DNA from: Qipengyuania sp. HL-TH1
GTDB taxonomy: Bacteria; Pseudomonadota; Alphaproteobacteria; Sphingomonadales; Sphingomonadaceae
Reading direction: 5' to 3'
Assembly: GCF_036365825.1 (NCBI RefSeq)
Contig: NZ_CP142674.1
Span: 69,763-133,762 of the forward strand
DNA length: 64,000 bases
Part shown: piece by piece, positions 1-64,000 of the stretch
Position numbering within the stretch: position 1 is the stretch's first letter
Layout of the letters: the number at the start of each line of letters is the position of its first letter
Notes under the pieces: generated by a model
The model's database searches: none
What the model was told of the DNA's origin: nothing
What the model saw: the letters and a program-made list of their open reading frames with translations, nothing else
Translations under genes and position numbers: made by a program

Positions 1-1
1 T

Positions 2-427
2 CGCCAGCCCAGCTTCTCGTCCGACGGCCTTGCGATCTCCAACGACCGAGAGACGCTTTACTGGCAGGCGCTGACCGGCCGAACGCTCTATTCGATCGAT
101 ACATCGAAACTCAGCAAGGGCACTTCGGCCTCGGACGTTGAAGCGGCGGTGAAGACCGTCGGCACGACCAATGTTGCGGACGGCCTCTGGATGGGCAGCG
201 ACGACACGCTCTATGTCACCTCACCAACCGACAATTCCGTGAAGTATTGGACGGGCGATGCGCTGGAGCCGGTGGTAACCGACAAGAGATTGCGCTGGCC
301 CGATACGCTGTCGGAAGGGCCGGACGGGACGATCTACGTCACTGCCTCGCATATCCAGGATACGAACTGGTATAAGCCGGGCGCCCCCGCTTCGCTGCCA
401 ACCGCGCTTTTTTCCTTTCGTCGGTGA
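2..427 (+). CDS. Gluconolactonase/major-royal-jelly-like protein, 5' partial
   Basis: The open frame enters from the left edge and stops at 427, giving about 141 C-terminal residues. They contain beta-propeller-type repeats, such as SSDGLAISNDRETLYWQALTGRTLY and WPDTLSEGPDGTIYVTASH. The closest relative in the window is the lipoprotein gene at 59408-60559, which shares the LYY/W..LSGRTLY and WPDTLS.G.DG.lYfTA blocks. That family includes SMP-30/gluconolactonase and L-dopachrome-tautomerase-like proteins; the substrate cannot be told. The last residues (after NWYKPGAP) do not match the relative, so the 3' end may be altered. An IS5 element starts 42 bp downstream. Confidence 0.75.
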   Translation, partial: RQPSFSSDGLAISNDRETLYWQALTGRTLYSIDTSKLSKGTSASDVEAAVKTVGTTNVADGLWMGSDDTLYVTSPTDNSVKYWTGDALEPVVTDKRLRWPDTLSEGPDGTIYVTASHIQDTNWYKPGAPASLPTALFSFRR

Positions 428-468
428 CGCGACGCGGTCGGTTTTAACGACCAGTGTCTTGATGTAGT

Positions 469-1317
469 TAGGCTTCGTGGACAAAGCTTGACCTGAGACT
501 CGCCCTTCGATTCAAGGCTACCTTTTGGAGGCGGCCTTGGGCGAACGGATCGGAGTATCGGACGAAGAGTGGGAATTGATCGGGCCACTGTTGCCGACGG
601 AGCGTGGACGTGGCTGCAGGCCGGCGCAGGATAATCGACGCTACTTCGAAGGCATGATGTGGATCGCGCGCACCGGCGCGCAGTGGCGACATTTGCCGGA
701 TGAGTATGGCAAGTGGGGCAACGTCTTCCGGCGCTACCGAAGATGGGTCACGACCGGCGTGTTCGCTGCCATGCTCGAGACGCTGGCCGAACTGGCAGGA
801 CGGGACACTGCCGCCGACATGATCGACAGCACAGTGGTCCGAGCACATAATTGTGCAGTCGGCTTAAAAAGGGGACTCAGCAAACAGAGGGGCTCGGCCG
901 ATCGCGGGGAGGCTTCACCACCAAACTCCACGCCAGATGCGACGCCAGAGGCCTCCCACTCGGCTTCGTGCTGACGCCCGGCCAGGCTCACGACGTTCAA
1001 GGCTTTGCGCAGCTCTTCCGGATGATCGGTGACCGCTTCGAAGCGTTCCTCGCCGACCGCGGCTATGATGCCGATGCCATCCGCGAGGAGATCGCCGATG
1101 CCGGCGTCGAAGCGATCATCCCTGCCAAGGCCAACCGCCGCACGCCTGCTCCGCACGACCGCGTAAAATACCGCTGGCGGAACCTCGTCGAGCGGCTCAA
1201 CAAGCTGAAGAACTGGCGCCGGGTCGCCACTCGATACGACAAGACCAAAGAGTCCTACCTCGGCTTCGTCGCTCTCGCTTCAATCAAGCTCTGGATACCC
1301 TTTGTCCACGACACCTA
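469..1317 (+). mobile_element. IS5-family insertion sequence (IS427-like, two-frame transposase)
   Basis: The element is about 845 bp and bounded by imperfect inverted repeats: GGCTTCGTGGACAAAG from 471 and, read in reverse from 1315, GGTGTCGTGGACAAAG (14 of 16 match). A TA is present at both outer edges (469-470 and 1316-1317), consistent with a TA target duplication. The flanks do not rejoin into one gene. The right flank is the 3' part of an EAL-domain gene, while the left flank carries an unrelated gene end. A deletion or recombination therefore probably followed insertion. Confidence 0.85.
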
Positions 1318-1318
1318 G
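525..1318 (+). CDS. IS5-family transposase, made by -1 frameshift (orfA/orfB)
   Basis: Two overlapping frames together make one DDE transposase. The first (525-974, TTG start) carries the N-terminal DUF4096-like region (SDEEWELIGPLLP) and the first catalytic Asp in DSTVVRAH. The second (851-1318) carries GRSRGGFTTKLH, the second Asp in DRGYDAD and the catalytic Glu in RNLVERLNKLKNWRR. They overlap at an A-run (866-870, TTAAAAAG). A -1 slip there would give GLKKGTQQTEGLGRSRGGF, the usual family sequence. Programmed frameshifting is known in the IS427 group, so the gene may be active rather than broken. Confidence 0.85.
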
Positions 1319-2970
1319 CTGCCATTAGCGGCTGCAAAGCTTCCAAGCTTTCGACGCCTTCCGCGACAACCTGGGACCCCAAGTCATGTGATAGTGCAAT
1401 TATTGAACGCACAAGTGTGTCTTGCCGCGTGCCCTGCTTAAGTTTTCGTATGAAGGATTGATCAATCTTCGCAACATGGATTGGCAACTGCTGGAAGTAA
1501 GACAAACTGCTATAACCGGTGCCGAAATCGTCGATCGCCAACCGCACTGCAGCCGCTTTTAGCGACATTAGTTGATTGCGAGCCTTCTCCGACCGACCCA
1601 TGATCGCGCTTTCGGTCAGTTCCAGTTCGATACAGGAAGCCGGCAAACGATGCTTTAACAGTAGCAATTGAACGCGGGTAGCGAAGTCGTGCTCACGGAG
1701 ATTACCAGCTGACACATTAATGGAGAGCGTAATCTGCAGACCCTGTTTACGCCAGTTGGCCTGCTGAATCATCCCTTGGTTCAGAACCCACGCCGTTGTG
1801 TCGCGAACCAACGCCGTCTCTTCAATCAGAGGAATGAATTCGCTCGGTGAAATCTCGCCGAGTTCGGGGTGGTCCCAACGCAGCAGCGCTTCCGCGCCGC
1901 AGCAGCGGCCGGACGGCAACGAAACCCTCGGCTGATAGACCAGGCAAAGCTCACCCTCACGCTGCAAGGCCTCACCGCAGGCAGCCACCAAACCGGATCG
2001 TCTACGATACACTGCATCGCTTGACGGCGAATAGGTGCTGACTGCACGCTCGTTCGCCCACGAGTCTTGCGCGGCGCTGTAAACGGTTCGCAACACGCCT
2101 TGCGGTTTGATTTCCCCCAACACCATGGGTGCGATACCAAGCGCTGGGTCGTGGTGAAGCCGATGACGGCATCGGAGCTAATCGAAGTAATGTCGGTAGC
2201 GATGCTCGCCAGCATAGAATCACTGAAGCCATCGTCAGCTAGAAAGGCCAGCTGCGTAGCGGCTACGTCATAGGATTGGCATGACGCCTGCAGAGCAAAC
2301 TCGAGCGTTCGCACCGCGCCTCTGACAATCTCATCGTGATGCGCTGGCCCCATGACGCGACCAACGCTGTCGAGCTCGTTGTTCTGCGCTAGATCAATTA
2401 GAACCGCACGCCGGTTTTCTCCGGTATGATCGCGTGCGATATCACAAAGATCTTCGTTAAACTAGTTGCGGCTCGGCAGTCCGCTTAGCGGATCCACCCG
2501 ACCATAGGCATGCTGAAGTTCGATTTGTGCCATAACCATTGCTGCCAGGTCGCCAAGTGCCGACATTTCATCATCGCAGGCAATCCGCGGTGTCTCGCCC
2601 AGTACGCAGAGTGCGCCGAGACAATATCACTCATGTGTGATCAGTGGATCGCCACCATAGAAGCGAGCCCCGGTGCTGGCTAGAGTGCTTTCAGCGTAGC
2701 GTGGGGTGGCAAGCAAATCTGGCACTACTGCTGCTCGTTACTTCCTTACACGGCGCGTCGTGACGAGGCATCTCCGTATCTGTAAATACCCAAGCGAGTC
2801 TTGAACCACTGTCGATCGCTATCTGTTAGCGAGATAGCGGACGCATCCGACAAGATCTGTCCAGCCATTCGCGTGATGCGATCGAAGCTTTCGCTCACCG
2901 GCGAATCGATCAGACCTAGCTGGCGTAGCACCGCGATACATTGAGGTTGCGGCTTCTTGATAATCAGTTT
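1284..2970 (-). pseudogene. GAF-GGDEF-EAL cyclic-di-GMP signalling protein, decayed and truncated
   Basis: Reading the minus strand, three frames in succession give a GAF N-terminus (about 2931-2746, LRQLGLIDSPVSESFDRITRMAG and DRQWFKTRLG), a GGDEF remnant (VDPLSGLPSRN, then an in-frame TAG at 2464-2462, then FNEDLCDIARDHTGENRRAVL), and from about 2126 an EAL domain. The EAL part keeps YQPRVSLPSG, EALLRWDHPE, SINVSAGNL, ELELTES, DDFGTGYSS, KIDQSF and VVAEGVESLE. It then runs into the IS5 end and stops at 1284, losing the last EAL helix-strand (the GCD..QGF.fS block). At least one stop, two frame changes and the IS truncation make full-length function unlikely. Confidence 0.8.
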
Positions 2971-3149
2971 ATCGCTCCTTGGTGCGCAGAGTAGCCGATT
3001 GTCCTTACCTATTTATAATCAACCCTATGTCGTCATTCGCGATCTGCGTTCGCTAAGTCTGGGTGGTTTCCCACCCACCGTTTGAAAAGCGGTCGCGAAC
3101 GACTGCGAACCGTTAACGTTTGGTTCACAACACATCAGGAGACAATCTC

Positions 3150-4325
3150 ATGCGCGCCGTTTGTTATCATGGAAAAGGCGATGTTCGCGTCGACACCGTT
3201 GCCGACCCCGAAATCAAGCATCCCCGCGATGCCATCATCAAGGTCAACGCTTGCGCCATTTGCGGCTCGGATCTCCACCTGATCGACGGCTATATGCCGA
3301 CGATGGAGAGCGGTGATATCCTGGGCCATGAAAATATGGGCGAGGTCGTGGCGCTCGGGTCCGAAGTGACCAATCTTTCGATCGGCGACCGCGTCGTCGT
3401 TCCCTTCACCATCAGCTGCGGCGATTGCTGGTTCTGTAAGAAGGGGCTTTATTCGCTGTGCGACACCACCAACCCCAATGCGGAAATGGCGATCAAGGCG
3501 ATGGGCCATTCGCCCGCCGGCCTGTTCGGTTTCAGCCATATGCTGGGCGGCTATTGCGGCGGTCAGGCCGAATATCTGCGCGTGCCGATGGCCGATGTTG
3601 GCCCGATCAAGGTTCCCGACAATGTCACCGACGAGCAGGCGCTGTTCCTGTCCGACATCTTCCCGACCGGCTATATGGGCGCTGAAAATGCGCAGATCGA
3701 ACCGGGCGATACAGTGGCGGTATGGGGCTGCGGTCCCGTCGGCCAGTTCGCGATCCGATCGGCGATCATGATGGGTGCGGGCCGGGTCATCGCCATCGAC
3801 GAAGTTGCCGAACGGCTTGCGATGGCGGAGGCCGGCGGCGCGGAGACGATCAATTTCTCCGAGACCGACGTCTATGACGAACTGATGGCACGCACCAAGG
3901 GGCGCGGCCCGGACAGCTGCATCGATTGCGTGGGCACCGAGGCCGCAACGCATGGTTCGGTCGACGCCGTCATCGACAAGGTCAAAGCGGCGACATTCCT
4001 AGGCACCGACCGGCCGCACGTGATTCGCGAAGCGATCATGAGCTGCCGTAAGGGCGGGACGATTTCGGTCCCTGGCGTCTATGTCGGGATGGTCGACAAG
4101 ATCCCGCTCGGCGCGGCAATGAACAAAGGGCTGACCATGAAGATGGGCCAGACCCATGTGCAGGCTTACACGCAGCCGCTGATGGCCAAGATCGAAGCGG
4201 GTGAGATCGATCCGAGCTTCGTCGTGACCCATCCTACCAGCCTCGAAGATGCCCCGGAAATGTACAAGAAATTCCGCGACAAGGAAGACGAAGTCATCAA
4301 GGTCGTCATGCGCCCGCATGACTGA
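3150..4325 (+). CDS. Zn-dependent alcohol dehydrogenase, formaldehyde-dehydrogenase-like
   Basis: This 391-residue medium-chain dehydrogenase probably oxidises formaldehyde or other small aldehydes/alcohols with NAD. Catalytic zinc ligands are Cys38 (CAICGSDLH) and His60-Glu61 (GHENMGE). The structural zinc loop follows at about 90-104 ([15 protein letters not shown]), and the Rossmann motif is [11 protein letters not shown] near 190. It resembles the glutathione-independent FDH/threonine-dehydrogenase-like group and is a paralog of the gene at 56587-57726. The ATG at 3150 was chosen because TCAGGAGAC precedes it by the right spacing; the frame is open slightly further upstream. It stands alone and is followed by a strong terminator. 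Confidence 0.9.
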
Positions 4326-4378
4326 CCCGATGCCTTGGCGACAATACGGCCAAGGCTGACTTAAACGAAGCGATTATG

Positions 4379-4420
4379 AGCAGATATCCGGCATTTCGGT
4401 CGCCGGATATCTGCTTTTTT
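4379..4420 (+). terminator. Rho-independent terminator after the ADH gene
   Basis: A perfect 14-bp stem (4379-4392 with 4402-4415, AGCAGATATCCGGC and its complement) encloses a 9-nt loop. A run of five T follows directly (4416-4420). It lies about 55 bp past the ADH stop codon. Confidence 0.9.
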
Positions 4421-4525
4421 CGTTAGCTGATGCCTCAGGCGCGGACGCTAGCCCTCGATCATGCCCTGCGGCTGTTCGAGCACCAGCACCCGGCATCGAC
4501 ACGCAGCACGCGCGCGGTCTGGCGC

Positions 4526-4680
4526 ACGGCGAGCGGGTCCACAATCTAACAAATATCGATGTCGATTTGCCTCGCGATGCGCTGGTCGTCTTACGGGTAT
4601 CTGGGGTTCCGGAAAATCATCGCTCGCGTTCTCAACGCGGTTTGCGGAATCGCAGCGCCGCTATCGCGGCTCTGTCTTGC
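4526..4680 (+). pseudogene. UvrA-like ATPase fragment
   Basis: About 50 codons of a UvrA N-terminus survive. GERVHNLTNIDVDLPRDALVV is in one frame and, after a frame change near 4590, [12 protein letters not shown] and RFAESQRRYRGS follow in another. This matches the start of the intact UvrA paralog at 53093 ([32 protein letters not shown]). The Walker A Ser-Gly pair is altered (GIWGSGKSS for GISGSGKSS). It ends abruptly where an integrase fragment begins, so this is a recombination scar, not a gene. Confidence 0.8.
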
Positions 4681-4689
4681 CCAAATGCG

Positions 4690-5021
4690 CGGCGACTGCC
4701 ACATTGCTAGCGTGGCTTGAACGTCGAGGCGGCTCAATTGGCGATTATCTGTTCCCCAGCCGTATCGACCTCGCAGGCCACATGAGCACGCGACAGTGTG
4801 CACGCCTGGTTGACGAATGGGTGACGGCGATCGGACTGCGGAAGGCTGAGTACGGCACGCACTCGCTTCGGCGGACGAAGGTAGCGATGATCTATCGCGC
4901 AACCGGAAACATCCGCGCGATGCAGATCCTGCTTGGCCACACGAAGATCGAAAACACTGTGCGCTACTTGGGCGTTGACGTCGAAGACGCTCTGCTCTTA
5001 GCCGAGCGAACTAAAATCTAG
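4690..5021 (+). pseudogene. Tyrosine recombinase, C-terminal fragment
   Basis: The last ~110 residues of a tyrosine recombinase/phage integrase are present. The catalytic HSLRRT box, LLGHTKIENTVRYLG with the second His, and the nucleophile Tyr are all intact. The N-terminal DNA-binding domain and the first catalytic Arg are missing. The frame is open backwards into the UvrA remnant, giving a chimeric 186-codon frame from 4461 that is unlikely to be a real protein. It probably remains from the loss of a mobile element. Confidence 0.8.
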
Positions 5022-5184
5022 CCGAAGAAGCGGTCGATCCGCAGTTCTGATCGACGCTTCCAGGGCGGCAAACCCATGCGATAATCGGCTGAAATTGGGT
5101 GGAAAGCTGACGTCATCTGCACCACTCAACAGAGGTCTACATCCAAAACTGAGCGCAAAGCAGCTTTGGTGCTAGATTACGAAA

Positions 5185-5349
5185 TTAAGGCTGCCTGTTC
5201 TTACGCCAGCTGACTGCGTTTAGACCGCCAAACAAAACGCCCAGCACGATCCACACCACCCAGCCATCGCCTTGAATGAGCTTGAAGATGCCCAACGCGA
5301 GAAAAATCACACCGATAACCGGAAAACCTTTCTTTCCAACCTCATTCAT
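5185..5349 (-). CDS. Small two-helix membrane protein (54 aa)
   Basis: The 54-codon frame begins MNEVGKKGFPVIGVIF. Two hydrophobic segments (about residues 10-25 and 30-46) are joined by a short KLIQGDG turn, with a basic C-terminus (SWRKNRQP). This composition and the Lys-rich N-terminus make it a convincing small inner-membrane protein. I do not recognise a family. It stands alone between the integrase scar and other small genes. Confidence 0.6.
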   Translation of the reverse strand: MNEVGKKGFPVIGVIFLALGIFKLIQGDGWVVWIVLGVLFGGLNAVSWRKNRQP

Positions 5350-5867
5350 AGTCTGGGGTCCCTGATCTGCTTTTGCTGACTGTATGCCATCGCTTCACGA
5401 CTAAGAAGGCGTTATCGACCCACAGCGCGCTGACGCATTAGTGCAACGTAAACCTCGGCAACCTCAAATCCGCCATGGGGTCGTAAACTGAATGGCCGCC
5501 TTTGCCGTTCAAGCCCCCAAGACCGGACCGTCTACTGTCGGCCCAATCCAGACTCAGTTCGACATCCACGCGTGAGGTATCCTCTCATCTCTCTCGCGCT
5601 CAGCCAATTAGGTTTCGGTCGCGGCTACCCGTCGCCCTCTTGGATGATTGGTGCTCCATACTGCAAAACGAACCGTTTCATCCGGCATTTGGGACTGCGG
5701 GATCGATTAGCGGCGTCCTCCGGCTTAGCGGACCAGCGCCGCCGGATGAAGAGAAAGGTTTGGTATATTGGGTCGAGATTGCGAGTATGACCACACGCAA
5801 GCCGAAGATCTATCGGACGCTAATTTTCGCCAGTCGATGCCGAGAGCTTCTTCCTCGTCGTCTACTC
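5350..5867. other. No convincing gene
   Basis: A plus-strand open frame crosses this stretch (5502-6068), but its Arg/Ser/Pro-rich, low-hydrophobic sequence looks like a chance frame. Its 3' part also lies opposite the better candidate at 5868-6047. No repeat, terminator or RNA gene was seen. Confidence 0.4.
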
Positions 5868-6047
5868 TCATTGCCGGCTAGCGGTGCCACCCGGCTCTCG
5901 GCCATAATCTCGCAACATCTGCAGGCAGCTCTCGGCGGTTGCTCGATGCACTGCCTCGTCGGGCTCCCCGAGCGCTTCTTCCAATCGAGCGAGCGAATCG
6001 AAGTACAGCGCTTCGATCTCGTCCAAGGGATTAGTGACGTCCGACAT
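5868..6047 (-). CDS. Small acidic helical hypothetical protein (59 aa)
   Basis: The predicted product (MSDVTNPLDEIEALYFDS and on) is acidic and strongly helical, with heptad-like spacing in LARLEEALGEPDEAVHRATAE. The ATG at 6047 is preferred over an upstream one at 6077 that would add a basic, unrelated-looking extension. No family is recognised. Codon choice and amphipathic pattern favour a real gene, but the short length keeps confidence low. Confidence 0.45.
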   Translation of the reverse strand: MSDVTNPLDEIEALYFDSLARLEEALGEPDEAVHRATAESCLQMLRDYGREPGGTASRQ

Positions 6048-6077
6048 GCATCGAACATACCTTATTAGGCGTCGCAA

Positions 6078-6628
6078 GCATAGCCGTTCTCTTTCAAGTA
6101 TTGTCTGTCATGCGTGATGAGGCTATCGCCGCAAGTCTTCTCCATTTTAAATTCCTTGCTGCAGGAACCTAATGCGATATCGGTAGCGCATAGAGACCCG
6201 GCTGCCGGAGATCGGACCGAAAATGATTACGCGATTGCAGCGATGCCACGTTTGATGCATATCCAGTCCATGGCTGGTAGACGTCGAATAGTGGGCTGAA
6301 GGCTAAACATCTGCTTGCTGCGCACTGCCGGCCAGAAGCGGACGGACCGCTTTCGGCCCAGATTTTGCCAATTAAACACCGTCTTGCTGGTGGCAGATCT
6401 CAGGCTCCGCAGTCTGTCGCGCTAATGGCTGGAATTGGGTGGTTTTGCGACAGTCTGCTTTTTGGGCCGAGGCAGAGAAAGGCGGACATTGTCCTGCTGA
6501 CGAATGCTGGGCCGTAAGCGGCCAGTCTGGCTATGATGTAGAGAACGGCAAAAGCTGTAGTTTGGCTTCCGACACCAATCTTGAAATTGGCCACACTGTC
6601 TTCACCCCCAGGCTTGGGTAGAGCCCCG
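6078..6628. other. No convincing gene
   Basis: Both strands carry only short frames here. The longest, 6400-6741 on the minus strand, overlaps the 3' end of the cytochrome b561 gene in another frame and has no protein-like pattern. Nothing else was seen. Confidence 0.4.
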
Positions 6629-7171
6629 TCAGCCGACCATACGCTGCAGCGTTCCGTCCCGCTTGATTGAGCCATGCCAGAATAGAGCGATCCCAGCGTG
6701 ACCGAGAATGAGCGCGGCGAGCAGCCAGCCCATCTCACCATGCCATTCGGCAGGGATTTGCATCCAGGTTACTTCCTGTCCGCGAGGTTGCAGAACCTCT
6801 ATCCCCCAGAAACTCAGCCCGCGGGTCCCGCCGGCAGCAGCGAGAACGCGCACCGACGGCACGATTATCATCAAGGCATAAATCGCGAGATGGCCTGCCA
6901 TGGCCGCGCGGCCCAGCGCGCCCGGATGCGTCGGCCTCCGGGACATGTTTGCTAATCCCCACGCTCCTCTTAAAAAAACGAGAAGGAACAACGTAAGTCC
7001 GACATCCGTGTGATATCCCCACAGCATTTCCCGAAGCGCGTTCTCGCGCGGCAGTCCCCAATGGGCAGCCGCCGAGCAAAACTGAATTAGGAATAGCACA
7101 GCCATGCCCCAATGCAGCGAGCGCGAGACCGCGCCGTAGCGGTCGGGATTATCCAGAACACTATTACTCAC
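6629..7171 (-). CDS. Cytochrome b561 family membrane protein
   Basis: A 180-residue inner-membrane di-haem b-type cytochrome, expected to pass electrons between quinol and a periplasmic partner. It starts with the family pattern DRYGAVSRSLHWGMAVLFL (first His in helix 1). The second helix has GYHTDVGLTLFLLVFLRGAW, the third GHLAIYALMIIVPSV and the fourth HGEMGWLLAALILGHAGIALFWH, supplying the haem-ligand His residues. It lies 114 bp downstream of the EF-hand/DUF3500 pair on the same strand, and may form a secreted redox cluster with them. Confidence 0.88.
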   Translation of the reverse strand: MSNSVLDNPDRYGAVSRSLHWGMAVLFLIQFCSAAAHWGLPRENALREMLWGYHTDVGLTLFLLVFLRGAWGLANMSRRPTHPGALGRAAMAGHLAIYALMIIVPSVRVLAAAGGTRGLSFWGIEVLQPRGQEVTWMQIPAEWHGEMGWLLAALILGHAGIALFWHGSIKRDGTLQRMVG

Positions 7172-7285
7172 AGTTCGCTCCTTGATACCTACGTTGCAAT
7201 CCCGACCACGCTGCGTCCTTGATACCTTGTCGCGGATTGCCGGTGCATTGAAGCGTCATCGCTGCGACCCTTCCCTCGACGTTCT

Positions 7286-7834
7286 TTAATGCTTGAACTT
7301 TACAGTTACGTTGGACGGTGCCGGTCGTAGAACTTCAACACGCCTATCAGTTTGGCGAAATTCTCTTGAGACGAAAGGCTGAATGAACCAGCGCGAGGCG
7401 AAGCGATTGTAACCGATCGCTAGCGATGTCGCTGTAATATGGCTTTTCGAATGCGGGCCCCGCGCGGTCGCTTCAACCCTGATGACGCCGCCACCCGCCC
7501 GCATCGCGGCGCGCGATGGAAAAGCGTATCGACTGAGCGATAACGCCGACCTTCGGCCGTCGATCGTCAACGCGGTATTCCGGACTAGAGCCGACCCGAA
7601 CGCGCGGCGTTCCGCTTTGCCGATAACTCGGTCACCATCGGTATCGAGATGGTCAAAGAGATGCACACCGTCTTTCCCGCTGGCTGCCAGGTAATAGACG
7701 ACAATGGCTCGGTCCGAAGCGATGGTGAGATGGGCCTGCTGCTCGACCCGGTTATGGGGATGGGCCATCGCGGTGCTCGTTAGGCAAGCGACGATCGCCG
7801 TGAGTGCAAGCGGTATCAATCGGCGGCGATCCAT
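7286..7834 (-). CDS. Exported EF-hand-like hypothetical protein
   Basis: A 182-residue protein with a clear Sec signal peptide (MDRRRLIPLALTAIVACL, cleavage near TAMA-HP). It has one canonical-looking calcium loop, DTDGDRVIGKAE, near residue 65, preceded by FDHL. The rest is beta-rich and unrecognised. ATG 7834 was chosen because it opens the signal peptide; the frame is open further upstream inside the neighbouring gene. It overlaps the end of the DUF3500 gene by 19 bp, which implies translational coupling. Confidence 0.65.
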   Translation of the reverse strand: MDRRRLIPLALTAIVACLTSTAMAHPHNRVEQQAHLTIASDRAIVVYYLAASGKDGVHLFDHLDTDGDRVIGKAERRAFGSALVRNTALTIDGRRSALSLSRYAFPSRAAMRAGGGVIRVEATARGPHSKSHITATSLAIGYNRFASRWFIQPFVSREFRQTDRRVEVLRPAPSNVTVKFKH

Positions 7835-8889
7835 CGCGCACCATAATCGTTGCCGGGATCGCGATACATATTGTGCGCGTGCTCGGTAATATCGTCGCCC
7901 ATTTCCTGCGGCCCGTATTCCATCATGATCGCAGGACCCGTAACGCGGAAGTAAGCGGCTCCGAACGGCTCGGTCGGTCCCCACCATGCGAACCATGTAT
8001 CGCCGATCGTAGCGCGCACCTCGGCCATCTTCGCCGCAGCGTCGCGCGCGTTGAACTGACCGACCCGCGCTTCGACAACAGCGAGAAGCAGTTCGCGCTG
8101 CCTCTCGTCAAGGTCCGCGCCTCGCACGCCCTCGTCGGTGATGACCGTTCCATGCGCCCCCGGGCCTAGCAAGATGTTGATTACTGCGTCGCCGCGGATC
8201 GCTTCGCCGCGCTGGCTTTCCGTCAGACTGCCGAGGAAGTTGCGGGAAGCAGCGACCTCCTCGCGCGTGATGTAGACCTCCTTCCCCTCGAACTGGATTG
8301 TCAGGGGCTGCCCTCCTGTCAGCATGGGTGAGAACGACGCCTTCGCTCCGACGAAGGTCATGTTGTAGGCCATGTGGTGTCCGCCGAACTGCAACATCCA
8401 TGGCGCATCGGTGGAAGGCTCGCCGAGGAACGCGACGTAATAGAAGCCACTGCCGAAATCCGCCGCCGGACCGTCACCGCCGACAAGCGTGTCGTCCGCC
8501 GCCATCTGCATCCTGGCATTACGGAAACCGTCGGCACTCAACACCTCGCGCAGCAGCGCATCGAGCGCCGCCAACTGGTCTTGGGAGAGGTCCTTGCGCA
8601 TGATTCCGCCGCGTTCCACAAAGCTGGTCGGAAAGTTCGACCAGCGGGCACGCTGGGCGTTGTCGTCGAAGTCATAAACTACCGCAGCGCGCTGCTCATC
8701 ACTCAATGTGGTGAGGAATGCTTCGGCGGCACTGACGATGCTTTCTGCTTTCGCATCCGAAGCACCGACTTCCACATTATCGGCGATTGTGATGCCAACG
8801 GTTTCGCCGTCTGGTCCACCGCCCGAGGAACAAGCTCCCAAACCTAGAATAAGTGCCAAGGGGACGACAGACGATCTAAGAATACGCAT
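7816..8889 (-). CDS. DUF3500-family lipoprotein
   Basis: A 357-residue exported lipoprotein. The signal peptide ends in a lipobox, LGLGAC (Cys about residue 20), followed by a Ser/Gly linker. The DUF3500 pattern is visible as LSDEQRAAVVYDFDDNAQRARWSNFP, then HHMAYNMTFVG and LLGPGAHGT. The domain's biochemistry is unknown. It is the first gene of a run with the EF-hand protein and probably cytochrome b561, which suggests a periplasmic redox or metal role (inference only). Confidence 0.8.
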   Translation of the reverse strand: MRILRSSVVPLALILGLGACSSGGGPDGETVGITIADNVEVGASDAKAESIVSAAEAFLTTLSDEQRAAVVYDFDDNAQRARWSNFPTSFVERGGIMRKDLSQDQLAALDALLREVLSADGFRNARMQMAADDTLVGGDGPAADFGSGFYYVAFLGEPSTDAPWMLQFGGHHMAYNMTFVGAKASFSPMLTGGQPLTIQFEGKEVYITREEVAASRNFLGSLTESQRGEAIRGDAVINILLGPGAHGTVITDEGVRGADLDERQRELLLAVVEARVGQFNARDAAAKMAEVRATIGDTWFAWWGPTEPFGAAYFRVTGPAIMMEYGPQEMGDDITEHAHNMYRDPGNDYGARWIAAD

Positions 8890-9302
8890 GCCTTATCGAT
8901 ATTCCCAGCTGGCTTGTTAGTCTAGAGCTTCCTGGGCAATTTGAAACGCGGAGTCTCACGCGAACGACGGCCAGACACAATTTCAAAAAGGTGTACTTTC
9001 GCGTTCTACGTCAGTGACGTAGTTGGTTCGCATGCGTCATCCAATTGAGACTCGATGACGGAAATTTTTCTGAGTCTCAGATGAAAGGACATGTGACAAA
9101 CAGCAGGCTGTCTGGCAAACCGGGTCGCAGGACGAAGCGAAAGAACTTTGCCGCGGATATGAGGGCGCCCTGGCGATCGAGCGAACCGATCAGTTGTGGA
9201 ACAGGCGATCCGGATGAGACTGCCGGGTCAACCGAAGTAACTCGATAGTAACGAACAATCCGAAAGCATTGCGAAACCAGTTTGCTTCATGGAAGACTGG
9301 TC
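8890..9302. other. Divergent intergenic region
   Basis: About 410 bp separate the DUF3500 gene (minus) from the CHASE2-EAL gene (plus), enough for promoters of both. A 67-codon plus-strand frame at 9045-9248 has a basic, low-complexity product and no clear ribosome-binding site, so it is not called. Confidence 0.4.
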
Positions 9303-11663
9303 ATGAAGCATGTTTCGAACGCACCCAATGAGCCGCACCTTGGTGCGTTCGGTCTTCTACTAAGGAGACTTCCTTTTCTCGGCCGCGCATCGACGGGGCG
9401 AACAGGACAGAGAGCCAAGCGGCGACGAATCGCGATCGTCGCGGTCGTCATTGGTCTGTTCGCCGCGCTCATTGAACTTCCCATGCCGCTTGAGGACGGG
9501 TTCAAGGCTGCCCGGGCCGAGCTGCGCACCCGCGAAGCGCCGGGCGATATCGTGGTGGTGGCCATAGACGATGCGACACTGAACGCCTTGGCCACCGATC
9601 GTCCCACTCGTCGCCAGGACGCACAACTCGTCGACCGGATTTTCGCGCAAGGGGCGAGCCGCCTTGTGTTCGACAGGGCCTACGCCGACCCGGCGCCGCC
9701 TGAAGACGACGCCGCCTTCGCGGCCGAACTCCGGCAGCATCGCGGTCAGGTGTGGCTGGGAGCCTCGCCGGCGGCCGACAACGGTCTGCAGCAGCACGCC
9801 GGGCTGCTTCCCACGCCCGCGCTGCGCGACAGCGTGGCGGTCGCCTCCATGATGGGGCAGAGCGGACCATTCGGCCTCTCGGTACGCTTCCCGACCTCCA
9901 CGCCCATCGGCGCAGACGAGATACCATCCATTTCCGCGATCCTCGGTGAATACAGAGGCGAGGAAGGCTGGTATCGCCCCGACCTCGCGATTGATGCGCG
10001 CTCGATCCCTACCGTGAGCTACGCGGAAATTCTGTCGGGTGCCGGCGACGTGGACCTGAAGGGCAAGACGGTGGTCGTGGCGCCGACGCATCTGGGCTCG
10101 ACGGACTTTCACAATCTCCCCCTCGGCGGGAAAATTCCGGGCGTCTATTTCCATGTCATGGGCGCACACACGCTTCAGGACGGGATGCCGCTCGACCTGT
10201 CGTGGTACCCGGCGATGCTGTTCGCCGCGATGGTGCTGTTCGCCCAGGCGCGCCGCCGCAGGCCCCTGCGGGCGGTTACGTGGGGCGCGATCGGCGTGCT
10301 TCCGGTTGCAGCGACGCTACTCGATGCATCCCGGATATCGATCGATGTGTTTCCCGCGCTGATCGCTCTGGGTGTCGGCATGGTTCGCCTCAACCTCCAT
10401 GCCGGAAAGATCTATAACAAGTCGACCAACCTGGTTCTGCGGGAAGCTCTCGAAACCACCGGGGACGATGCCAAGACCGATGTCTATGCCTTCAAGATCA
10501 CCAATCTGGGTGATCTTACGGGCACCGGCGTCTCCAAGGATCTCGGCCGATTTGTCGAGCGCGTCATCGATACCCTGCAGGGCGCCGCGCAAAGCCGTGT
10601 CGGAGACCGGCAGATCGTTTTTGAGAAGGACACGCTCATCTGGCAGGCGACCAAGCTCGATGCCCGCGATCTTCACAAAAACGCCGAGGGTTTGATCGCG
10701 CTTCTGCGTTCGGGAACCGCCGTGCAGGGAGGTGCGCGGATCGAGGGCACGATCGGGATCGAGACCAATCGGACCCTGCCACTCGAAACGCGCATCCACA
10801 ACGCAATCCAGGCGGCCGAGCTGGGATCACGCAAGCGAATTCGCAGCGTGATCGCCGACACCAAATGGCTCGATCTCCGGGAACGGCGCATCGAATTGCT
10901 CTCCGAGCTCGACAAGGCGATGGAAGAACGCTCGATCGGTATCGGCTACCAACCCAAGGTCGACCTCCTGAGCGGCCGTGTCGTTGGGGCGGAGGCACTC
11001 ATCCGCTGGGAACACCCCGAGCTAGGCTACATCGAGCCTACCGAAGCCGTTGCAGTAGCCGAGGAACACGACAGGATCGACGAGCTGACGGCCTACGTGG
11101 TCGATCGTGCCCTCGAGGATGCCGGCGCCGCGATCGCGCTTGACCCTATGTTCAAACTGGCCGTGAACGTCTCCGCGCAGACGCTCGGCAGCGTCATGGT
11201 CCTTTACCACGTCGCCCGACTGCGGAGCCGCCACAGGTTTCCGGGCAAGAACCTCATCATCGAGGTGACGGAATCGACGCCACTCGACGATATCGCGGTA
11301 CGTGAGATCATCCGCGGGCTGCAGAAGGACGACATCACGTTCTCGATCGACGATTTCGGGACAGGTCATTCGACGCTCGCATATCTCGGCCAGGTTCCAA
11401 GCGCGGAACTCAAGATCGATCGGCGGTTCATCATGAACCTTGCGACGTCGGAGGATAGCCTGGCGGTGGTGAAGGGCACGATCGAGATGGCTCACACGCT
11501 CGGCAAGGTGGTGGTCGCGGAAGGGATCGAGGACGATCTGACCGCGGAGCGATTGCGGCGGCTCGGCTGTGACATCGGCCAGGGGTTCCTGTTCTCGCCT
11601 GCCGTGGCGATGGACGAGCTGCTGCTGATGCTCGAGGAGGAGTACTCGGTCGCCTGCGCTTGA
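9303..11663 (+). CDS. CHASE2-EAL cyclic-di-GMP phosphodiesterase
   Basis: A 786-residue membrane sensor predicted to hydrolyse c-di-GMP. After an N-terminal helix (about 43-60), a CHASE2 periplasmic domain runs to about 290 (APGDIVVVAIDDATL, DRIFAQGASRLVFD, VYFHVMGAHTL). Three more helices follow (about 298-365). The next ~170 residues sit where a GGDEF would be but lack a GGDEF motif. The EAL domain (about 540-760) keeps GAEALIRWEHP, NVSAQTL, IIEVTEST, SIDDFGTGHS, LKIDRRF, AEGIED and GQGFLFS, so catalysis is likely. ATG 9303 was chosen because GGAAG sits 7 nt upstream; a TTG lies at 9282. Confidence 0.9.
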   Translation: MKHVSNAPNEPHLGAFGLLLRRLPFLGRASTGRTGQRAKRRRIAIVAVVIGLFAALIELPMPLEDGFKAARAELRTREAPGDIVVVAIDDATLNALATDRPTRRQDAQLVDRIFAQGASRLVFDRAYADPAPPEDDAAFAAELRQHRGQVWLGASPAADNGLQQHAGLLPTPALRDSVAVASMMGQSGPFGLSVRFPTSTPIGADEIPSISAILGEYRGEEGWYRPDLAIDARSIPTVSYAEILSGAGDVDLKGKTVVVAPTHLGSTDFHNLPLGGKIPGVYFHVMGAHTLQDGMPLDLSWYPAMLFAAMVLFAQARRRRPLRAVTWGAIGVLPVAATLLDASRISIDVFPALIALGVGMVRLNLHAGKIYNKSTNLVLREALETTGDDAKTDVYAFKITNLGDLTGTGVSKDLGRFVERVIDTLQGAAQSRVGDRQIVFEKDTLIWQATKLDARDLHKNAEGLIALLRSGTAVQGGARIEGTIGIETNRTLPLETRIHNAIQAAELGSRKRIRSVIADTKWLDLRERRIELLSELDKAMEERSIGIGYQPKVDLLSGRVVGAEALIRWEHPELGYIEPTEAVAVAEEHDRIDELTAYVVDRALEDAGAAIALDPMFKLAVNVSAQTLGSVMVLYHVARLRSRHRFPGKNLIIEVTESTPLDDIAVREIIRGLQKDDITFSIDDFGTGHSTLAYLGQVPSAELKIDRRFIMNLATSEDSLAVVKGTIEMAHTLGKVVVAEGIEDDLTAERLRRLGCDIGQGFLFSPAVAMDELLLMLEEEYSVACA

Positions 11664-11725
11664 AATATTCTAACGACCTGTTAACCATCCCTGTTAGCAC
11701 TCTACGTGCCAAACAGGAGGTTATT

Positions 11726-11764
11726 ATGTGGCGTTGGTGGAACGAGCTTTTCGGCAGCCGGTGA
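11726..11764 (+). CDS. 12-residue Trp-rich mini-ORF (MWRWWNELFGSR)
   Basis: A 13-codon frame starts 7 nt after a perfect AGGAGG ribosome-binding site. It contains three tryptophans in the first five residues and stops 24 bp before a strong terminator. The SD-ORF-terminator arrangement looks like a leader peptide/attenuator or a free-standing micropeptide gene. No trp genes are nearby, so a classic trp attenuator is not supported. Whether it is translated cannot be judged from sequence alone. Confidence 0.45.
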   Translation: MWRWWNELFGSR

Positions 11765-11788
11765 TCCGCAGCTGACGAGAAAAGAACG

Positions 11789-11815
11789 AAGCCCCGGTTC
11801 GCCGGGGCTTTTTCG
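11789..11815 (+). terminator. UUCG-loop terminator
   Basis: A 9-bp stem (AAGCCCCGG, 11789-11797, with CCGGGGCTT, 11802-11810) is capped by the stable TTCG tetraloop and followed by TTT. It ends the short transcription unit carrying the Trp-rich mini-ORF. Confidence 0.9.
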
Positions 11816-11863
11816 TTTCAGGGGCAAGCTCGCCGACAAACGAGTGACCGAATGGGGTGTTAG

Positions 11864-12313
11864 ATGGCAGAGTGGAAACCGCGCGATCATCTTGCGGAGT
11901 TCTGGGTGGCGGGCAAACTGGTCGACGCGGGCTGGAACGTCTATTTTCCGCACCGCGACAAGGGATTTGACCTGATCGCGACCTATACCGATGGCGCGCA
12001 GATGCAGCTCCGCCCGATCCAGGTGAAGGGCAAATATCCAAAAGAGGGTACGCGCAATCGGAGGACCTATGGCTTTCGGGCATCTCTATCCGCGATGCAC
12101 GAGCGCATGGTGCTGGCCATCCCGATGTTCGTGAATGCCGATGACCCCATGCCGCTGCATGTCGCGTGGATGCCTCGAGAGAAGATCGTTCAGGAAGAGA
12201 ATGGCAATTGGCGGTGCGAACCGGCCAAGTTCAAGGACGGGGTTCCGATACCTCGCCAGGAGTTCGAGCAGTATTTCGATCAGGCAGGACTCGAGCTGCT
12301 GAAGGGGATCTGA
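11864..12313 (+). CDS. PD-(D/E)XK nuclease-like protein (149 aa)
   Basis: The first third reads HLAEFWVAGKLVDAGWNVYFPHRDKGFDLIATYTDG and then RPIQVKGKYP. That is a nuclease-fold pattern with Asp in GFDLI and a Gln-X-Lys (QVKGK) metal/catalytic motif, as in Holliday-junction-resolvase-like and DUF4365-type proteins. Length suits a single compact domain. It opens a run of nuclease genes reaching to 18 kb. Whether it cleaves DNA, and which, cannot be told. Confidence 0.6.
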   Translation: MAEWKPRDHLAEFWVAGKLVDAGWNVYFPHRDKGFDLIATYTDGAQMQLRPIQVKGKYPKEGTRNRRTYGFRASLSAMHERMVLAIPMFVNADDPMPLHVAWMPREKIVQEENGNWRCEPAKFKDGVPIPRQEFEQYFDQAGLELLKGI

Positions 12314-12345
12314 CATCCGGAGCGATCCTCCGCTCAGCGCGAGGA

Positions 12346-12720
12346 TCAGTCCCAGGGTAGAACGGTACCGGTCGCCAGCATGGCGCGGCCAAGGTCGCGA
12401 CCGTCCGCGAGGGTGCAGGAAGCAACGACGCGATCAAAGCTTCGACCTTCATGGCGACAGCGTATGGGTGGGGCGGCAATCGTAATGTGACCGCTTTTCC
12501 ATCGCCCCGTCCGACGTCCGAGCAACTCGACCAGAGCATCTCTTGAAGCCTCTCCCGAGGCCCGAGGGCATGGGTGATGCGGCCGGCAACTACCATCGAT
12601 CTCGCGCGCCGCTATCGATGAGATGCGGATTTTCGGACCCTCTTCGCACCAGATGGGACCGTCGCCGTCCCACACGGCGATCGGCGTGCAAATGAAGATG
12701 GCGGCCGCAATAATCGACAT
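12346..12720 (-). CDS. SNase-like thermonuclease family protein
   Basis: A 124-residue protein with a short hydrophobic N-terminus (MSIIAAAIFICTPIAV), possibly a signal peptide. It shows a degenerate staphylococcal-nuclease pattern: VWDGDGPIW, then KIRISSIAAREID (the usual R-L-x-G-I-D-x-P-E block, with Ala for Asp and Arg for Pro), then DRVVASCTLADGRDLGRAMLATG. Four Cys are present. Substitutions around the catalytic Glu leave activity uncertain. It converges with the nuclease-like gene to its left. Confidence 0.65.
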   Translation of the reverse strand: MSIIAAAIFICTPIAVWDGDGPIWCEEGPKIRISSIAAREIDGSCRPHHPCPRASGEASRDALVELLGRRTGRWKSGHITIAAPPIRCRHEGRSFDRVVASCTLADGRDLGRAMLATGTVLPWD

Positions 12721-12789
12721 GGTCTTCTTCTACCGCAGTCCGATCGAATTGGCGCGCTCTTTCAATGGGGGTGATGCCGAGACTCGCAG

Positions 12790-13200
12790 CTACCTGGGGA
12801 GGCAGTCCCAATGGTCGACGGCGGCGGCGGCGGACTGTGAGGAGAACCCGCTCAAACCTGGATTCTTACGATTGGGCTTCGTGAGTTGCAGAGCGGTCTT
12901 CTGCGACATCACGAGGAATGTGTCGGCTCGTCTATCTATGCCCGCTGGCGTCATTCCCAGTCGCACGAGAATGTAGAACAGATTGGGGGTAGGAGCCTTC
13001 GGCTTGACGCACCACCGGCCCGATCGGCCCTTGCCTTTCACATCGACGATGAAGTTCTTCCCTTGTGGAGAGCGAACAACGAGATCGGCTAAAGGCGCAT
13101 TAGGACCAAGCGTCAAAGCTACGCTGTAGCCCCTGCGCGATAGTTCGGCGGCAGCCAGAAAGACCGCTGACCACTCGTTCTGATTGCGGGTATCAGCCAT
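12790..13200 (-). CDS. PD-(D/E)XK endonuclease-like protein (136 aa)
   Basis: The sequence NEWSAVFLAAAELSRRGYSVALTLGPNAPLADLVV, then KNFIVDVKGKGRSGRW, carries the nuclease pattern: Asp in ADLVV, then Asp-X-Lys in VDVKGKG. The layout mirrors the 149-residue protein at 11864, but the two are not close in sequence. It is divergent from the exported protein at 13301. Function beyond the fold is unknown. Confidence 0.6.
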   Translation of the reverse strand: MADTRNQNEWSAVFLAAAELSRRGYSVALTLGPNAPLADLVVRSPQGKNFIVDVKGKGRSGRWCVKPKAPTPNLFYILVRLGMTPAGIDRRADTFLVMSQKTALQLTKPNRKNPGLSGFSSQSAAAAVDHWDCLPR

Positions 13201-13300
13201 TCGACATGGAATAAGGCGCTTCGTTTAAGGAAAAGTTCGTCACATCGACCAAGCCGAAGCTGGTAACCATATGTCAGCAAGCGGCCCTTACGGTGGCGCA

Positions 13301-14083
13301 ATGAAGAAGGATCATTCCCCCCACCTTATAGGTTCCGTTCTTGCGTGCGCTCTCATGCATCCCACGGTCGCCAATGCGCAGGTGGCCACTGAAGGTGAAC
13401 TGCAGATCGCTACGCTGGAGATTGTCGGCCACGTCCCTAGTGACGCTTTCGACAGAGGTCCGGTCGCTGACTTTTCCGGCCGAACCTTCGCGATCGACGT
13501 TCCTGTCGAGGAAGTTTCCTTTGAAAGCCTCAGTTGCCGCCCGCACTGGACGTACAGCCAGAGGGACAACTCCCTTAAGGTGACCATGCCTTATGGGGTC
13601 GCAAGCACCTACACGATGCTGCGCGGCCCTGGCGCCGATCTCAATGGCGCGGCCAACAGCGCGTACCATTTTCGCCCGTTCTCCTGCGCCCTACCGCCGA
13701 CCACGGAATCCGAGGGTGTAAACGGCTTTGGTGCGCGCGTGACCATCACTCATCGCAAGAAGCTGGTCATCGGGTTCAGCGCTCCTGCTGACCCTGAATA
13801 CCTCCGCTGGTCGCAGGCAGTGACACCCGACGAGGGGCGTGCGCTTTCGCAGGCGCTGGTCGTGCGGTACTCAGGTTCGATAGAGAGCTGGGGGCTTGGA
13901 GGCAGCATCGGTTGTGTGCGAGAGCATGGAAAGGCGACATTCACATCTCCGACCGAAACCGACGAAACTCTGTGCGTCGTGAAGGCGTCCAATCTCCGTG
14001 TCGACCTGATCGATACACGAACGGGGCGGGCACTTCCGTGGGATCCCAGCGAGAACGACGGCAAGCGTCGCCGTCGCCGGTAA
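13301..14083 (+). CDS. Exported hypothetical protein (260 aa)
   Basis: ATG 13301 opens a Sec signal peptide (MKKDHSPHLIGSVLACALM, cleavage near ANA-QV). The frame is open from 13271. The mature part is rich in beta-like segments, has several Cys, and ends in a basic tail of six Arg/Lys (KRRRRR). I do not recognise a family. It precedes the GIY-YIG gene by 36 bp, so the two may be cotranscribed. Confidence 0.6.
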   Translation: MKKDHSPHLIGSVLACALMHPTVANAQVATEGELQIATLEIVGHVPSDAFDRGPVADFSGRTFAIDVPVEEVSFESLSCRPHWTYSQRDNSLKVTMPYGVASTYTMLRGPGADLNGAANSAYHFRPFSCALPPTTESEGVNGFGARVTITHRKKLVIGFSAPADPEYLRWSQAVTPDEGRALSQALVVRYSGSIESWGLGGSIGCVREHGKATFTSPTETDETLCVVKASNLRVDLIDTRTGRALPWDPSENDGKRRRRR

Positions 14084-14119
14084 TGAAATCCCGGCGCTGA
14101 CGCGGTATCCCGACAGACC

Positions 14120-14968
14120 ATGCCCCTGATGTTCAACATGTTGCTTGAGGACGCCGATATCAGCTCAAGCGATGTCCGGCTTCTTCGCCATCAGACCGGC
14201 AAGGTGCCCGGACGATCACCTTATACGCTCTGGCGCGACGATGTGACGGCTTTCGAACAATATCAAAGCACACAGGATCCAGCGAAGCGAGCGCGTTTCG
14301 ACGCCCGCTATTGGGCGAGCTTCGTTTCCCCACCAGGAGGTGGCACCCTGTTCGTTGGGCTCTACGAGATCACGCATGTCGGTGCCGTTGCCGATGACGC
14401 CATCGACCCCCTTACCGGCCTCGCACCCGGTGCCGACAAAGGCGGCAGCAACTACGATCAGTATCGTTGCGATCGGTCCGACCTGCTTAGAGATTACATC
14501 GGCCGCCTTCACATTTCGTGGGGTGTCGGCAGTTCGCACAGAGCTTGGGTCCAGCGCGCCGATCGCCAGAACAAGGAGATTGTCGAGCTTACCCGCGAAT
14601 TTCGCGAGGAGGCGTTCCCGGGTTTCACCGCCTTCTCCCTTCCGCTGTCCGATTTGCCCGGGGTGCCGATCGGTTGGCGAGCGGCGCTGGGAGCCGCACG
14701 CGGGGTTTACCTTTTGGCCTGTCCGCGCACTCGCGAGCATTATGTCGGCTCGGCCGACGGCGCCGATGGCTTCTTCGGCCGCTGGATGGACTATGTCACA
14801 ACCGGCCACGGCGGAAATGCCGGTATGCGCATCAGAGACCCAAGTGATTACTTGGTCAGCGTCCTAGAAGTCGCAGGGTCTACGGCGGGCCGGTCCGACA
14901 TTCTCGCGATGGAAGAGGCTTGGAAACGGAAGCTCATGAGCAGGTCCATCGGACTGAACAAAAACTAA
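14120..14968 (+). CDS. GIY-YIG nuclease-domain protein
   Basis: A 282-residue protein. The C-terminal third fits a GIY-YIG nuclease: ARGVYLLACPRTREHYVGSADG supplies the two motif strands (GVYLL and HYVGS), followed by FGRWMDY with the catalytic Arg, then DYLVSVLEV and the metal-binding Glu in LAMEEAWKRKL. The N-terminal ~190 residues are unrecognised and could be a targeting or DNA-recognition domain. It lies back to back (convergent) with the MmeI-like gene, suggesting a host-defence setting. Confidence 0.75.
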   Translation: MPLMFNMLLEDADISSSDVRLLRHQTGKVPGRSPYTLWRDDVTAFEQYQSTQDPAKRARFDARYWASFVSPPGGGTLFVGLYEITHVGAVADDAIDPLTGLAPGADKGGSNYDQYRCDRSDLLRDYIGRLHISWGVGSSHRAWVQRADRQNKEIVELTREFREEAFPGFTAFSLPLSDLPGVPIGWRAALGAARGVYLLACPRTREHYVGSADGADGFFGRWMDYVTTGHGGNAGMRIRDPSDYLVSVLEVAGSTAGRSDILAMEEAWKRKLMSRSIGLNKN

Positions 14969-14995
14969 CAGACAGCGGCTGCGGTGAGCTAAAGA

Positions 14996-17900
14996 TCAGT
15001 TCACCGAGCTTCTCTCCAGGTTCTTCGCCAAGAGCATTTCGAGTAAATCGTCGTCTGCAATATCGCCGGCAACCTCGTAGGCTGCGGCGACGGCTTCATC
15101 GAGTGTGCGATGTGCCAAGACAAGCCATTCGGGTCGTTCGTTATACAGGGCGGTCATCGTGCGTCGTCTGAGAAGATCGGCGGCTGCTTGATCCGCAGGA
15201 GCGCGACGTGCGGGAAAATCGCCCGTGGTTTCGCCAATCTCAGTCCAACTTCCTTCGGGCCACAGCCAACCGGTGCGCAATCGATCGAGCTCGCGTGCCG
15301 CTTCACTGATCGCTGCCGCTCCTGGCGCCTGAAGCGCCACATCGACCGACAGGTCGGGCGACATTCCGTCTGGAAACGGGAACGTCGCGAACGTGCTTGT
15401 GTGGGTGTAGCGCGGCCGATCTTGCAAATCCGACCCTTTTCGAAGCGACCAGAGTTCGTGGAAACGACTTTGGAGAAGGCCGAACATCAGATCATCTTCG
15501 CGGGCGATCACGATAAGATTTTTGTCGGGCAAAGTCGGATAGCGCAGCCAGCTGAACACCCGGTATTGCGCGGTTTCCGGCGTGACAATGTAACGCTCCA
15601 GTCGCTCTATCTTCTCCCGCATGTCGGGCCTCCGCCGCCACGGCTCCCACCACGGGTATGTCTCCGAAGCGCTTCCGCTGGCATCGCGCAGCTCATCGAT
15701 CATCTTGCCATCCTCGTCCGGCGTCGAGGCAATATGGTGAAACGGGGCGGCGAACTGCGCGGCTGCAGCCTCCGACAGGCCCGGCGGCAAGTCGATCAAC
15801 CAGACATCGCGGGGTCGGCTCGTTACATCATCTCCATTCCAATATGGCTTGAGCACCGACGCATTTCCCCGCCCGTTCGGATTAGCGGGCTGTGCCATCC
15901 ATTCCCGCGCGAGGCCGCCGGCGACGTCGAACGGCCCGCTCTTTTGGATACCCAGCATCGCGACCCCGGCATTCTCTGCCAGTGGTCTCGCGAGGGTTAA
16001 ATTGAGACCGGCTGTCAAATCGGCATGGATTTCAGTGACCGGGGCGCCGTCGAGATAGGCAGCCGGATCGGGATGTTCGCCGAAGCATACAAGCGACACG
16101 TCTACAGCGGCGCCATCAATGTCCCAGCGCTGCTCTGGCCACGCGGCGAATATTCGAGTGCCGTCGAGGATACGGTGCATGACATTGAGATTCGTGTTCT
16201 TCCGGATCGAATTCGTGCCGACCAATCCAGCACGTTTCGCCCGGCCCTCCTCGATCATGACCCGAGCATTTTCGAACCAGAAGCAGACCAGGTCCGTGAA
16301 GGCCGGCAAACGCCCCTTGTAGACACCCCTGATACGGGCAGTTTCCTCCGCTCCCAACCGGCGCTTCATGAATTTTGCGCCCATGTACGGCGGGTTCCCG
16401 ACGATCACATCGGCATCGGGCCAGAAAGCCGCGTTTCCGTCAGCGTCGACAAGGGCGTTCTTGTTCTCAATCGTGTCGAGGGGTTTCAAGACCGGCGCAC
16501 GATTGAGATCGAAACCATTGCGCAGCATCCACTGAATTTCACCAATCCAGACAGAAACTCGCGCAAGCTCGGCCGCGTAGGGGTTGAGTTCGATACCCAA
16601 GACCGCTTCCGGTCCGATCGATGGAAAAGCGCGTTCAAATCCCAGAGCTTCTCCCTCGACCATGATCCGCCATTCGAGCGTCTTGAGCTCGTCGAGCGCG
16701 AGATAGAGAAAATTGCCGGATCCGCAGGCGGGGTCGAGCACGCGCAACGCGCGAAGACTTTCCAGAAACGTTTTATAGGAGGCCTCGCCCTCTTCGAGCG
16801 CCTGGCGATAAGCACGGTCGGCGCCGCGAAGGCCGCGGCGGACCTGATCCAGTTGGCGATGCTTTCGCAGCTTGGGAAGTTCGTCGAATAGAGCCAGCTG
16901 CGGCCCGCCGGTCAGGCTGCTTCGCACCTCGCGAATTTCTTCCGCCAATTCGGGGTACTGGCTCGCCGCTTCGAGTTCGGCCGACAGCGCCTTTGCCGCT
17001 GGTTCGATAAGAGCCTCGATCTCGGATTTGGTCTTGGCCCAATCGGCGAGCACCGGATCGCTCAGCACGGGACGGATGATCGTCATGATCGTCTCCCGGC
17101 TAGTGTATTCGGCACCAAGTTCCTCGCGCTTCGACGGATCGAGTCCGCGGACGAACAACGTACCGAGGATCGATGGGTCGATCTGACTCCAATCCAAGCT
17201 CGCGGCGGCAAGGCACCGCTGCACCTGGTCGCTTGATAGGGGCAGCGCCCTTGCGTCTCGATCCGCAAACAAACCCCCGTTGAAGTGGGGGACCTTCTCC
17301 AAGCCGAGACGGCCCCCGGCGTGCATCTTCGAGAAGAGATCGCTCGCCAACTCTTCGAAGCTATCGGACCCCGAAAGGGCAGTCTCCAGGACACGGGTGA
17401 ACATCTTGTCTTTCAGGAGGTTCGCGTCTTCGGCGAACATGCAAAAGACCATCTGGTTGATGAAGTGAGCGACCACGAGCGGTTCGTGACCATTTCTGCG
17501 CAGTTCGTCGGCAAGCTCGGCGAACGAGCCCGCGACGTCCTGCGTCACCGCCTCGCGTGTGACAGTCGGTTTATACCGCTCAGGCTCGACAAACAGCCAT
17601 CGCAGCTTTTGTAGTGTCTCGGGGATAGCAATGTCAGCCAGTTCGAATGTGTGAACCTCGCTGACGGTGTTGGTCCAGTTCGTCCGGACCACGATTCTCC
17701 GCGTATCGGAAACGACCAGAAGCGGTGGATTGCCAAGGGCCGGCGCATACTGCTGGAGCTGCGCATATGCGGCGTCCAGATCGCGTCCCGGACCTTTGTA
17801 CTCCCATGCGAAAGCGCCTTGCTTCCAGACATCGGCGTAGCCGCTTCGCCCGGTTGTTTTCTGAGCGCCTTTCTCGAAGGCATACGTTTCACCGCTGGTA

Positions 17901-18028
17901 TCAGCGTCCGCAGGACCCTCGACTTCCAGCAACCTACACAGGTCGAGGAAATGCGACTGCGCTGCCTGGCGCTCGCCAAGGGTGCTCTCGCTCCATTTGG
18001 TAATGAATTCGCGCGGACTCAAACTCAA
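14996..18028 (-). CDS. MmeI-like type IIL/IIG restriction-modification enzyme
   Basis: One 1010-residue chain should both methylate and cut DNA. The N-terminal nuclease shows Asp67 and Glu76-X-Lys78 (YADVWKQGAFAWEYKG). A helical linker leads to an N6-adenine methyltransferase domain with SAM motif LDPACGSGNF (431-440) and catalytic NPPY (545-548). Next come the target-recognition region (about 700-900) and a C-terminal domain. Length and order match the MmeI family, in which one recognition domain directs both activities and only one strand is methylated. No separate specificity or restriction gene is adjacent. All key motifs look intact. Confidence 0.88.
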   Translation of the reverse strand: MSLSPREFITKWSESTLGERQAAQSHFLDLCRLLEVEGPADADTSGETYAFEKGAQKTTGRSGYADVWKQGAFAWEYKGPGRDLDAAYAQLQQYAPALGNPPLLVVSDTRRIVVRTNWTNTVSEVHTFELADIAIPETLQKLRWLFVEPERYKPTVTREAVTQDVAGSFAELADELRRNGHEPLVVAHFINQMVFCMFAEDANLLKDKMFTRVLETALSGSDSFEELASDLFSKMHAGGRLGLEKVPHFNGGLFADRDARALPLSSDQVQRCLAAASLDWSQIDPSILGTLFVRGLDPSKREELGAEYTSRETIMTIIRPVLSDPVLADWAKTKSEIEALIEPAAKALSAELEAASQYPELAEEIREVRSSLTGGPQLALFDELPKLRKHRQLDQVRRGLRGADRAYRQALEEGEASYKTFLESLRALRVLDPACGSGNFLYLALDELKTLEWRIMVEGEALGFERAFPSIGPEAVLGIELNPYAAELARVSVWIGEIQWMLRNGFDLNRAPVLKPLDTIENKNALVDADGNAAFWPDADVIVGNPPYMGAKFMKRRLGAEETARIRGVYKGRLPAFTDLVCFWFENARVMIEEGRAKRAGLVGTNSIRKNTNLNVMHRILDGTRIFAAWPEQRWDIDGAAVDVSLVCFGEHPDPAAYLDGAPVTEIHADLTAGLNLTLARPLAENAGVAMLGIQKSGPFDVAGGLAREWMAQPANPNGRGNASVLKPYWNGDDVTSRPRDVWLIDLPPGLSEAAAAQFAAPFHHIASTPDEDGKMIDELRDASGSASETYPWWEPWRRRPDMREKIERLERYIVTPETAQYRVFSWLRYPTLPDKNLIVIAREDDLMFGLLQSRFHELWSLRKGSDLQDRPRYTHTSTFATFPFPDGMSPDLSVDVALQAPGAAAISEAARELDRLRTGWLWPEGSWTEIGETTGDFPARRAPADQAAADLLRRRTMTALYNERPEWLVLAHRTLDEAVAAAYEVAGDIADDDLLEMLLAKNLERSSVN

Positions 18029-18122
18029 AGAGCTCCCAGGTTCAGGGAACCTCTACCAAATGACAACGCCCCTACCTCCATGCCTACTATGCGTATCATG
18101 CTGCGAATGCCAGACTGATAAG

Positions 18123-18677
18123 ATGACAAACGACGATACTGGAACGGCAGACTCCGTAATGGCGCCGCCCTCGCTTGCCACGAAGGACCAACCACACCGA
18201 GGATTCCTACAATCTGCGGCTGCCATAGTGATTTACACCGCGTTGATGGTTCTGCTCCTCGCCAGCTGATATCTGCTATTTTGGATTGTTGGCTTATCAT
18301 TCGTTGCTCGGACGGTTGATGGAGCTGTTGTCTTCAATCGCCCATTCGGAGCCATGTTGTTATCGATACCCCTTCTTCTAGCGGCTCTTTTCTCATGGTT
18401 GGCCGGCGCTTTCGCGCGCGCACGATTCAACACGATTGATGGAGGAACACTGGCCATTCTCGGGATATTCTATGTGGTAGTGTTTACCTCGCTAGGAGCC
18501 TTTTCCGGCAGAGCGCTCCGTTCATTCGACATTGATCGGGGAGATAACGGCGCACTCGCGATCCTATTAGCTATCTGGCTTCTGCTTTTTGGCTACGCCA
18601 TTAAGGCATTTTACGATGAAGGACGTGACCGAATGTCCAGATGGCTCGACCGACACCTACAACGCTTCAAGCTATAA
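18123..18677 (+). pseudogene. Membrane protein gene interrupted by an in-frame TGA
   Basis: A single frame runs from ATG 18123 to 18677, broken only by TGA at 18267-18269. Before the stop is a hydrophobic helix (AAAIVIYTALMVLLLAS). After it the same frame continues at once as YLLFWIVGLSFVARTVDG, then three or four more helices (MLLSIPLLLAALFSWLAGAF, TLAILGIFYVVVFTSL, ALAILLAIWLLLFGYAI) and a charged tail. A TGG (Trp) to TGA change would explain it. Re-initiation at ATG 18354 could yield a 107-residue C-terminal product. Family unknown. Confidence 0.65.
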
Positions 18678-18731
18678 TACGAAGATACCGACCCCCCGCA
18701 AGTTTGAAGGGTTCATACAAGGCTCTCGATA

Positions 18732-19712
18732 TTACTCCCAAGATCTACTCAGAATACGGTCGGCCATTGCCATCGCTTCATCAAATTCCTGGATGACGTC
18801 GTCATCGCGGACTTTTTCAATCCTTCTTACTTTGAACGTCCTCTTGTCTAACGCCCAGGATTGAAGGCCTCGTTCGGCAGGATGAGCTGCGCACAGCTTG
18901 TCGAGTTGGCGAACGACGACCGTCGTGCCCGACTGAGAAAGTTCCCAACCACGCCTGATATGTGATCGTCGCAAAGTATCCAGCGCCGCCAATGCCCCCG
19001 CAATAGCAGGTGCTCGTGAGTTCTTCGACAGCTTGCTCAACGCAACCTCTGCCGCCCCGAGACGATCTGCAATGGTCCGCACCCGCTCATGAACGGAGCG
19101 TGCCGTCATTCCCCACGTTTTCAGCACAGCATCGCGCGAAAGGGCGCGATCTATGCGAAGGGCTTTCCGTGTAACCATCCCCGGCAGAGGCGGCTGTGCC
19201 GGCAAGGTAATCAAGGCGAGATTGATCGCCCATACCCCACGACGCTCAGCTGACTGTGCAGGCCGCGCAGATGCAAAGCGCGGGTCTTCGCGAAGATTCG
19301 TTACCGCAGTCACGAGGTTGTCGACCGGTGGAGCCGCAATCAGCTGCACTCCGGCCCCTTTGAGCGCGTTCCCTGCATCGACGAGCATTTCACGCTCTGC
19401 CGAGGTAAAATGGCTGTCGTCAGTTCCCCGCGCTCTTTGCAATCGCAGTGCGGACTGACGCAGCGGGCCGTCTCTGGAGGCCAGATAAGCTAGGACTGAG
19501 CCTACGCGAGGATCCTCAGTGAGAAGGACGTGGTCCGAATGCCGCCACCCCGAGAATAAGGGACCCGTGTCTCCCGGCCCTGCGTCTCTAATGAAGGCTT
19601 TCCACGCCATATCGACCAAGGCGAGATCAACCGCCGCCCTGACTGAACCGGAAAGCAGCGGCATTCGACCGTGCAGTGAGCCAGCGATCCAGAATAGGTC
19701 GAAATCTTCCAT
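18732..19712 (-). CDS. Hypothetical protein (326 aa)
   Basis: A largely helical, soluble protein with no signal peptide or transmembrane segment. The middle (SAEREMLVDAGNALKGAGV) and C-terminal halves are helix-rich, and the segment TWGMTARSVHERVRTIADRLG could be a helix-turn-helix. No family is recognised. It is divergent from the tyrosine recombinase at 19868, with a perfect palindrome in the shared upstream region, so a regulatory link to integration is possible. Confidence 0.5.
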   Translation of the reverse strand: MEDFDLFWIAGSLHGRMPLLSGSVRAAVDLALVDMAWKAFIRDAGPGDTGPLFSGWRHSDHVLLTEDPRVGSVLAYLASRDGPLRQSALRLQRARGTDDSHFTSAEREMLVDAGNALKGAGVQLIAAPPVDNLVTAVTNLREDPRFASARPAQSAERRGVWAINLALITLPAQPPLPGMVTRKALRIDRALSRDAVLKTWGMTARSVHERVRTIADRLGAAEVALSKLSKNSRAPAIAGALAALDTLRRSHIRRGWELSQSGTTVVVRQLDKLCAAHPAERGLQSWALDKRTFKVRRIEKVRDDDVIQEFDEAMAMADRILSRSWE

Positions 19713-19775
19713 CGCATCATTCTATGCCAGCGATCCTCCAATCACTAGCACAGAAAAATGGGCAATCGAGGCGAT

Positions 19776-19800
19776 TTGCTATAATTGCGGTTTATAGCAA
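19776..19800. promoter_or_regulatory. Perfect palindrome upstream of the recombinase
   Basis: TTGCTATAA (19776-19784) and TTATAGCAA (19792-19800) form a perfect 9-bp inverted repeat around a 7-nt spacer. The left arm contains TATAA, a plausible -10 element, so a repressor bound here would block transcription. It lies between the divergent genes at 18732-19712 and 19868. No T-run follows, which favours an operator over a terminator. Confidence 0.55.
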
Positions 19801-19867
19801 GTGCGGTCTTGCGGGGCGGGGCACGTTTTTGCGATAGCAGTCCAGCAATCAAGAGAAATCCGCACCA

Positions 19868-21113
19868 ATGCCCGAGCGTCCCGCTTCCGAAATCATCGTC
19901 CACGACCAGTCGCGCAAGGTGCCGCAGCCGCGCGGCAAGGATCAGAAGATCGACCGCGAGCTGCAGGCGGAGCTGCGGATCGCGCAGGCTCTGGCTGCCG
20001 GCGCCGATGGAACCCTAGAGGATATCAGCCAGGACCGCTTCGAAGCCGAGTTCAAGGCGATGGCATTGAACAGCAAGATCGCGGCCGCGGCCGACCTAGA
20101 CTGCTATGTCGACTGGTGCATCGCCGAGCGCCGTGCGGCGTTTCCGGCCGACCCGGTGACGCTGGTGCGCTACATCGAGTCGAAGGTGAAGGCCAAGGCG
20201 AAGCCCGCAACGATCGTGCGGCAGAATCTCCAGCATCGCCAAGGCGCACCATATGCTTGGACTCGAACCGATCGGCCCGCGCGATCGCATGGTCCGACAG
20301 ACCCTGGTCGCGATCGGCAAGAAGAAGAAGCAGCGGCAGGCTGCCGCAATCCGCGTCGGAGAAAGCCGTACCGGCACCAGCTCGCCGATCACCATCGAGG
20401 CGCTGCTCCAGTGCTGCGACAGCACGCTTCCGGGCTTGCGCGATGCGGCCCTGCTCTCGGTCGGCTACTACGGCGGCCTGCGCGTCAGCGAGCTGACAGC
20501 GGCCGAAGTCGAGCATCTCGCGGTCGATGCCGACGGAACCGGCACGTTGACCGTGCCCTTCTCCAAGACCGATCAGGAAGGGGAAGGCGCGGAAGTATGG
20601 ATGCCGGCCGATGCGGTCCGGCGTCTGCGGGCGTGGTTGGAGGCGGCGGAGATCGATGAAGGGGTGATGTTCAGGCGGATCCATGTCACACGCAAGAAGG
20701 CCAAGGGTGCGATCGCCCCTCAGGCGTGGGACAGCATCCCCGGGCACACGCGGCACTATCAGGAGCGGCTTGTCGGCCAGGCTGCGACGCCGGCGATCAC
20801 CGTCTACACGGTCGGCCCCAATCCGCTGACGACGCAGGGCGTCAACGCGATCTACAAGCGCCTGGTCGAGCGCGCATGGGCCGATGGTCTGATCGAGATC
20901 GAGAAGGACGACATCGTCAAGGCGTTGAAGACGATATCTTCCCACTCGTTACGGGTTGGCCTGACCCACGATCTCATCGCGCTCGGCGCCGACGGGGTGG
21001 CGATCACCAATGCCATGCGCTGGACATCTCCAGGAACCATCTTACGCTACGGGAAGAAGCTGCGCGCGAAATCGAGCGCGACGGCCCGCTTTCTGAGCAG
21101 CGAGCCAGAATAG
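19868..21113 (+). pseudogene. Tyrosine recombinase/integrase, single frameshift
   Basis: An approximately 415-codon integrase split over two frames. The N-terminal SAM-like core-binding part (DRFEAEFKAMALNSKIAAAADLDCYVDWCIAERRAAFPADP) ends near VRQNL at about 20228. The sequence then continues only in the next frame as SSIAKAHHMLGLEPIGPRD. The catalytic part keeps Arg in GLRVSELTAAEV, HSLRVGLTHD (His-x-x-Arg) and the Tyr in TILRYGKKL. One missing base explains the break. An ATG at 20253 could start a catalytic-domain-only protein, but full-length enzyme would not form. Confidence 0.8.
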
Positions 21114-21203
21114 AACAGGGGCTAGGAATCGAACAAGAAGTCTCGACACTGACATCTTTTTAAGCAAGGTTCTTCGATAGAAAGTTCCAAGGGGGCGCAT
21201 TCC

Positions 21204-21413
21204 GTGGAGCATTATGCCGATCTGCAGAGGCTGCTCCATGCGGTCCACAAGTATCGCCAGGAAGGCAAACTTCCTGACGATCCAGCAGAGCTGGACGAGG
21301 TCTGCGCCCGCGTTCTGAACTACGATCGTTTCGATGAAACGGCGATCGAGTGGAAGCGGATCGCGGACTACGAAAAGGAACTGGCTGGCGGCGAGTGGCC
21401 CGACCGCGGCTGA
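21204..21413 (+). CDS. Small hypothetical protein (69 aa)
   Basis: A GTG-started frame encodes an acidic helical product with the pattern YADLQRLLHAVHKYRQEGKLPDDPAELDEV. Protein-like composition and its position just after the integrase suggest a real accessory gene of the mobile element. No family is recognised. Confidence 0.45.
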   Translation: MEHYADLQRLLHAVHKYRQEGKLPDDPAELDEVCARVLNYDRFDETAIEWKRIADYEKELAGGEWPDRG

Positions 21414-21564
21414 TCCATCCCCCCTTAAGTTAGCATGATTGTCGAAAGGCCCTCTCAACTGGCAAGACTATACGGCAGTAATGGGGTGATGGGGTGGACG
21501 CCCCCCGACGGCATCGATGTGCCATAGTGGAGGTGTTTACACACCACTAGTGAAGGAGGCGTCC

Positions 21565-22590
21565 ATGTCGGAAGTTAGCATAATTGGTCTCGATATCGCA
21601 AAGTCTGTTTTTCAGGTGCACGGCGCGGATGCATCGGGGCGCGCGGTGCTCCGCAAGAAGGTCAGCAGAGCCAGGCTGCTGGAGTTCTTCGCCTCGCAGC
21701 CGCCCTGCCAAGTAGTGCTGGAGGCCTGCGGCGGCGCGCATCACTGGGCTCGCGAGCTGAGCAAGCTGGGCCACGATGTCCGTTTGATCGCGCCGGCTTA
21801 CGTAAAGCCGTTCGTGAAGCGTCAGAAGAACGATGCGGCGGATGCCGAAGCTATCTGCGAGGCGGCACAGCGGCCGAGCATGCGGTTTGTGCCGGTGAAG
21901 ACGGAGGCGCAGCAGGCAGCCGCGCTGGTGTTCCGGGCGCGCGACCTGCTGGTCAAGCAGCGCACGCAAATCAGCAACGCCGTTCGCGGCCACATGACCG
22001 AGCATGGCTGGATCGCGCCGCAGGGTCTGGCGCATATGAAGAAGCTGGCCGCGCTGCTGGAGGATCCAGATGCAGTTCCGCAGGCTGCAAGGCCAGTGCT
22101 GAGAACCTTGCTGGACCAGATGGCAGTGCTGAGCGACCGCATTACCGAACTGGATAAGGAGATCGCTCGGCGTGCTCGCGAGGACGAGACCGCGCGCCGG
22201 CTCATGACGATTCCGGGCATCGGGCCGATCACTGCTACCGCGATCACCGCGCTGGCGCCGCCGCCGGGCACCTTTGCCAAGGGCCGCGACTTTGCCGCAT
22301 GGGTCGGGCTTACTCCCAGGCAGCACTCGACTGGCGGCAAACAGAAGCTGGGCGCGATCTCAAAGATGGGCGAGCGCACATTGCGAAGGCTGCTGATCAT
22401 CGGCAGCAGCGCAGTCGTGCTCCAGGCCAGCAGACGCGGTGCGCCCAAAGGATCGTGGCTGGAACAGATGCTGGCGCGCAAACCGCGCATGCTGGTAACG
22501 GTCGCGCTGGCCAACAAGACGGCGCGGATCGTTTGGGCAGTGATGACCAGGAACGAGGATTACAGAGCTCCGGTCGCGGTCGCGGCGTAA
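21565..22590 (+). CDS. IS110-family (IS1111-like) DEDD transposase
   Basis: A 341-residue RuvC-like recombinase. The DEDD tetrad is visible as Asp in IIGLDIAKSVFQ, Glu in VVLEACGGAHHW, and two Asp in KNDAADAEAI. The C-terminal IS116/IS110/IS902 domain shows MTIPGIGPITATAI, FAAWVGLTPRQHSTGGK and LGAISKMGERTLRRLL, with the reactive Ser in the GSSAVVL segment. ATG 21565 is preceded by AAGGAGG at good spacing. The gene appears intact. Confidence 0.92.
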   Translation: MSEVSIIGLDIAKSVFQVHGADASGRAVLRKKVSRARLLEFFASQPPCQVVLEACGGAHHWARELSKLGHDVRLIAPAYVKPFVKRQKNDAADAEAICEAAQRPSMRFVPVKTEAQQAAALVFRARDLLVKQRTQISNAVRGHMTEHGWIAPQGLAHMKKLAALLEDPDAVPQAARPVLRTLLDQMAVLSDRITELDKEIARRAREDETARRLMTIPGIGPITATAITALAPPPGTFAKGRDFAAWVGLTPRQHSTGGKQKLGAISKMGERTLRRLLIIGSSAVVLQASRRGAPKGSWLEQMLARKPRMLVTVALANKTARIVWAVMTRNEDYRAPVAVAA

Positions 22591-22838
22591 GCCGAGGCGG
22601 ACCAGAGGTCGTCGGAAGGACGTAGGCGGACGAAGGAGAGTATGGCAAAACAGTCGGCGAGACGGGATCGGAAGAACCAGGGCTTTCCACCGTGCTTCAT
22701 CAGCACGCTAAGGGTGATGTGGTTCCGGTCCGCGAACTCCCATACGGGCCCGCAGCACAAAAAGCTGCACCAGGAGGCCGGACAGATGGCAGCATCCGAC
22801 TACGTGCCAAAACTCTCAAAAATCCGCTTGCATCCTGC
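22591..22838 (+). ncRNA. Candidate bridge RNA in the right end of the IS1111-type element
   Basis: IS1111-group elements are known to encode their guide (bridge) RNA in the right non-coding end. This 248-bp region has no convincing gene, lies in the right place and carries several inverted repeats. Within it, GGGTGATGTGGT (22712-22723) matches the left IS/target junction GGGTGATGGGGT (21484-21495) at 11 of 12 positions, as expected of a guide loop. RNA boundaries are not determined. Confidence 0.5.
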
Positions 22839-22878
22839 GGGGCGTCCACAGATGGAAAGCTGACGACGAACTGTCCTT

Positions 22879-23484
22879 TCAGCTCTTCTCACATTTTGAG
22901 CTGAAGCGATCAATTCCGTGAAGAACATCTGAGGTTTCCGAGCGCAGAATGTCATTCGGCGGACCATCGCTGATCATCTGGTAGATCCACCTGCCATCCC
23001 GAAGAAGATATGGCTGCTTCGGCGTGATGCTGTTTAAGTCTCGACTTACCGCGGCAACTTCTGGACCGAGAAAATAGAGGTCACCATGGCGAACAATGTC
23101 TGAGATACGCCTGGCATCAGCCTCACCAAAACGCTCGCGCAGCGGCTCATAATCCTCCCGCCTCTTCGGCGAGGCGGCCTTGAGGGCGTCAAAATATCCT
23201 TCAGAGAATTTTGCAGCGATCACCATATTCTTCTTGGGGAGTAATGTGCCAGAATCGATCGTGTAGAATTGGCCGGTGAAGACATGAAAAATGTAGCTGA
23301 CGACGCGACCCTCGTGCAGGAAAACGGAGCGGAGTTCAGTATGCTCAGAGGTTATGCCAGCAAGCTTCTCATTCAAGCACTGCGCTATCGCAATGCGGGA
23401 ATCTGTGCCACTATCCGATGATCTTTCTTCGGAACACGAGACGACAAGAATCCCCGCAAGTAGCGCGATGATCAAGGGCTTCAT
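22879..23484 (-). CDS. Hypothetical lipoprotein (201 aa)
   Basis: The product opens with a lipoprotein signal, MKPLIIALLAGILVVSC, with the lipid-modified Cys at about residue 17. The mature part has no recognised family. ATG 23484 is preferred over a GTG two codons upstream. It is the last gene of a tightly spaced three-gene minus-strand unit (from 24554), and all three products are exported. Confidence 0.55.
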   Translation of the reverse strand: MKPLIIALLAGILVVSCSEERSSDSGTDSRIAIAQCLNEKLAGITSEHTELRSVFLHEGRVVSYIFHVFTGQFYTIDSGTLLPKKNMVIAAKFSEGYFDALKAASPKRREDYEPLRERFGEADARRISDIVRHGDLYFLGPEVAAVSRDLNSITPKQPYLLRDGRWIYQMISDGPPNDILRSETSDVLHGIDRFSSKCEKS

Positions 23485-23496
23485 TGGCACTCTCGG

Positions 23497-23976
23497 TCAG
23501 TCTTTTGAGCCGGATCGAAGCAGATAGCCAAGTTCACCCGCTTCCCGCACCGACCGGACTTGGTTGCCTTCGAACGAGATGAGCCAAATACACGAAAGCT
23601 CAACAAAGCTCCCATGGTTCTCGAACCAAGCCGAACGACTTCCAGCTACTAGGTATGTTGGTCGAGATTGCGCCCTTGGTTCGCCAAGAAGCTTTATACG
23701 CGCAACCTCGACTGGTCTTTCATCGCGCCGACCCTGACGCTCGTAAAGACTATCATCCGAGGTGCATCCGAAGCTTTGAAATCGGGCGCGTGCATTCCCT
23801 TCCCAAGCATCATCGAAAAACTGCTCGATAAGCTCAGGCCCCCGTTCGTAGTCATGCAATTTCTGGACAGCCCAAATGCTTTCTGCGGCAACATGGCTTG
23901 GCCATATTGAAAGGCAAGTTACGCCCATAGCCGCGAGCGCTGCTTTCGTTCTGCGCAATGCTGTGCTCCAACTCAA
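23497..23976 (-). CDS. Exported hypothetical protein (159 aa)
   Basis: A TTG start overlaps the stop of the upstream gene (TTGA), so translation is coupled. The N-terminus has a signal-peptide-like stretch (TKAALAAMGVTCLSIWPSHVAAES). The mature part is about 125 residues with two Cys and no recognised family. It is followed after 12 bp by the lipoprotein gene. Confidence 0.55.
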   Translation of the reverse strand: MSWSTALRRTKAALAAMGVTCLSIWPSHVAAESIWAVQKLHDYERGPELIEQFFDDAWEGNARARFQSFGCTSDDSLYERQGRRDERPVEVARIKLLGEPRAQSRPTYLVAGSRSAWFENHGSFVELSCIWLISFEGNQVRSVREAGELGYLLRSGSKD

Positions 23977-24554
23977 TCCGACTGGTTCCAGCTCTGAAAC
24001 ATGGATAAGAAAAACTGGCGCAGGGCCGGTAGTTTATTCAAGCTCTCTCGATCCAGGAATATTGACGCCTCGAATTTCCCTCTATGGATGAGGGCGTTGC
24101 AAATGTCATGTTCGTTGCAATAATAGACAAGATTCTCAGTCCTGTAGAAGCTTCCGCCGCGCTGAGAATGACTGCGTGCCATCACTCTCCATGTGTGCTG
24201 ATTGCCAAACTTCTCATTATAAAGAACCTTAGCATAGAGGTCGTCTTCCACTGCCGAAACAAGCTCGAAATCATCGATAGCTGCCGATGGTTTTGGATAG
24301 ATCGCAATTGCGACAGCCTCTTCTCGAACCCCTAGATCGGCCCCAGCGCGCATCAAGAATTCCGTCGGAAGCGCTCTCTGGCTAGTGGCATATGTAGGTA
24401 TCGAGAATCGTTTGATATCGGCAGCGGGAATGCAAATTTCTGGAACCGGACACCAGTCAGCAACACCCACATCGTGGTCCGTCATCGATAGTGACGTACG
24501 CCAACCAAATGCTGCAACAATCAGGACGGCAGCGAAAAGCGCAAACTTCTTCAT
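23973..24554 (-). CDS. Exported or membrane-anchored hypothetical protein (193 aa)
   Basis: An N-terminal hydrophobic segment, MKKFALFAAVLIVAAFGW, acts as signal peptide or anchor. A Cys pair sits in the mature N-terminus (DWCPVPEICIP), and YYCNEHDIC near residue 155 supplies two more. ATG 24554 was chosen over an upstream TTG because it begins the Lys-rich signal peptide. It is the first gene of the three-gene exported cluster. Function unknown; inhibitor, immunity or surface-exclusion roles are possible but unsupported. Confidence 0.55.
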   Translation of the reverse strand: MKKFALFAAVLIVAAFGWRTSLSMTDHDVGVADWCPVPEICIPAADIKRFSIPTYATSQRALPTEFLMRAGADLGVREEAVAIAIYPKPSAAIDDFELVSAVEDDLYAKVLYNEKFGNQHTWRVMARSHSQRGGSFYRTENLVYYCNEHDICNALIHRGKFEASIFLDRESLNKLPALRQFFLSMFQSWNQSD

Positions 24555-24683
24555 TTCGGGCGGCAAGCTCTCACAAAGTAACGTCTAGCTCAAATTCACG
24601 GACCGACCAATGTCCGCAATTAGGGTCGGAAGCTGCCATCACAGATAATTGGATGAAACCGCCGTTGCTGATATAATCCGACA

Positions 24684-25352
24684 ATGGAACAGGGAGTCGA
24701 CCAGCTATACAGGTCCGCTGTCGAGAAGATGGCGAAAAGCGCGGATTCCGACATTGAGAAACTCCGCCGATCGGTGATTAAGGACCCGGGTTCGCTTGGC
24801 GCACCCAATCCAGGGGGTATCGCCGAAGCAAGCGGCCGGGATGCCTCTTGGGGAAGCTATGCCTTCGACAGCCTGCGGTCGCACGGCTTCATTCAAAGCG
24901 ACCTGATGCGGTTCAAATGGTTCCAGCCTACGTCGCCGTATATCGACGATGAAATGGCCGCCCTTGCAGGCGTCGAAGCCACCGCGATCATCCGCCTCGC
25001 GTCGCTGGATTGCGCAGCCGCGCGTGCCGAGCTCCGCAAGAGAGAGAAGACCTTCGAACAGACTGCTCGCGCCGGTAAACCCCTTGCATCGTCATTGGCG
25101 CATCAAAAGCTGATGCTGTCCGTGGTCGCTGCAACGGGCGAAGTGCATCTCCTCGAAGAATACGCAAAACGAGCAACCGTGGCCCTCGCCTATGTTCAAG
25201 CGCGTCGCCTTGATGGCGACGCATTGAAGGGTATGGTAAGATCGGCCGCAAGCATGATCCGCACGATTTGCTCCATGCCTCCTCGCGATTGCGCAGCTGC
25301 TGCGACGGCAATGCGCCTCCACCCCCAGGACGCCGGTCGAAGCCTGAGCTAA
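24684..25352 (+). CDS. Hypothetical helical protein (222 aa)
   Basis: A soluble, Ala-rich helical protein starting MEQGVDQLYRSAVEKMAKSA. There is no signal peptide or transmembrane segment, and no family is recognised. It converges on the GntR-type gene, with only 6 bp between stop codons. Confidence 0.5.
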   Translation: MEQGVDQLYRSAVEKMAKSADSDIEKLRRSVIKDPGSLGAPNPGGIAEASGRDASWGSYAFDSLRSHGFIQSDLMRFKWFQPTSPYIDDEMAALAGVEATAIIRLASLDCAAARAELRKREKTFEQTARAGKPLASSLAHQKLMLSVVAATGEVHLLEEYAKRATVALAYVQARRLDGDALKGMVRSAASMIRTICSMPPRDCAAAATAMRLHPQDAGRSLS

Positions 25353-25358
25353 CGACAC

Positions 25359-26183
25359 TCAGAGGGCGAACGCCAGTTTCCCTGCATCGGAGATCGGCCG
25401 AAGGATTGGCGTCGAAGAGCGACTGCTTCCGGCATAGGTTGGCACGCCGCTGATTTGCAGCTCGATCGTCTGGAAACCGTCGGTTTTCTCGTTCGCCGGA
25501 AACGAACCCCCCGCCATATTGTCGATCAGTGTGTAGAGCGACGGCGCAGTCCCATCGAAGAAAAATCGGACCGACTGTCTGATCCCCTCCAGATCGCCTG
25601 ACCTTGCGGCGCTGAGAAACCGGTCTCCGGCCTCGACCAGGAATCCGGTTCTGTCGGCATAGGAGTCAGCAATCCAAAGAAGTCGGAAAAACGCCTGCGG
25701 GATGAACTGCTCGACGAGCTGCGAGAGAGTGCTGCGCGGGCCGCCAAGCACGAAGGTGGTTAGCGCCATCGCGCCTATGAAGAAGCGCTCGTTTCGCACG
25801 TCGATGCCGCGTACATGCGCATTGAGAAACGCCGCGGTTTCATCGATCTTTTCGGCCCCCGTCAGCGCAAGCTTCAGCGCCCCAATTTCGACGATGGCGC
25901 ACAGCGCCAGGCGCCATTCCTCGACCTGTTCCTTGGTAAACGTCGACACGACGTAGGACCGTCCAGACTTCTTCAGATATCCGCCAGCACCCAACGAGAG
26001 CAATAATTGGCGAGCCATGGAGAGCGACACGCCGGTGTACCGCATGATATCCTCGGCGTACATTGGCGCACCTGCTGCCAGTTCGCCAAAGAGAATGCGC
26101 TCCCGAAGCTCGATATAAGTCGCATCGATCTTGGAAAGACTTTCGTTCACGAGGTTTGCCTTACCCTTCTCTTCGGTTGGCAT
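25359..26183 (-). CDS. GntR-family transcriptional regulator (FCD-like)
   Basis: A 274-residue regulator with an N-terminal winged helix: TYIELRERILFGELAAGAPMYAEDIMRYTGVSLSMARQLLLSLGAGGYLKKSGRSYVVS matches the GntR pattern of a short helix, Gly-turn and recognition helix. The C-terminal helical domain (LALCAIVEIGALKLAL and on) resembles an FCD ligand-binding domain. The recognition helix carries atypical residues (SMARQLL for R.aL..L), so specificity is unclear. It lies beside the tra operon end and may govern element genes. Confidence 0.7.
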   Translation of the reverse strand: MPTEEKGKANLVNESLSKIDATYIELRERILFGELAAGAPMYAEDIMRYTGVSLSMARQLLLSLGAGGYLKKSGRSYVVSTFTKEQVEEWRLALCAIVEIGALKLALTGAEKIDETAAFLNAHVRGIDVRNERFFIGAMALTTFVLGGPRSTLSQLVEQFIPQAFFRLLWIADSYADRTGFLVEAGDRFLSAARSGDLEGIRQSVRFFFDGTAPSLYTLIDNMAGGSFPANEKTDGFQTIELQISGVPTYAGSSRSSTPILRPISDAGKLAFAL

Positions 26184-26314
26184 TTGTCAGAAACTATCAT
26201 TTGGCATCATCTGTCAGCAAGCAATCCGTAGCGTCTTACCCCATCTGATTTTGAACGAAGCATTCGGTCAGCCGTTGAAAGTTATGACCGAAAATGCTAC
26301 GCTCAAAATAGGAG

Positions 26315-26545
26315 ATGGAAGTGGAAAACTACGATCCGTATCGATTTGACGACCCAATCAGCTATGCCGTGAAAACTGGAGATATTTCTCATGGAGCTTC
26401 GCCACGAGATGTCTCAATGTCCTATGACGATAACGCTGAAGGGCCTGTTTTTGATAGTCGGACTGGCCTTAGCCGGCGAGCCAACGCGTACCTTGGCTTA
26501 GCGTTGGCAATGATTTTCCTGATCGTCGCAATCCTAGGCATGTAA
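26315..26545 (+). CDS. Small single-helix membrane protein (76 aa)
   Basis: The N-terminal 50 residues are polar and acidic (MEVENYDPYRFDDPISYAV). They are followed by one C-terminal transmembrane helix, AYLGLALAMIFLIVAILGM, giving a tail-anchored layout. AATAGGAG lies upstream of the ATG. The stop codon abuts the traG stop on the other strand. No family is recognised. Confidence 0.5.
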   Translation: MEVENYDPYRFDDPISYAVKTGDISHGASPRDVSMSYDDNAEGPVFDSRTGLSRRANAYLGLALAMIFLIVAILGM

Positions 26546-29365
26546 CTATTCCTTATCTCCACGTAGTCGGCGCTGGAGCGGGCTGCGACGTCTTTCATCG
26601 CGGTCGTAGAAGCGCTCATTGAAGCGGTCGTCGGCACCACCAAGACCATCTCTACCCTGCTCGAACTCCTGACGCCGCTGACCATAGCGTTGGCCATTAG
26701 CCTCGTAGCGTTCGCCTATCGAACTTCCACCTTCATCAATCCTGTCGCCCACTGAATTATCCGAGGTACCGCTTACATGGTTGCGGGGACCACCATGGGA
26801 TGGCCGCGGGGTTGAACCGCGAAGGTCCGCTTCGGTGAAATTGCCAGGTCCCGAAACATTTCCGACGACGCTGCCGCTTTGCGGGATGAGATCGCGATAG
26901 GGTGCCACTCGCTGGTCGTAGTAATCCGAGATAATCTCTCGGGCGACGAGATCGTAAGCGGCCTGCTCTTGAGGAGAGTAATCCGTCCGAGCGAGGCTGG
27001 GGGCGGTTATGCCCATCTCCGCCGCCTTCTCTTGATACCTGCTGGCGACGATCTGGCTCATATCGAAGCTCACGTTCGCCCCGACGCCATCGCGCGTCGA
27101 AGTATTGTTGCTGAGAGACAGTGCGGTCTCGTCGATCGCTGCGATACGTTCGTCGATCCTGCGGATCTGCTCCAGTGCCCGCTCGCGGGAATACGAATTG
27201 TCGGTGTAGGCCTCGCTTCTGTTGAAGCTCCCACTCTGAGAATATGTCCCACTGTCTTGGGTGACGTTCGATCCATTCGAACGATTATCCGATGTGGACG
27301 AGTCAAAGCCTTGCGTTTCGTCCCGCCTGCTTCCGCGATCCACACTATCCAGTCGCGTGCGACCGCCTGACATCCCAGCTTGCGCGCCGCCGGTGAGCCC
27401 CGCGCCAGAGCCCCGCCCTGGCCGCCCGCCCGTATTACCCCTGCCGGCAGATCCTCCGACGCCGATATTTCCACCTCTCGTCGTCTCAAGACGATCCGTG
27501 TTGACCTGCTGATCACCTTGACTGCGGGTAATGCGCTCGCTTTCGCTTACGCCATCGCGGGCGTCCATCGACTGGTTGTCGAACCGCTGCGTATTCTCTC
27601 CGGAGCGATAACCGGCCGAGCTTTCCGAACCACTCGCGTTCCGAACCCCGCTCGTCTGCCTGGTGGACGTCCGGTCGAGAAACGAGACAGCCCTCGAGCG
27701 CTCTTCGGTGAGGGTGTTGCGTGCCGTCTCGAGTTCGGAAAGCGTCTGCTGCCTCTCGGCGTTGTTGAACGAGGACAGGGACGATCCGAATGCCAAACGG
27801 CTCATGCCTGGCGAGGTGTCGAAGACGGTCGAGCCGTCCGCTGTGGTCTTCGTCAGAGTCCCGTTCGGATTGACAGTGGACATGACCGCGGCACCGCCCG
27901 TGAACGACGGTGCGGTATTCCATTGATTGGATTGCCGATTGAAGCTCGACAGGTTCATGTAGCTCTCGTTCCCGTAGGAATAATTGCCCGTCGTCCGCTC
28001 GACCGCCGCAGCTTCGGCCGCGCCCTGCGCTGGCGCAAGCATCGAGGTCGCTTGGGAGGATACAGCCATTGCTCCGCGCGCCATGCCGGCGGCGAGGAAC
28101 GGGATCGACATCATAAGGAAGCCGGCGATCGTGGCGGTATCGGCATTGACTGCATCGATGCCCGCCATGCCCGCCATCGTGATTCCGCCCGGCGCTGTCG
28201 CATTCAACGAGTCCGAGGCGCGGTCCATGATGAACATATGCAGCACCGCATAGAGCGGCCCCCATGCCGCGAGATAGAAGAACCCGGTGAAGTATCCTTT
28301 CAGGGCGGTCACCCCGGTGCGCGGAACCAAAAAGAGCGGGAAGATGACCGGGAACATCGCGTAGAAGACCACCGTCAGCACGATGTTGAGAAGCGGAACC
28401 CACGTCATCGCTTGCTGTGTGATCGAGGTGTAGGTGTTGCGTGCCTGCTCCTCTGCCCGGAGCATCGCAAAGGTGTCGCCGTCCGCCGCGCCGAGGTTGG
28501 CGCGAGCTTCGAGGAAGGCACTCACCAGCGAGCGTTGATGGAAGATCTGCTGAGCTGTCTGGCTGCTGCCGTGGAACTGGTTCGCGATCACGGGGAGATC
28601 GGCGATCAACTTCGCGCGTGCCGCCGCTGGGGTCAGACCGGGGAACAGCTTTCGGCCCTCCTCTTCGAGCTGGGTATCGGTATAGGTGACAATACCGCTC
28701 TGGAGGCTGTTATAGCCGGCTTGGCATGTCACGATCGACGGGGAACCGCTGGCGGGTATCCACTTCATCCCGCGCGCCGGCGAACCGGGACCCATCTCTG
28801 TTAGAATGTCATTGGAGTTCGCGATCGCATCGAATGACTCATGGCCAAGCAGGATGTCATAGAACAGGCACTGCTTGAAATACTCCTCAAGGTTGGCGCT
28901 GATGCGAGGATCGCGGATCGAGAAATCCCGCGTGCGGTCCCATAGCCGCGCCCCATAGATCATGCCGTTGTTGGACATCTGGAGCGCGTTCGGCATAGTG
29001 AAGACCGTTTCGGACGTTCTCGTCAGCCAATCACCGGCGGTCGAGCTGACAGAGGCGATTAGAGCCAGTCCGACGGGCACGTTGGCGACAGTCGCAGGGG
29101 CCAAGCTAGGATTGAGGCGATCCGTAACCTTCACGGTCGTGGTCGGAACGATCAATGCGCCGTACATCAGCGTGGCGCCGAGGAACCAGTTGAGCCAAGC
29201 GCGCCAGTTGAGGCTGAAGGCGACGATCAGCAGCGAGTAGATGAGACCCATGACCATGACGACGCGGAGGAGGGATCGGAAGCCCCCTCCCCCCGTCCAT
29301 GCGCTGACCGCATTGAGGACGTTGACGATGTACTCGCCGCCACCGATCGTGAATATCTCCATCAT
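26546..29365 (-). CDS. traG: Conjugal transfer protein TraG (F-type)
   Basis: At 939 residues this matches F TraG, which works in pilus assembly and mating-pair stabilisation. The N-terminal half is a TraG-N membrane domain (GGGFRSLLRVVMVMGLIYSLLIVAF near 28-52, further helices near 330-450). The C-terminal half is a soluble, Gly/Ser/Arg/Asn-rich region (about 560-740, with GGNIGVGGSAGRGNTGGRPG) ending in charged repeats. The low-complexity part is longer and more glycine-rich than usual for this family (impression). It is the last gene of the operon, 12 bp after traH. Confidence 0.88.
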   Translation of the reverse strand: MMEIFTIGGGEYIVNVLNAVSAWTGGGGFRSLLRVVMVMGLIYSLLIVAFSLNWRAWLNWFLGATLMYGALIVPTTTVKVTDRLNPSLAPATVANVPVGLALIASVSSTAGDWLTRTSETVFTMPNALQMSNNGMIYGARLWDRTRDFSIRDPRISANLEEYFKQCLFYDILLGHESFDAIANSNDILTEMGPGSPARGMKWIPASGSPSIVTCQAGYNSLQSGIVTYTDTQLEEEGRKLFPGLTPAAARAKLIADLPVIANQFHGSSQTAQQIFHQRSLVSAFLEARANLGAADGDTFAMLRAEEQARNTYTSITQQAMTWVPLLNIVLTVVFYAMFPVIFPLFLVPRTGVTALKGYFTGFFYLAAWGPLYAVLHMFIMDRASDSLNATAPGGITMAGMAGIDAVNADTATIAGFLMMSIPFLAAGMARGAMAVSSQATSMLAPAQGAAEAAAVERTTGNYSYGNESYMNLSSFNRQSNQWNTAPSFTGGAAVMSTVNPNGTLTKTTADGSTVFDTSPGMSRLAFGSSLSSFNNAERQQTLSELETARNTLTEERSRAVSFLDRTSTRQTSGVRNASGSESSAGYRSGENTQRFDNQSMDARDGVSESERITRSQGDQQVNTDRLETTRGGNIGVGGSAGRGNTGGRPGRGSGAGLTGGAQAGMSGGRTRLDSVDRGSRRDETQGFDSSTSDNRSNGSNVTQDSGTYSQSGSFNRSEAYTDNSYSRERALEQIRRIDERIAAIDETALSLSNNTSTRDGVGANVSFDMSQIVASRYQEKAAEMGITAPSLARTDYSPQEQAAYDLVAREIISDYYDQRVAPYRDLIPQSGSVVGNVSGPGNFTEADLRGSTPRPSHGGPRNHVSGTSDNSVGDRIDEGGSSIGERYEANGQRYGQRRQEFEQGRDGLGGADDRFNERFYDRDERRRSPLQRRLRGDKE

Positions 29366-29377
29366 CGCTCGTGACCC

Positions 29378-30820
29378 TTACTGGATGCCTTGGTTCGACA
29401 GCGACGTGCTGAAGGACAGCGCTGCCGACATTTGCGGAGAGAGACTGTTGCGCAGGGTGCTCTCCAAGAAGACCGCGCGCTGAACGACGTGGTGCGTCCG
29501 ATCCAGGCGCTGGTTCATGCCCTTGGAATAGGTATCGAGGACCGCGCGCACGGAGGTAATCTGCTCTCGCCACTGCGACAGCGCCTCCTCGTTTGCGTTC
29601 TGGAAGGTGCCGACCCCCCTCGAGGCGTAGCCGTAATATTGCTGTGCGAGAGCATCGAGCAAATCCATCGAAACGATCTCGGCCAGATCGTTCATCTCGT
29701 TATCGGTCATTCCGCCGAGCGTCGCTGCCGCGTTGACCGAGATGATCTTGTAGAGCGGGATGGTGGTGGCGCCGAGCAGGCCGATCTCGTCCGTCGTGAG
29801 AGCGGCGTTCGACCGCACCTTGTCGTTCATGCTCTCGATCATCGCGCGGACGCGCGGTTTGAGAGCCTCAGCCTGGCTTACACTTAGCGTCTGCGTCACC
29901 GGCTCGAGACATTTGTCATCACCGCGGCAGTCGAGCATCGTGACCGAGTTCGTTCCGTCGAGGAGAGCTGTAAGCAAGGCGCGATCACCGGACCCGACGA
30001 ACTGGTAGCCGCGCTTGCCGCTTGGATCGCCGTCCTGGTAGTAGATGACCGTGCCCACGAACGTCATGAGATATTCGCGGAACTCATCTGAGAAGCTGGG
30101 GTAGCTTTGCTTCAGCATCTCCCACGTGAAGTTGTAGCTTTCGGACGGGATGGTCGGGTCGCTGTTCGCGGCGATCGTCGACTCCCGCTGTCCGCCGGTC
30201 CCGCATTCGTGCCGGCCCTTCGCCCAATCGGAGAAGAGCCCCTGGCTGTTGCCGATCGACTTGCAGATCTCCGACGACATGCGGTCCGATTTCCCCCACA
30301 GACCACCGACGAGGTTCTGCGCGGTCTCGCAGCTGTTCATGTTGAACTGGTTCATCTGCTGGGCCTTCTGCGCCATCTCCTCGATGGTCGACGCGATCTG
30401 CGGGCTGATCGACTTGATCGCGAGCTGGAAGGCGAAGCCGAGCGCGTTGTTGGCCGTCGCCTTCAACATCGCGACGATCTCATCCGTGTTGATGAAGGAG
30501 AAGCTGCCCGAGAAGACATCGATGCCCCCGCAACCCGCCTTGATCGACGGCAGCTGCAGGTTGACCGGATTCACGCTCTTCTGCGGGAACCGCGTCCAGA
30601 TGTTGCCCCCCGAATAATAGCCCGCCGACTGGCCCTGATAGGCCGTGGGTCCCGTCGCGTTCGCCGAGGCGCCCATGTCGTTGAAGAAATCGTTGAGCTC
30701 CGCGCCCACCTGAGCGTTCACCGGCGCTGCGGCCATCCCCGCCGCTGCCAGGGCGCACAGCGCGACGCCGGCGCGTTTTGCGAAACGGGCGGCGATGCCG
30801 CCTCTCGTCCGAATAGACAT
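29378..30820 (-). CDS. traH: Conjugal transfer protein TraH
   Basis: A 480-residue periplasmic pilus-assembly protein. ATG 30820 overlaps the traF stop by one base (TGATG), and a signal peptide follows (ALCALAAAGMAAAPVNAQ). TraH hallmarks are present: DFFNDMG, GGNIWTRFPQKSVNPVNLQLPSIKAGCGGIDVFSGSFSFIN and SCETAQNLVGG. The C-terminus is a long helical region. The frame is open far upstream inside traF, but that extension is out of register with the family. Confidence 0.92.
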   Translation of the reverse strand: MSIRTRGGIAARFAKRAGVALCALAAAGMAAAPVNAQVGAELNDFFNDMGASANATGPTAYQGQSAGYYSGGNIWTRFPQKSVNPVNLQLPSIKAGCGGIDVFSGSFSFINTDEIVAMLKATANNALGFAFQLAIKSISPQIASTIEEMAQKAQQMNQFNMNSCETAQNLVGGLWGKSDRMSSEICKSIGNSQGLFSDWAKGRHECGTGGQRESTIAANSDPTIPSESYNFTWEMLKQSYPSFSDEFREYLMTFVGTVIYYQDGDPSGKRGYQFVGSGDRALLTALLDGTNSVTMLDCRGDDKCLEPVTQTLSVSQAEALKPRVRAMIESMNDKVRSNAALTTDEIGLLGATTIPLYKIISVNAAATLGGMTDNEMNDLAEIVSMDLLDALAQQYYGYASRGVGTFQNANEEALSQWREQITSVRAVLDTYSKGMNQRLDRTHHVVQRAVFLESTLRNSLSPQMSAALSFSTSLSNQGIQ

Positions 30821-31635
30821 CAGTAATCGCTCCCTGGCTCGATTTGGGTGAGGTAGAAGATGCGCTGCATGACTTCGTCGGCCGCCATGACGCCGTAGCC
30901 GATCGGGATCGGCTGCTTGGTCTGGGTGTCGAAGAGGACGATCGCCGGCACGGTGCCTCCCTGAAGGCCCATCCGCTGATACTGCCCGCTGTCGACGACA
31001 TAGTTCGAGAAGACCTCGTTCGGTCCGCCATCCATCGACACCGCCAGGACCTCGAGACCGTAATTGTCCGAAAGGGCACGCATGACGGGCGAGAACGTGC
31101 GACACGCCGAGCAGCTCGAGGAGTAGAAGTAGAAGACCCCGTATCGCTGGGTCAGCGCCTGCATCGAGCCCTCGCGCTGGTCGCGCCGGTCCGTGAGCCA
31201 GGTCTGCTTGGCCAGGGTCCCGACTGGTCGTTCGAGCGTGTAATCGAGCTCGGGGTTCTGCCAGATCGACCGGCTCCACGTATCGGCGAAGGTCGACGCC
31301 CGATCGAGCTGCTCGCGCTGGAAGCGGATGTAGTTGACGATGTTGTCGGACGTCGGTTCGAGGATCGCCAGCGCCTTGAGCTCGTCGAGCTGCTTGGTGA
31401 TCGCCGCCATCCGCTCGACAGCGGGAACGGCCGGGGCGGCCTGGGCGGGCTGTTGCTGCCGCTCTCTCGCCTCGCGCTTCACCTTTTCCGAATTGCAGTA
31501 GAACCACGACCCGAGCTTACGCTCGTCGCAGTAGAAGGAATCGCGCTGCGACGCCGGATCGGCGGTCTGCGCGAAACCGGGGGCCGTAGCCGCGGCGACG
31601 AGGGCCGCAAGGCTGAGCAAAGCGAGCTTGTTCAT
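30820..31635 (-). CDS. traF: Conjugal pilus assembly protein TraF (thioredoxin-like)
   Basis: A 271-residue periplasmic protein with signal peptide (MNKLALLSLAALVAAATAPGFAQT) and a C-terminal thioredoxin-fold domain. Unlike F-plasmid TraF, it keeps a CxxC pair (SSSCSACRTFSP, about residue 180), so it may be redox-active. ATG 31635 overlaps the upstream stop (ATGA) and has AAGGGA 7 nt before it; another ATG lies two codons earlier. It should help fold Cys-rich TraN, TraU and TraH. Confidence 0.9.
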   Translation of the reverse strand: MNKLALLSLAALVAAATAPGFAQTADPASQRDSFYCDERKLGSWFYCNSEKVKREARERQQQPAQAAPAVPAVERMAAITKQLDELKALAILEPTSDNIVNYIRFQREQLDRASTFADTWSRSIWQNPELDYTLERPVGTLAKQTWLTDRRDQREGSMQALTQRYGVFYFYSSSCSACRTFSPVMRALSDNYGLEVLAVSMDGGPNEVFSNYVVDSGQYQRMGLQGGTVPAIVLFDTQTKQPIPIGYGVMAADEVMQRIFYLTQIEPGSDY

Positions 31636-32015
31636 GAGCATTTCCCTTTGTCGAGTTCGAGCATTTGGAGGAGGAAGGCGGTCTTGAAGTGGCCGCGACC
31701 GCGATCGATCATGCGGATCATCCCGCCCGAAAGCGTCGTGGCGCCATCGACGCCGGCATTGGTGAGGCAGAAGTCGAAATCACCTTCGCTTCCGCTTCTG
31801 CGCGAGATCCAGCCACGCTCCAGGAGACGTCCGATCGAAGCCATGAATTCAGGACGCGACGCCGGACGCAGAAACCAGTCCTGGATGCGCGAGAGCATTT
31901 CCTCTTCGCTGGCAGCGAGATCGCGTCCGATCGCGACGCTTATCGCAAGATCGAGCACTTCGGCTGCGGGGAATGGATCCCCTTTTTGAAAAGCGATGAC
32001 TTCGGCACCCGCCAC
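31632..32015 (-). CDS. Hypothetical protein in the tra operon (127 aa)
   Basis: A soluble acidic protein coupled on both sides: its GTG start (32015) lies two bases past the traN stop, and its stop overlaps the traF start. A longer frame reaches 32360 but only by running through traN in a wrong register. The region LLERGWISRRSGSEGDFDFCLTNAGV resembles a winged-helix wing, though no family is assigned. Its fixed place between traN and traF suggests a role tied to transfer. Confidence 0.6.
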   Translation of the reverse strand: MAGAEVIAFQKGDPFPAAEVLDLAISVAIGRDLAASEEEMLSRIQDWFLRPASRPEFMASIGRLLERGWISRRSGSEGDFDFCLTNAGVDGATTLSGGMIRMIDRGRGHFKTAFLLQMLELDKGKCS

Positions 32016-32016
32016 G

Positions 32017-33750
32017 TCATGTCCCCCCGTTCGTGTTGTAGTAGTTCTCGATCCTGGTCTGGATCTGGATCGACATCTCGATCTCGTCCGGCAGCTTTGC
32101 AGCGTCCACGAATTCGGCGTAGACCTCGCGGAAATCCATCCGGCTGAGATCGAGCTGCTGAAACTGAGCAATGAGGAAACCTTCGCAGTCGGGTTCCTTT
32201 GGCTTACCCCACTGCATTCCGAGCTGCGCCTTGCCCTGTTCGTTGAGGATGCGGACCAGCTTGCTCCCGTAGCAGCAGTATGACTGCTTGCGGGTGACGC
32301 AGACCCCGAGGATCTTGTCCGAGCAATAGGTGCCGACGTAGTGGCACAGGCCCGCGTCATCCTTCTTGTCGACGTCCCGATCCTGGCTGTTGCAGAGCCA
32401 CGGCGTCAGGAGAGGAACACCCTTCCCGCTGCAGCAGTTCGACAGGCCGAACACCTTCTTCGTGCATTTGAGATTCTCGCCGCTGAAGATCTTCAACTGG
32501 TTGGGATCAAACCCATCCTTGAGCTCGCCCATGACGTTCATGGCGACCATCGCATCCTTGAACTCGGTTGACGCCTCGCGCGTGACGCTCGTGCATTCCC
32601 CATCGATGCAGTAGAGATCGCCGGCGCATACATAGGCCGGCGGGGGCGGTGTGCCGGTATCCGGCGTCGTGCATTGGAACCAGCGATCGTAGACATTGCA
32701 GGTCGTGCCGTCGGTATCGTAGCTCAGGCATTCGTCGTGACTGAACGAACATTCCGGGCGGGCTTCGAGCGCAGCGCAATCGTTGGCGGGCAGCAATCCC
32801 TGGCACTGATAGGTGCGGCTCCACTCCCAGCACGGGCGCGTCACAGACAATCCGTTGATGACTCGCGTCTCGTTCGGCGCGGTGCAGGTTTCGTTCTGGA
32901 GAGAGCATGACGCCGTGCCGATCGTGGCCTGACACTGCGCTTCGTCGACAGCCTCGCTGACGATCCGTACTGAATTGCGTTCGACGCCGCCCGGAATACT
33001 GAGCTGGGAAGGACAGCTGTAGGTTTCACGGTAGACGGGATCGCCTGGCTCGGTGCACCACCGCCCATCCCTGCCGCCCCACTGAAGGCAGGTTTCACCG
33101 ATACGCTCCCGATCGATGAGACGGCAGCTTCCCGCATCGAGATCAGGCTGGATAATGTCGCAGTACGGCCCGCTAGTCTGGTATTTGATAAAGCCGGTCG
33201 AGCATTGATACTCCCAATACCGTGTGCCTTGGGTCTGGACCACGAGAGGCGCCCTGCAGGTCCTCGCTTCGTCGAACGGCTGCGAACCCTGGTTGCAGCT
33301 TTCGAGATAGGTTGTGGAGCCCCCTCCCCCAGGCGGTAGCGGGTTACACGAACCGGTGGACCCGCCAAGAGCGCCGCCGGGCCCGAGGTAGGTGTCCGGA
33401 TCCGCCTCGATCGCCGATGCCGCCGAAAGGTCGATCGTCGCCGGATCAACCACCTTGCGGTAGGGATCGACCACGACCTGATAGTCCTGTTGATAGCGCT
33501 GCGCCTCCCCCGCCGTCGTCAGCCCAACCGCATCGTCGGCATAATCCAGCGATGGAAAGCTCGTCCCGCCAAATGTCGGCACATCAGCTTCGGCGCCGTT
33601 GGCAAGGATCGAACCGTTGGTCGCGTCGCGTACACCTTCACCGAGCGCCTCGCCCTCTGCCCGCGCATCGGAAGAGGTCATCTGCGCGTGCGCAAGCTGA
33701 CCCGTCGCCACGAGCGCGGCACATGCAAGGGCGAGTCCGCGCAGATTCAC
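32017..33750 (-). CDS. traN: Mating-pair stabilisation protein TraN
   Basis: A 577-residue Cys-rich outer-membrane protein, in F the adhesin that stabilises donor-recipient contact. A signal peptide (GLALACAALVATGQLAHAQ) is followed by dozens of Cys. The C-terminal third has the conserved TraN block CTKKVFGLSNCCSGKG, then WLCNSQDRDVDKKDD and KQSYCCYGSKLVRILNEQG. The central region (about 130-380) is the variable tip that determines recipient receptor in enterobacterial relatives. Its start overlaps trbC by 4 bp (ATGA). Confidence 0.93.
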   Translation of the reverse strand: MNLRGLALACAALVATGQLAHAQMTSSDARAEGEALGEGVRDATNGSILANGAEADVPTFGGTSFPSLDYADDAVGLTTAGEAQRYQQDYQVVVDPYRKVVDPATIDLSAASAIEADPDTYLGPGGALGGSTGSCNPLPPGGGGSTTYLESCNQGSQPFDEARTCRAPLVVQTQGTRYWEYQCSTGFIKYQTSGPYCDIIQPDLDAGSCRLIDRERIGETCLQWGGRDGRWCTEPGDPVYRETYSCPSQLSIPGGVERNSVRIVSEAVDEAQCQATIGTASCSLQNETCTAPNETRVINGLSVTRPCWEWSRTYQCQGLLPANDCAALEARPECSFSHDECLSYDTDGTTCNVYDRWFQCTTPDTGTPPPPAYVCAGDLYCIDGECTSVTREASTEFKDAMVAMNVMGELKDGFDPNQLKIFSGENLKCTKKVFGLSNCCSGKGVPLLTPWLCNSQDRDVDKKDDAGLCHYVGTYCSDKILGVCVTRKQSYCCYGSKLVRILNEQGKAQLGMQWGKPKEPDCEGFLIAQFQQLDLSRMDFREVYAEFVDAAKLPDEIEMSIQIQTRIENYYNTNGGT

Positions 33751-34484
33751 CGCGCCGACCGGTAGTTGGCAAGCGCGACGCGCGAGACAGGGGCACCCGG
33801 GCCATTGGCATTCGAAAAGGTCTCGAGGACATAACCGACGCTGACATTGCCCGCGATCCGATCATGCGGAGGCGGGGCAGTCACGCAATCGAGCTGGTCG
33901 CAAGGCTCGAAATCGCTGGAGAGCGCGACGTAGGTCGGCACCCGGTCGACGCGGAACGAGCGGAACAGTCGCGGATCGATAGCGACGTTGCTCGCACCCG
34001 CCTGATCGACGACGTTGCGAATGCCGGTGATGAACGCCTGGGGGTTTCCGGCCGAGAAACCACGGAACACCACCACGCCGCCCGCCTTCGTCGTATCCTC
34101 GATCATCTTCGCCAGCGCCTCTTCCGGCATCGAAAGGCTTGCGAACGCGATGAACAGGGGCGCGCCTTCCGGATTGGCCATGCCCGCCTTGGCGCCGGCG
34201 ACCATTTCGTCGAAGTCGAACGGGCCGTCCCCGCCAGCGATATCGGACACGTCGAGCCCTTCGATCGACGCATATCCGTCCTGCACGACCGTCTGAGCTT
34301 CTTCCTGGTGCTTCTCGCCGTTCGCGGTGACGTAATCGAACAGGGCCTGGGCATCCTCCTGGAACTCCCCGGCGCGTGCCTCGATGGCCTGCGGATCGAA
34401 GCCATCGGTGGTCTGGGCGAAGACGGCCGTGACGCAGCCCAAGAGGCTGAAACCGGCGAGGGAGAAGGCGATCTTGCGGTTCAC
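33747..34484 (-). CDS. trbC: F-type pilus assembly protein TrbC
   Basis: A 245-residue periplasmic protein with signal peptide (MNRKIAFSLAGFSLLGCVTAVFAQ). The TrbC-Ftype domain is evident: PLFIAFASLSMPEEALAKMIEDTTKAGGVVVFRGF, then DPRLFRSFRVDRVPTYV, a thioredoxin-like fold without CxxC. In F it stabilises the pilus assembly complex with TraW. It follows traU by 15 bp. Confidence 0.93.
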   Translation of the reverse strand: MNRKIAFSLAGFSLLGCVTAVFAQTTDGFDPQAIEARAGEFQEDAQALFDYVTANGEKHQEEAQTVVQDGYASIEGLDVSDIAGGDGPFDFDEMVAGAKAGMANPEGAPLFIAFASLSMPEEALAKMIEDTTKAGGVVVFRGFSAGNPQAFITGIRNVVDQAGASNVAIDPRLFRSFRVDRVPTYVALSSDFEPCDQLDCVTAPPPHDRIAGNVSVGYVLETFSNANGPGAPVSRVALANYRSAR

Positions 34485-34499
34485 GGGCGGTCCTTCCGA

Positions 34500-35525
34500 C
34501 TACAGCACGCAGCAATTGCGCTTGCGCCAAAGGAGGAACCCCACGTCCTCTCCCTTGACCGGGTAAACCTGGCCGGACTTCGGCAGGATGGTGGTGGCGC
34601 CGATCGGAGAGCAGCTCTCGCGTCCGCTGACCATGGGGGTGGGATTGACCTGCTGAAGGCGATATTGGCTCTTCTTCAGAATCGGCATGATGTACTTCGA
34701 GCAGAGCGCTTTCGAACCGCTGGTTCCCCACGCGAGACCTTGGCGATGCATCTTGTAGATCATGCGCTCGGCCGCGAGCCTAGCCGACTGCTTGATGCCG
34801 ACGTTCGCTCCGATATTGCCGTTCATAGGGTACATCGGCCCTTGGCAACCCGAGCACCAGAATAGCTCATCCAAGGGCAGCTTGGCGCTGGATGCGATGC
34901 AGTCGGCCGAGCAGGCGGCTTGAGCGATCGGCGAGGTGAACAGCGCAGCTTCGGGATTGAGCAGGGTCGTGAGCTCATCATCCTGCCACAGCGGATCGAT
35001 CTCGCTCATGTATGCGACGTCGAACGAGCTGGCTTCCAGGCACAGGAAGTCAGTTACGACTTCGAGCCAATAGAGCAGCGGATAGATGTAGTAGTGAACG
35101 TGATACTTCGCGGTGTTCTGCGACTGGCCGCCTATCTGGGAGGAGTTGGACGCGTAACCGTTTCCGATAGAGAACCCCGGGTCGAGCTTGATGCCGCCGA
35201 GATTGGGAAAGCACCACGGCTTGGTCGAGACATCGACAAGGCGAACCGGCTCCCAGAAGCCCATTGCCAGCCCCACGCGGGGGACAGGGGTTCCGCAAGC
35301 GCAGATCGGGAGATCAGGGTTCTTGGTATCCGCGCGGGACGATGGCCAGATCTTCAGCGATCCGAGCGAGAGGGGAAACATGCAGCCCCAGCACACATCC
35401 GTGATGGGATTGACGAACGATCCGGAACACCGCCCCGGCCCGGAAGGCAACCCTTGCGCGGACGCCGGCACGGCAAGCGCGAAGGCGGCGAGGGTGGTGA
35501 TCGCGGCAAGCCACCTACGCCACAT
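34500..35525 (-). CDS. traU: Conjugal DNA-transfer protein TraU
   Basis: A 341-residue periplasmic protein with signal peptide (WLAAITTLAAFALAVPASAQG) and many Cys. Typical TraU blocks are RCSGSFVNPITDVCWGCMFPLSLG, KPWCFPNLGG, HVHYYIYPLLYWLEV, LDELFWCSGCQGPMYP and CSPIGATTILPKSGQVYP. ATG 35525 starts the signal peptide. It overlaps the preceding 90-codon gene by 11 bp. Confidence 0.94.
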   Translation of the reverse strand: MWRRWLAAITTLAAFALAVPASAQGLPSGPGRCSGSFVNPITDVCWGCMFPLSLGSLKIWPSSRADTKNPDLPICACGTPVPRVGLAMGFWEPVRLVDVSTKPWCFPNLGGIKLDPGFSIGNGYASNSSQIGGQSQNTAKYHVHYYIYPLLYWLEVVTDFLCLEASSFDVAYMSEIDPLWQDDELTTLLNPEAALFTSPIAQAACSADCIASSAKLPLDELFWCSGCQGPMYPMNGNIGANVGIKQSARLAAERMIYKMHRQGLAWGTSGSKALCSKYIMPILKKSQYRLQQVNPTPMVSGRESCSPIGATTILPKSGQVYPVKGEDVGFLLWRKRNCCVL

Positions 35526-35787
35526 CGTCCGTCTCCCGGAACAGCCAGGCGTCGTCGGCGGCATTCTTCAGCTTGGCCCACGCCCAGCCCTGGACAACGG
35601 TGAAGGTGAACGCCGCGACCAGAATGGGGAGAGCGGCGGTGCCGAGCAGCTGGCGGAGCTGGCCAAAGAAGAGCAGCGCAATCGCGACCACGACGCAGGA
35701 CGCAATGACGCGCACCCGGGCGGAGCGCAGCTCCCTCGTTTCGGGAGCAGCAAGAGGAACCGGGATAAGATCGCGCCAGGAGTTCAC
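35515..35787 (-). CDS. Small membrane protein between traW and traU (90 aa)
   Basis: A GTG start overlaps the traW stop (GTGA), and its 3' end overlaps traU. Two hydrophobic segments are present: VRVIASCVVVAIALLFFGQL and LGTAALPILVAAFTFTVVQGW. The N- and C-termini are charged (KNAADDAWLFRETDDVA). Double overlap argues strongly for translation. No family is recognised. A long in-frame extension upstream to 36456 is an artefact of reading through traW. Confidence 0.65.
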   Translation of the reverse strand: MNSWRDLIPVPLAAPETRELRSARVRVIASCVVVAIALLFFGQLRQLLGTAALPILVAAFTFTVVQGWAWAKLKNAADDAWLFRETDDVA

Positions 35788-36434
35788 GATTGCCTCCGCG
35801 GAAGAGCGGTCTCGGTGACGACCAGGACATCTCCCTTCGCCTCGACGAGAGCGGGGGTGTGCCGGATACCGAAATGGCTGGTGAGCTTGCCTTCCTGATC
35901 GAAGTAGAAGCGTCGCTGGTGGGTCTTCATGGACTCGAACGGAGATCCATCGACGAAGATAATCTTCGCCCGCTCGTCCGATCCGTGCCTGAGCGCCCAC
36001 TCGATCTCGGCGGGATTGTCGCCATCGACGAAGACCAGCTTCTTCGACAGACCCGAGGTAGCAAGCGGATTGACCCTCTGGCCGCGCGCCGCGATCAGGT
36101 TGCCCTGATGGTCGCGGATGTCGTTTTCGACCACGATGGCGGGATCGAATTCCCACGATCGCGTCTGTTCCGCACGGGACATGCCCGAGACGGGAACCGG
36201 GCGCATGACGCGGTCCTTCACCTTCGCGGCGAATTGCTGGTTCATCTCTTCGAGCTTGCCGGTCTCTCGCGCATGATCGAGCCGCGCTTTGATGACGGAT
36301 AGCAAGTCGGGTTCGATGACTGGCCAGGTCTGCCCCATCTGACCGTGATCCTGCGCCTGCGCGGTCAGCATCGAGGGCGCTGATACGGCAGCGCCAACGG
36401 CAATGCAGGAGACGATGGCGAGACGGTACCTCAC
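35784..36434 (-). CDS. traW: Pilus assembly protein TraW
   Basis: A 216-residue periplasmic protein with signal peptide (LAIVSCIAVGAAVSAPS). TraW marks are QTWPVIEPDLLSVIKARL, SWEFDPAIVVENDI, LVFVDGDNPAEIEWAL, KIIFVDGSP and RFYFDQEGKLTSHFGIRHTPALVE. GTG 36434 overlaps the S26-peptidase stop (GTGA) and places the signal peptide at the N-terminus. It works with TrbC in pilus assembly. Confidence 0.92.
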   Translation of the reverse strand: MRYRLAIVSCIAVGAAVSAPSMLTAQAQDHGQMGQTWPVIEPDLLSVIKARLDHARETGKLEEMNQQFAAKVKDRVMRPVPVSGMSRAEQTRSWEFDPAIVVENDIRDHQGNLIAARGQRVNPLATSGLSKKLVFVDGDNPAEIEWALRHGSDERAKIIFVDGSPFESMKTHQRRFYFDQEGKLTSHFGIRHTPALVEAKGDVLVVTETALPRRQS

Positions 36435-36952
36435 AGGATCGCCACTCCGGTTCCAACGAGGCGGTCGCGGCATACGAAGCCGATATGCGAATACCGGCTG
36501 TCGAAACCGTCCTTGTGGTGGGTGGCCGCGAACACGCAACCGTCGGGCACGACCCCCAAGGGCCCTTCGGTGAGGGCGTCGCCCTTCTTCGTGAGCGGTT
36601 TGGTAGAGACGATCCGTTCGCCGTTGACCAGCACGTCGCGGCCTTCCCGCGTCACGACATCGCCAGGGAGGCCAAAAGCGATCTTGGCAAATGCTCCGGG
36701 TTCTTCGCCGAAATACTTCTGCGTGACCGGATCGTGGCCCGGGTGGAAGATCACGTAGTCGCCGCGATCGGGAAACCGGCCACTCTCGACCAGAAAGGCC
36801 CAGTTCGGAAGTGAATCCGTCGCGTTAATCATGAAGGCGTGGCTTTCGCTCCAGTGCTGCAGCGACGTAACCGCGGTGCCGACGCCGAACAGGGCTGCGA
36901 TCGCGAGGAGCTTGCTCTTGGTCGACAGGCGCCTGGTTTCAGTTCTGGACAC
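36431..36952 (-). CDS. Conjugative signal peptidase TraF-like (S26)
   Basis: A 173-residue membrane serine protease. After an N-terminal helix (KLLAIAALFGVGTAV), the S26 pattern appears as NATDSLPNWAFLVE (catalytic Ser) and KIAFGLPGDVVTREG (catalytic Lys region), then GCVFAATHHKDGFDSRY. In related systems it matures the pilin or another exported substrate. The GTG at 36952 overlaps the trbI end. It is named TraF in RP4-type nomenclature and is unrelated to the thioredoxin-like TraF at 30820. Confidence 0.88.
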   Translation of the reverse strand: MSRTETRRLSTKSKLLAIAALFGVGTAVTSLQHWSESHAFMINATDSLPNWAFLVESGRFPDRGDYVIFHPGHDPVTQKYFGEEPGAFAKIAFGLPGDVVTREGRDVLVNGERIVSTKPLTKKGDALTEGPLGVVPDGCVFAATHHKDGFDSRYSHIGFVCRDRLVGTGVAIL

Positions 36953-37493
36953 CGCCCTGCCCTCCCCCGTTGGCAGCCATGAACGCCTGCATCTCCTGTT
37001 CGACACGCGCGCCCTGGCTCTGCTGAACATCGAGCGAGGCCTGTGCGATCTGCGGGCGCGGCACCTTCGCGTAGACGGCCGTCTTGACGCTCTGCGTGAC
37101 GTCCGGCACCTCGCCGCCGATCACCGCCTCGTGGACGAGAACCACCTTCCCGCTTTTCGAAAGCCCGGCGACCGTTTGGTCCAGCGCGGCCATGAACACC
37201 GCCGTCTCCTGAGCTGCCGTCTGTTCATCGGAACTCGAGCGAGCCTGCGCCTGGAGATATTCGCCGATGATGCCCTGCAGCTGGAGCTGCACGAACTCCT
37301 GCCGCCCTCCATCCTGCAAAACGAGGTTCTTAGTGACCCAGGCTCCCCACATGAAAATGGCGAGGGCAGCGGCGAGCAGGATGATCTCTCGCGGCGAGAG
37401 ACCGGCGAAACCACGCTTCGCGACGGCCGCCTTCGGCTTGCGCGCCGAATCATCAGGCGCGCGGAAGGACTGGGTTTCGAACAGATCAGTCAT
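36939..37493 (-). CDS. trbI: F-type conjugation protein TrbI
   Basis: A 184-residue protein with one N-terminal transmembrane helix (EIILLAAALAIFMWGAWVT) and a periplasmic helical domain (LVHEAVIGGEVPDVTQSVKTAVY, EQEMQAFMAANGG). This fits type-F TrbI, which affects pilus retraction in F. ATG 37493 lies within the end of the previous gene (8-bp overlap); frames reaching 37724 read through that gene. Confidence 0.85.
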   Translation of the reverse strand: MTDLFETQSFRAPDDSARKPKAAVAKRGFAGLSPREIILLAAALAIFMWGAWVTKNLVLQDGGRQEFVQLQLQGIIGEYLQAQARSSSDEQTAAQETAVFMAALDQTVAGLSKSGKVVLVHEAVIGGEVPDVTQSVKTAVYAKVPRPQIAQASLDVQQSQGARVEQEMQAFMAANGGGQGGVQN

Positions 37494-37836
37494 TGTCACC
37501 TCCAGCGACGTCGAATGCCGAGCGAAGGCTCGCGCGGCGGAAGAAAGCGATGAGAACGAAGGCGCCGCCGAGAACCGTGAAGACGATCGTCTGGAACTGC
37601 GCCTGCCGCGCCGCGTCGGCCGCGAGGAACCGCGCCGCGAGATTGTCGAGCTGCAACATGGTTCCTGACAGGGTGAAGCTGCCAAGGAGAATGAAGAACA
37701 GCGTCGCGACGCCCAGGGTCGCAAGCACGGTCGTGGCGATCCAACCTGTCAGCCGGAGGGCAACGACCATTGCGTCCTGACCTCGTTCGACCGGCGCGCG
37801 GGTCAGCGCCCGGTGTGCGAGAAGTTGAGCGTTCAT
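37486..37836 (-). CDS. Small membrane protein between traC and trbI (116 aa)
   Basis: The start overlaps the traC stop (4 bp) and the end overlaps the trbI start (8 bp). Two long hydrophobic helices are evident (VVALRLTGWIATTVLATLGVATLFFILLG and FQTIVFTVLGGAFVLIAFF), joined by a polar loop. The tail is acidic (AFDVAGGDND). I do not recognise a family. The place is not filled in the F operon, so it may be specific to alphaproteobacterial F-like systems (inference). Confidence 0.65.
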   Translation of the reverse strand: MNAQLLAHRALTRAPVERGQDAMVVALRLTGWIATTVLATLGVATLFFILLGSFTLSGTMLQLDNLAARFLAADAARQAQFQTIVFTVLGGAFVLIAFFRRASLRSAFDVAGGDND

Positions 37837-40388
37837 TCCGCCGCCTCCAGCATCTGATGGGTTTCGGGAAAGGCCACCGCCTCGATGGCATCGTGCATGG
37901 GGAAGCCCCGGTGGACGTAGTCCTCGATGTCGGCAAAGACGTCCGGGCTCGAAGAGTAGAGAGTGGCCGAGTAGCGATCGAGGACGAGCCGCCCGATGCT
38001 TTCCGTGTCCGGCCCGCGGATGAAGACATCCGAATAGTCCACTCCGTTGCGCTTGAGCGATCGAAGGAGTGCCTCGGTCATGTTGTCCATCTCGAAGCGA
38101 TCCGAATTGCGGAAGTCCGAGATCGTCTCGCCCTTCTGCTGGAGGATCAGGAACCAGTCCGAGTTTTCGAGCGCGGCGCGCGAACCTTCGGACTTGTAGT
38201 AATCGTGGATGGATTGCGTGGCGGTGATGAGCGAGCCGCCATACTTGCGGCAGGTGCGCGAATAGGTCTCAACGAAGTCGGCCATCGCCCCGCCCTTCAG
38301 CATCTGCCAAGCCTCGTCGATGATGAGCGGCTTGGGGATCGCACGGTCCATCCTGCGCATCACCTGCGAAGCGATGAACATGACCGATGTCAGGACCACG
38401 CCGCGCAGCTCCTCGCGTGTCGCGAGATCGGAAAGCTCGAAGACCGTGAGGTCGGCCGAAAGATCGAGATTGGCATCGCCGAGGAAGAACCGCCCGAAGG
38501 TGCCGGTCGATGCGAACGGCAGGAGCGAGGTCGCCAGATCGTAGGCGAACGGGTGCTCGGGCTGCTTGAGTGCCTCGATAATGTGATCGACCGTTCCGTC
38601 GCGACCCTGTGCCTCCCACACGGCATTCACCGCCTGGTCGATGAGGCCGCGCTCGGTATCGTTAAGCCGCGTCTCGTTGCGCGCCATCTGCGAGATAATT
38701 GACTTCAGCATCGCGAGGCAGTCGACCAGATAGTCGTCGTCGCCTTCGGCCAGCTCCTCGTCGATCATCCGGAACGGGTTGATCGAGATACCGGACGAGA
38801 GCTTGAACTCGGTGAAGGTGCCGCCAAGCGCCTTCGCCATGTGCTCGAAGCTGCGACCATCGTCGATGACGATCGTCTTGGCGCCGACGCCAGCGAAACT
38901 GGCGGTGAGGTCCTGCAAAAGCACCGACTTGCCCGACCCCGACTTGCCGGCGATCGCGACGTTGTGGTTGCCGGCGCCGTTCTGGAACGGCGACCAGAAC
39001 TGCGGTTGTCCGCGCCGCCCGACGAACAGGAGGTGCGGGATGTTCCCGCCGACATATTCACCCTGAATGGGAGCGATCGCCGCGACATTCGCGGAGCGCA
39101 TCGTGCGCAGACGCTTCATCCGCTTGTAATCGGAATCCAAGCCGTCGGCGAGCATCAGCGGGAAGTGGGCCATGAAAGCGGGTAGCTGGATGTGGGTCTC
39201 GTCGATCAGATCCCATCCGCTCGCCTTGTAGAGCGCCTTGAGGGTCCGCTCGCACGGTTCTCCACGGCCCTTCGGAGCGAGGATCGAGACGGCATAATAG
39301 CAGGAGACCAGCTTCTCCCCCTGCTTCACACGGTCTTGGATGAACTGCCACTCGGCCGCCTCGGTACGAAGCTTCGGAACGAGCTTCACGCCCTTCCCTT
39401 CCGCAAGCGAGCTGGTGCGCGCGAACTTGTAGCCCGCCTTGCTTTCCGAGGACTCCTGGCCGGGGATGATCCCGCAGACCGTCTGGAGCACCGGGCATGG
39501 CAGGTTCAGCTTCGGATTGAAGATATCGCCGATGATCTTCTGAGTATCCCAGGGAGCCCAGCGGTCGGGGAAGTTGCGCACCGCCATCGTCCGAATATCG
39601 AAACGCTCCGGAACGAAGTCCTTCATCTCAGGCACGCCCTCGACGGAGGTGCCGGTCGGGCGCAGCGACTGCGCATGGAGGATAAGTCGATCCTTCTCGA
39701 CATGAGTGACGAGATCGCGCCGCACGCACTGCTCGTTGATCGGATCGAAGCGGTTGTAGCCAGGCACTTCGTCGCCGGCACCGGTGGACGGCGCCAATAT
39801 CTCATCGAAGAAACGGATCAGGTCGGTCGGCTCGAACTGCCTGATCGGCACGTCGATCGATTCCAGCGCGGAAATTATGCCGTCACGCATCGTCACCAGA
39901 TCGTCGGTGGAGAGGCCGGATCCTTGGCTGATGCCGACCGACATGACGACGCGGTAATTGCGGACGAAGAACGGACCGTCGCTCGCGAGGGTCGACCATG
40001 CGCCGTTGCGCAGCTTGTCGAGACGGTGCTTGGCGAGCGTCTGGAAGACGCCCGAAGCTTTGAAGCGCGGCAGAGCCCAGTCCTGCAGCTTCTCTGCGAC
40101 GCGCGGAGAGGAATAGTTCGTCACGCTGAACTTGGTTCCGGGCAGGAGAATGTCCGAGAACAGCGAGCTGATGATGTCGTTCACCCGGTCGTTCGCACCG
40201 ACGAGGGGCGCGAGCTCGAGAATGAAGCCTTTCGACCGCACCTGATGGAAAATGCGCTTGCCTTCGTCGTAGGAACGATAGCCGAGGTAATGCGCGAGCA
40301 TGGGAACCTGCGGTGGGGCAGACTTGTGCTCAGGCTTGCGGCTGTCGCCGACTACCAGGTCCACGATGTTGCTGAATGCTTTCATCAT
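37833..40388 (-). CDS. traC: Type IV secretion ATPase TraC (VirB4-like)
   Basis: An 851-residue cytoplasmic ATPase energising pilus assembly. The N-terminal TraC-F domain (MLAHYLGYRSYDEGKRIFHQ) is followed by the P-loop AGKSGSGKSVLLQDL near residue 480. Next come Walker B-like PLIIDEAWQMLKGG near 675 and the family TQSIHDYY motif, which carries a sensor Gln. All key motifs are intact and the length is normal. A second Met two codons in is possible. It is 6 bp downstream of traV. Confidence 0.94.
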   Translation of the reverse strand: MMKAFSNIVDLVVGDSRKPEHKSAPPQVPMLAHYLGYRSYDEGKRIFHQVRSKGFILELAPLVGANDRVNDIISSLFSDILLPGTKFSVTNYSSPRVAEKLQDWALPRFKASGVFQTLAKHRLDKLRNGAWSTLASDGPFFVRNYRVVMSVGISQGSGLSTDDLVTMRDGIISALESIDVPIRQFEPTDLIRFFDEILAPSTGAGDEVPGYNRFDPINEQCVRRDLVTHVEKDRLILHAQSLRPTGTSVEGVPEMKDFVPERFDIRTMAVRNFPDRWAPWDTQKIIGDIFNPKLNLPCPVLQTVCGIIPGQESSESKAGYKFARTSSLAEGKGVKLVPKLRTEAAEWQFIQDRVKQGEKLVSCYYAVSILAPKGRGEPCERTLKALYKASGWDLIDETHIQLPAFMAHFPLMLADGLDSDYKRMKRLRTMRSANVAAIAPIQGEYVGGNIPHLLFVGRRGQPQFWSPFQNGAGNHNVAIAGKSGSGKSVLLQDLTASFAGVGAKTIVIDDGRSFEHMAKALGGTFTEFKLSSGISINPFRMIDEELAEGDDDYLVDCLAMLKSIISQMARNETRLNDTERGLIDQAVNAVWEAQGRDGTVDHIIEALKQPEHPFAYDLATSLLPFASTGTFGRFFLGDANLDLSADLTVFELSDLATREELRGVVLTSVMFIASQVMRRMDRAIPKPLIIDEAWQMLKGGAMADFVETYSRTCRKYGGSLITATQSIHDYYKSEGSRAALENSDWFLILQQKGETISDFRNSDRFEMDNMTEALLRSLKRNGVDYSDVFIRGPDTESIGRLVLDRYSATLYSSSPDVFADIEDYVHRGFPMHDAIEAVAFPETHQMLEAAE

Positions 40389-40394
40389 AGCGGC

Positions 40395-41048
40395 TCACTC
40401 CACCACGCCGGGGAACGAAGCGGCCTGACGCCGCGGCTTCGTCTCACGCGCCGCCAGTCGTTCCGACACCTGTGCTTCGATCGCGGCGATGGGATCGGGT
40501 CCTGCCGCTACCGCGACCTCCCTCGGCTGCGCGGCCTGACCCGGCGAAGCGCCGACAATGTCCGGCGCGATGGCGAGAAACGGAGGCGCGCTCTCCGCAG
40601 CCGCCAGGAGACCCTGATTGCGGGTCGGATGGCGGCCGCGCATAGCCATCGCGTCCATCGCATCGCCGCGACCGGGCAAGACGGCTTCGGTGCGGACCGT
40701 GCGCCGCGCGTGACTCATGCCCGTGGCATCGGTGTAGCCCGGGAATACGACCGCGAGCTCGTAGCTTGGAGCACTCCTCGCCGTCATCGGTGCAGCTGCG
40801 AGGACGGTGTTGTGAACCGGCGCGTCGATCCCGTCATCCATCTGGTACGGGCCGGCCGGATTGAGCAGGTCGGAGGAACTCGTCTCCTCGATCCGGGAGA
40901 TCGCGCTGTCGTCGATCACCGTGGAAGGCGCGCACACCCCGTCGGGGGCGTCGCAGCGAAAGCTGCCGCTCACATTGGTGCCGAGGGTGGTACAGCCGGA
41001 GACTAGGCTTCCGAAGACCGCGATGGCGAGGATGGCTTTGCTGTTCAC
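40395..41048 (-). CDS. traV: Outer-membrane lipoprotein TraV
   Basis: A 217-residue lipoprotein (VirB7-like) expected to join TraK and TraB in the envelope-spanning core. The signal peptide ends in LVSGC, giving a lipidated Cys near residue 17. The conserved Cys pair follows in SGSFRCDAPDGVC, and the rest is Pro/Ala-rich. GTG 41048 overlaps the dsbC stop (GTGA). Upstream in-frame sequence belongs to dsbC. Confidence 0.88.
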   Translation of the reverse strand: MNSKAILAIAVFGSLVSGCTTLGTNVSGSFRCDAPDGVCAPSTVIDDSAISRIEETSSSDLLNPAGPYQMDDGIDAPVHNTVLAAAPMTARSAPSYELAVVFPGYTDATGMSHARRTVRTEAVLPGRGDAMDAMAMRGRHPTRNQGLLAAAESAPPFLAIAPDIVGASPGQAAQPREVAVAAGPDPIAAIEAQVSERLAARETKPRRQAASFPGVVE

Positions 41049-41913
41049 GACGCACTCCCTTGAATCCAGCTTTCGAGGAATTCGCGCGGACGGAAGCCGT
41101 GGACGACGGCGCCATCCTCGCGGACGATTACGGGGGTTCCGTTGAAGCCGTGCTTGCGAGCGAAAGCCTCGTTCGCGTCGAGACCGGAGGTGTCGCAATC
41201 CGATCCGGTCGTGATCGACCCGCCGTCATAGGCCTGGTTGACGGCCCGGCGCTTGTCCGGCGAACAGATGACCGCTTCGGAGATGGGGCGGGTGCCGAGC
41301 ACCGAGATCGGCCGCTCCACGACCTTCACGTTCAACGTCTCGAGGGTTTCGTGGAGACGCTTGCAGTAGCCGCAGCGGAAATCGCTGAAGACGGTGAGAG
41401 TCCTCGCGCCGCGGCCCATGACGACCGCACCGTTTTGCGGCAGTGCAGCGAGTGCTCGCGGATCGATCTGATCGTCGATCGAGGCGGTGTCTGCGCCTTG
41501 CTGCCCCGGCGCTTGGGCGGGATCGGACGATGACGTGTCCCCCCTCCCCCAATGAGCATATCGGGGTTCATCTCCAGCAGCCGCGCCGCTGTCAGATCCT
41601 GCTTCGTCTCCATGTCGTACACGCGGCCGATGATGAGATAGCGGGCGCCGTGATCGATGTAGAACAGGTTCTGACGGGCCTGGACCTCACACACCCCCTT
41701 GATCTTCTCGCAGTCGATCGCTGTGATCTCGGTCTTTGGAAGTCGTTCTGCGAGGGCCTTCTCGACCGACGGGCCCGAACTCTGTGCCAGCGCGGCAGCG
41801 CCCATTGCGATCCCGCCGCCAGTGGCCAGGATGAGCAGTCCCTGAAGGACCCGTTTGACACCGCTCCTGTAGCTGTCGCCGCCGGAGGCCGGAAGAATGC
41901 GTTGGTTGTTCAT
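41045..41913 (-). pseudogene. DsbC-family disulfide isomerase, frameshifted in a G-run
   Basis: The N-terminal half (41913 to about 41545) has a signal/anchor segment (LLILATGGGIAMGAAALAQ) and a DsbC dimerisation domain (IDCEKIKGVCEVQARQNLFYIDHGARYLIIGRVYDM). It runs into GGGGGAGGGGGG (41550-41539) and out of frame. The C-terminal half continues only in another frame as GDTSSSDPAQAPGQQG and TVFSDFRCGYCKRLHE, with a CGYC active site. One extra G would restore a ~290-residue protein. It should serve TraN/TraU folding. Sequencing error or slip-strand variation is possible. Confidence 0.85.
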
Positions 41914-41918
41914 GAGGC

Positions 41919-43232
41919 TCAGTTCCTGATGAAAGTGCCGTCAAGGAACACGACCTCGACGCTGGCGCCGGTGGGCATCTCGACGACTGGCTGATATTGC
42001 TCGGCGCGCTCGATGAGATATTCGGAGAGCATCTTTCCGGAATTTTCAGCGCCCCCTCCAAAACCACGGAGGGCAATGTCACCCGCGCTCGGGCTCGGAA
42101 GGCGTGAATCGCCATCGCGATCTTGCCCGACCGCCGCTATGGGAACACTGAAGGCGCTGTTCACCGCATTCCCGGCGCCACTAACGAGACCGGCAAGGAA
42201 GGCTTGCGTCGTGAGCGAACCTTCACGGCTAATGACGCGGCCGCGAATGCCGACCTTGCCGCCGAACGCGATGAAGCCCTGAACCTCGGACACCGCAAAG
42301 CGCCCACCGGGCTGAGCGCACGTCATGCGCTGTAGCTTCACGTAGACCTTCTCGGAGGAGAGGTCGCCATACGCCGCGCCGTTCACCATGCATCCCTGCA
42401 CACGCGTGGCGAGAAGGCGCCCCTCGCTGTAAACCGAGCGCGCGGGCCCGGTGATGCGCAGAAGCACCGGCAGCGGATCGCTCTGGCTACGGGTGTTCGT
42501 GGTCGCATCCACCCCCACCACCACGGTCGCTTTCGCGATCGAGTTGGGCGGGAGATAGTTCGGCGAATCCGTGTAGACCGCGGGCGACTTGGACGCGTCG
42601 ATGCGCGACCCGGTGCCGCCATTCGCGCTGAACGACACCATCTGGACGTCGTTGCTGCGTCGGGGCGGCTGAGGTGCCGCCGCGGCAGGCGATGAGGAGG
42701 GGGCAACCCCCAGCGCCTGCGCGGCGGCCACCGGCCCGGGAGCACTGGGGCGTGCATTGCCACGGCTCGCCTGCTGACGGAGCTGCTCGTTCTCGCGCTC
42801 GTATGCCTCGAGAACCCGCTGGCCATCGCGGGCCATAGCGGCGTTCTCGTTGCGCAGGCTGTCGACCTGCGACTGAAGCTCCATCATCTGCCCGGCTTGC
42901 GCTTCGACGCCCTTAAGCCGCTGGCCTTGGGAATTGATCTCGCCCTCGTACATGGCGACCCATTCCTGGTCGACGCGCTGCCGGTTCATGAGAGCATCGG
43001 TCGAGACCGTGGTCTCGGTTCCGTCGTCCATCGCCTGCTCGATCGTGTCGTCGGTATCGAGGACATACATCGACCCGGCGATCGCGATCACGCCGACCAG
43101 CCCATACATGAGCATCTTCTGACGCTTCTGCGTCTGATCGTTTTCCGCGATCAAGCCACTCTCGTCGAGCTCATCGTGCTCGTCCTGTTCCGCAGCGTCG
43201 AGATCCTTGGGTTTGCGCTTCAGGAAATCCAT
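41919..43232 (-). CDS. traB: Conjugal transfer protein TraB (VirB10-like)
   Basis: A 437-residue envelope-spanning scaffold. An acidic cytoplasmic tail precedes a transmembrane helix (MLMYGLVGVIAIAGSMYVL, about 40-58) and a coiled coil (about 95-160, LKGVEAQAGQMMELQSQVDSLRNE). A Pro/Ala-rich linker leads to the C-terminal beta-barrel domain (NYLPPNSIAKATVVVGVDA, GCMVNGAAYGDLSSEKVYVKLQRM, VVFLDGTF). All expected parts are in order. Confidence 0.93.
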   Translation of the reverse strand: MDFLKRKPKDLDAAEQDEHDELDESGLIAENDQTQKRQKMLMYGLVGVIAIAGSMYVLDTDDTIEQAMDDGTETTVSTDALMNRQRVDQEWVAMYEGEINSQGQRLKGVEAQAGQMMELQSQVDSLRNENAAMARDGQRVLEAYERENEQLRQQASRGNARPSAPGPVAAAQALGVAPSSSPAAAAPQPPRRSNDVQMVSFSANGGTGSRIDASKSPAVYTDSPNYLPPNSIAKATVVVGVDATTNTRSQSDPLPVLLRITGPARSVYSEGRLLATRVQGCMVNGAAYGDLSSEKVYVKLQRMTCAQPGGRFAVSEVQGFIAFGGKVGIRGRVISREGSLTTQAFLAGLVSGAGNAVNSAFSVPIAAVGQDRDGDSRLPSPSAGDIALRGFGGGAENSGKMLSEYLIERAEQYQPVVEMPTGASVEVVFLDGTFIRN

Positions 43233-43237
43233 CTCAG

Positions 43238-44035
43238 TTACCTTCCTGTGGGGACGACGACATAGGCGGCAGTCGCCTGCCCGCTCGCGAGGTCGCGGTT
43301 TGAAATGCTGACGGCGATCGCACCGTCGCCGGCGATGAGCTCTTCCTGCAGCGTCATGGGCGCCGCGCCGGTGTTCTCGATCCGGAGGACCTTGCCGGTC
43401 ATGGTGGGGCTGCGATATTCGCTGACCAGCTGCACCTTGATGTCGCCGACATTGACCGGGGCTCGTGCTGCGTCGCTGATCTCGAAGCCGGTTACGGGAC
43501 GCTGTTCGAACATCGCACGGACGAGACCTACCGCGCGATCGTCGAGTGACGCGGCCTGCAGCGTCTCTGCCTGCGGTTGCGGGTTCTCGATATCCGCATT
43601 GGCCACGAAAACCTGCAGCGCACCGTCGCCGGACACCTGACAGTCGAACTTGTAGACGTAGCCCTTCTGCGTCGTGCCGAAGAACGAGATGTTCGGCTTC
43701 GTGTACCCTTCGGGAACCGAGAGATAGATGTCGCCGCGGGTCGGCTCGTGAACGATCGCGAAGTCTTCCGCCTCGATCCCGGTTTGCACACGGGATACGG
43801 CGACGAACTGGTCGTCCTTGAGCGCGATCCGGGTGAGGTCGGACTTGGAGGCCTGGCAGCGCACCTCCCCGTTATCGACGGCGAGGATGTGTTCCTGTGC
43901 GAGCGCGGGGACGGCAGACATCACGAATGCGCCGGCAATGAGAGCGGCCCCGCCCAGGCGCGTCAGGTAGCAATCGAGACGCGAGGCGAGAAGGCCGCCC
44001 GACACGATCATGAGCGAGGAAATGGCCGGGTTCAT
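43238..44035 (-). CDS. traK: Conjugal transfer protein TraK (VirB9-like)
   Basis: A 265-residue secretin-like core protein. The signal peptide lies inside a longer N-terminus (LIAGAFVMSAVPALAQEH), so the true start may be internal; ATG 44035 is kept because it overlaps the traE stop (ATGA). The mature region (VYKFDCQVSGDGALQVFV, LVSEYRSPTMTGKVLRIENTGAAPM) matches TraK, which forms the outer-membrane ring with TraV and TraB. Confidence 0.9.
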   Translation of the reverse strand: MNPAISSLMIVSGGLLASRLDCYLTRLGGAALIAGAFVMSAVPALAQEHILAVDNGEVRCQASKSDLTRIALKDDQFVAVSRVQTGIEAEDFAIVHEPTRGDIYLSVPEGYTKPNISFFGTTQKGYVYKFDCQVSGDGALQVFVANADIENPQPQAETLQAASLDDRAVGLVRAMFEQRPVTGFEISDAARAPVNVGDIKVQLVSEYRSPTMTGKVLRIENTGAAPMTLQEELIAGDGAIAVSISNRDLASGQATAAYVVVPTGR

Positions 44036-44595
44036 TCTTCCTCTCCTTCTTTCACGACGACGCCGAAACCCTTCAGGCGGAGCGAGACGCCGGTGTATTT
44101 CCAGTGGAACTCGAAGACCTTGTGTTCGCGGCGCACATCGCGCGAACCCACGATCGTATGGAGGACGCCGCCGACTTGGCTGGTGAGCTCGTCGGGGTTC
44201 GTCCTGATCCAGTCGATGGTGACGAACTGGGTGACCTGCGAGCCTTCCTGCTCCGCCATGATCTCCATCAGCTTCGCCTTGAGCGCGCCGCGCGATTCCG
44301 GTGCGGCGATGGCGACGATGCCATCAAGCCAGTATTGGAGCGTTTCGGGCGAGCGGTTGAGCGCGAGCTGCGCAGTGTCACGGGTCACCGCCTCGAGATA
44401 TTCGGGCGTGACCGATGAGGAGCTCAGCGTCATTTCGTTGGAAAGGATCGGCTGCAGCACCACTTCCCGATCGCGGGTCGATGCGGCCGTGAACATCACC
44501 ACGACGAGGATGCCGAGAACGATGCAGATGAGCGCAAGAAGGTTGCGCTGTTTCAGCGTCCGTTGTGACGCCTCGTGAGCAAGAGATAGTTCCAT
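44032..44595 (-). CDS. traE: Pilus assembly protein TraE (VirB5/8-like)
   Basis: A 187-residue inner-membrane protein with one N-terminal helix (LLALICIVLGILVVVMFTAA) and a periplasmic domain (VVLQPILSNEMTLSSSSVTPEYLEAVTRD, FVTIDWIRTNPDELTS, WKYTGVSLRLKGFGVVV). Length and pattern fit F TraE. Only one base separates it from the traL stop. Confidence 0.92.
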   Translation of the reverse strand: MELSLAHEASQRTLKQRNLLALICIVLGILVVVMFTAASTRDREVVLQPILSNEMTLSSSSVTPEYLEAVTRDTAQLALNRSPETLQYWLDGIVAIAAPESRGALKAKLMEIMAEQEGSQVTQFVTIDWIRTNPDELTSQVGGVLHTIVGSRDVRREHKVFEFHWKYTGVSLRLKGFGVVVKEGEEE

Positions 44596-44596
44596 G

Positions 44597-44881
44597 TCAG
44601 CCCGCCATCACACGAAGATGAGAAGGCGGAGCGACCTTCAGACCAAAGAAACCGCCCGGCAGATGCCAATAGGCAAAGTGCAGGACCCAATACATCGAAC
44701 GCCCGGCTTTAAGTTTGCGATAGAAAAACCATGCAGCGACACTGAGGAGAAGTCCGATAACGATGTGCTGCGCGAGAATTCCCCAACCGAACGGAATCAG
44801 CATTATGAGGAATTCATCCAGCGTCCAGAACCCGATGAGCTCGGGGTCGTCGAGATGTCTTGGGATGGAATATTGGTCCAA
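44597..44881 (-). CDS. traL: Pilus assembly protein TraL
   Basis: A 94-residue inner-membrane protein beginning LDQYSIPRHLDDPELIGFWTLDEFLIML, the usual TraL N-terminus, with a second hydrophobic segment HIVIGLLLSVAAWFFY. The TTG at 44881 is the start in register with the family; in-frame sequence further upstream is the leader after traA. The weak TTG codon and the hairpin just upstream may keep TraL low relative to pilin. Confidence 0.9.
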   Translation of the reverse strand: MDQYSIPRHLDDPELIGFWTLDEFLIMLIPFGWGILAQHIVIGLLLSVAAWFFYRKLKAGRSMYWVLHFAYWHLPGGFFGLKVAPPSHLRVMAG

Positions 44882-44900
44882 AGGTCGTCTCCGCCAGTCA

Positions 44901-44943
44901 GGGGGCGGCTGCGTCTCGCTGGCGATCAGCAGCCCGCGCCCCC
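44901..44943 (-). promoter_or_regulatory. GC-rich hairpin between traA and traL
   Basis: In the transcript, GGGGGC pairs with GCCCCC and GGCTGC with GCAGCC (44901-44912 with 44929-44943, a 3-nt CGC bulge on one arm). This makes a 12-bp GC stem with a 16-nt loop. No T-run follows, so it is more likely an mRNA-processing/stability or partial attenuation element than a full terminator. It lies 23 bp after the pilin stop and 19 bp before the traL start. Confidence 0.6.
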
Positions 44944-44966
44944 GTGGAGAGGGTCCGATCGAGCGA

Positions 44967-45284
44967 TCAGACCGTGCCGGTGATCGTTGAGGTGACGATC
45001 GGCACGCCGGTGCCGGCACCGACGCCCACCCCGACCGGGATTGCCACTTGGCCGAGCGAGAAGCGTCCGGAGGCAAGCGCCACGATGCCGCCGGCGAGCG
45101 ACAGCACGGTGATGATCTTACCGCCTGAGCCTTCGAGGAAGTCGGTGAACTGCGTTAGCGCGGTGTCGAACGTGGTGTCGGTACCGGCCATCGCGGCGTC
45201 GATCCCGAACACGCTCATCCCGGCCACTGCAGCCAGGGCGACGGCGAGGTTCGCGCCACCCTTTTTGAGATCGAGTGCTTTCAT
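44967..45284 (-). CDS. traA: F-type pilin TraA
   Basis: The first gene of the operon encodes a 105-residue prepilin. A Lys-rich leader and hydrophobic segment (NLAVALAAVAGMSVFGI) end in the cleavage-like site AAMA-GTDTT. The mature ~70 residues have the two-helix pilin pattern: DTALTQFTDFLEGSGGKIITVLSLAGGIVALASG, a basic/Gly loop, and VAIPVGVGVGAGTGVPIV. ATG 45284 has AGAAGGGA 7 nt upstream, but that site is buried in a hairpin. An in-frame ATG at 45362 would add 26 residues and is thought unlikely. Confidence 0.9.
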   Translation of the reverse strand: MKALDLKKGGANLAVALAAVAGMSVFGIDAAMAGTDTTFDTALTQFTDFLEGSGGKIITVLSLAGGIVALASGRFSLGQVAIPVGVGVGAGTGVPIVTSTITGTV

Positions 45285-45289
45285 TGTCT

Positions 45290-45338
45290 TTCCCTTCTGG
45301 TTTGACGAACAGCGCGATGCGCCAAGACCAGAAGGGAA
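45290..45338 (-). promoter_or_regulatory. Hairpin that sequesters the traA ribosome-binding site
   Basis: A perfect 12-bp inverted repeat (TTCCCTTCTGGT and ACCAGAAGGGAA on the transcript, 45338-45327 with 45301-45290) spans a 25-nt loop that can itself form a small GCGC stem. The 3' arm is the Shine-Dalgarno sequence of traA, with the AUG 5 nt beyond the arm. Folding would hide the ribosome-binding site, so pilin translation needs opening by temperature, a ligand, an RNA or a protein. No T-run follows, arguing against a terminator. Confidence 0.7.
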
Positions 45339-45635
45339 GAACGGGAACCTTTTCTCAACCAATTCGTCGCAAGGACTGACCTTTCAAGGTGCGAATCGCG
45401 CTTTGTCGATCCGACTGGTCAAAAAGACTGCACCACTAGGGATTAAATAATAAACCGGGTGGCATTCCGTTTGGGATCTATTGGCACGGAATCAGGACCA
45501 CCCCGGAATGAACGCGGGTATGGCTGGCCTGTATGCAGCGCCGACTCTCAAGGCTAGACACAAAGCTGATTCAACGACGGTTCGACTCGCAGACTGATCG
45601 CACCCGAAAGAGAATCCAGGGGGCGAGGAAGCGTC

Positions 45636-46004
45636 ATGTCGAGCGACAGCGAGGTTGTGCACGAGTTGCTGCTGGGCGAGCAGCCATTTGCAATTATTGC
45701 GGAAGCGATCCGCGTGCTAACCGTCGAACGGTTGAAATTTCAGCGGCTTAGAGACGTGATTCTTGAGGCGATCAAAGATCCCCCGAAGCCAATGGATGAA
45801 CAGGTTGCGTTGTTCAAGAACCAGTTCCCACTCGATGGCCACGTAAGAATTTATCTTCGCTTGTCCCGATCGCTCAATTCCGAACTGGAAGCGCTCAAAA
45901 TGGACCTATGCCAAAAACTGGATGAGAACTGCGGTGTACGTGAGACGGTTATCTTCTGTGCATTGTCGATCGCCCAGAGGAAAGATTCCACTTGCCACGG
46001 TTAA
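45636..46004 (+). CDS. Hypothetical protein, divergent from the tra operon (122 aa)
   Basis: An acidic, helical, soluble protein (AIIAEAIRVLTVERLKFQRLRDVILEAIKD) whose start is preceded by GGGGCGAGGAAG at usable spacing. No family is recognised. It is divergent from traA with a 350-bp gap and lies upstream of an HTH-like gene, so a role in tra control or plasmid processing is plausible but unproven. Confidence 0.55.
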   Translation: MSSDSEVVHELLLGEQPFAIIAEAIRVLTVERLKFQRLRDVILEAIKDPPKPMDEQVALFKNQFPLDGHVRIYLRLSRSLNSELEALKMDLCQKLDENCGVRETVIFCALSIAQRKDSTCHG

Positions 46005-46053
46005 GGGCTTTTGCGCAGTATGCATTTGCATAGGTCGCGTTTAGGGAGGGATC

Positions 46054-46545
46054 ATGCGCGAGGGATCGAACACCGTGGTTGTCGGACGCTGTGATCAGCT
46101 CCAGCGGGAATACGCTGTTCTCATCCGACGACAAATGGAGAAGCGCGGATTGAGCGTGCGGAAACTCGCAGAACGAGGTGTCATTCGTCAAAGCCATCGC
46201 AATCGCTTTTTTGACCGCATTGCCCAGGGCACATTGCCGCTTGCGGAATTCCATGCGGTGACCTCGCATTTGGAGATCGATCCTATCCGTGCGGCAATCA
46301 CCGTACAGTGTTTTACCGATGCAACATCCTACGAGGACCCATGCTGCGAAACCTCAGCCATGGTGGCAGTTGCCATGGCGACGCACCTTCCTGAGGAACT
46401 GGCTGCCTGCGAAGGTAATTTCGAAACCATCCGGAGCGAACTTTGCGACGGTATAGCGAAGAACACTTCCTCGGCCATTGCCAAGTATCATCGCAAGCTG
46501 GAGGAAAGGCGCAATGGCGCCGACTTCGATTTCGCCTACGGCTGA
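46054..46545 (+). CDS. Helix-turn-helix regulator-like protein (163 aa)
   Basis: The N-terminal 70 residues resemble a Cro/C1-type HTH: YAVLIRRQMEKRGLSVRKLAERGVIRQSHRNRFFDRIAQGTLPLAEFHAVTSHLEIDP has the expected helix, turn and recognition-helix spacing. The remainder is helical with three Cys. GGAGG precedes the ATG. Its place beside the divergent tra promoter suggests it controls transfer. Confidence 0.6.
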   Translation: MREGSNTVVVGRCDQLQREYAVLIRRQMEKRGLSVRKLAERGVIRQSHRNRFFDRIAQGTLPLAEFHAVTSHLEIDPIRAAITVQCFTDATSYEDPCCETSAMVAVAMATHLPEELAACEGNFETIRSELCDGIAKNTSSAIAKYHRKLEERRNGADFDFAYG

Positions 46546-46593
46546 GCATTTCGACCAGCGAAATCAGAGATCAGTTGCGGGAGGGGTTCTTCG

Positions 46594-46869
46594 GTGAACG
46601 AGTCTGCCCTGATAGCTTGGACATCGCTCTACATCGCGGTCGGCATAATGGCCATCCTCTGCGCACTACTAGCTTCAATCGTCACCGCTTGCGACTGGCG
46701 TAGCGGTAACTGGAAGCCGTCCATCACCACCAAGTTCGACAAGCTCTTGCTGTTGCCGAAAATCTGGTTCCGCTGGCAGCTCAATTATCTCAAAGGCGCA
46801 CCGGCGATTCTGCTCATTGCGCTCTACTACGCTTGGTCGATCGGATTTTCAGTCTTCTGGGATTTCTGA
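46594..46869 (+). CDS. Small membrane protein (91 aa)
   Basis: A GTG-started gene with GGAGG upstream. Two hydrophobic helices (LYIAVGIMAILCALLASIVTA and GAPAILLIALYYAWSIGFSVF) flank a basic segment with Lys/Trp (KLLLLPKIWFRWQLNYLK). No family is recognised. Its 3' end overlaps the lytic transglycosylase gene by 21 bp, tail to tail. Confidence 0.55.
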   Translation: MNESALIAWTSLYIAVGIMAILCALLASIVTACDWRSGNWKPSITTKFDKLLLLPKIWFRWQLNYLKGAPAILLIALYYAWSIGFSVFWDF

Positions 46870-47724
46870 TGGGCGGACAAACCTCGCCAGCCGTACCTTC
46901 CGAAAGGGGTTGCCCGGGGGCATTGCTGAGGCTGCGCGGTGCACGGTGTTACCTTGCTGGACAGAGCGCATTATTGTGGACACGTAAGCGCGGGTCTCGC
47001 GAAAGGGTGGAATCCCGTTATACTGCTCCACTCGCCCAGGTCCCGCATTATATGCGGCCAACGCCAATTCCCATTTGCCGAACCGATCGAGTTGCATACG
47101 GAGATAGCGCGCACCGCCCGCAAGGTTTTGCTGCAGATCCCACGGATCGACAACGCCCAGATCGTCGGCCGTGCCCGGCATCAATTGCGTCAGTCCCATC
47201 GCTCCGGCATGGCTTCGCGCATACGGACGGTAGCGGCTTTCCTGGGCCACCAGGGCATCGAACAGTCTGACGGGAACGCCGGCGGCACAAGCTGCTGAAA
47301 CAATCTCCTGAAAATATAGCCGACGTCGATATTGCGCCTCGCTGCCGATGCCGTGCAGCGGGAAATAATCGACTTCGCCGCACCCGGGTGTCGCTTGACC
47401 GGCTCTTCGTATTTCCGGGCTAGGATCGAAGGTTGGAAGCCCCACCCTCATCCAATTGGGTACGTGCAGCGCAGCTTTAGCCGGAACAAATGGGGTCGAT
47501 GGGCTGGCAGCAGAAGGCTCGCCAAACTCGACATTACGTCCGTCTTGCTCAAGCCCTTGCGAATGTGGCCTTTCCCGACCAATTGAAGTTGCCACCTCGG
47601 ACCGAACCGTCGGGACAAGTATCTCGAACGCTTGCTGTCGAGACGACGTAAAACTTTCGATATGAACCTGTTGCGCGGAAGCTGGGCCGGACAGGGCCAA
47701 AACGGCAAAAAGAAGTTTTTTCAT
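46849..47724 (-). CDS. Conjugation-associated lytic transglycosylase (SLT family)
   Basis: A 291-residue exported muramidase expected to open peptidoglycan for the secretion channel (VirB1-like). The signal peptide is MKKLLFAVLALSGPASAQ from ATG 47724. After a ~130-residue variable region comes the SLT domain: FDALVAQESRYRPYARSHAGAMGLTQLMPGTADDLG with the catalytic Glu in QESRY, then NLAGGARYLR and LALAAYNAGPGRVEQYNGIPPFRET. It is the gene nearest the tRNA-Lys att fragment. Confidence 0.88.
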   Translation of the reverse strand: MKKLLFAVLALSGPASAQQVHIESFTSSRQQAFEILVPTVRSEVATSIGRERPHSQGLEQDGRNVEFGEPSAASPSTPFVPAKAALHVPNWMRVGLPTFDPSPEIRRAGQATPGCGEVDYFPLHGIGSEAQYRRRLYFQEIVSAACAAGVPVRLFDALVAQESRYRPYARSHAGAMGLTQLMPGTADDLGVVDPWDLQQNLAGGARYLRMQLDRFGKWELALAAYNAGPGRVEQYNGIPPFRETRAYVSTIMRSVQQGNTVHRAASAMPPGNPFRKVRLARFVRPSEIPED

Positions 47725-47905
47725 GACCATACCTTTCGGCATGGTTTCCTATCGCAATCTCATCATAGAGGGGTTCTGCCAGACCGCAATGTCTAGCTCT
47801 GGTTTTCTTTCTCGAGAATGTCTGGTGCGTCAGATGGAAAAGGCAAAGACTGGGCCGATTGTTGACCGTCCTCTTTTGGTGAGAAATCGGCTAAAGCTAC
47901 CGTCA

Positions 47906-47959
47906 AGCAGCTGACTCTTAATCAGCGGGTCCTAGGTTCAAGCCCTAGTGCATCCACCA
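47906..47959 (+). other. Attachment site: 3' fragment of tRNA-Lys(CUU)
   Basis: From AGCAG onward the sequence is the 3' two-thirds of a tRNA. It has an anticodon stem GCTGA/TCAGC with loop CTCTTAA (anticodon CTT, Lys), variable loop, T-arm CTAGG-TTCAAGC-CCTAG, 3' acceptor TGCATCC, A73 and encoded CCA. The matching 5' acceptor (GGATGCA) and D-arm are absent upstream. This is the usual result of integration into a tRNA gene, where the displaced 3' end marks the far boundary. By polarity the element lies to the left. Confidence 0.8.
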
Positions 47960-48491
47960 TATTTCCCTTACACGTCAATCAGATACTAAGCTTGCGAGAT
48001 CGGGCTATTGAGAGCATTTTTGGGCTAGGTAACTCTAGGTAGCAGCGCGCTAATCCGGCGCTGCAGTGCAGTGTGCGGTTCATGGCCGGCGCTCTGTCGA
48101 ACTGAGCTTGAGCGGGTAGTCGGCTCACCTTTCCGCCAGCGGCGCGCGCTGGGATGGCAGCTTGGAAACTCAGGCAGCGCGGTGTCGTGCTGACGGCTAG
48201 GCCGCCCGAGCTTCGATCCAGAGCGCCCGATGGACAAGAAAGACGCCCTTGGCTGGATTCCCTGCCGGCTCGGATACGCCCCATGGACGGTAAGAACGGT
48301 CAAATGGTTATTCGTGGAGGCTAAGAGCAGATTGGGGCCAGGGGCGCGATAGGCTTGGTTTTCGAACCGTCAGTCGCCCAGCACCCGCTCGATAGCGGTA
48401 TCGACACTGGTCCGATCACCGCACCGCTGAGCGCCTACCGCCGATCCGGTTTGCGCTCTGTTCCTTCGAGCAATACTATCGTCATCTGACG
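47960..48491. other. No convincing gene; post-attachment-site spacer
   Basis: Short frames exist on both strands (for example 47979-48284 and 48370-48660, minus) but have Arg/Ser-rich chance-like products. No terminator or repeat stands out. Decayed genes are likely, given the position next to an integration hotspot. Confidence 0.4.
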
Positions 48492-49322
48492 CTAAAGCAT
48501 CTCGAGTGGACGGCGGTCGCGTGGCCGGGGAAATGCCGCGTCGAGTGTCGCAAGGTCGGCATCGGAGAGGACGATATCTGCGGCTGCGCGGTTCTCCCGC
48601 ACATGTGCGATCGAACTCGCTTTCGGGATGGCGATGAGACCATCGTGCCGCAACGTCCACGAAAGTGCGACCTGCACAGGGGTTGCGCCAACCTGGGCCG
48701 CTACTTTGTCGAGGGCGGGATGGCTTGTGAGGCGTCCCTGCTCGACTGGACTATACGCCATAACCGGTATGTTATGCTCGGCGAGCCACGGCAGCAGATC
48801 CAATTCGGGCCCTCGCCGGACCAGATTGTAAAGGATCTGATCGGTCACGCAGCCATTCCCGCTGGCAGCGACAAGCTCGTCCATATCGTCGGTATCGAGG
48901 TTGCTGACCCCCCAATGCCGAATCTTCCCTGCCGATTTCAGCGCCTTCATTGCCTCCACGGTCTCAGCGAGCGGCACCGATCCCCGCCAGTGGAGAAGGT
49001 AGAGGTCCAGCCGGTCGGTGCCGAGCCGCTTCAGGCTCGCCTCGCACGCACCGGTAAGGCGGGAGCGCGATGCGTTCTGCGGATATGCCTTGCTGACGAG
49101 GAACAACTGGTCGCGAACGCTGCCCAGCGCCTCGGATATCAGCGTTTCCGCCGCACCATCGCCATACATTTCGGCGGTATCGATGAGCGTCATGCCCAGT
49201 TCGACACCGGCGCGTAGCGCGGCGATCTCATCGGATCGGCGCTCGGCACGTTCGCCCATCTTCCAGGTGCCTTGACCCAGTGAAGGAACCACTTCCCCGC
49301 CGGGCAATGTCACGTGTTTCAT
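48492..49322 (-). CDS. Aldo/keto reductase
   Basis: A 276-residue NADPH-dependent carbonyl reductase. The catalytic tetrad is visible as Asp in LIDTAEMYG with the following Tyr, Lys in FLVSKAYP, and His in LYLLHWRG. The C-terminal cofactor site is GLIAIPKASSIAHVREN. The sequence resembles the YeaE-like methylglyoxal/aldehyde reductase group. It sits head-on to the TetR gene (same strand, 75 bp downstream). Confidence 0.9.
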   Translation of the reverse strand: MKHVTLPGGEVVPSLGQGTWKMGERAERRSDEIAALRAGVELGMTLIDTAEMYGDGAAETLISEALGSVRDQLFLVSKAYPQNASRSRLTGACEASLKRLGTDRLDLYLLHWRGSVPLAETVEAMKALKSAGKIRHWGVSNLDTDDMDELVAASGNGCVTDQILYNLVRRGPELDLLPWLAEHNIPVMAYSPVEQGRLTSHPALDKVAAQVGATPVQVALSWTLRHDGLIAIPKASSIAHVRENRAAADIVLSDADLATLDAAFPRPRDRRPLEML

Positions 49323-49397
49323 GTGCTTTCCTCCTATGAGATGAGTTCGACTGTTCGGTCGCGGGAGGCGGATTGGCAGATAACCACCTCTTAACGA

Positions 49398-50018
49398 TCA
49401 TATCGCGGCCGGCCATCGATCAAGTGCCATTTTAGCGATGGAGAGCAGTTCGTTGATCGTAGCGCCATCGCGCGCCTGAACGGACATGCCTTCCATAACC
49501 GTATTGATGAATTTGCCTAGCACGGCCGGATCGGCGTTGGCCGCAAGCTCGCCCTGCGCGGCGCCGCGTTGCAGACGCTCGATCAGGAGGGCCTCCGCCG
49601 CGAGACGCTTGTCTCGCAGCAGGCATTCGATGGCCGCGGACGCCGGCGAAACGGCTGCCGCAGCCGAATACATGAAGCAGCCGGCCGGCGTTCCAGGTTC
49701 CGAGAATGATGACGCCGCTCGTTCCAGCAGGCCTTTGACGGCCTCGTAGGTGGACAACGCCGGATCGTTAATGGGTGCATAGAGGTGGACGCTGAACGTC
49801 GCGGCGTAGCGCTCGATCACCGCCGCAAACAGCCCCGCCTTGTTGCCAAACGCCGCATAGAGACTGGCGGCGGCGACGCCAGTCTCCGCCACCAGATCGG
49901 CCATCGATGTCGCCTCGTAGCCGCGCTGCCAGAACAGCCGCACCGCCTTGTCGAGCGCAGCGTCAGTGTCGAACACACGAGGGCGACCTGCGCGGCGACG
50001 GGCTTTCGTCTCTGTCAT
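49398..50018 (-). CDS. TetR-family transcriptional regulator
   Basis: A 206-residue repressor with N-terminal HTH (FDTDAALDKAVRLFWQRGYEATSMADLVAETGVAAASLYAAFGNKAGLF). Its helical ligand domain has a lone Cys at GCFMYSAAAA and another in AIECLLRDK. It is divergent from the oxidoreductase at 50115, whose promoter it probably represses. The reductase downstream may be in the same regulon. Confidence 0.9.
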   Translation of the reverse strand: MTETKARRRAGRPRVFDTDAALDKAVRLFWQRGYEATSMADLVAETGVAAASLYAAFGNKAGLFAAVIERYAATFSVHLYAPINDPALSTYEAVKGLLERAASSFSEPGTPAGCFMYSAAAAVSPASAAIECLLRDKRLAAEALLIERLQRGAAQGELAANADPAVLGKFINTVMEGMSVQARDGATINELLSIAKMALDRWPAAI

Positions 50019-50035
50019 CTCTGGTGCACGATATG

Positions 50036-50101
50036 GAACGATCGATAAATAATATCTTGAAACTGGTGGTTCGCCCCCTTACAGAACGATCATTCAATAA
50101 T
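50036..50101. promoter_or_regulatory. Two direct repeats in the TetR/oxidoreductase intergenic region
   Basis: GAACGATCGATAAATAAT (50036-50053) recurs as GAACGATCATTCAATAAT (50084-50101), matching at 14 of 18 positions with starts 48 bp apart. One copy lies near the TetR start and one directly before the oxidoreductase ribosome-binding site. They are good candidates for operator half-sites of the TetR protein. Confidence 0.5.
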
Positions 50102-50114
50102 CAAGGAGTTTCCA

Positions 50115-51104
50115 ATGAGCCGCATTGTCCGTATCCACGAATATGGCGACGCCAGCGTCCTCAGGATTGAAGATGTGGAAGTCCCCGCGCCCGCGGCCGA
50201 CGAAGTGCAGATCGCGGTGAAGGCGATAGGCATAAACCGCGCCGAGGTGATGTTCCGCAACCATGCCTACCTTCAGGAAGCCGAGTTCCCGAGCCGCCTT
50301 GGCTATGAGGCTGCCGGCACCGTCGTTACGGTCGGCGCGGACGTGACCGGGATTGCGGAAGGCGAAGCCGTCAGTGTCATCCCCCCGCTCGATATCGCGC
50401 GCTGGGGCACTTATGGCGAGGTCGCCAACGTGCCCGCCCGCGTCGTCGTCAAGCATCCGGCGGCGCTGTCGTTCGAGGAAGCGGCGGCCGTGTGGATGCA
50501 GTATGTCACCGCCTGGGGTGCGCTGGTGGAGCAGGCGAAACTCGGCGAGGGCGATTTCGTCATCGTCACTGCTGCCTCCAGCAGCGTCGGCCTTGCTGCC
50601 TTCCAGATTGCGCGGATGGTCGGCGCGACGGTGATCGCGACGACGCGTACCGGCGCCAAGCGCCAGGACCTGATCGATGCCGGCGCACATCATGTCGTCG
50701 CGACCGAGGAAGAGGATCTGGTAGCGAGGGTTATGGAGATAACCGATGGTCAGGGTGCGCGCGTGGTGCTCGATCCGGTCGGCGGCCCGTTGCTCGAACT
50801 TCTGGCGGCGAGCATGGCGCGCGGCGGCATCCTGCTCCAATATGGCGCGCTCAGCGACAAGCCGACGCCGTTCCCGTTGTTCTCAGTGCTGGGCAAGAGC
50901 CTCACGCTCAAGGGTTATATCTACAGCGAGATCGTCTCGGACGACGCTGCCCTCGATCGCGCCAAGGCGTTCATCGTGGCGGGTCTGGAATCGGGCGCGC
51001 TCAAGCCGCGGATCGCGCGCACCTTCCCGCTCGACGCCATCCAGGACGCGCACCGCTTCCTCGAATCGAACGAACAGATCGGCAAGGTCGTCGTTACGGT
51101 CTGA
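50115..51104 (+). CDS. Quinone-oxidoreductase-like MDR protein
   Basis: A 329-residue medium-chain reductase without zinc ligands (no Cys in the GHE-type site; the loop reads GINRAEVMFRNHAYLQEAEFPSRLGYEAAGTV). The cofactor site VIVTAASSSVGLAAFQIARMVGA fits NADPH-dependent quinone/enone reductases. AAGGAG lies 7 nt before ATG. It is the likely target gene of the divergent TetR repressor. Confidence 0.88.
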   Translation: MSRIVRIHEYGDASVLRIEDVEVPAPAADEVQIAVKAIGINRAEVMFRNHAYLQEAEFPSRLGYEAAGTVVTVGADVTGIAEGEAVSVIPPLDIARWGTYGEVANVPARVVVKHPAALSFEEAAAVWMQYVTAWGALVEQAKLGEGDFVIVTAASSSVGLAAFQIARMVGATVIATTRTGAKRQDLIDAGAHHVVATEEEDLVARVMEITDGQGARVVLDPVGGPLLELLAASMARGGILLQYGALSDKPTPFPLFSVLGKSLTLKGYIYSEIVSDDAALDRAKAFIVAGLESGALKPRIARTFPLDAIQDAHRFLESNEQIGKVVVTV

Positions 51105-51114
51105 CCGGCATACC

Positions 51115-51140
51115 GGGGGGAGTGAGCGATCGCTCCCCCC
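51115..51140 (+). terminator. Terminator-like hairpin after the oxidoreductase
   Basis: GGGGGGAG (51115-51122) pairs with CTCCCCCC (51133-51140) around a 10-nt loop, 11 bp past the stop codon. TTCCCC rather than a pure T-run follows, so termination may be partial. Confidence 0.6.
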
Positions 51141-51253
51141 TTCCCCGACAGAGGATCGGACCCTCGGCGCCCATGCCAAAGCTGCTCGTGGCGCAGGCTT
51201 GAGCATGGAACCTCACCCGATCAGAAAAACGCCCGGCTCTGTGCAGGATTGAA

Positions 51254-51272
51254 ACTCCCCCCTGTATAGTAT
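51254..51272. promoter_or_regulatory. Candidate FrmR operator/promoter upstream of frmR
   Basis: ACTCCCCCCTGTATAGTAT lies 28 bp before the frmR start. A G/C tract flanked by AT-rich arms (read in reverse: ATACTATACAGGGGGGAGT) is the operator style of the CsoR/RcnR/FrmR family, and TATAGT can act as the -10. The reversed form shares ATACT..CAGGG.GAGT with the inverted repeat upstream of frmA. Confidence 0.55.
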
Positions 51273-51299
51273 GCTGGAGCGATTTCTCGGGGAGACGCG

Positions 51300-51590
51300 A
51301 TGCCACATTCATCAGAAGACAAGAAGCGCGCCATCACACGCTTGCGGCGTATCAAGGGTCAGGCGGACGCTCTGGAACGCGCGATCGAAGCGGGGGCCGA
51401 TTGCGCTCCCCTGCTGCAGCAAATCGTCGCCATGCGTGGTGCGACAAATGGACTGATGGCAGAAGTGATGGAGAGTCATCTCAGGGAAACATTCGGCGCG
51501 GGCGCAGATCGGGCCGTCGGAGGCGCAGGTGGCGATCTCGATGACGGCGTGGAGGGCGTCATGAAGATTTTGCGGACTTATCTTAAATGA
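51300..51590 (+). CDS. frmR: Formaldehyde-responsive repressor FrmR (CsoR/RcnR family)
   Basis: A 96-residue all-helical repressor. Pro2, Cys35 and His60 are all present (MPHSS, AGADC, MESH). Pro2 and Cys35 are the residues cross-linked by formaldehyde in characterised FrmR. The basic DNA-contact helix is KKRAITRLRRIKGQADALERAIE. It lies upstream of frmA and near two matching operator candidates. The C-terminal Gly-rich stretch (GAGADRAVGGAGGDLDDG) is as in related proteins. Confidence 0.92.
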   Translation: MPHSSEDKKRAITRLRRIKGQADALERAIEAGADCAPLLQQIVAMRGATNGLMAEVMESHLRETFGAGADRAVGGAGGDLDDGVEGVMKILRTYLK

Positions 51591-51688
51591 CAATTTCAGG
51601 CTCATTTTCCTGCCCGTGTTCTCCCGCACCTGGAAGCCAGCCCCTGCTGCGGTCTCTAGTTTGAGATCCTCGTCAGGACACCTCTTGC

Positions 51689-51730
51689 ATACTGGCAGGG
51701 AGTATGACAAGATACTCCCTGCCAGTATGA
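51689..51730. promoter_or_regulatory. 18-bp perfect inverted repeat upstream of frmA (candidate FrmR site)
   Basis: CATACTGGCAGGGAGTAT (51689-51706) is repeated in exact inverse at 51713-51730 with a 6-nt spacer (GACAAG). Each arm is itself a CsoR-type operator-like unit (ATACT-GC/G tract-AGTAT). The pair begins about 115 bp before frmA. It could be a double operator or, if transcribed, a strong hairpin between frmR and frmA; no T-run follows. Confidence 0.7.
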
Positions 51731-51753
51731 GAATGTCGTCAAATTTGCGCTGA

Positions 51754-52914
<1,161 letters not shown>

Positions 52915-52962
52915 CCTGCCGATCCGAAGCGGCGCGAGGCGCTCTGATCGACAACTCGACCG

Positions 52963-52991
52963 TCATCATGGCCCGACCCCGGCCATGATGA
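52963..52991 (+). terminator. Hairpin after frmA
   Basis: An 11-bp perfect stem (TCATCATGGCC with GGCCATGATGA) around a 7-nt loop lies 49 bp after the frmA stop. It lacks a T-run, so it may terminate weakly or protect the frmA 3' end. Confidence 0.5.
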
Positions 52992-53092
52992 AGCGCGCTC
53001 CGGCAAATGGGCCACGCGTCGAAATGCATTCATCTGTTACCCGACTGTGATGAACCACGGGCCGCACGGGCGTATAGCGCAGGAAGACTGAA

Positions 53093-55753
53093 TTGAAGAA
53101 CAAGGATACTAAGGCGACGACGCCGGCCACCGTTGCTGGGCATGCGGGGCCGCCCGATTGCGTGCAGGTTCGCGGAGCGCGCCAGAATAATCTCAAGAAT
53201 ATAGACGTCGATGTACCGCGCGACGCCTTCGTGGTGTTCACCGGTATATCGGGGTCGGGCAAGTCATCGCTCGCGTTCGGCACCCTCTATGCCGAAGCCC
53301 AGCGGCGTTATCTGGAATCGGTTGCACCCTATGCCCGTCGGCTGATCGACCAGGCCGGCGTGCCGGAGGTCGACGCGATCGACGGTTTGCCGCCTGCGGT
53401 CGCGTTGCAGCAGCAACGCGGCTCGGCCAACGCGCGATCCTCGGTCGGCAGCGTGACGACGCTCTCCAGCCTAGTGCGGATGCTCTATTCCCGCGTCGGA
53501 GAATATCCGCGCCATCAGCCGATGCTCTTTGCGGAGGATTTCTCCCCCAACACGGTCGCCGGCGCCTGCCCGACCTGCCACGGCATCGGGCGCGTCTATG
53601 ACGCGACCGAAGAAACGATGGTTCCTGACGACAGCCTCACCATTCGCGACCGGGCGATCGCCGCCTGGCCGACCGCCTGGCATGGGCAGAACCTGCGCGA
53701 TATCCTCGTTTCGCTCGGCTATGACGTCGATAAGCCGTGGCGCGACCTGCCGAAAAAGGATCGCGACTGGATCCTCTTCACTGAAGAGTCGCCGACGGTG
53801 CCGGTCTATGCGGGCCTGACGCCCGAACAGACACGGACGGCCCTCAAGCGCGGCATGGAGCCGAGCTACCAGGGCACCTTCACCGGCGCGCGCCGCTATG
53901 TACTGGAAACCTTCGCCAACACGAAAAGCGCGCTGATGAAGAAGCGCGTCTCGCAATATATCATCGGCCGCGATTGCCCGACCTGCGACGGCAAGCGCCT
54001 GAAGCGCGAAGCCCTGTCCGTGAAGTTCGCGGGCCTCGACATCGCCGAGTTCGGCGACCTGACGGTGTTGAAACTCCGGGACTTGCTCACGCCCGTCGCG
54101 CATGGCGAATACGGGGGCGCCGCGGCGGTCCCGAAGGGCCATGTCCTCGGCAAGGCGGCCCGCGATGCGGCGGTCGAACGGCGAGTCGCGGCAGGTGGTT
54201 CGGCGCACAAGGCTGCGCCCGACGTGCGCCGCACGCCCAATCTTTCCGATGAAAAGCGGGTCGCCGCACAGCGTCTCGCCTGCGAATTGATCGAGCGGCT
54301 GGACCCACTGATCGATCTTGGCCTTGGCTACATTTCGCTCGACCGCAGCACGCCGACGCTCTCCTCCGGAGAGCTGCAGCGCTTGCGGCTTGCCACGCAA
54401 TTGTCGTCACAGCTTTTCGGCGTGGTCTATGTGCTTGACGAGCCTTCGGCAGGGTTGCACCCGGCAGATGGCGAAGCCTTGCTCACCATTCTCGAGCGTC
54501 TCAAGGCGGCGGGCAACTCCCTGTTCGTCGTCGAACATGATCTCGACGTGATCCGCCGCGCGGAATGGCTCGTCGATGTCGGGCCGGGAGCCGGGGAAAA
54601 GGGTGGTGAAGTCCTCTACAGCGGGCCGATAGAAGGGCTTGCCGACGTCGAGACTTCGATCACCCGCCGCTACCTGTTCGCAGAGCCGCTGCGCAGTGAG
54701 CGCACACCGCGCGACCCCAAGGCATGGCTACGCCTGGAAGGGATCAGGCGGAACAATCTCCATGGGCTCGACGTCGAGTTTCCCATCGGCTGCTTGACCG
54801 CTGTCACCGGCGTTTCGGGATCGGGCAAATCCAGTCTTGTCAGTCAGGCGCTGCCCGAACTCGTCACGGAACACCTCGGCGGCTCCCCCGTGGCCGAGGA
54901 GGAGGATATCGATCCGCTGCTCGATGTTGCGCAGAACGACACTGAAGGGCGCATTGTCGCAGGCATGGAGCATGTTCGCAGGCTGGTGCAGGTCGATCAG
55001 AAACCAATCGGCCGCACGCCGCGCTCGAACCTAGCCACCTACAGCGGCATGTTCGACCATGTGCGACGGATCTTCGCTGATACGCCGCTCGCCCGCCGGC
55101 GGCACTACAGCCCGGGAAGGTTCTCGTTCAACGTCCCGCAAGGCCGCTGCCCTGTGTGCGAGGGCGAGGGATACGTCATGGTGGAGCTGCTGTTCCTGCC
55201 GAGCGTTTTTGCCCCGTGCTCGACCTGTCATGGCTCTCGCTACAACCCGCAAACGCTCGAAGTCGAGTGGAACGGGCGCAATATCGCCCAGGTGCTCGAA
55301 CTGACGGTCGACGATGCGTGCGATTTCTTCGCTGGCGAGCCATCTGTGATGCGCTCCCTCGACGTGTTGCGGGAGATCGGTCTTGGCTATCTGAGGCTCG
55401 GTCAGCCCGCGACCGAACTGTCTGGCGGGGAGGCGCAGCGCATCAAGCTGGCGACTGAACTGCAACGCGCTCAACGCGGCAACACGATCTACATCCTCGA
55501 CGAGCCAACTTCGGGGCTTCACCCCTCCGATGGCGACCGGCTGATGCAACACCTGCAGGGCCTCGTAAACGCCGGCAATACCGTCGTAGTCGTTGAACAT
55601 GACATGCGCGCCATCGCGCAGGTGGACTGGATCATCGACCTGGGACCGGGGGCCGGGGAAGACGGGGGCCGTATCGTTGCCAGCGGCGTCCCTGGCGTCG
55701 TTGCGGAAGCGGAAGGCAGTCTGACCGGCCGCTATCTCAAGGCGGCGATGTAG
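53093..55753 (+). CDS. UvrA paralog (UvrA2-like excinuclease ABC ATPase)
   Basis: An 886-residue twin-ABC ATPase of the UvrA family, which finds bulky DNA lesions or cross-links. Both ATP sites look complete: [12 protein letters not shown] near 53 and GVSGSGKSS near 575, with signatures [15 protein letters not shown] and [15 protein letters not shown] and Walker [11 protein letters not shown] and [10 protein letters not shown]. Zinc modules are [10 protein letters not shown] and [15 protein letters not shown]. It is shorter than housekeeping UvrA (about 940-970), as in UvrA2 paralogs. TTG 53093 has AGGAAG upstream. The place after frmA suggests repair of formaldehyde damage (inference). Confidence 0.88.
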
Positions 55754-56009
55754 GTCGTAAATCTGGCCGAACGCACGTTCGATCAGGTGCATCTCAACCG
55801 CACGTTGAAATGGGTCGAATCTGGAAGAGGGAGCCGGCGATATGTCATCGCGGTTGACGCGGCTCAGGGTTTGAGTGTCCGTCAGGTTCGCCGCGTTCGT
55901 GTGATACGCGGCATGGCGGACGGCCAATCGCTGGCCATCCGCCACGCTTGCTCTGTGAGGACCTTATCCATGGAGATCGCCCTCACATGGTTCGTAGAAA
56001 CGCCCCGTC

Positions 56010-56555
56010 TTAATTCCCTGCTGCGATTTCCTCGACGAGTTTGGCACAGAAGGCGGGCAAATCATCGGGATCGCGGCTGGTAACAAGGCCGTTGTCGACC
56101 ACGACCTCCTCATCGGTCCATGTACCGCCGGCGTTCTCGATATCGACCTTCAGCGTCGGGTAGGACGTCAAGGTGCGACCCTTGAGCACGTCCGCCTCGA
56201 TCAAAGTCCAGGGTGCATGGCATATGGCCGCGACAGGTTTTTTCTGATCGAAGAAAGCCCGGATGAAATCGATTGCCTCGTCGCTGCCGCGCAGCTTGTC
56301 GGCACCGACAGTTCCTCCGGGCACAACAAGTCCGTCGAAATCGTCGGCTTTGACCTCGGAAAACGTCTTGTCGATAGTATAGCTGCCGCCCTCGTCGAGA
56401 TCGCCATTGACTGTGCGCGCCTTGCCCGATTCAAAACTGACCACGGTCACTTTGCCACCAGCGTCCTCGACAGCTTGCTTGGGCTTCGAGAATTCTGGTT
56501 CTTCCGTCCCGCGGGGTGCGATCAGAATCGCAACTGATTTGCCTTCTGAAGTCAT
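56010..56555 (-). CDS. DJ-1/PfpI-family protein (YhbO-like)
   Basis: A 181-residue DJ-1 superfamily protein. The nucleophile elbow AAICHAPWTLIEADVLKG carries the reactive Cys followed by His, and GLVVPGGTVGADKLRG supplies the companion loop. Members act in carbonyl/glycation stress or as stress chaperones. ATG 56555 is preferred; the upstream in-frame extension lies in the end of the next gene. It is 31 bp past the ADH stop, likely one operon. Confidence 0.9.
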   Translation of the reverse strand: MTSEGKSVAILIAPRGTEEPEFSKPKQAVEDAGGKVTVVSFESGKARTVNGDLDEGGSYTIDKTFSEVKADDFDGLVVPGGTVGADKLRGSDEAIDFIRAFFDQKKPVAAICHAPWTLIEADVLKGRTLTSYPTLKVDIENAGGTWTDEEVVVDNGLVTSRDPDDLPAFCAKLVEEIAAGN

Positions 56556-56586
56556 AATATATTTCCTATTCCGTCGAAGACTAAGG

Positions 56587-57726
56587 TCACATGCCCGGCT
56601 TGAGCACGACCTTCGTCCAACCATCATCGCGTTCGTCGAAATGCTTGAAGGCTTCTGGTGCCTGATCAAGCGGCAGTCGGTGCGAGATGATTTGGGCAGG
56701 ATTGGCCCGGTCTTGCTCGATAAGTTTCATCAGTCGCCGGTTGTAGTGCTTTACGTTGCACTGGCCGGTGCCGATCTTCTGGCCCTTGAACCAGAAGTTG
56801 CCGAAGTCGAATGCCATCTTGCCTTCCTTCTGGAGATCGTCGGGCGCGTTCGGGTCTTCCGGAACGAACACGCCGACCACGCCGATTCCGCCGGTGGCCT
56901 TCGTGCTTTTGACGAGGCAGTTCATCGTGTAATTGCTGCGCTCCTTGCCGTGGAGATCGCAACACTGATACCCGACCGCCTCGACCCCCCGGTCGGTCCC
57001 GAGGCCGCCGGTCGCGTCAAGAATCTGCTGGGCAGGATCGCCCTTGCGCATGTCGATCGGAATAGCGCCCATCGCCTCGGCCAGTTTCAGGCGGTCATCG
57101 TGAGTATCGACCACGAAAATCTGAGAAGCACCGCGGATTTCGGCTGAGTGCGCGGCCATCAAACCGACCGGACCGGCGCCGTAAATCGCGATGCTTTCGC
57201 CAGGGAGGAAACCTGACAGTTCGACACCATGCCAACCCGTCGGGAAGATATCGGAGAGCATGACATAGTCATCCTCCTTCTCCTCAGCGTCCTCAGGCAG
57301 CTTCAGACAATTGAAGTCCGCATAAGGAACGCGCATCAACTCGGCCTGACCACCTTGCCATGGACCCATCTCGGCAAAGCCATACGCCGCGCCGGCGGTT
57401 CCAGGGTTCGTCGTGAGGCAAAAACCCGTCAAACCGCGTTCGCAATTTTCGCAGAAACCGCAACCGACGTTGAACGGCAAGCACACGCGATCACCCTTCT
57501 TGATACGATCCACGGCAGCGCCGACTTCGACGACCTCGCCAAGGTTTTCGTGACCGAAGACCCTGCCCTTTTCAAAGCTGGTACGGCCCTCATACATGTG
57601 AAGGTCCGATCCGCAGATGTTGGTCGAGGTCAGCCGGATGATAACATCGGTCTGCTTTTCGATCTTGGGATCATCGATGGTATTGACAGAAACATCTTTG
57701 GGTCCGTTGTACACGACAGCTTTCAC
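56587..57726 (-). CDS. Zn-dependent dehydrogenase, glutathione-independent formaldehyde-dehydrogenase-like
   Basis: A 379-residue enzyme with catalytic Cys38 (TNICGSDLH) and His59-Glu60 (GHENLGE), structural Cys loop CGFCENCERGLTGFC and Rossmann AIYGAGPVGLMAA. The long insert EAVGYQCCDLHGKERSNYTMNCLV is typical of formaldehyde dismutase/FdhA-like members that bind NAD tightly. It is a paralog of the gene at 3150. With FrmA it gives a second formaldehyde route. Confidence 0.9.
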   Translation of the reverse strand: MKAVVYNGPKDVSVNTIDDPKIEKQTDVIIRLTSTNICGSDLHMYEGRTSFEKGRVFGHENLGEVVEVGAAVDRIKKGDRVCLPFNVGCGFCENCERGLTGFCLTTNPGTAGAAYGFAEMGPWQGGQAELMRVPYADFNCLKLPEDAEEKEDDYVMLSDIFPTGWHGVELSGFLPGESIAIYGAGPVGLMAAHSAEIRGASQIFVVDTHDDRLKLAEAMGAIPIDMRKGDPAQQILDATGGLGTDRGVEAVGYQCCDLHGKERSNYTMNCLVKSTKATGGIGVVGVFVPEDPNAPDDLQKEGKMAFDFGNFWFKGQKIGTGQCNVKHYNRRLMKLIEQDRANPAQIISHRLPLDQAPEAFKHFDERDDGWTKVVLKPGM

Positions 57727-58185
57727 AGATCTTTTCCTTTCGTAGCTCTTCTCAATGCGTCATCAAATCGAGAGCTTGGTGATGAGCCGGTCCATCGCAA
57801 CGGCGGAGGACATCGCACCCATTCCCTGTGATCTCAGTTTCCTGAACCTTCTCCTACCTGAGAGGTTCCTTCCCGGAGGGCCATCCTTGGATCGATTCAC
57901 GGCTGTTTTCTGAATGATGGGGCCAGAACGGCCGAATATCGCGCCAAATTGATGTACTCAAAAAACTCCCAGGAACCAATGGTGCCATTACGTCGCGACA
58001 CATCAACGGCGCGTTGTCAGTAAATTCAGAGGTATGATAAGCGTAGAAGACAAAGCCATCCACTATCGCGGATGGCCCGTCGTATCAATTTATTCATTTT
58101 TCGATTCGGCCGGCCCATCCATTCCGGATGAAAACACTAGCCTTACCATGCAGCCAAACGGCAGCTTAGGGTGCCAAACGCTCCG
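57727..58185. other. Intergenic, no convincing gene
   Basis: About 460 bp lie between the ADH start and the ABM gene stop on the same strand. A minus-strand 69-codon frame (57854-58063) has no protein-like pattern or ribosome-binding site. The promoter of the ADH/PfpI pair probably lies at its left side. Confidence 0.4.
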
Positions 58186-58479
58186 CTATTTCGCGGCCAG
58201 CAGGGTGAACTTGTGAATCTGCGGCGGTTCGGAAAACAGTTCGTCTGCCTTGCCCATCAGTGCGGCGGCAACCTTGCCGTCGAGATGGGCTTGGCGATCC
58301 TCCTCTGTCTCGAACGTATCGAAGATCGCGTACGCACCGGGACCTTCCTCGATCGCGTACCAGGTCTGAGTGCCCGGCTCAGCTTGAACGAGCGGCAATG
58401 CCGAGGTCAGGAAATCGGCGACATCGCGCTCTTTTCCGGGCTTGGCCTTCAGCGGTACATACAGGGCAAGTTTGGGCAT
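58186..58479 (-). CDS. Antibiotic-biosynthesis-monooxygenase (ABM/YgiN-like) protein
   Basis: A 97-residue ferredoxin-fold dimer protein: LALYVPLKAKPGKERDVADFL, PGTQTWYAIEEGPGAYAIFDTFETEEDRQAHLDGKVAAAL and a hydrophobic C-terminus. Family members oxidise quinols or degrade haem; the quinol monooxygenase YgiN is the usual comparison. It precedes an SDR and other oxidoreductase genes on the same strand. Confidence 0.85.
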   Translation of the reverse strand: MPKLALYVPLKAKPGKERDVADFLTSALPLVQAEPGTQTWYAIEEGPGAYAIFDTFETEEDRQAHLDGKVAAALMGKADELFSEPPQIHKFTLLAAK

Positions 58480-58590
58480 AAGTGACTCCTCAAGTGAAAC
58501 GGACAGATATTGTTCGGCAAACTAACGGACGAGCGGGCCGGCACGTTCCCTAAGAGGCGGAGCACACCCGGCCCCGCCTCCTCGTCGAAA

Positions 58591-59331
58591 TCAGAACTCC
58601 TGTGCGGTCGGCCGGATGACGATCGCGTTGATGTCGACGTCATCAGGTTGTTCGACAGCGAACGCAATAGCACGCGCCACCGATGCCGTCGGGATGGCCT
58701 GCTTGTAGAAGTCCAGCACCGTCTCGGCAGCCGTGCCGGATGTCGTGAACTTCAAATCGCTTTCGACAGCTCCAGGCTCGATTGACGTGACCCGGACCTT
58801 TTCCCCCACCTCGTGGCGCAAGCCCTCGCTGATCGCGCTGACGGCAAACTTTGTGCCAGAGTAGACCGTGCCGCCCGGTGCGAAGACCTTGATGCCCGCA
58901 ACCGAGCTCAAGTTGATGATGTGGCCGCTGCCCTGCTCGAGAAAACCGGGAAGGGCCGCCGCGATGCCGTAGAGCGTACCCTTCAGATTGACGTCGATCA
59001 TCTGGTCCCACTCGTCGGTGTTGACCTCGGCCATCGGACGGATCGGCATCAGCCCGGCATTGTTGATCAGCACGTCGAGGCGGCCGAAGTCAGCGATGAT
59101 TGCGGCGACGACGGACTGGACCGCCGATTTGTCGGTCACGTCCAGCGCGTAGCTACGTGCCGTGCCACCGTTTGCGGCGATGTCCGCGACGACCTCGTCG
59201 AGCCTGTCCTTGCGCCGCGCGGCGATGGCCACCTTCGCGCCGCGTGCCGCGAGAAGACGCGCTGTTTCCGCGCCGATGCCGCTGCTGCCGCCGGTAATGA
59301 GAACGACCTTGCCTTCGATACCCTTTGTCAT
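58591..59331 (-). CDS. Short-chain dehydrogenase/reductase
   Basis: A 246-residue classical SDR. The cofactor motif is TGGSSGIGAETA, then NNAG, catalytic Ser in INLSSVAG and Tyr-x-x-x-Lys in VYSGTKFAVS. Arg pairs after the first strand (AARRKDRLDE) suggest NADP(H). It resembles YdfG-like oxidoreductases acting on small carbonyls. Substrate unknown. Confidence 0.92.
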   Translation of the reverse strand: MTKGIEGKVVLITGGSSGIGAETARLLAARGAKVAIAARRKDRLDEVVADIAANGGTARSYALDVTDKSAVQSVVAAIIADFGRLDVLINNAGLMPIRPMAEVNTDEWDQMIDVNLKGTLYGIAAALPGFLEQGSGHIINLSSVAGIKVFAPGGTVYSGTKFAVSAISEGLRHEVGEKVRVTSIEPGAVESDLKFTTSGTAAETVLDFYKQAIPTASVARAIAFAVEQPDDVDINAIVIRPTAQEF

Positions 59332-59407
59332 GTCTGTATTCCTTCAAGTCAGTTGTTGATTTTTCGCCGGATCGCGGCCCCGCGCGGGCCTGCCCGGCCT
59401 GATGGGG

Positions 59408-60559
59408 TCACCGCGAGCGCAACAGGACGGGAGCGCTGCCCACCTTGATGCGGAGCAGCTCGTAGGGCTTGCGGCGCAAGTCCCGCCCGCCGTGGAAGCC
59501 GGGTTGGCGGTGGAGCTGGTTGGCAGTGAAGTAGAGATAGCCATCGGTGCCGATCGACAGCGTGTCGGGCCAGCTGATGCGGGGGTCGCTGACCACCGTC
59601 GTCCAGCGGCCCTGGTCGAGCACGCGGATCGCGTTGTTCTCGTAATCGCCGGCGAACACGCGGCCCCGGTCGTCTTCGGCAATCCCGTCCGAAGCGCCTT
59701 TGCGCCCCAGGCTGCGTACCGCGCGGGCCAGTTCCTCCTCGGTCACCGCAGGATCGCGCAGCATGGCCGTGGGGACCGCGTACAGCGTGCGGCCGGATAG
59801 TGGCCCGTAGTATAGCAAGCTGCCGTCGGCGCTAAGCCCGATTGCGTCGCTTGCAATTGTTACCGGCGTCGCGGGTCCGTCGGCCGGGCGGTTCATCAGC
59901 ACCGCGCCGTCGACAACCGGGGTGAACCCGGGCTCCGGATTGGTCGTCGCATGGCCCGAAAGGCGGCGGATCGCACGCCCGCTGGCGATATCGACAACGA
60001 TGATGCCGCCGATCCCCTCGTTGCTGCTGTCGGTGATGTAGGCGACGCCCTCGGCGCCCTGACGCAGATCGAAGCGCACGTCGTTGAGGTAGGTCGTGGG
60101 CAGCACCACGCTGGGCGGCAGGACGATCGTCTTCACCACCCGGTCGGTCGCGAGGTCGATTGCCACCAGCTTTGCACCGCCGGCCTGTGGTTGAGAGAAT
60201 TTGGGCGCCGCCGTGTCGAGCACCCACAGGCGATTGGCGCCGTCGGCCACCACGCTCTGCACCGAGATGAAATGCCCCGCCGGGTCGGCCGGATCGGGCC
60301 GGTTGGTCGCGGCGTCGGGATACGGCACCGCCTTGCCGTCGACCAGCTCGGCAACCGTGAACGGCGCGTTGTCGCCCCATTGCGGGAAGTTGACGAAGAT
60401 GCGCCCGTTGGGGGCGACGGTTACGCCAGTCGGCATCGCGCCGTTGAAGGTCGCGACCTGTTCGATCTGGGGCGTGGATACACCCTCGCGGGTCGTCGAG
60501 CAGGCGGCAAGCGAGAGGGCAGCGCCAGCGGCAAGAAGCAGTTTGACGGAGATTTTCAT
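59408..60559 (-). CDS. Gluconolactonase/royal-jelly-like lipoprotein
   Basis: A 383-residue exported lipoprotein. The signal peptide ends in LSLAAC (lipid Cys about residue 20). The body is a six-bladed propeller-like sequence with repeated strand-turn units (NGRIFVNFPQWGD, NRLWVLDTAAPKF, VAYITDSSNEGIGGIIVVD, DGIAEDDRGRVFAGDYENNAIRV, YLYFTANQLHRQPGF). The family includes MRJP/yellow and dopachrome-tautomerase-like proteins. Its start overlaps the stop of the OYE gene (ATGA). It is related to the truncated gene at the left edge. Confidence 0.87.
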   Translation of the reverse strand: MKISVKLLLAAGAALSLAACSTTREGVSTPQIEQVATFNGAMPTGVTVAPNGRIFVNFPQWGDNAPFTVAELVDGKAVPYPDAATNRPDPADPAGHFISVQSVVADGANRLWVLDTAAPKFSQPQAGGAKLVAIDLATDRVVKTIVLPPSVVLPTTYLNDVRFDLRQGAEGVAYITDSSNEGIGGIIVVDIASGRAIRRLSGHATTNPEPGFTPVVDGAVLMNRPADGPATPVTIASDAIGLSADGSLLYYGPLSGRTLYAVPTAMLRDPAVTEEELARAVRSLGRKGASDGIAEDDRGRVFAGDYENNAIRVLDQGRWTTVVSDPRISWPDTLSIGTDGYLYFTANQLHRQPGFHGGRDLRRKPYELLRIKVGSAPVLLRSR

Positions 60560-61662
60560 AGGATCATTTCCTTAAGAATGCGGCCCGCTTCGTGGGGCTC
60601 GGACCGGAGATATTGCGGGGGCGCCTTTACCGATGCGCCAAGCGTGGTGGCGGCGTGCCAGGGCCAGCGCGGATCCCACAGCGCAGCGCGGGCTATCGCT
60701 ATGGCGTCGGCATGCCCGTCTTCGAGGATGCGCTCCGCCTGGTGCGGATCGGTGATCATGCCGACCGCCACGACAGGCATGGCGACCGCGTCCTTGACCG
60801 TCCGCGCCAGCGGCACCTGATAGCCGGGACCGACAGGGACCTGCTGGCGCGGGTCGAGCCCCCCGCTGGAAACGTGGATCGCCGCGCAACCGCGCCGCTC
60901 CAGCTCCTGTGCAAACAATGCGGTTTCCTCCGCTGTCCAGCCGCCTTCGACCCAGTCGGTCCCGGAAACGCGAACGGTCACCGGGCGGTCGGCCGGAAAC
61001 GCTTCGCGCACGGCATCGAACACTTCGAGCGGGAACCGCATCCGGTTGTCGAGGCTGCCGCCGTAGTCGTCGCCGCGCCGGTTGGAGATCGGCGAAAGAA
61101 ACTCGTGGAGCAGATAGCCATGCGCGGCGTGGATCTGGATGGCTTCGATGCCCAGCCTGCCGGCGCGCCGGGCGGCATCCGCGAACGCCTCCCGGATGCG
61201 GGCAAGCCTTGACTCGTCCAGTTCGACAGGGGGATTTTCGTCCGGAGCGAAGGCAATGGCGCTGGGTGCCACGGTCTGCCAGCCATTCTCCGCATCGGGG
61301 GCGATCTGCGTTCCGCCGTGCCACGGCTTGGCGCAGCTCGCCTTGCGGCCGGCATGGGCCAGCTGGATGATCAGCGGCATGTCCGACCAACGGCGCACAC
61401 TTTCGAGCACGCTTCGCATCGCCGCTTCGGTACGGTCATCGTACAGGCCGACGTCACCGTAGGTGATGCGCCCTTCCGGGCTGACCGCGGTCGCCTCTAT
61501 CGTCAGCGCGCCCGCGCCCGAGAGCGCCAACTGGCCGAGATGCATCTGGTGCCAGTCGGTCATCGCGCCGTCGACTGCCGAATACTGGCACATCGGCGCG
61601 ATGACGATGCGGTTGGCGAGCCGCAGCCCGCCAACCTCGATCGGTTCGAACAATTTCGCCAT
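60556..61662 (-). CDS. Old Yellow Enzyme, YqjM-like NADPH dehydrogenase
   Basis: A 368-residue FMN barrel reducing activated alkenes and possibly toxic enones. The thermophilic-like/YqjM subclass is marked by Cys in NRIVIAPMCQYSA (about residue 25). The substrate-binding His pair is in IQIHAAHGYLLHEFLSP, and the FMN-phosphate region is GMITDPHQAERIL, IARAAL. ATG 61662 overlaps the VOC stop (TGATG); an ATG two codons earlier is equally possible. Confidence 0.92.
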   Translation of the reverse strand: MAKLFEPIEVGGLRLANRIVIAPMCQYSAVDGAMTDWHQMHLGQLALSGAGALTIEATAVSPEGRITYGDVGLYDDRTEAAMRSVLESVRRWSDMPLIIQLAHAGRKASCAKPWHGGTQIAPDAENGWQTVAPSAIAFAPDENPPVELDESRLARIREAFADAARRAGRLGIEAIQIHAAHGYLLHEFLSPISNRRGDDYGGSLDNRMRFPLEVFDAVREAFPADRPVTVRVSGTDWVEGGWTAEETALFAQELERRGCAAIHVSSGGLDPRQQVPVGPGYQVPLARTVKDAVAMPVVAVGMITDPHQAERILEDGHADAIAIARAALWDPRWPWHAATTLGASVKAPPQYLRSEPHEAGRILKEMIL

Positions 61663-62117
61663 CACCATTCGCCCGTGTTGGGCATGGAGGCCCAGGGTTC
61701 GGCCGGAGGCTTGTGTTCGCCCTTCTGCAGCAGTTCGATCGAGATCCCGTCCGGCGAGCGGACGAACGCCATGTAGCCGTCACGCGGGGGGCGATTGATC
61801 GTCACGCCGCCCGCCTGCAGCCGCGCGCACGTTTCGTAGATGTCGTCGACCCCGTAGGCGAGATGGCCGAAGTTTCGGCCGCCCATGTATTTCTCGGCAG
61901 CGCTGCCATCCTCGGGCGGCCAGTTGTACGTCAACTCGACCTTGGCATCGCCTTGCTCGCCGTCGCCGCGGAAATCCTCGTCGGCGGCAAGGTAGATCAG
62001 CGTATAACGCCCGGCCTGGTTCTCCATGCGCCGGGTCTCCTTGAGATCCGGCAGCGTGAAGAAACGGATCGCGGCCTCGGGATCGGCGACGCGTATCATG
62101 GTGTGGAGATAGCGCAT
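61662..62117 (-). CDS. VOC-family (glyoxalase-like) protein
   Basis: A 151-residue protein with the glyoxalase I fold: [70 protein letters not shown]. The metal-ligand pattern His (LHTMIRV), Glu (KVELTYN), His (GHLAYG) and Glu (SIELLQ) is complete. It could therefore be a glyoxalase I acting on methylglyoxal-glutathione. It is 2 bp after the DJ-1 gene and coupled to the OYE gene. Confidence 0.88.
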
Positions 62118-62119
62118 GA

Positions 62120-62929
62120 TCAGGCGACCTTGTTCTTGAGGGCTTCCACCACGAGCTCCGCGGTGCAGGTAGCGCTGGCGGGGTTCTGGCCGGTCACCAG
62201 ATTGCCGTCGCGCAGGGCGAAGGGGGCAAAATCGGGGCCGCCCTCATGCTTGCCGCCGAGTTCCTTGAGACGCGTTTCGAGCAGGAACGGCACCGCCTGA
62301 TCGAAACCGACCGCGCGTTCCTCGCTGTCCGTGAAGCCCGCGACACGGCGGTCGGCGACGAAAGGCGTGCCATCGGCCTTCTTCGCCGAGACCAGCCCCG
62401 CCGGTCCATGGCAGACGGCGGCGACGATCTTGCCTTCGCGGTCGAAGCGTTCGACCAGGCGCGCCAGTTCGTCGCTGCCGGGGTAATCGAACATGGTGCC
62501 GTGGCCGCCGGGCAGGAACAGCGCGTCGTAGCCGGCGGGATCGATGCTTGTGAATACAGGGGTGCCGGCAACCTCGGCCTTCAGGGCCTCGTCCTTCAGA
62601 TAGCGTTCGACCGAAGCGTCGTTCTCGCCGTCGGCGTTGACGCTGCGCTGGTCAACGGGGATGGCGCCGCCCTCGATCGAGGCCAGCGTCACCTCGGCGC
62701 CCGCATCGCGGAAGGCATAATACGGGGTGGTAAGTTCCTCGAGCCAGACACCCGTCGGTTCGGTGCCGGGAGTCATGCGGTCGGCGGAGGTGGCCACCAT
62801 GAGAATGCGGGTCATCGTCAATTGTCCTTGTCCATTGATGTCGGGGACACGAGCAAACGCACCCGGCGCAGCCGCACCCGCCACAAAGACAGCGGTGATA
62901 GCTTTCAGCAGTTGGCGGCGATTATGCAT
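62120..62929 (-). CDS. DJ-1/PfpI-family protein with Tat-like signal
   Basis: A 269-residue protein. The N-terminus [26 protein letters not shown] has a twin-Arg motif, hydrophobic stretch and A-x-A site, pointing to export by Tat. The DJ-1 domain has [24 protein letters not shown] and the nucleophile in [14 protein letters not shown], plus a large-subtype insert resembling Hsp31/glyoxalase III. An internal Met ([14 protein letters not shown]) could start a cytosolic form. It heads an operon with VOC, OYE and the lipoprotein. Confidence 0.85.
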
Positions 62930-63025
62930 TCGATCATTCCTTTAGGCGGCTTAGATACGCAGGGAACGGCATCATGAAATCCAGCGGGAATGGCGGACGG
63001 CCATAAATCCGCTTATGGAACCGCA

Positions 63026-63904
63026 ATGTCCCTCCTGCAGTTGCGCACCTTCGTCGAAGTCTACCGCCGTCGTTCACTGAGCGAGGCGGCCCGGGCAATC
63101 GGCATCACCCAACCGGCTGCGTCGCAGCACATCGCTTCGCTCGAGGCGCAACTGGGCCGTCCCTTGTTTGATCGCCATTCGCGGGGTGTTCGACCGACAG
63201 CGATTGCCGACGATCTCGCTGCTTCGATCGGAAGCAGCCTCGACACGGCGGAATCGGCACTGGCCAGCGCGCGGGCCCGATCGTCGCGCATCTCGGGCAC
63301 GGTCCACATCGCCGCGCCGTCGGACCTGCTGGGCGAAATGATCACGCCTCGACTGGCTCCGCTGCTGGAAGCAGGGCTGGACCTGCGCCTGCATATCGGC
63401 GGGCGCGCGGCGCTTTATGCCATGCTCCTCGAAGACAAGGTGCATCTGGCTGTCACCGCCTCGCAACCTGAAGATCCGCGGTTGGCCTTCCATGCGCTGG
63501 GCGAGGAACACCTGCGCGCCATAGCCTCGCCCGCCGTGGCGAGCCGGATTGCCGAATTGCCGCTTGCCGACGGGCTCGACCGGACGGCCCACCTCGCCTA
63601 CGACCTCGACCGGCCGCTGCTGCGAACCTGGCTCCATGCAAACCAGATCGAGCTGGCCCGCCAGCCCGCCTTGACCGCGCCCGATCTGAGGGTGTTGCGA
63701 TCCGGATTGTGCGCGGGCCTCGGCTGGACGGTACTGCCCGGCTATCTCACCCGCAGCGAACGCTCTGCCTGCACGCTGATCGAGATACCCGCGCCGATCA
63801 CGGTGCCGCTCAACGCATTCTACCTTGTGTGGGCACGCTCATCGCTGCGACACCCGCGCGTGGCCATGGCTCGGGACGCCCTGATTGCTGCACTCCGAAT
63901 GTAA
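63026..63904 (+). CDS. LysR-family transcriptional regulator
   Basis: A 292-residue regulator. The winged HTH is MSLLQLRTFVEVYRRRSLSEAARAIGITQPAASQHIASLEAQLGRPLF. The effector domain has ISGTVHIAAPSDLLGEMITPRLAPLLE and GLGWTVLPGYLTRSE. ATG 63026 puts the HTH at the normal N-terminus; the open frame starts at 62990. It is divergent from the DJ-1/VOC/OYE operon with about 100 bp between starts, so it most likely controls that operon. Confidence 0.92.
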   Translation: MSLLQLRTFVEVYRRRSLSEAARAIGITQPAASQHIASLEAQLGRPLFDRHSRGVRPTAIADDLAASIGSSLDTAESALASARARSSRISGTVHIAAPSDLLGEMITPRLAPLLEAGLDLRLHIGGRAALYAMLLEDKVHLAVTASQPEDPRLAFHALGEEHLRAIASPAVASRIAELPLADGLDRTAHLAYDLDRPLLRTWLHANQIELARQPALTAPDLRVLRSGLCAGLGWTVLPGYLTRSERSACTLIEIPAPITVPLNAFYLVWARSSLRHPRVAMARDALIAALRM

Positions 63905-64000
63905 TTGTGGCCACGTCTGCTGGGCCGTCAGCGCAATTTCGGGTCTGAACCAGTTGAGCGCTGGCGGAACTAATGGCGGCTTTCGGGATCGTCGGCGACA

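Follow-up and report, generated by a model that had tools for sequence, protein, structure and literature searches.

A predicted hairpin sequestering the Shine-Dalgarno sequence of an F-type pilin gene recurs in many related leaders and may act as a brake on pilin synthesis

Why does the ribosome-binding site of a pilin gene coincide with one arm of a perfect inverted repeat, and what would this mean for pilin synthesis? The question is raised by the start of traA on the minus strand of the 64,000-nucleotide stretch of a marine sphingomonad plasmid analysed here (the window; 69763-133762 on contig C1 of its genome). In the traA sense, the 5' (anti-SD) arm TTCCCTTCTGGT (45338-45327) is followed by a 25-nt inter-arm region (45302..45326), by the 3' arm ACCAGAAGGGAA (45301-45290), which holds the Shine-Dalgarno (SD) core AAGG, and then by AGACA and the ATG (45284-45282). 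The arms form an exact inverted repeat, complementary at 12 of 12 positions, and the SD arm ends 5 nt ahead of the ATG, confirming the geometry and spacing described in a sequence-only reading of this DNA. The SD is modest, the 4-nt AAGG being its longest exact match to AAGGAGGTGA. In the predicted fold of the window leader the stem is lengthened, past one bulged C, by pairing of 45320-45325 with 45302-45307 (TTGGCG/CGTCAA), and in the consensus of the group of leaders to which the window's leader belongs (the window group) a small inner helix pairs 45319-45323 with 45311-45315 (GGCGC/GCGCU). The window has four distinct perfect inverted repeats that reach 12 bp or more with a loop no longer than 40 nt, against one in total in six Markov shuffles of it. 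Elsewhere in the window, 18-bp arms in perfect inverted repeat enclose a 6-nt loop at 51688-51729, and a perfect 14-bp repeat, T-rich at its 3' end and a probable intrinsic terminator, lies at 4379-4415; for the traA hairpin itself no terminator was found, and that reading was rejected. Directly upstream of the hairpin lies TTGAGAAAA (45350..45358, minus strand), of which TTGAGAAA is unchanged across 10 aligned leaders and which may be a standby site, part of a promoter or something else.

The gene behind this leader, traA (44967..45284, minus strand, 105 aa), was assigned to the F-type pilins (TrbC/VirB2-like) from profile matches and context. Its matches lie under the model cut-offs (Pfam TrbC/VirB2, 24.7 bits, cut-off 27.9; NCBIfam TraA, 29.3, cut-off 50), and its position, size and neighbours agree with a pilin, many plasmid relatives being annotated as TrbC/VirB2 family. 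It heads an F-type operon in which clear traL (44597..44881, minus strand), traE (44032-44595), traK (43238-44035), traB (41919-43232) and traC (37833-40388) come after, the last four recognized by profile match or annotation and traL placed by the annotation of plasmid plsm_A (133,762 bases, Qipengyuania sp. HL-TH1), in which 801 bases around traA are identical. Since traL has its own annotated start, a TTG at 44881, 85 nt beyond the traA stop, the hairpin directly concerns the pilin and not the whole operon; the earlier remark that the first gene of the whole transfer operon would be off by default is thus, if read as applying to the operon, not borne out, traA alone being directly affected.

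The predicted stability of the leader is high. The 76-nt traA leader folds at -29.4 kcal/mol, as good a value being reached by none of 200 shuffles (mean -17.3, sd 3.0; z -4), and the total fold energy of its 161-nt context is ordinary (z -1.6, matched by 11 of 200 shuffles). The 12 designated pairs have mean probabilities of 0.93-0.98 across 18 upstream and downstream contexts, and opening the traA SD costs, in silico, 14.2 kcal/mol for the 4-nt core and 15.8 kcal/mol for the 6-nt core, compared with a mean of 3.0 kcal/mol (sd 1.5, maximum 6.2) for 43 other SD-bearing ORFs of the window; traA is absent from that set because a longer overlapping ORF was chosen by rule, and its 14.2 comes from the pilin-cluster analysis described below. 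In the predicted RNA the traA SD is therefore base-paired, as in an SD-sequestering cis element, and the claim that it is buried in a hairpin stands at the level of prediction, with an opening cost of 14-16 kcal/mol. An Rfam search of 44500-46200, riboswitches included, gave a single match, at 14.4 bits (cut-off 39), inside traA and leaving the hairpin uncovered.

Relatives were taken from the best 80 of 340 related loci, in named genomes, together with 30 loci from genomes of the same family, giving 110 loci; of 397 genomes in that family, 80 have a pilin relative, and none was found in viral contigs. With the window, these loci yielded 79 unique leaders and 53 clusters at 75% identity, start codons being assigned by rule, and ORFs from the same loci served as controls (80 of 189 control clusters for the opening-energy comparison). 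An earlier measure, SD pairing probability with over-coarse clustering, left pilin and control leaders unseparated (14 clusters against 21 controls, p 0.055). The SD opening energy, adopted with finer clusters after that p value had been seen and applied also to two leaders with a 3-nt SD match that the pairing-probability test had excluded, had a median of 5.4 kcal/mol in pilin clusters and 3.6 in controls (Mann-Whitney 1e-4), the window leader's 14.2 kcal/mol being the highest among the 53 pilin clusters. Relative to shuffles of its own upstream part, the SD was hidden at p ≤ 0.05 in 23 of the 53 pilin clusters compared with 6 of 80 control ORFs, and a Watson-Crick-only stem score was significant in 15 of the 53 and exceeded that of 189 controls (p 1e-4). 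Conversely, 13 of the 53 clusters, one chromosomal group included, show no special SD sequestration (p ≥ 0.6), indicating that the lock characterises the family without being present in each of its members. The sequence-only reading had named lack of stem conservation in homologous leaders as a ground for refutation; many homologous leaders whose sequence has changed still hide the SD, and so the family, taken as a class, does not show this outcome. The leaders of pNL1 and pCAR3 are predicted to hide the SD in hairpins unlike that of the window, at an opening cost of 6.0 and 7.3 kcal/mol, respectively. Four pilin relatives (L104, L105, L106 and L108) carry a leader GAGGAA complementary to a TTCCTC that adjoins the start codon, a pairing that would involve the ATG and not the SD.

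Evidence for paired changes that keep the stem, proposed earlier as a check, comes from comparisons across groups and is weak within the window group. This group (12 sequences, 11 distinct) shows almost no variation in the SD arm. A two-sided change is seen in a single pair of the inner helix and in no pair of the outer stem, where 6 of 12 deviate solely via unpaired cells; the comparison with shuffles is not striking, the covariation score being reached in 15 of 500 shuffles and the percentage paired in 152 of 500. RNAalifold structures from sequence alignments hold one two-sided pair apiece. Subsets of the 79 leaders were picked by eye for A7 and for the group tests, L056 and L077 lying outside A7. 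Because the leader groups are too divergent to align, an alignment-free test was used, in which leaders were cut in two and own halves were compared with swapped halves, row and column means being removed. Own halves beat swapped halves by 3.4-5.0 kcal/mol, with z between -7.2 and -9.3 in 41 clusters under 60% identity at five cut points and down to -10.4 over the test as a whole, compared with a gain of 0.7-1.5 kcal/mol in controls that is itself not zero (z -1.8 to -3.8; 80 of 148 controls, three cut points). For the SD arm alone, the gain was 2.65 (z -7.2), with 1.6-1.8 for narrower arms (z -5.0 to -5.6), versus a likewise non-zero 0.54 (z -2.4) in 148 controls, and the window leader ranks first. 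Inside groups the swap test was significant in A (z -3.3 to -4.0) and marginal in C, and in group B own arms paired no better than swapped arms. Pairing of the SD stem is retained despite sequence change across groups; within groups this signal is weak or absent.

Covariance models reflect the same divergence. Model R1 was built on the window group. Its matches fell in 2 of 298 family genomes, both at traA leaders, and, given the 80 genomes with pilin relatives, it covers just a small part of them. Over 72 loci it picked up the group it was built on plus a single weak match (L074, E 0.4), and group models scarcely recognise each other. Among six plasmid records R1 found the window's plasmid and three relatives (L126, L127 and L128) and missed pNL1 and pCAR3, a poor held-out test because the leaders of L126 and L128 equal, by eye, the training leaders L005 and L020, leaving L127 as the sole new leader recognized. 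Model R2 matched 12 of 296 genomes, with five strong places, three upstream of traA loci and two in G502, and eight weak matches (E 0.001-0.01) that were treated as chance.

Taken with the mutually matching arms, the sequence and the predicted stability lead us to regard it as likely that the traA leader is a conserved cis-acting hairpin with the ribosome-binding site as its 3' arm and that the full transcript is poorly translated, constituting a brake on pilin synthesis; this supposes that transcription runs through both arms and that translation is then low. Against it, the single promoter-like site reported on the traA strand (45720-45693) is far upstream, within the neighbouring ORF. The earlier interpretation as a whole is thus partly supported.

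Several alternatives were weighed against this brake. The one that survives best, although we think it unlikely, is protection from read-through, in which the traA promoter starts inside the 5' arm or the loop and only read-through transcripts from upstream would be folded and silent. A truncated transcript starting at -50 indeed lowers SD opening to 5.2 kcal/mol, and a start at -46, 8 nt into the 5' arm, frees the SD (1.2 kcal/mol), making the transcription start site decisive; in addition, TTGAGA at -74, which we take to match five of the six letters of a -35 box, is invariant in 10 aligned leaders. However, by eye no acceptable -10 lies 16-19 nt past TTGAGA, and no promoter-like site is reported there. 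Moreover, since the neighbouring genes are divergent, read-through from them into traA is not expected.

Control by an antisense or small RNA has a precedent in F-like plasmids, where, according to PMC7690428, FinP conceals the ribosome site of traJ, so that RNA structure at a ribosome-binding site controls a transfer gene of an F-type system post-transcriptionally. The F plasmid traJ leader is also fairly closed in silico (7.0 kcal/mol), and an Hfq gene is present in the genome, on another contig. FinOP, however, acts on the activator gene traJ and needs FinP and FinO, whereas here an intrinsic lock is predicted on the pilin gene, and the F plasmid traA leader has no comparable lock (4.0 kcal/mol). 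The genome (G000) gave no FinO/ProQ match, the E. coli positive control being matched, and FinOP-type fertility inhibition was therefore rejected; a CsrA-repressed leader was likewise rejected, with no CsrA match in the genome. The window contains no second copy of the 3' arm (at most 2 mismatches, partner arm aside) or of the loop region (at most 3), and transcription of the divergent genes leads away from the hairpin. Lastly, the letters of the apical loop vary among leaders, which favours a structure-specific protein or a choice of 5' end over a loop-specific antisense RNA. We consider antisense control rather improbable.

If the repeat were a DNA site such as a regulator's operator, its overlap with the SD would be incidental, and the divergent regulatory region with its candidate HTH gene would be a suitable place for it. 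Yet the arm sequences differ between groups while matching each other, and the repeat stays on the SD. Imperfect stems, moreover, contain G-U and A-C in a ratio of 77:41 in pilin leaders and 117:124 in controls (p 0.003; coarser clusters 49:30, p 0.04; per-leader G-U sign test p 0.06), an excess of G-U that favours pairing in RNA of the traA sense; an energy-based sense/antisense comparison did not separate pilin leaders from controls. An incidental DNA site is, on these grounds, quite improbable.

Opening of the stem by translation of an upstream reading frame has very little probability: in the window, a TTG at -78 begins a frame that stays open as far as traA, but no upstream frame with ATG or GTG enters the window hairpin, the 10 relatives checked have such frames only in part and none with an SD, and in L007 the traA frame is interrupted at -21, so that coupling was rejected for want of an SD-bearing upstream frame into the hairpin in the window and these relatives. 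Although an SD held in a stem is the usual anatomy of RNA thermometers, in which warming would melt the stem and release the SD, the traA stem is perfect, far too stable and devoid of weak points (opening 17.2 kcal/mol at 30 °C, 14.8 at 42 °C and 13.2 at 50 °C), and a thermometer, hardly credible for an SD that stays closed in silico over the growth temperature range, was rejected together with temperature as the opening signal suggested earlier.

What, then, could release the putative brake on pilin synthesis? An opening cost of 14-16 kcal/mol is too high for spontaneous opening, and pilin would be made only once the stem is opened or if the transcript lacks the 5' arm through a start or cleavage inside the stem. 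By the quantitative rules for RNA phage starts, a stem this stable would leave a full-length leader nearly silent. The exclusion of heat, the variable loop, the missing FinO/ProQ and CsrA matches and the freeing of the SD by a start or cleavage inside the 5' arm leave two main options, a trans-acting factor or a choice of 5' end. The brake itself would operate downstream of whatever governs transcription at the divergent promoter region.

From their position, the two divergent ORFs are natural candidates for a trans-acting factor. The first (45636..46004, plus strand, 122 aa) belongs to no family found by profile search, and the second (46054..46545, plus strand, 163 aa) is a possible Cro/C1-type HTH protein and candidate regulator; both are conserved, relatives in the 110 loci (window copies counted, mostly with 1.5 kb of flank) numbering 31 and 44, respectively. 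The Cro/C1-type HTH model matched 3 of 18 members of the 163-aa family weakly and the window's member not at all, and on these weak matches the 163-aa protein is at least as likely to be a DNA-binding regulator of a repeat array as an RNA-binding protein. ORFs of similar size and the same divergent layout are found in pNL1 and pCAR3.

The repeat array in question has a period of ~22 bp and is seen by autocorrelation as a weak trace at 45436..45524 in the window, where lag 22 is not the top one (z 1.6) and a repeat search finds no array. It is clear in related elements: in L014 (1212-1386), L083 (1235-1366) and L011 (1238-1384) the interval from traA to the divergent gene contains direct repeats, the unit sequence varying between elements and the period remaining constant. 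The top autocorrelation lag is 20-23 or 40-46 in 47 of 53 clusters. In five comparison stretches this is so for 4, 6, 9, 16 and 24 of 52-53, the largest count belonging to the traA coding part. The array resembles a set of operators controlling transfer. On the plus strand at 45344-45368, GGAACC, 15 nt and CGTC point at the divergent genes and resemble an EcfG general-stress promoter; GGAACC is missing from aligned Novosphingobium-type leaders.

SD-sequestering translational hairpins are known at RNA phage starts and in ribosomal-protein operons, and the traA leader resembles them in having its SD in a stem that has to open before translation can start; it differs in concerning an F-type pilin family, in its host group and in its recurrence through changing sequence. 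In the literature searched, with few subscription journals and with PMC7690428 included, no description of such a pilin-leader element was found. Comparable hairpins of different sequence at many related pilin genes suggest a shared putative brake on pilus production. More tentatively, and as a possibility that we hold to be rather unlikely, F-type conjugative elements of Sphingomonadales (apparently also those in assemblies labelled Hyphomonas and Ponticaulis) may share a rapidly diverging, refolding SD-lock checkpoint on pilin that is opened by an element-encoded factor, for example the divergent 122-aa or 163-aa protein, so that pilin synthesis would wait until the transfer apparatus has been licensed. 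How much pilin is made sets limits to the number of pili, to exposure to pilus phages and to transfer, and the putative brake on traA, if real, would add to FinOP/traJ a second F-type hold at translation, here acting directly at the pilin.
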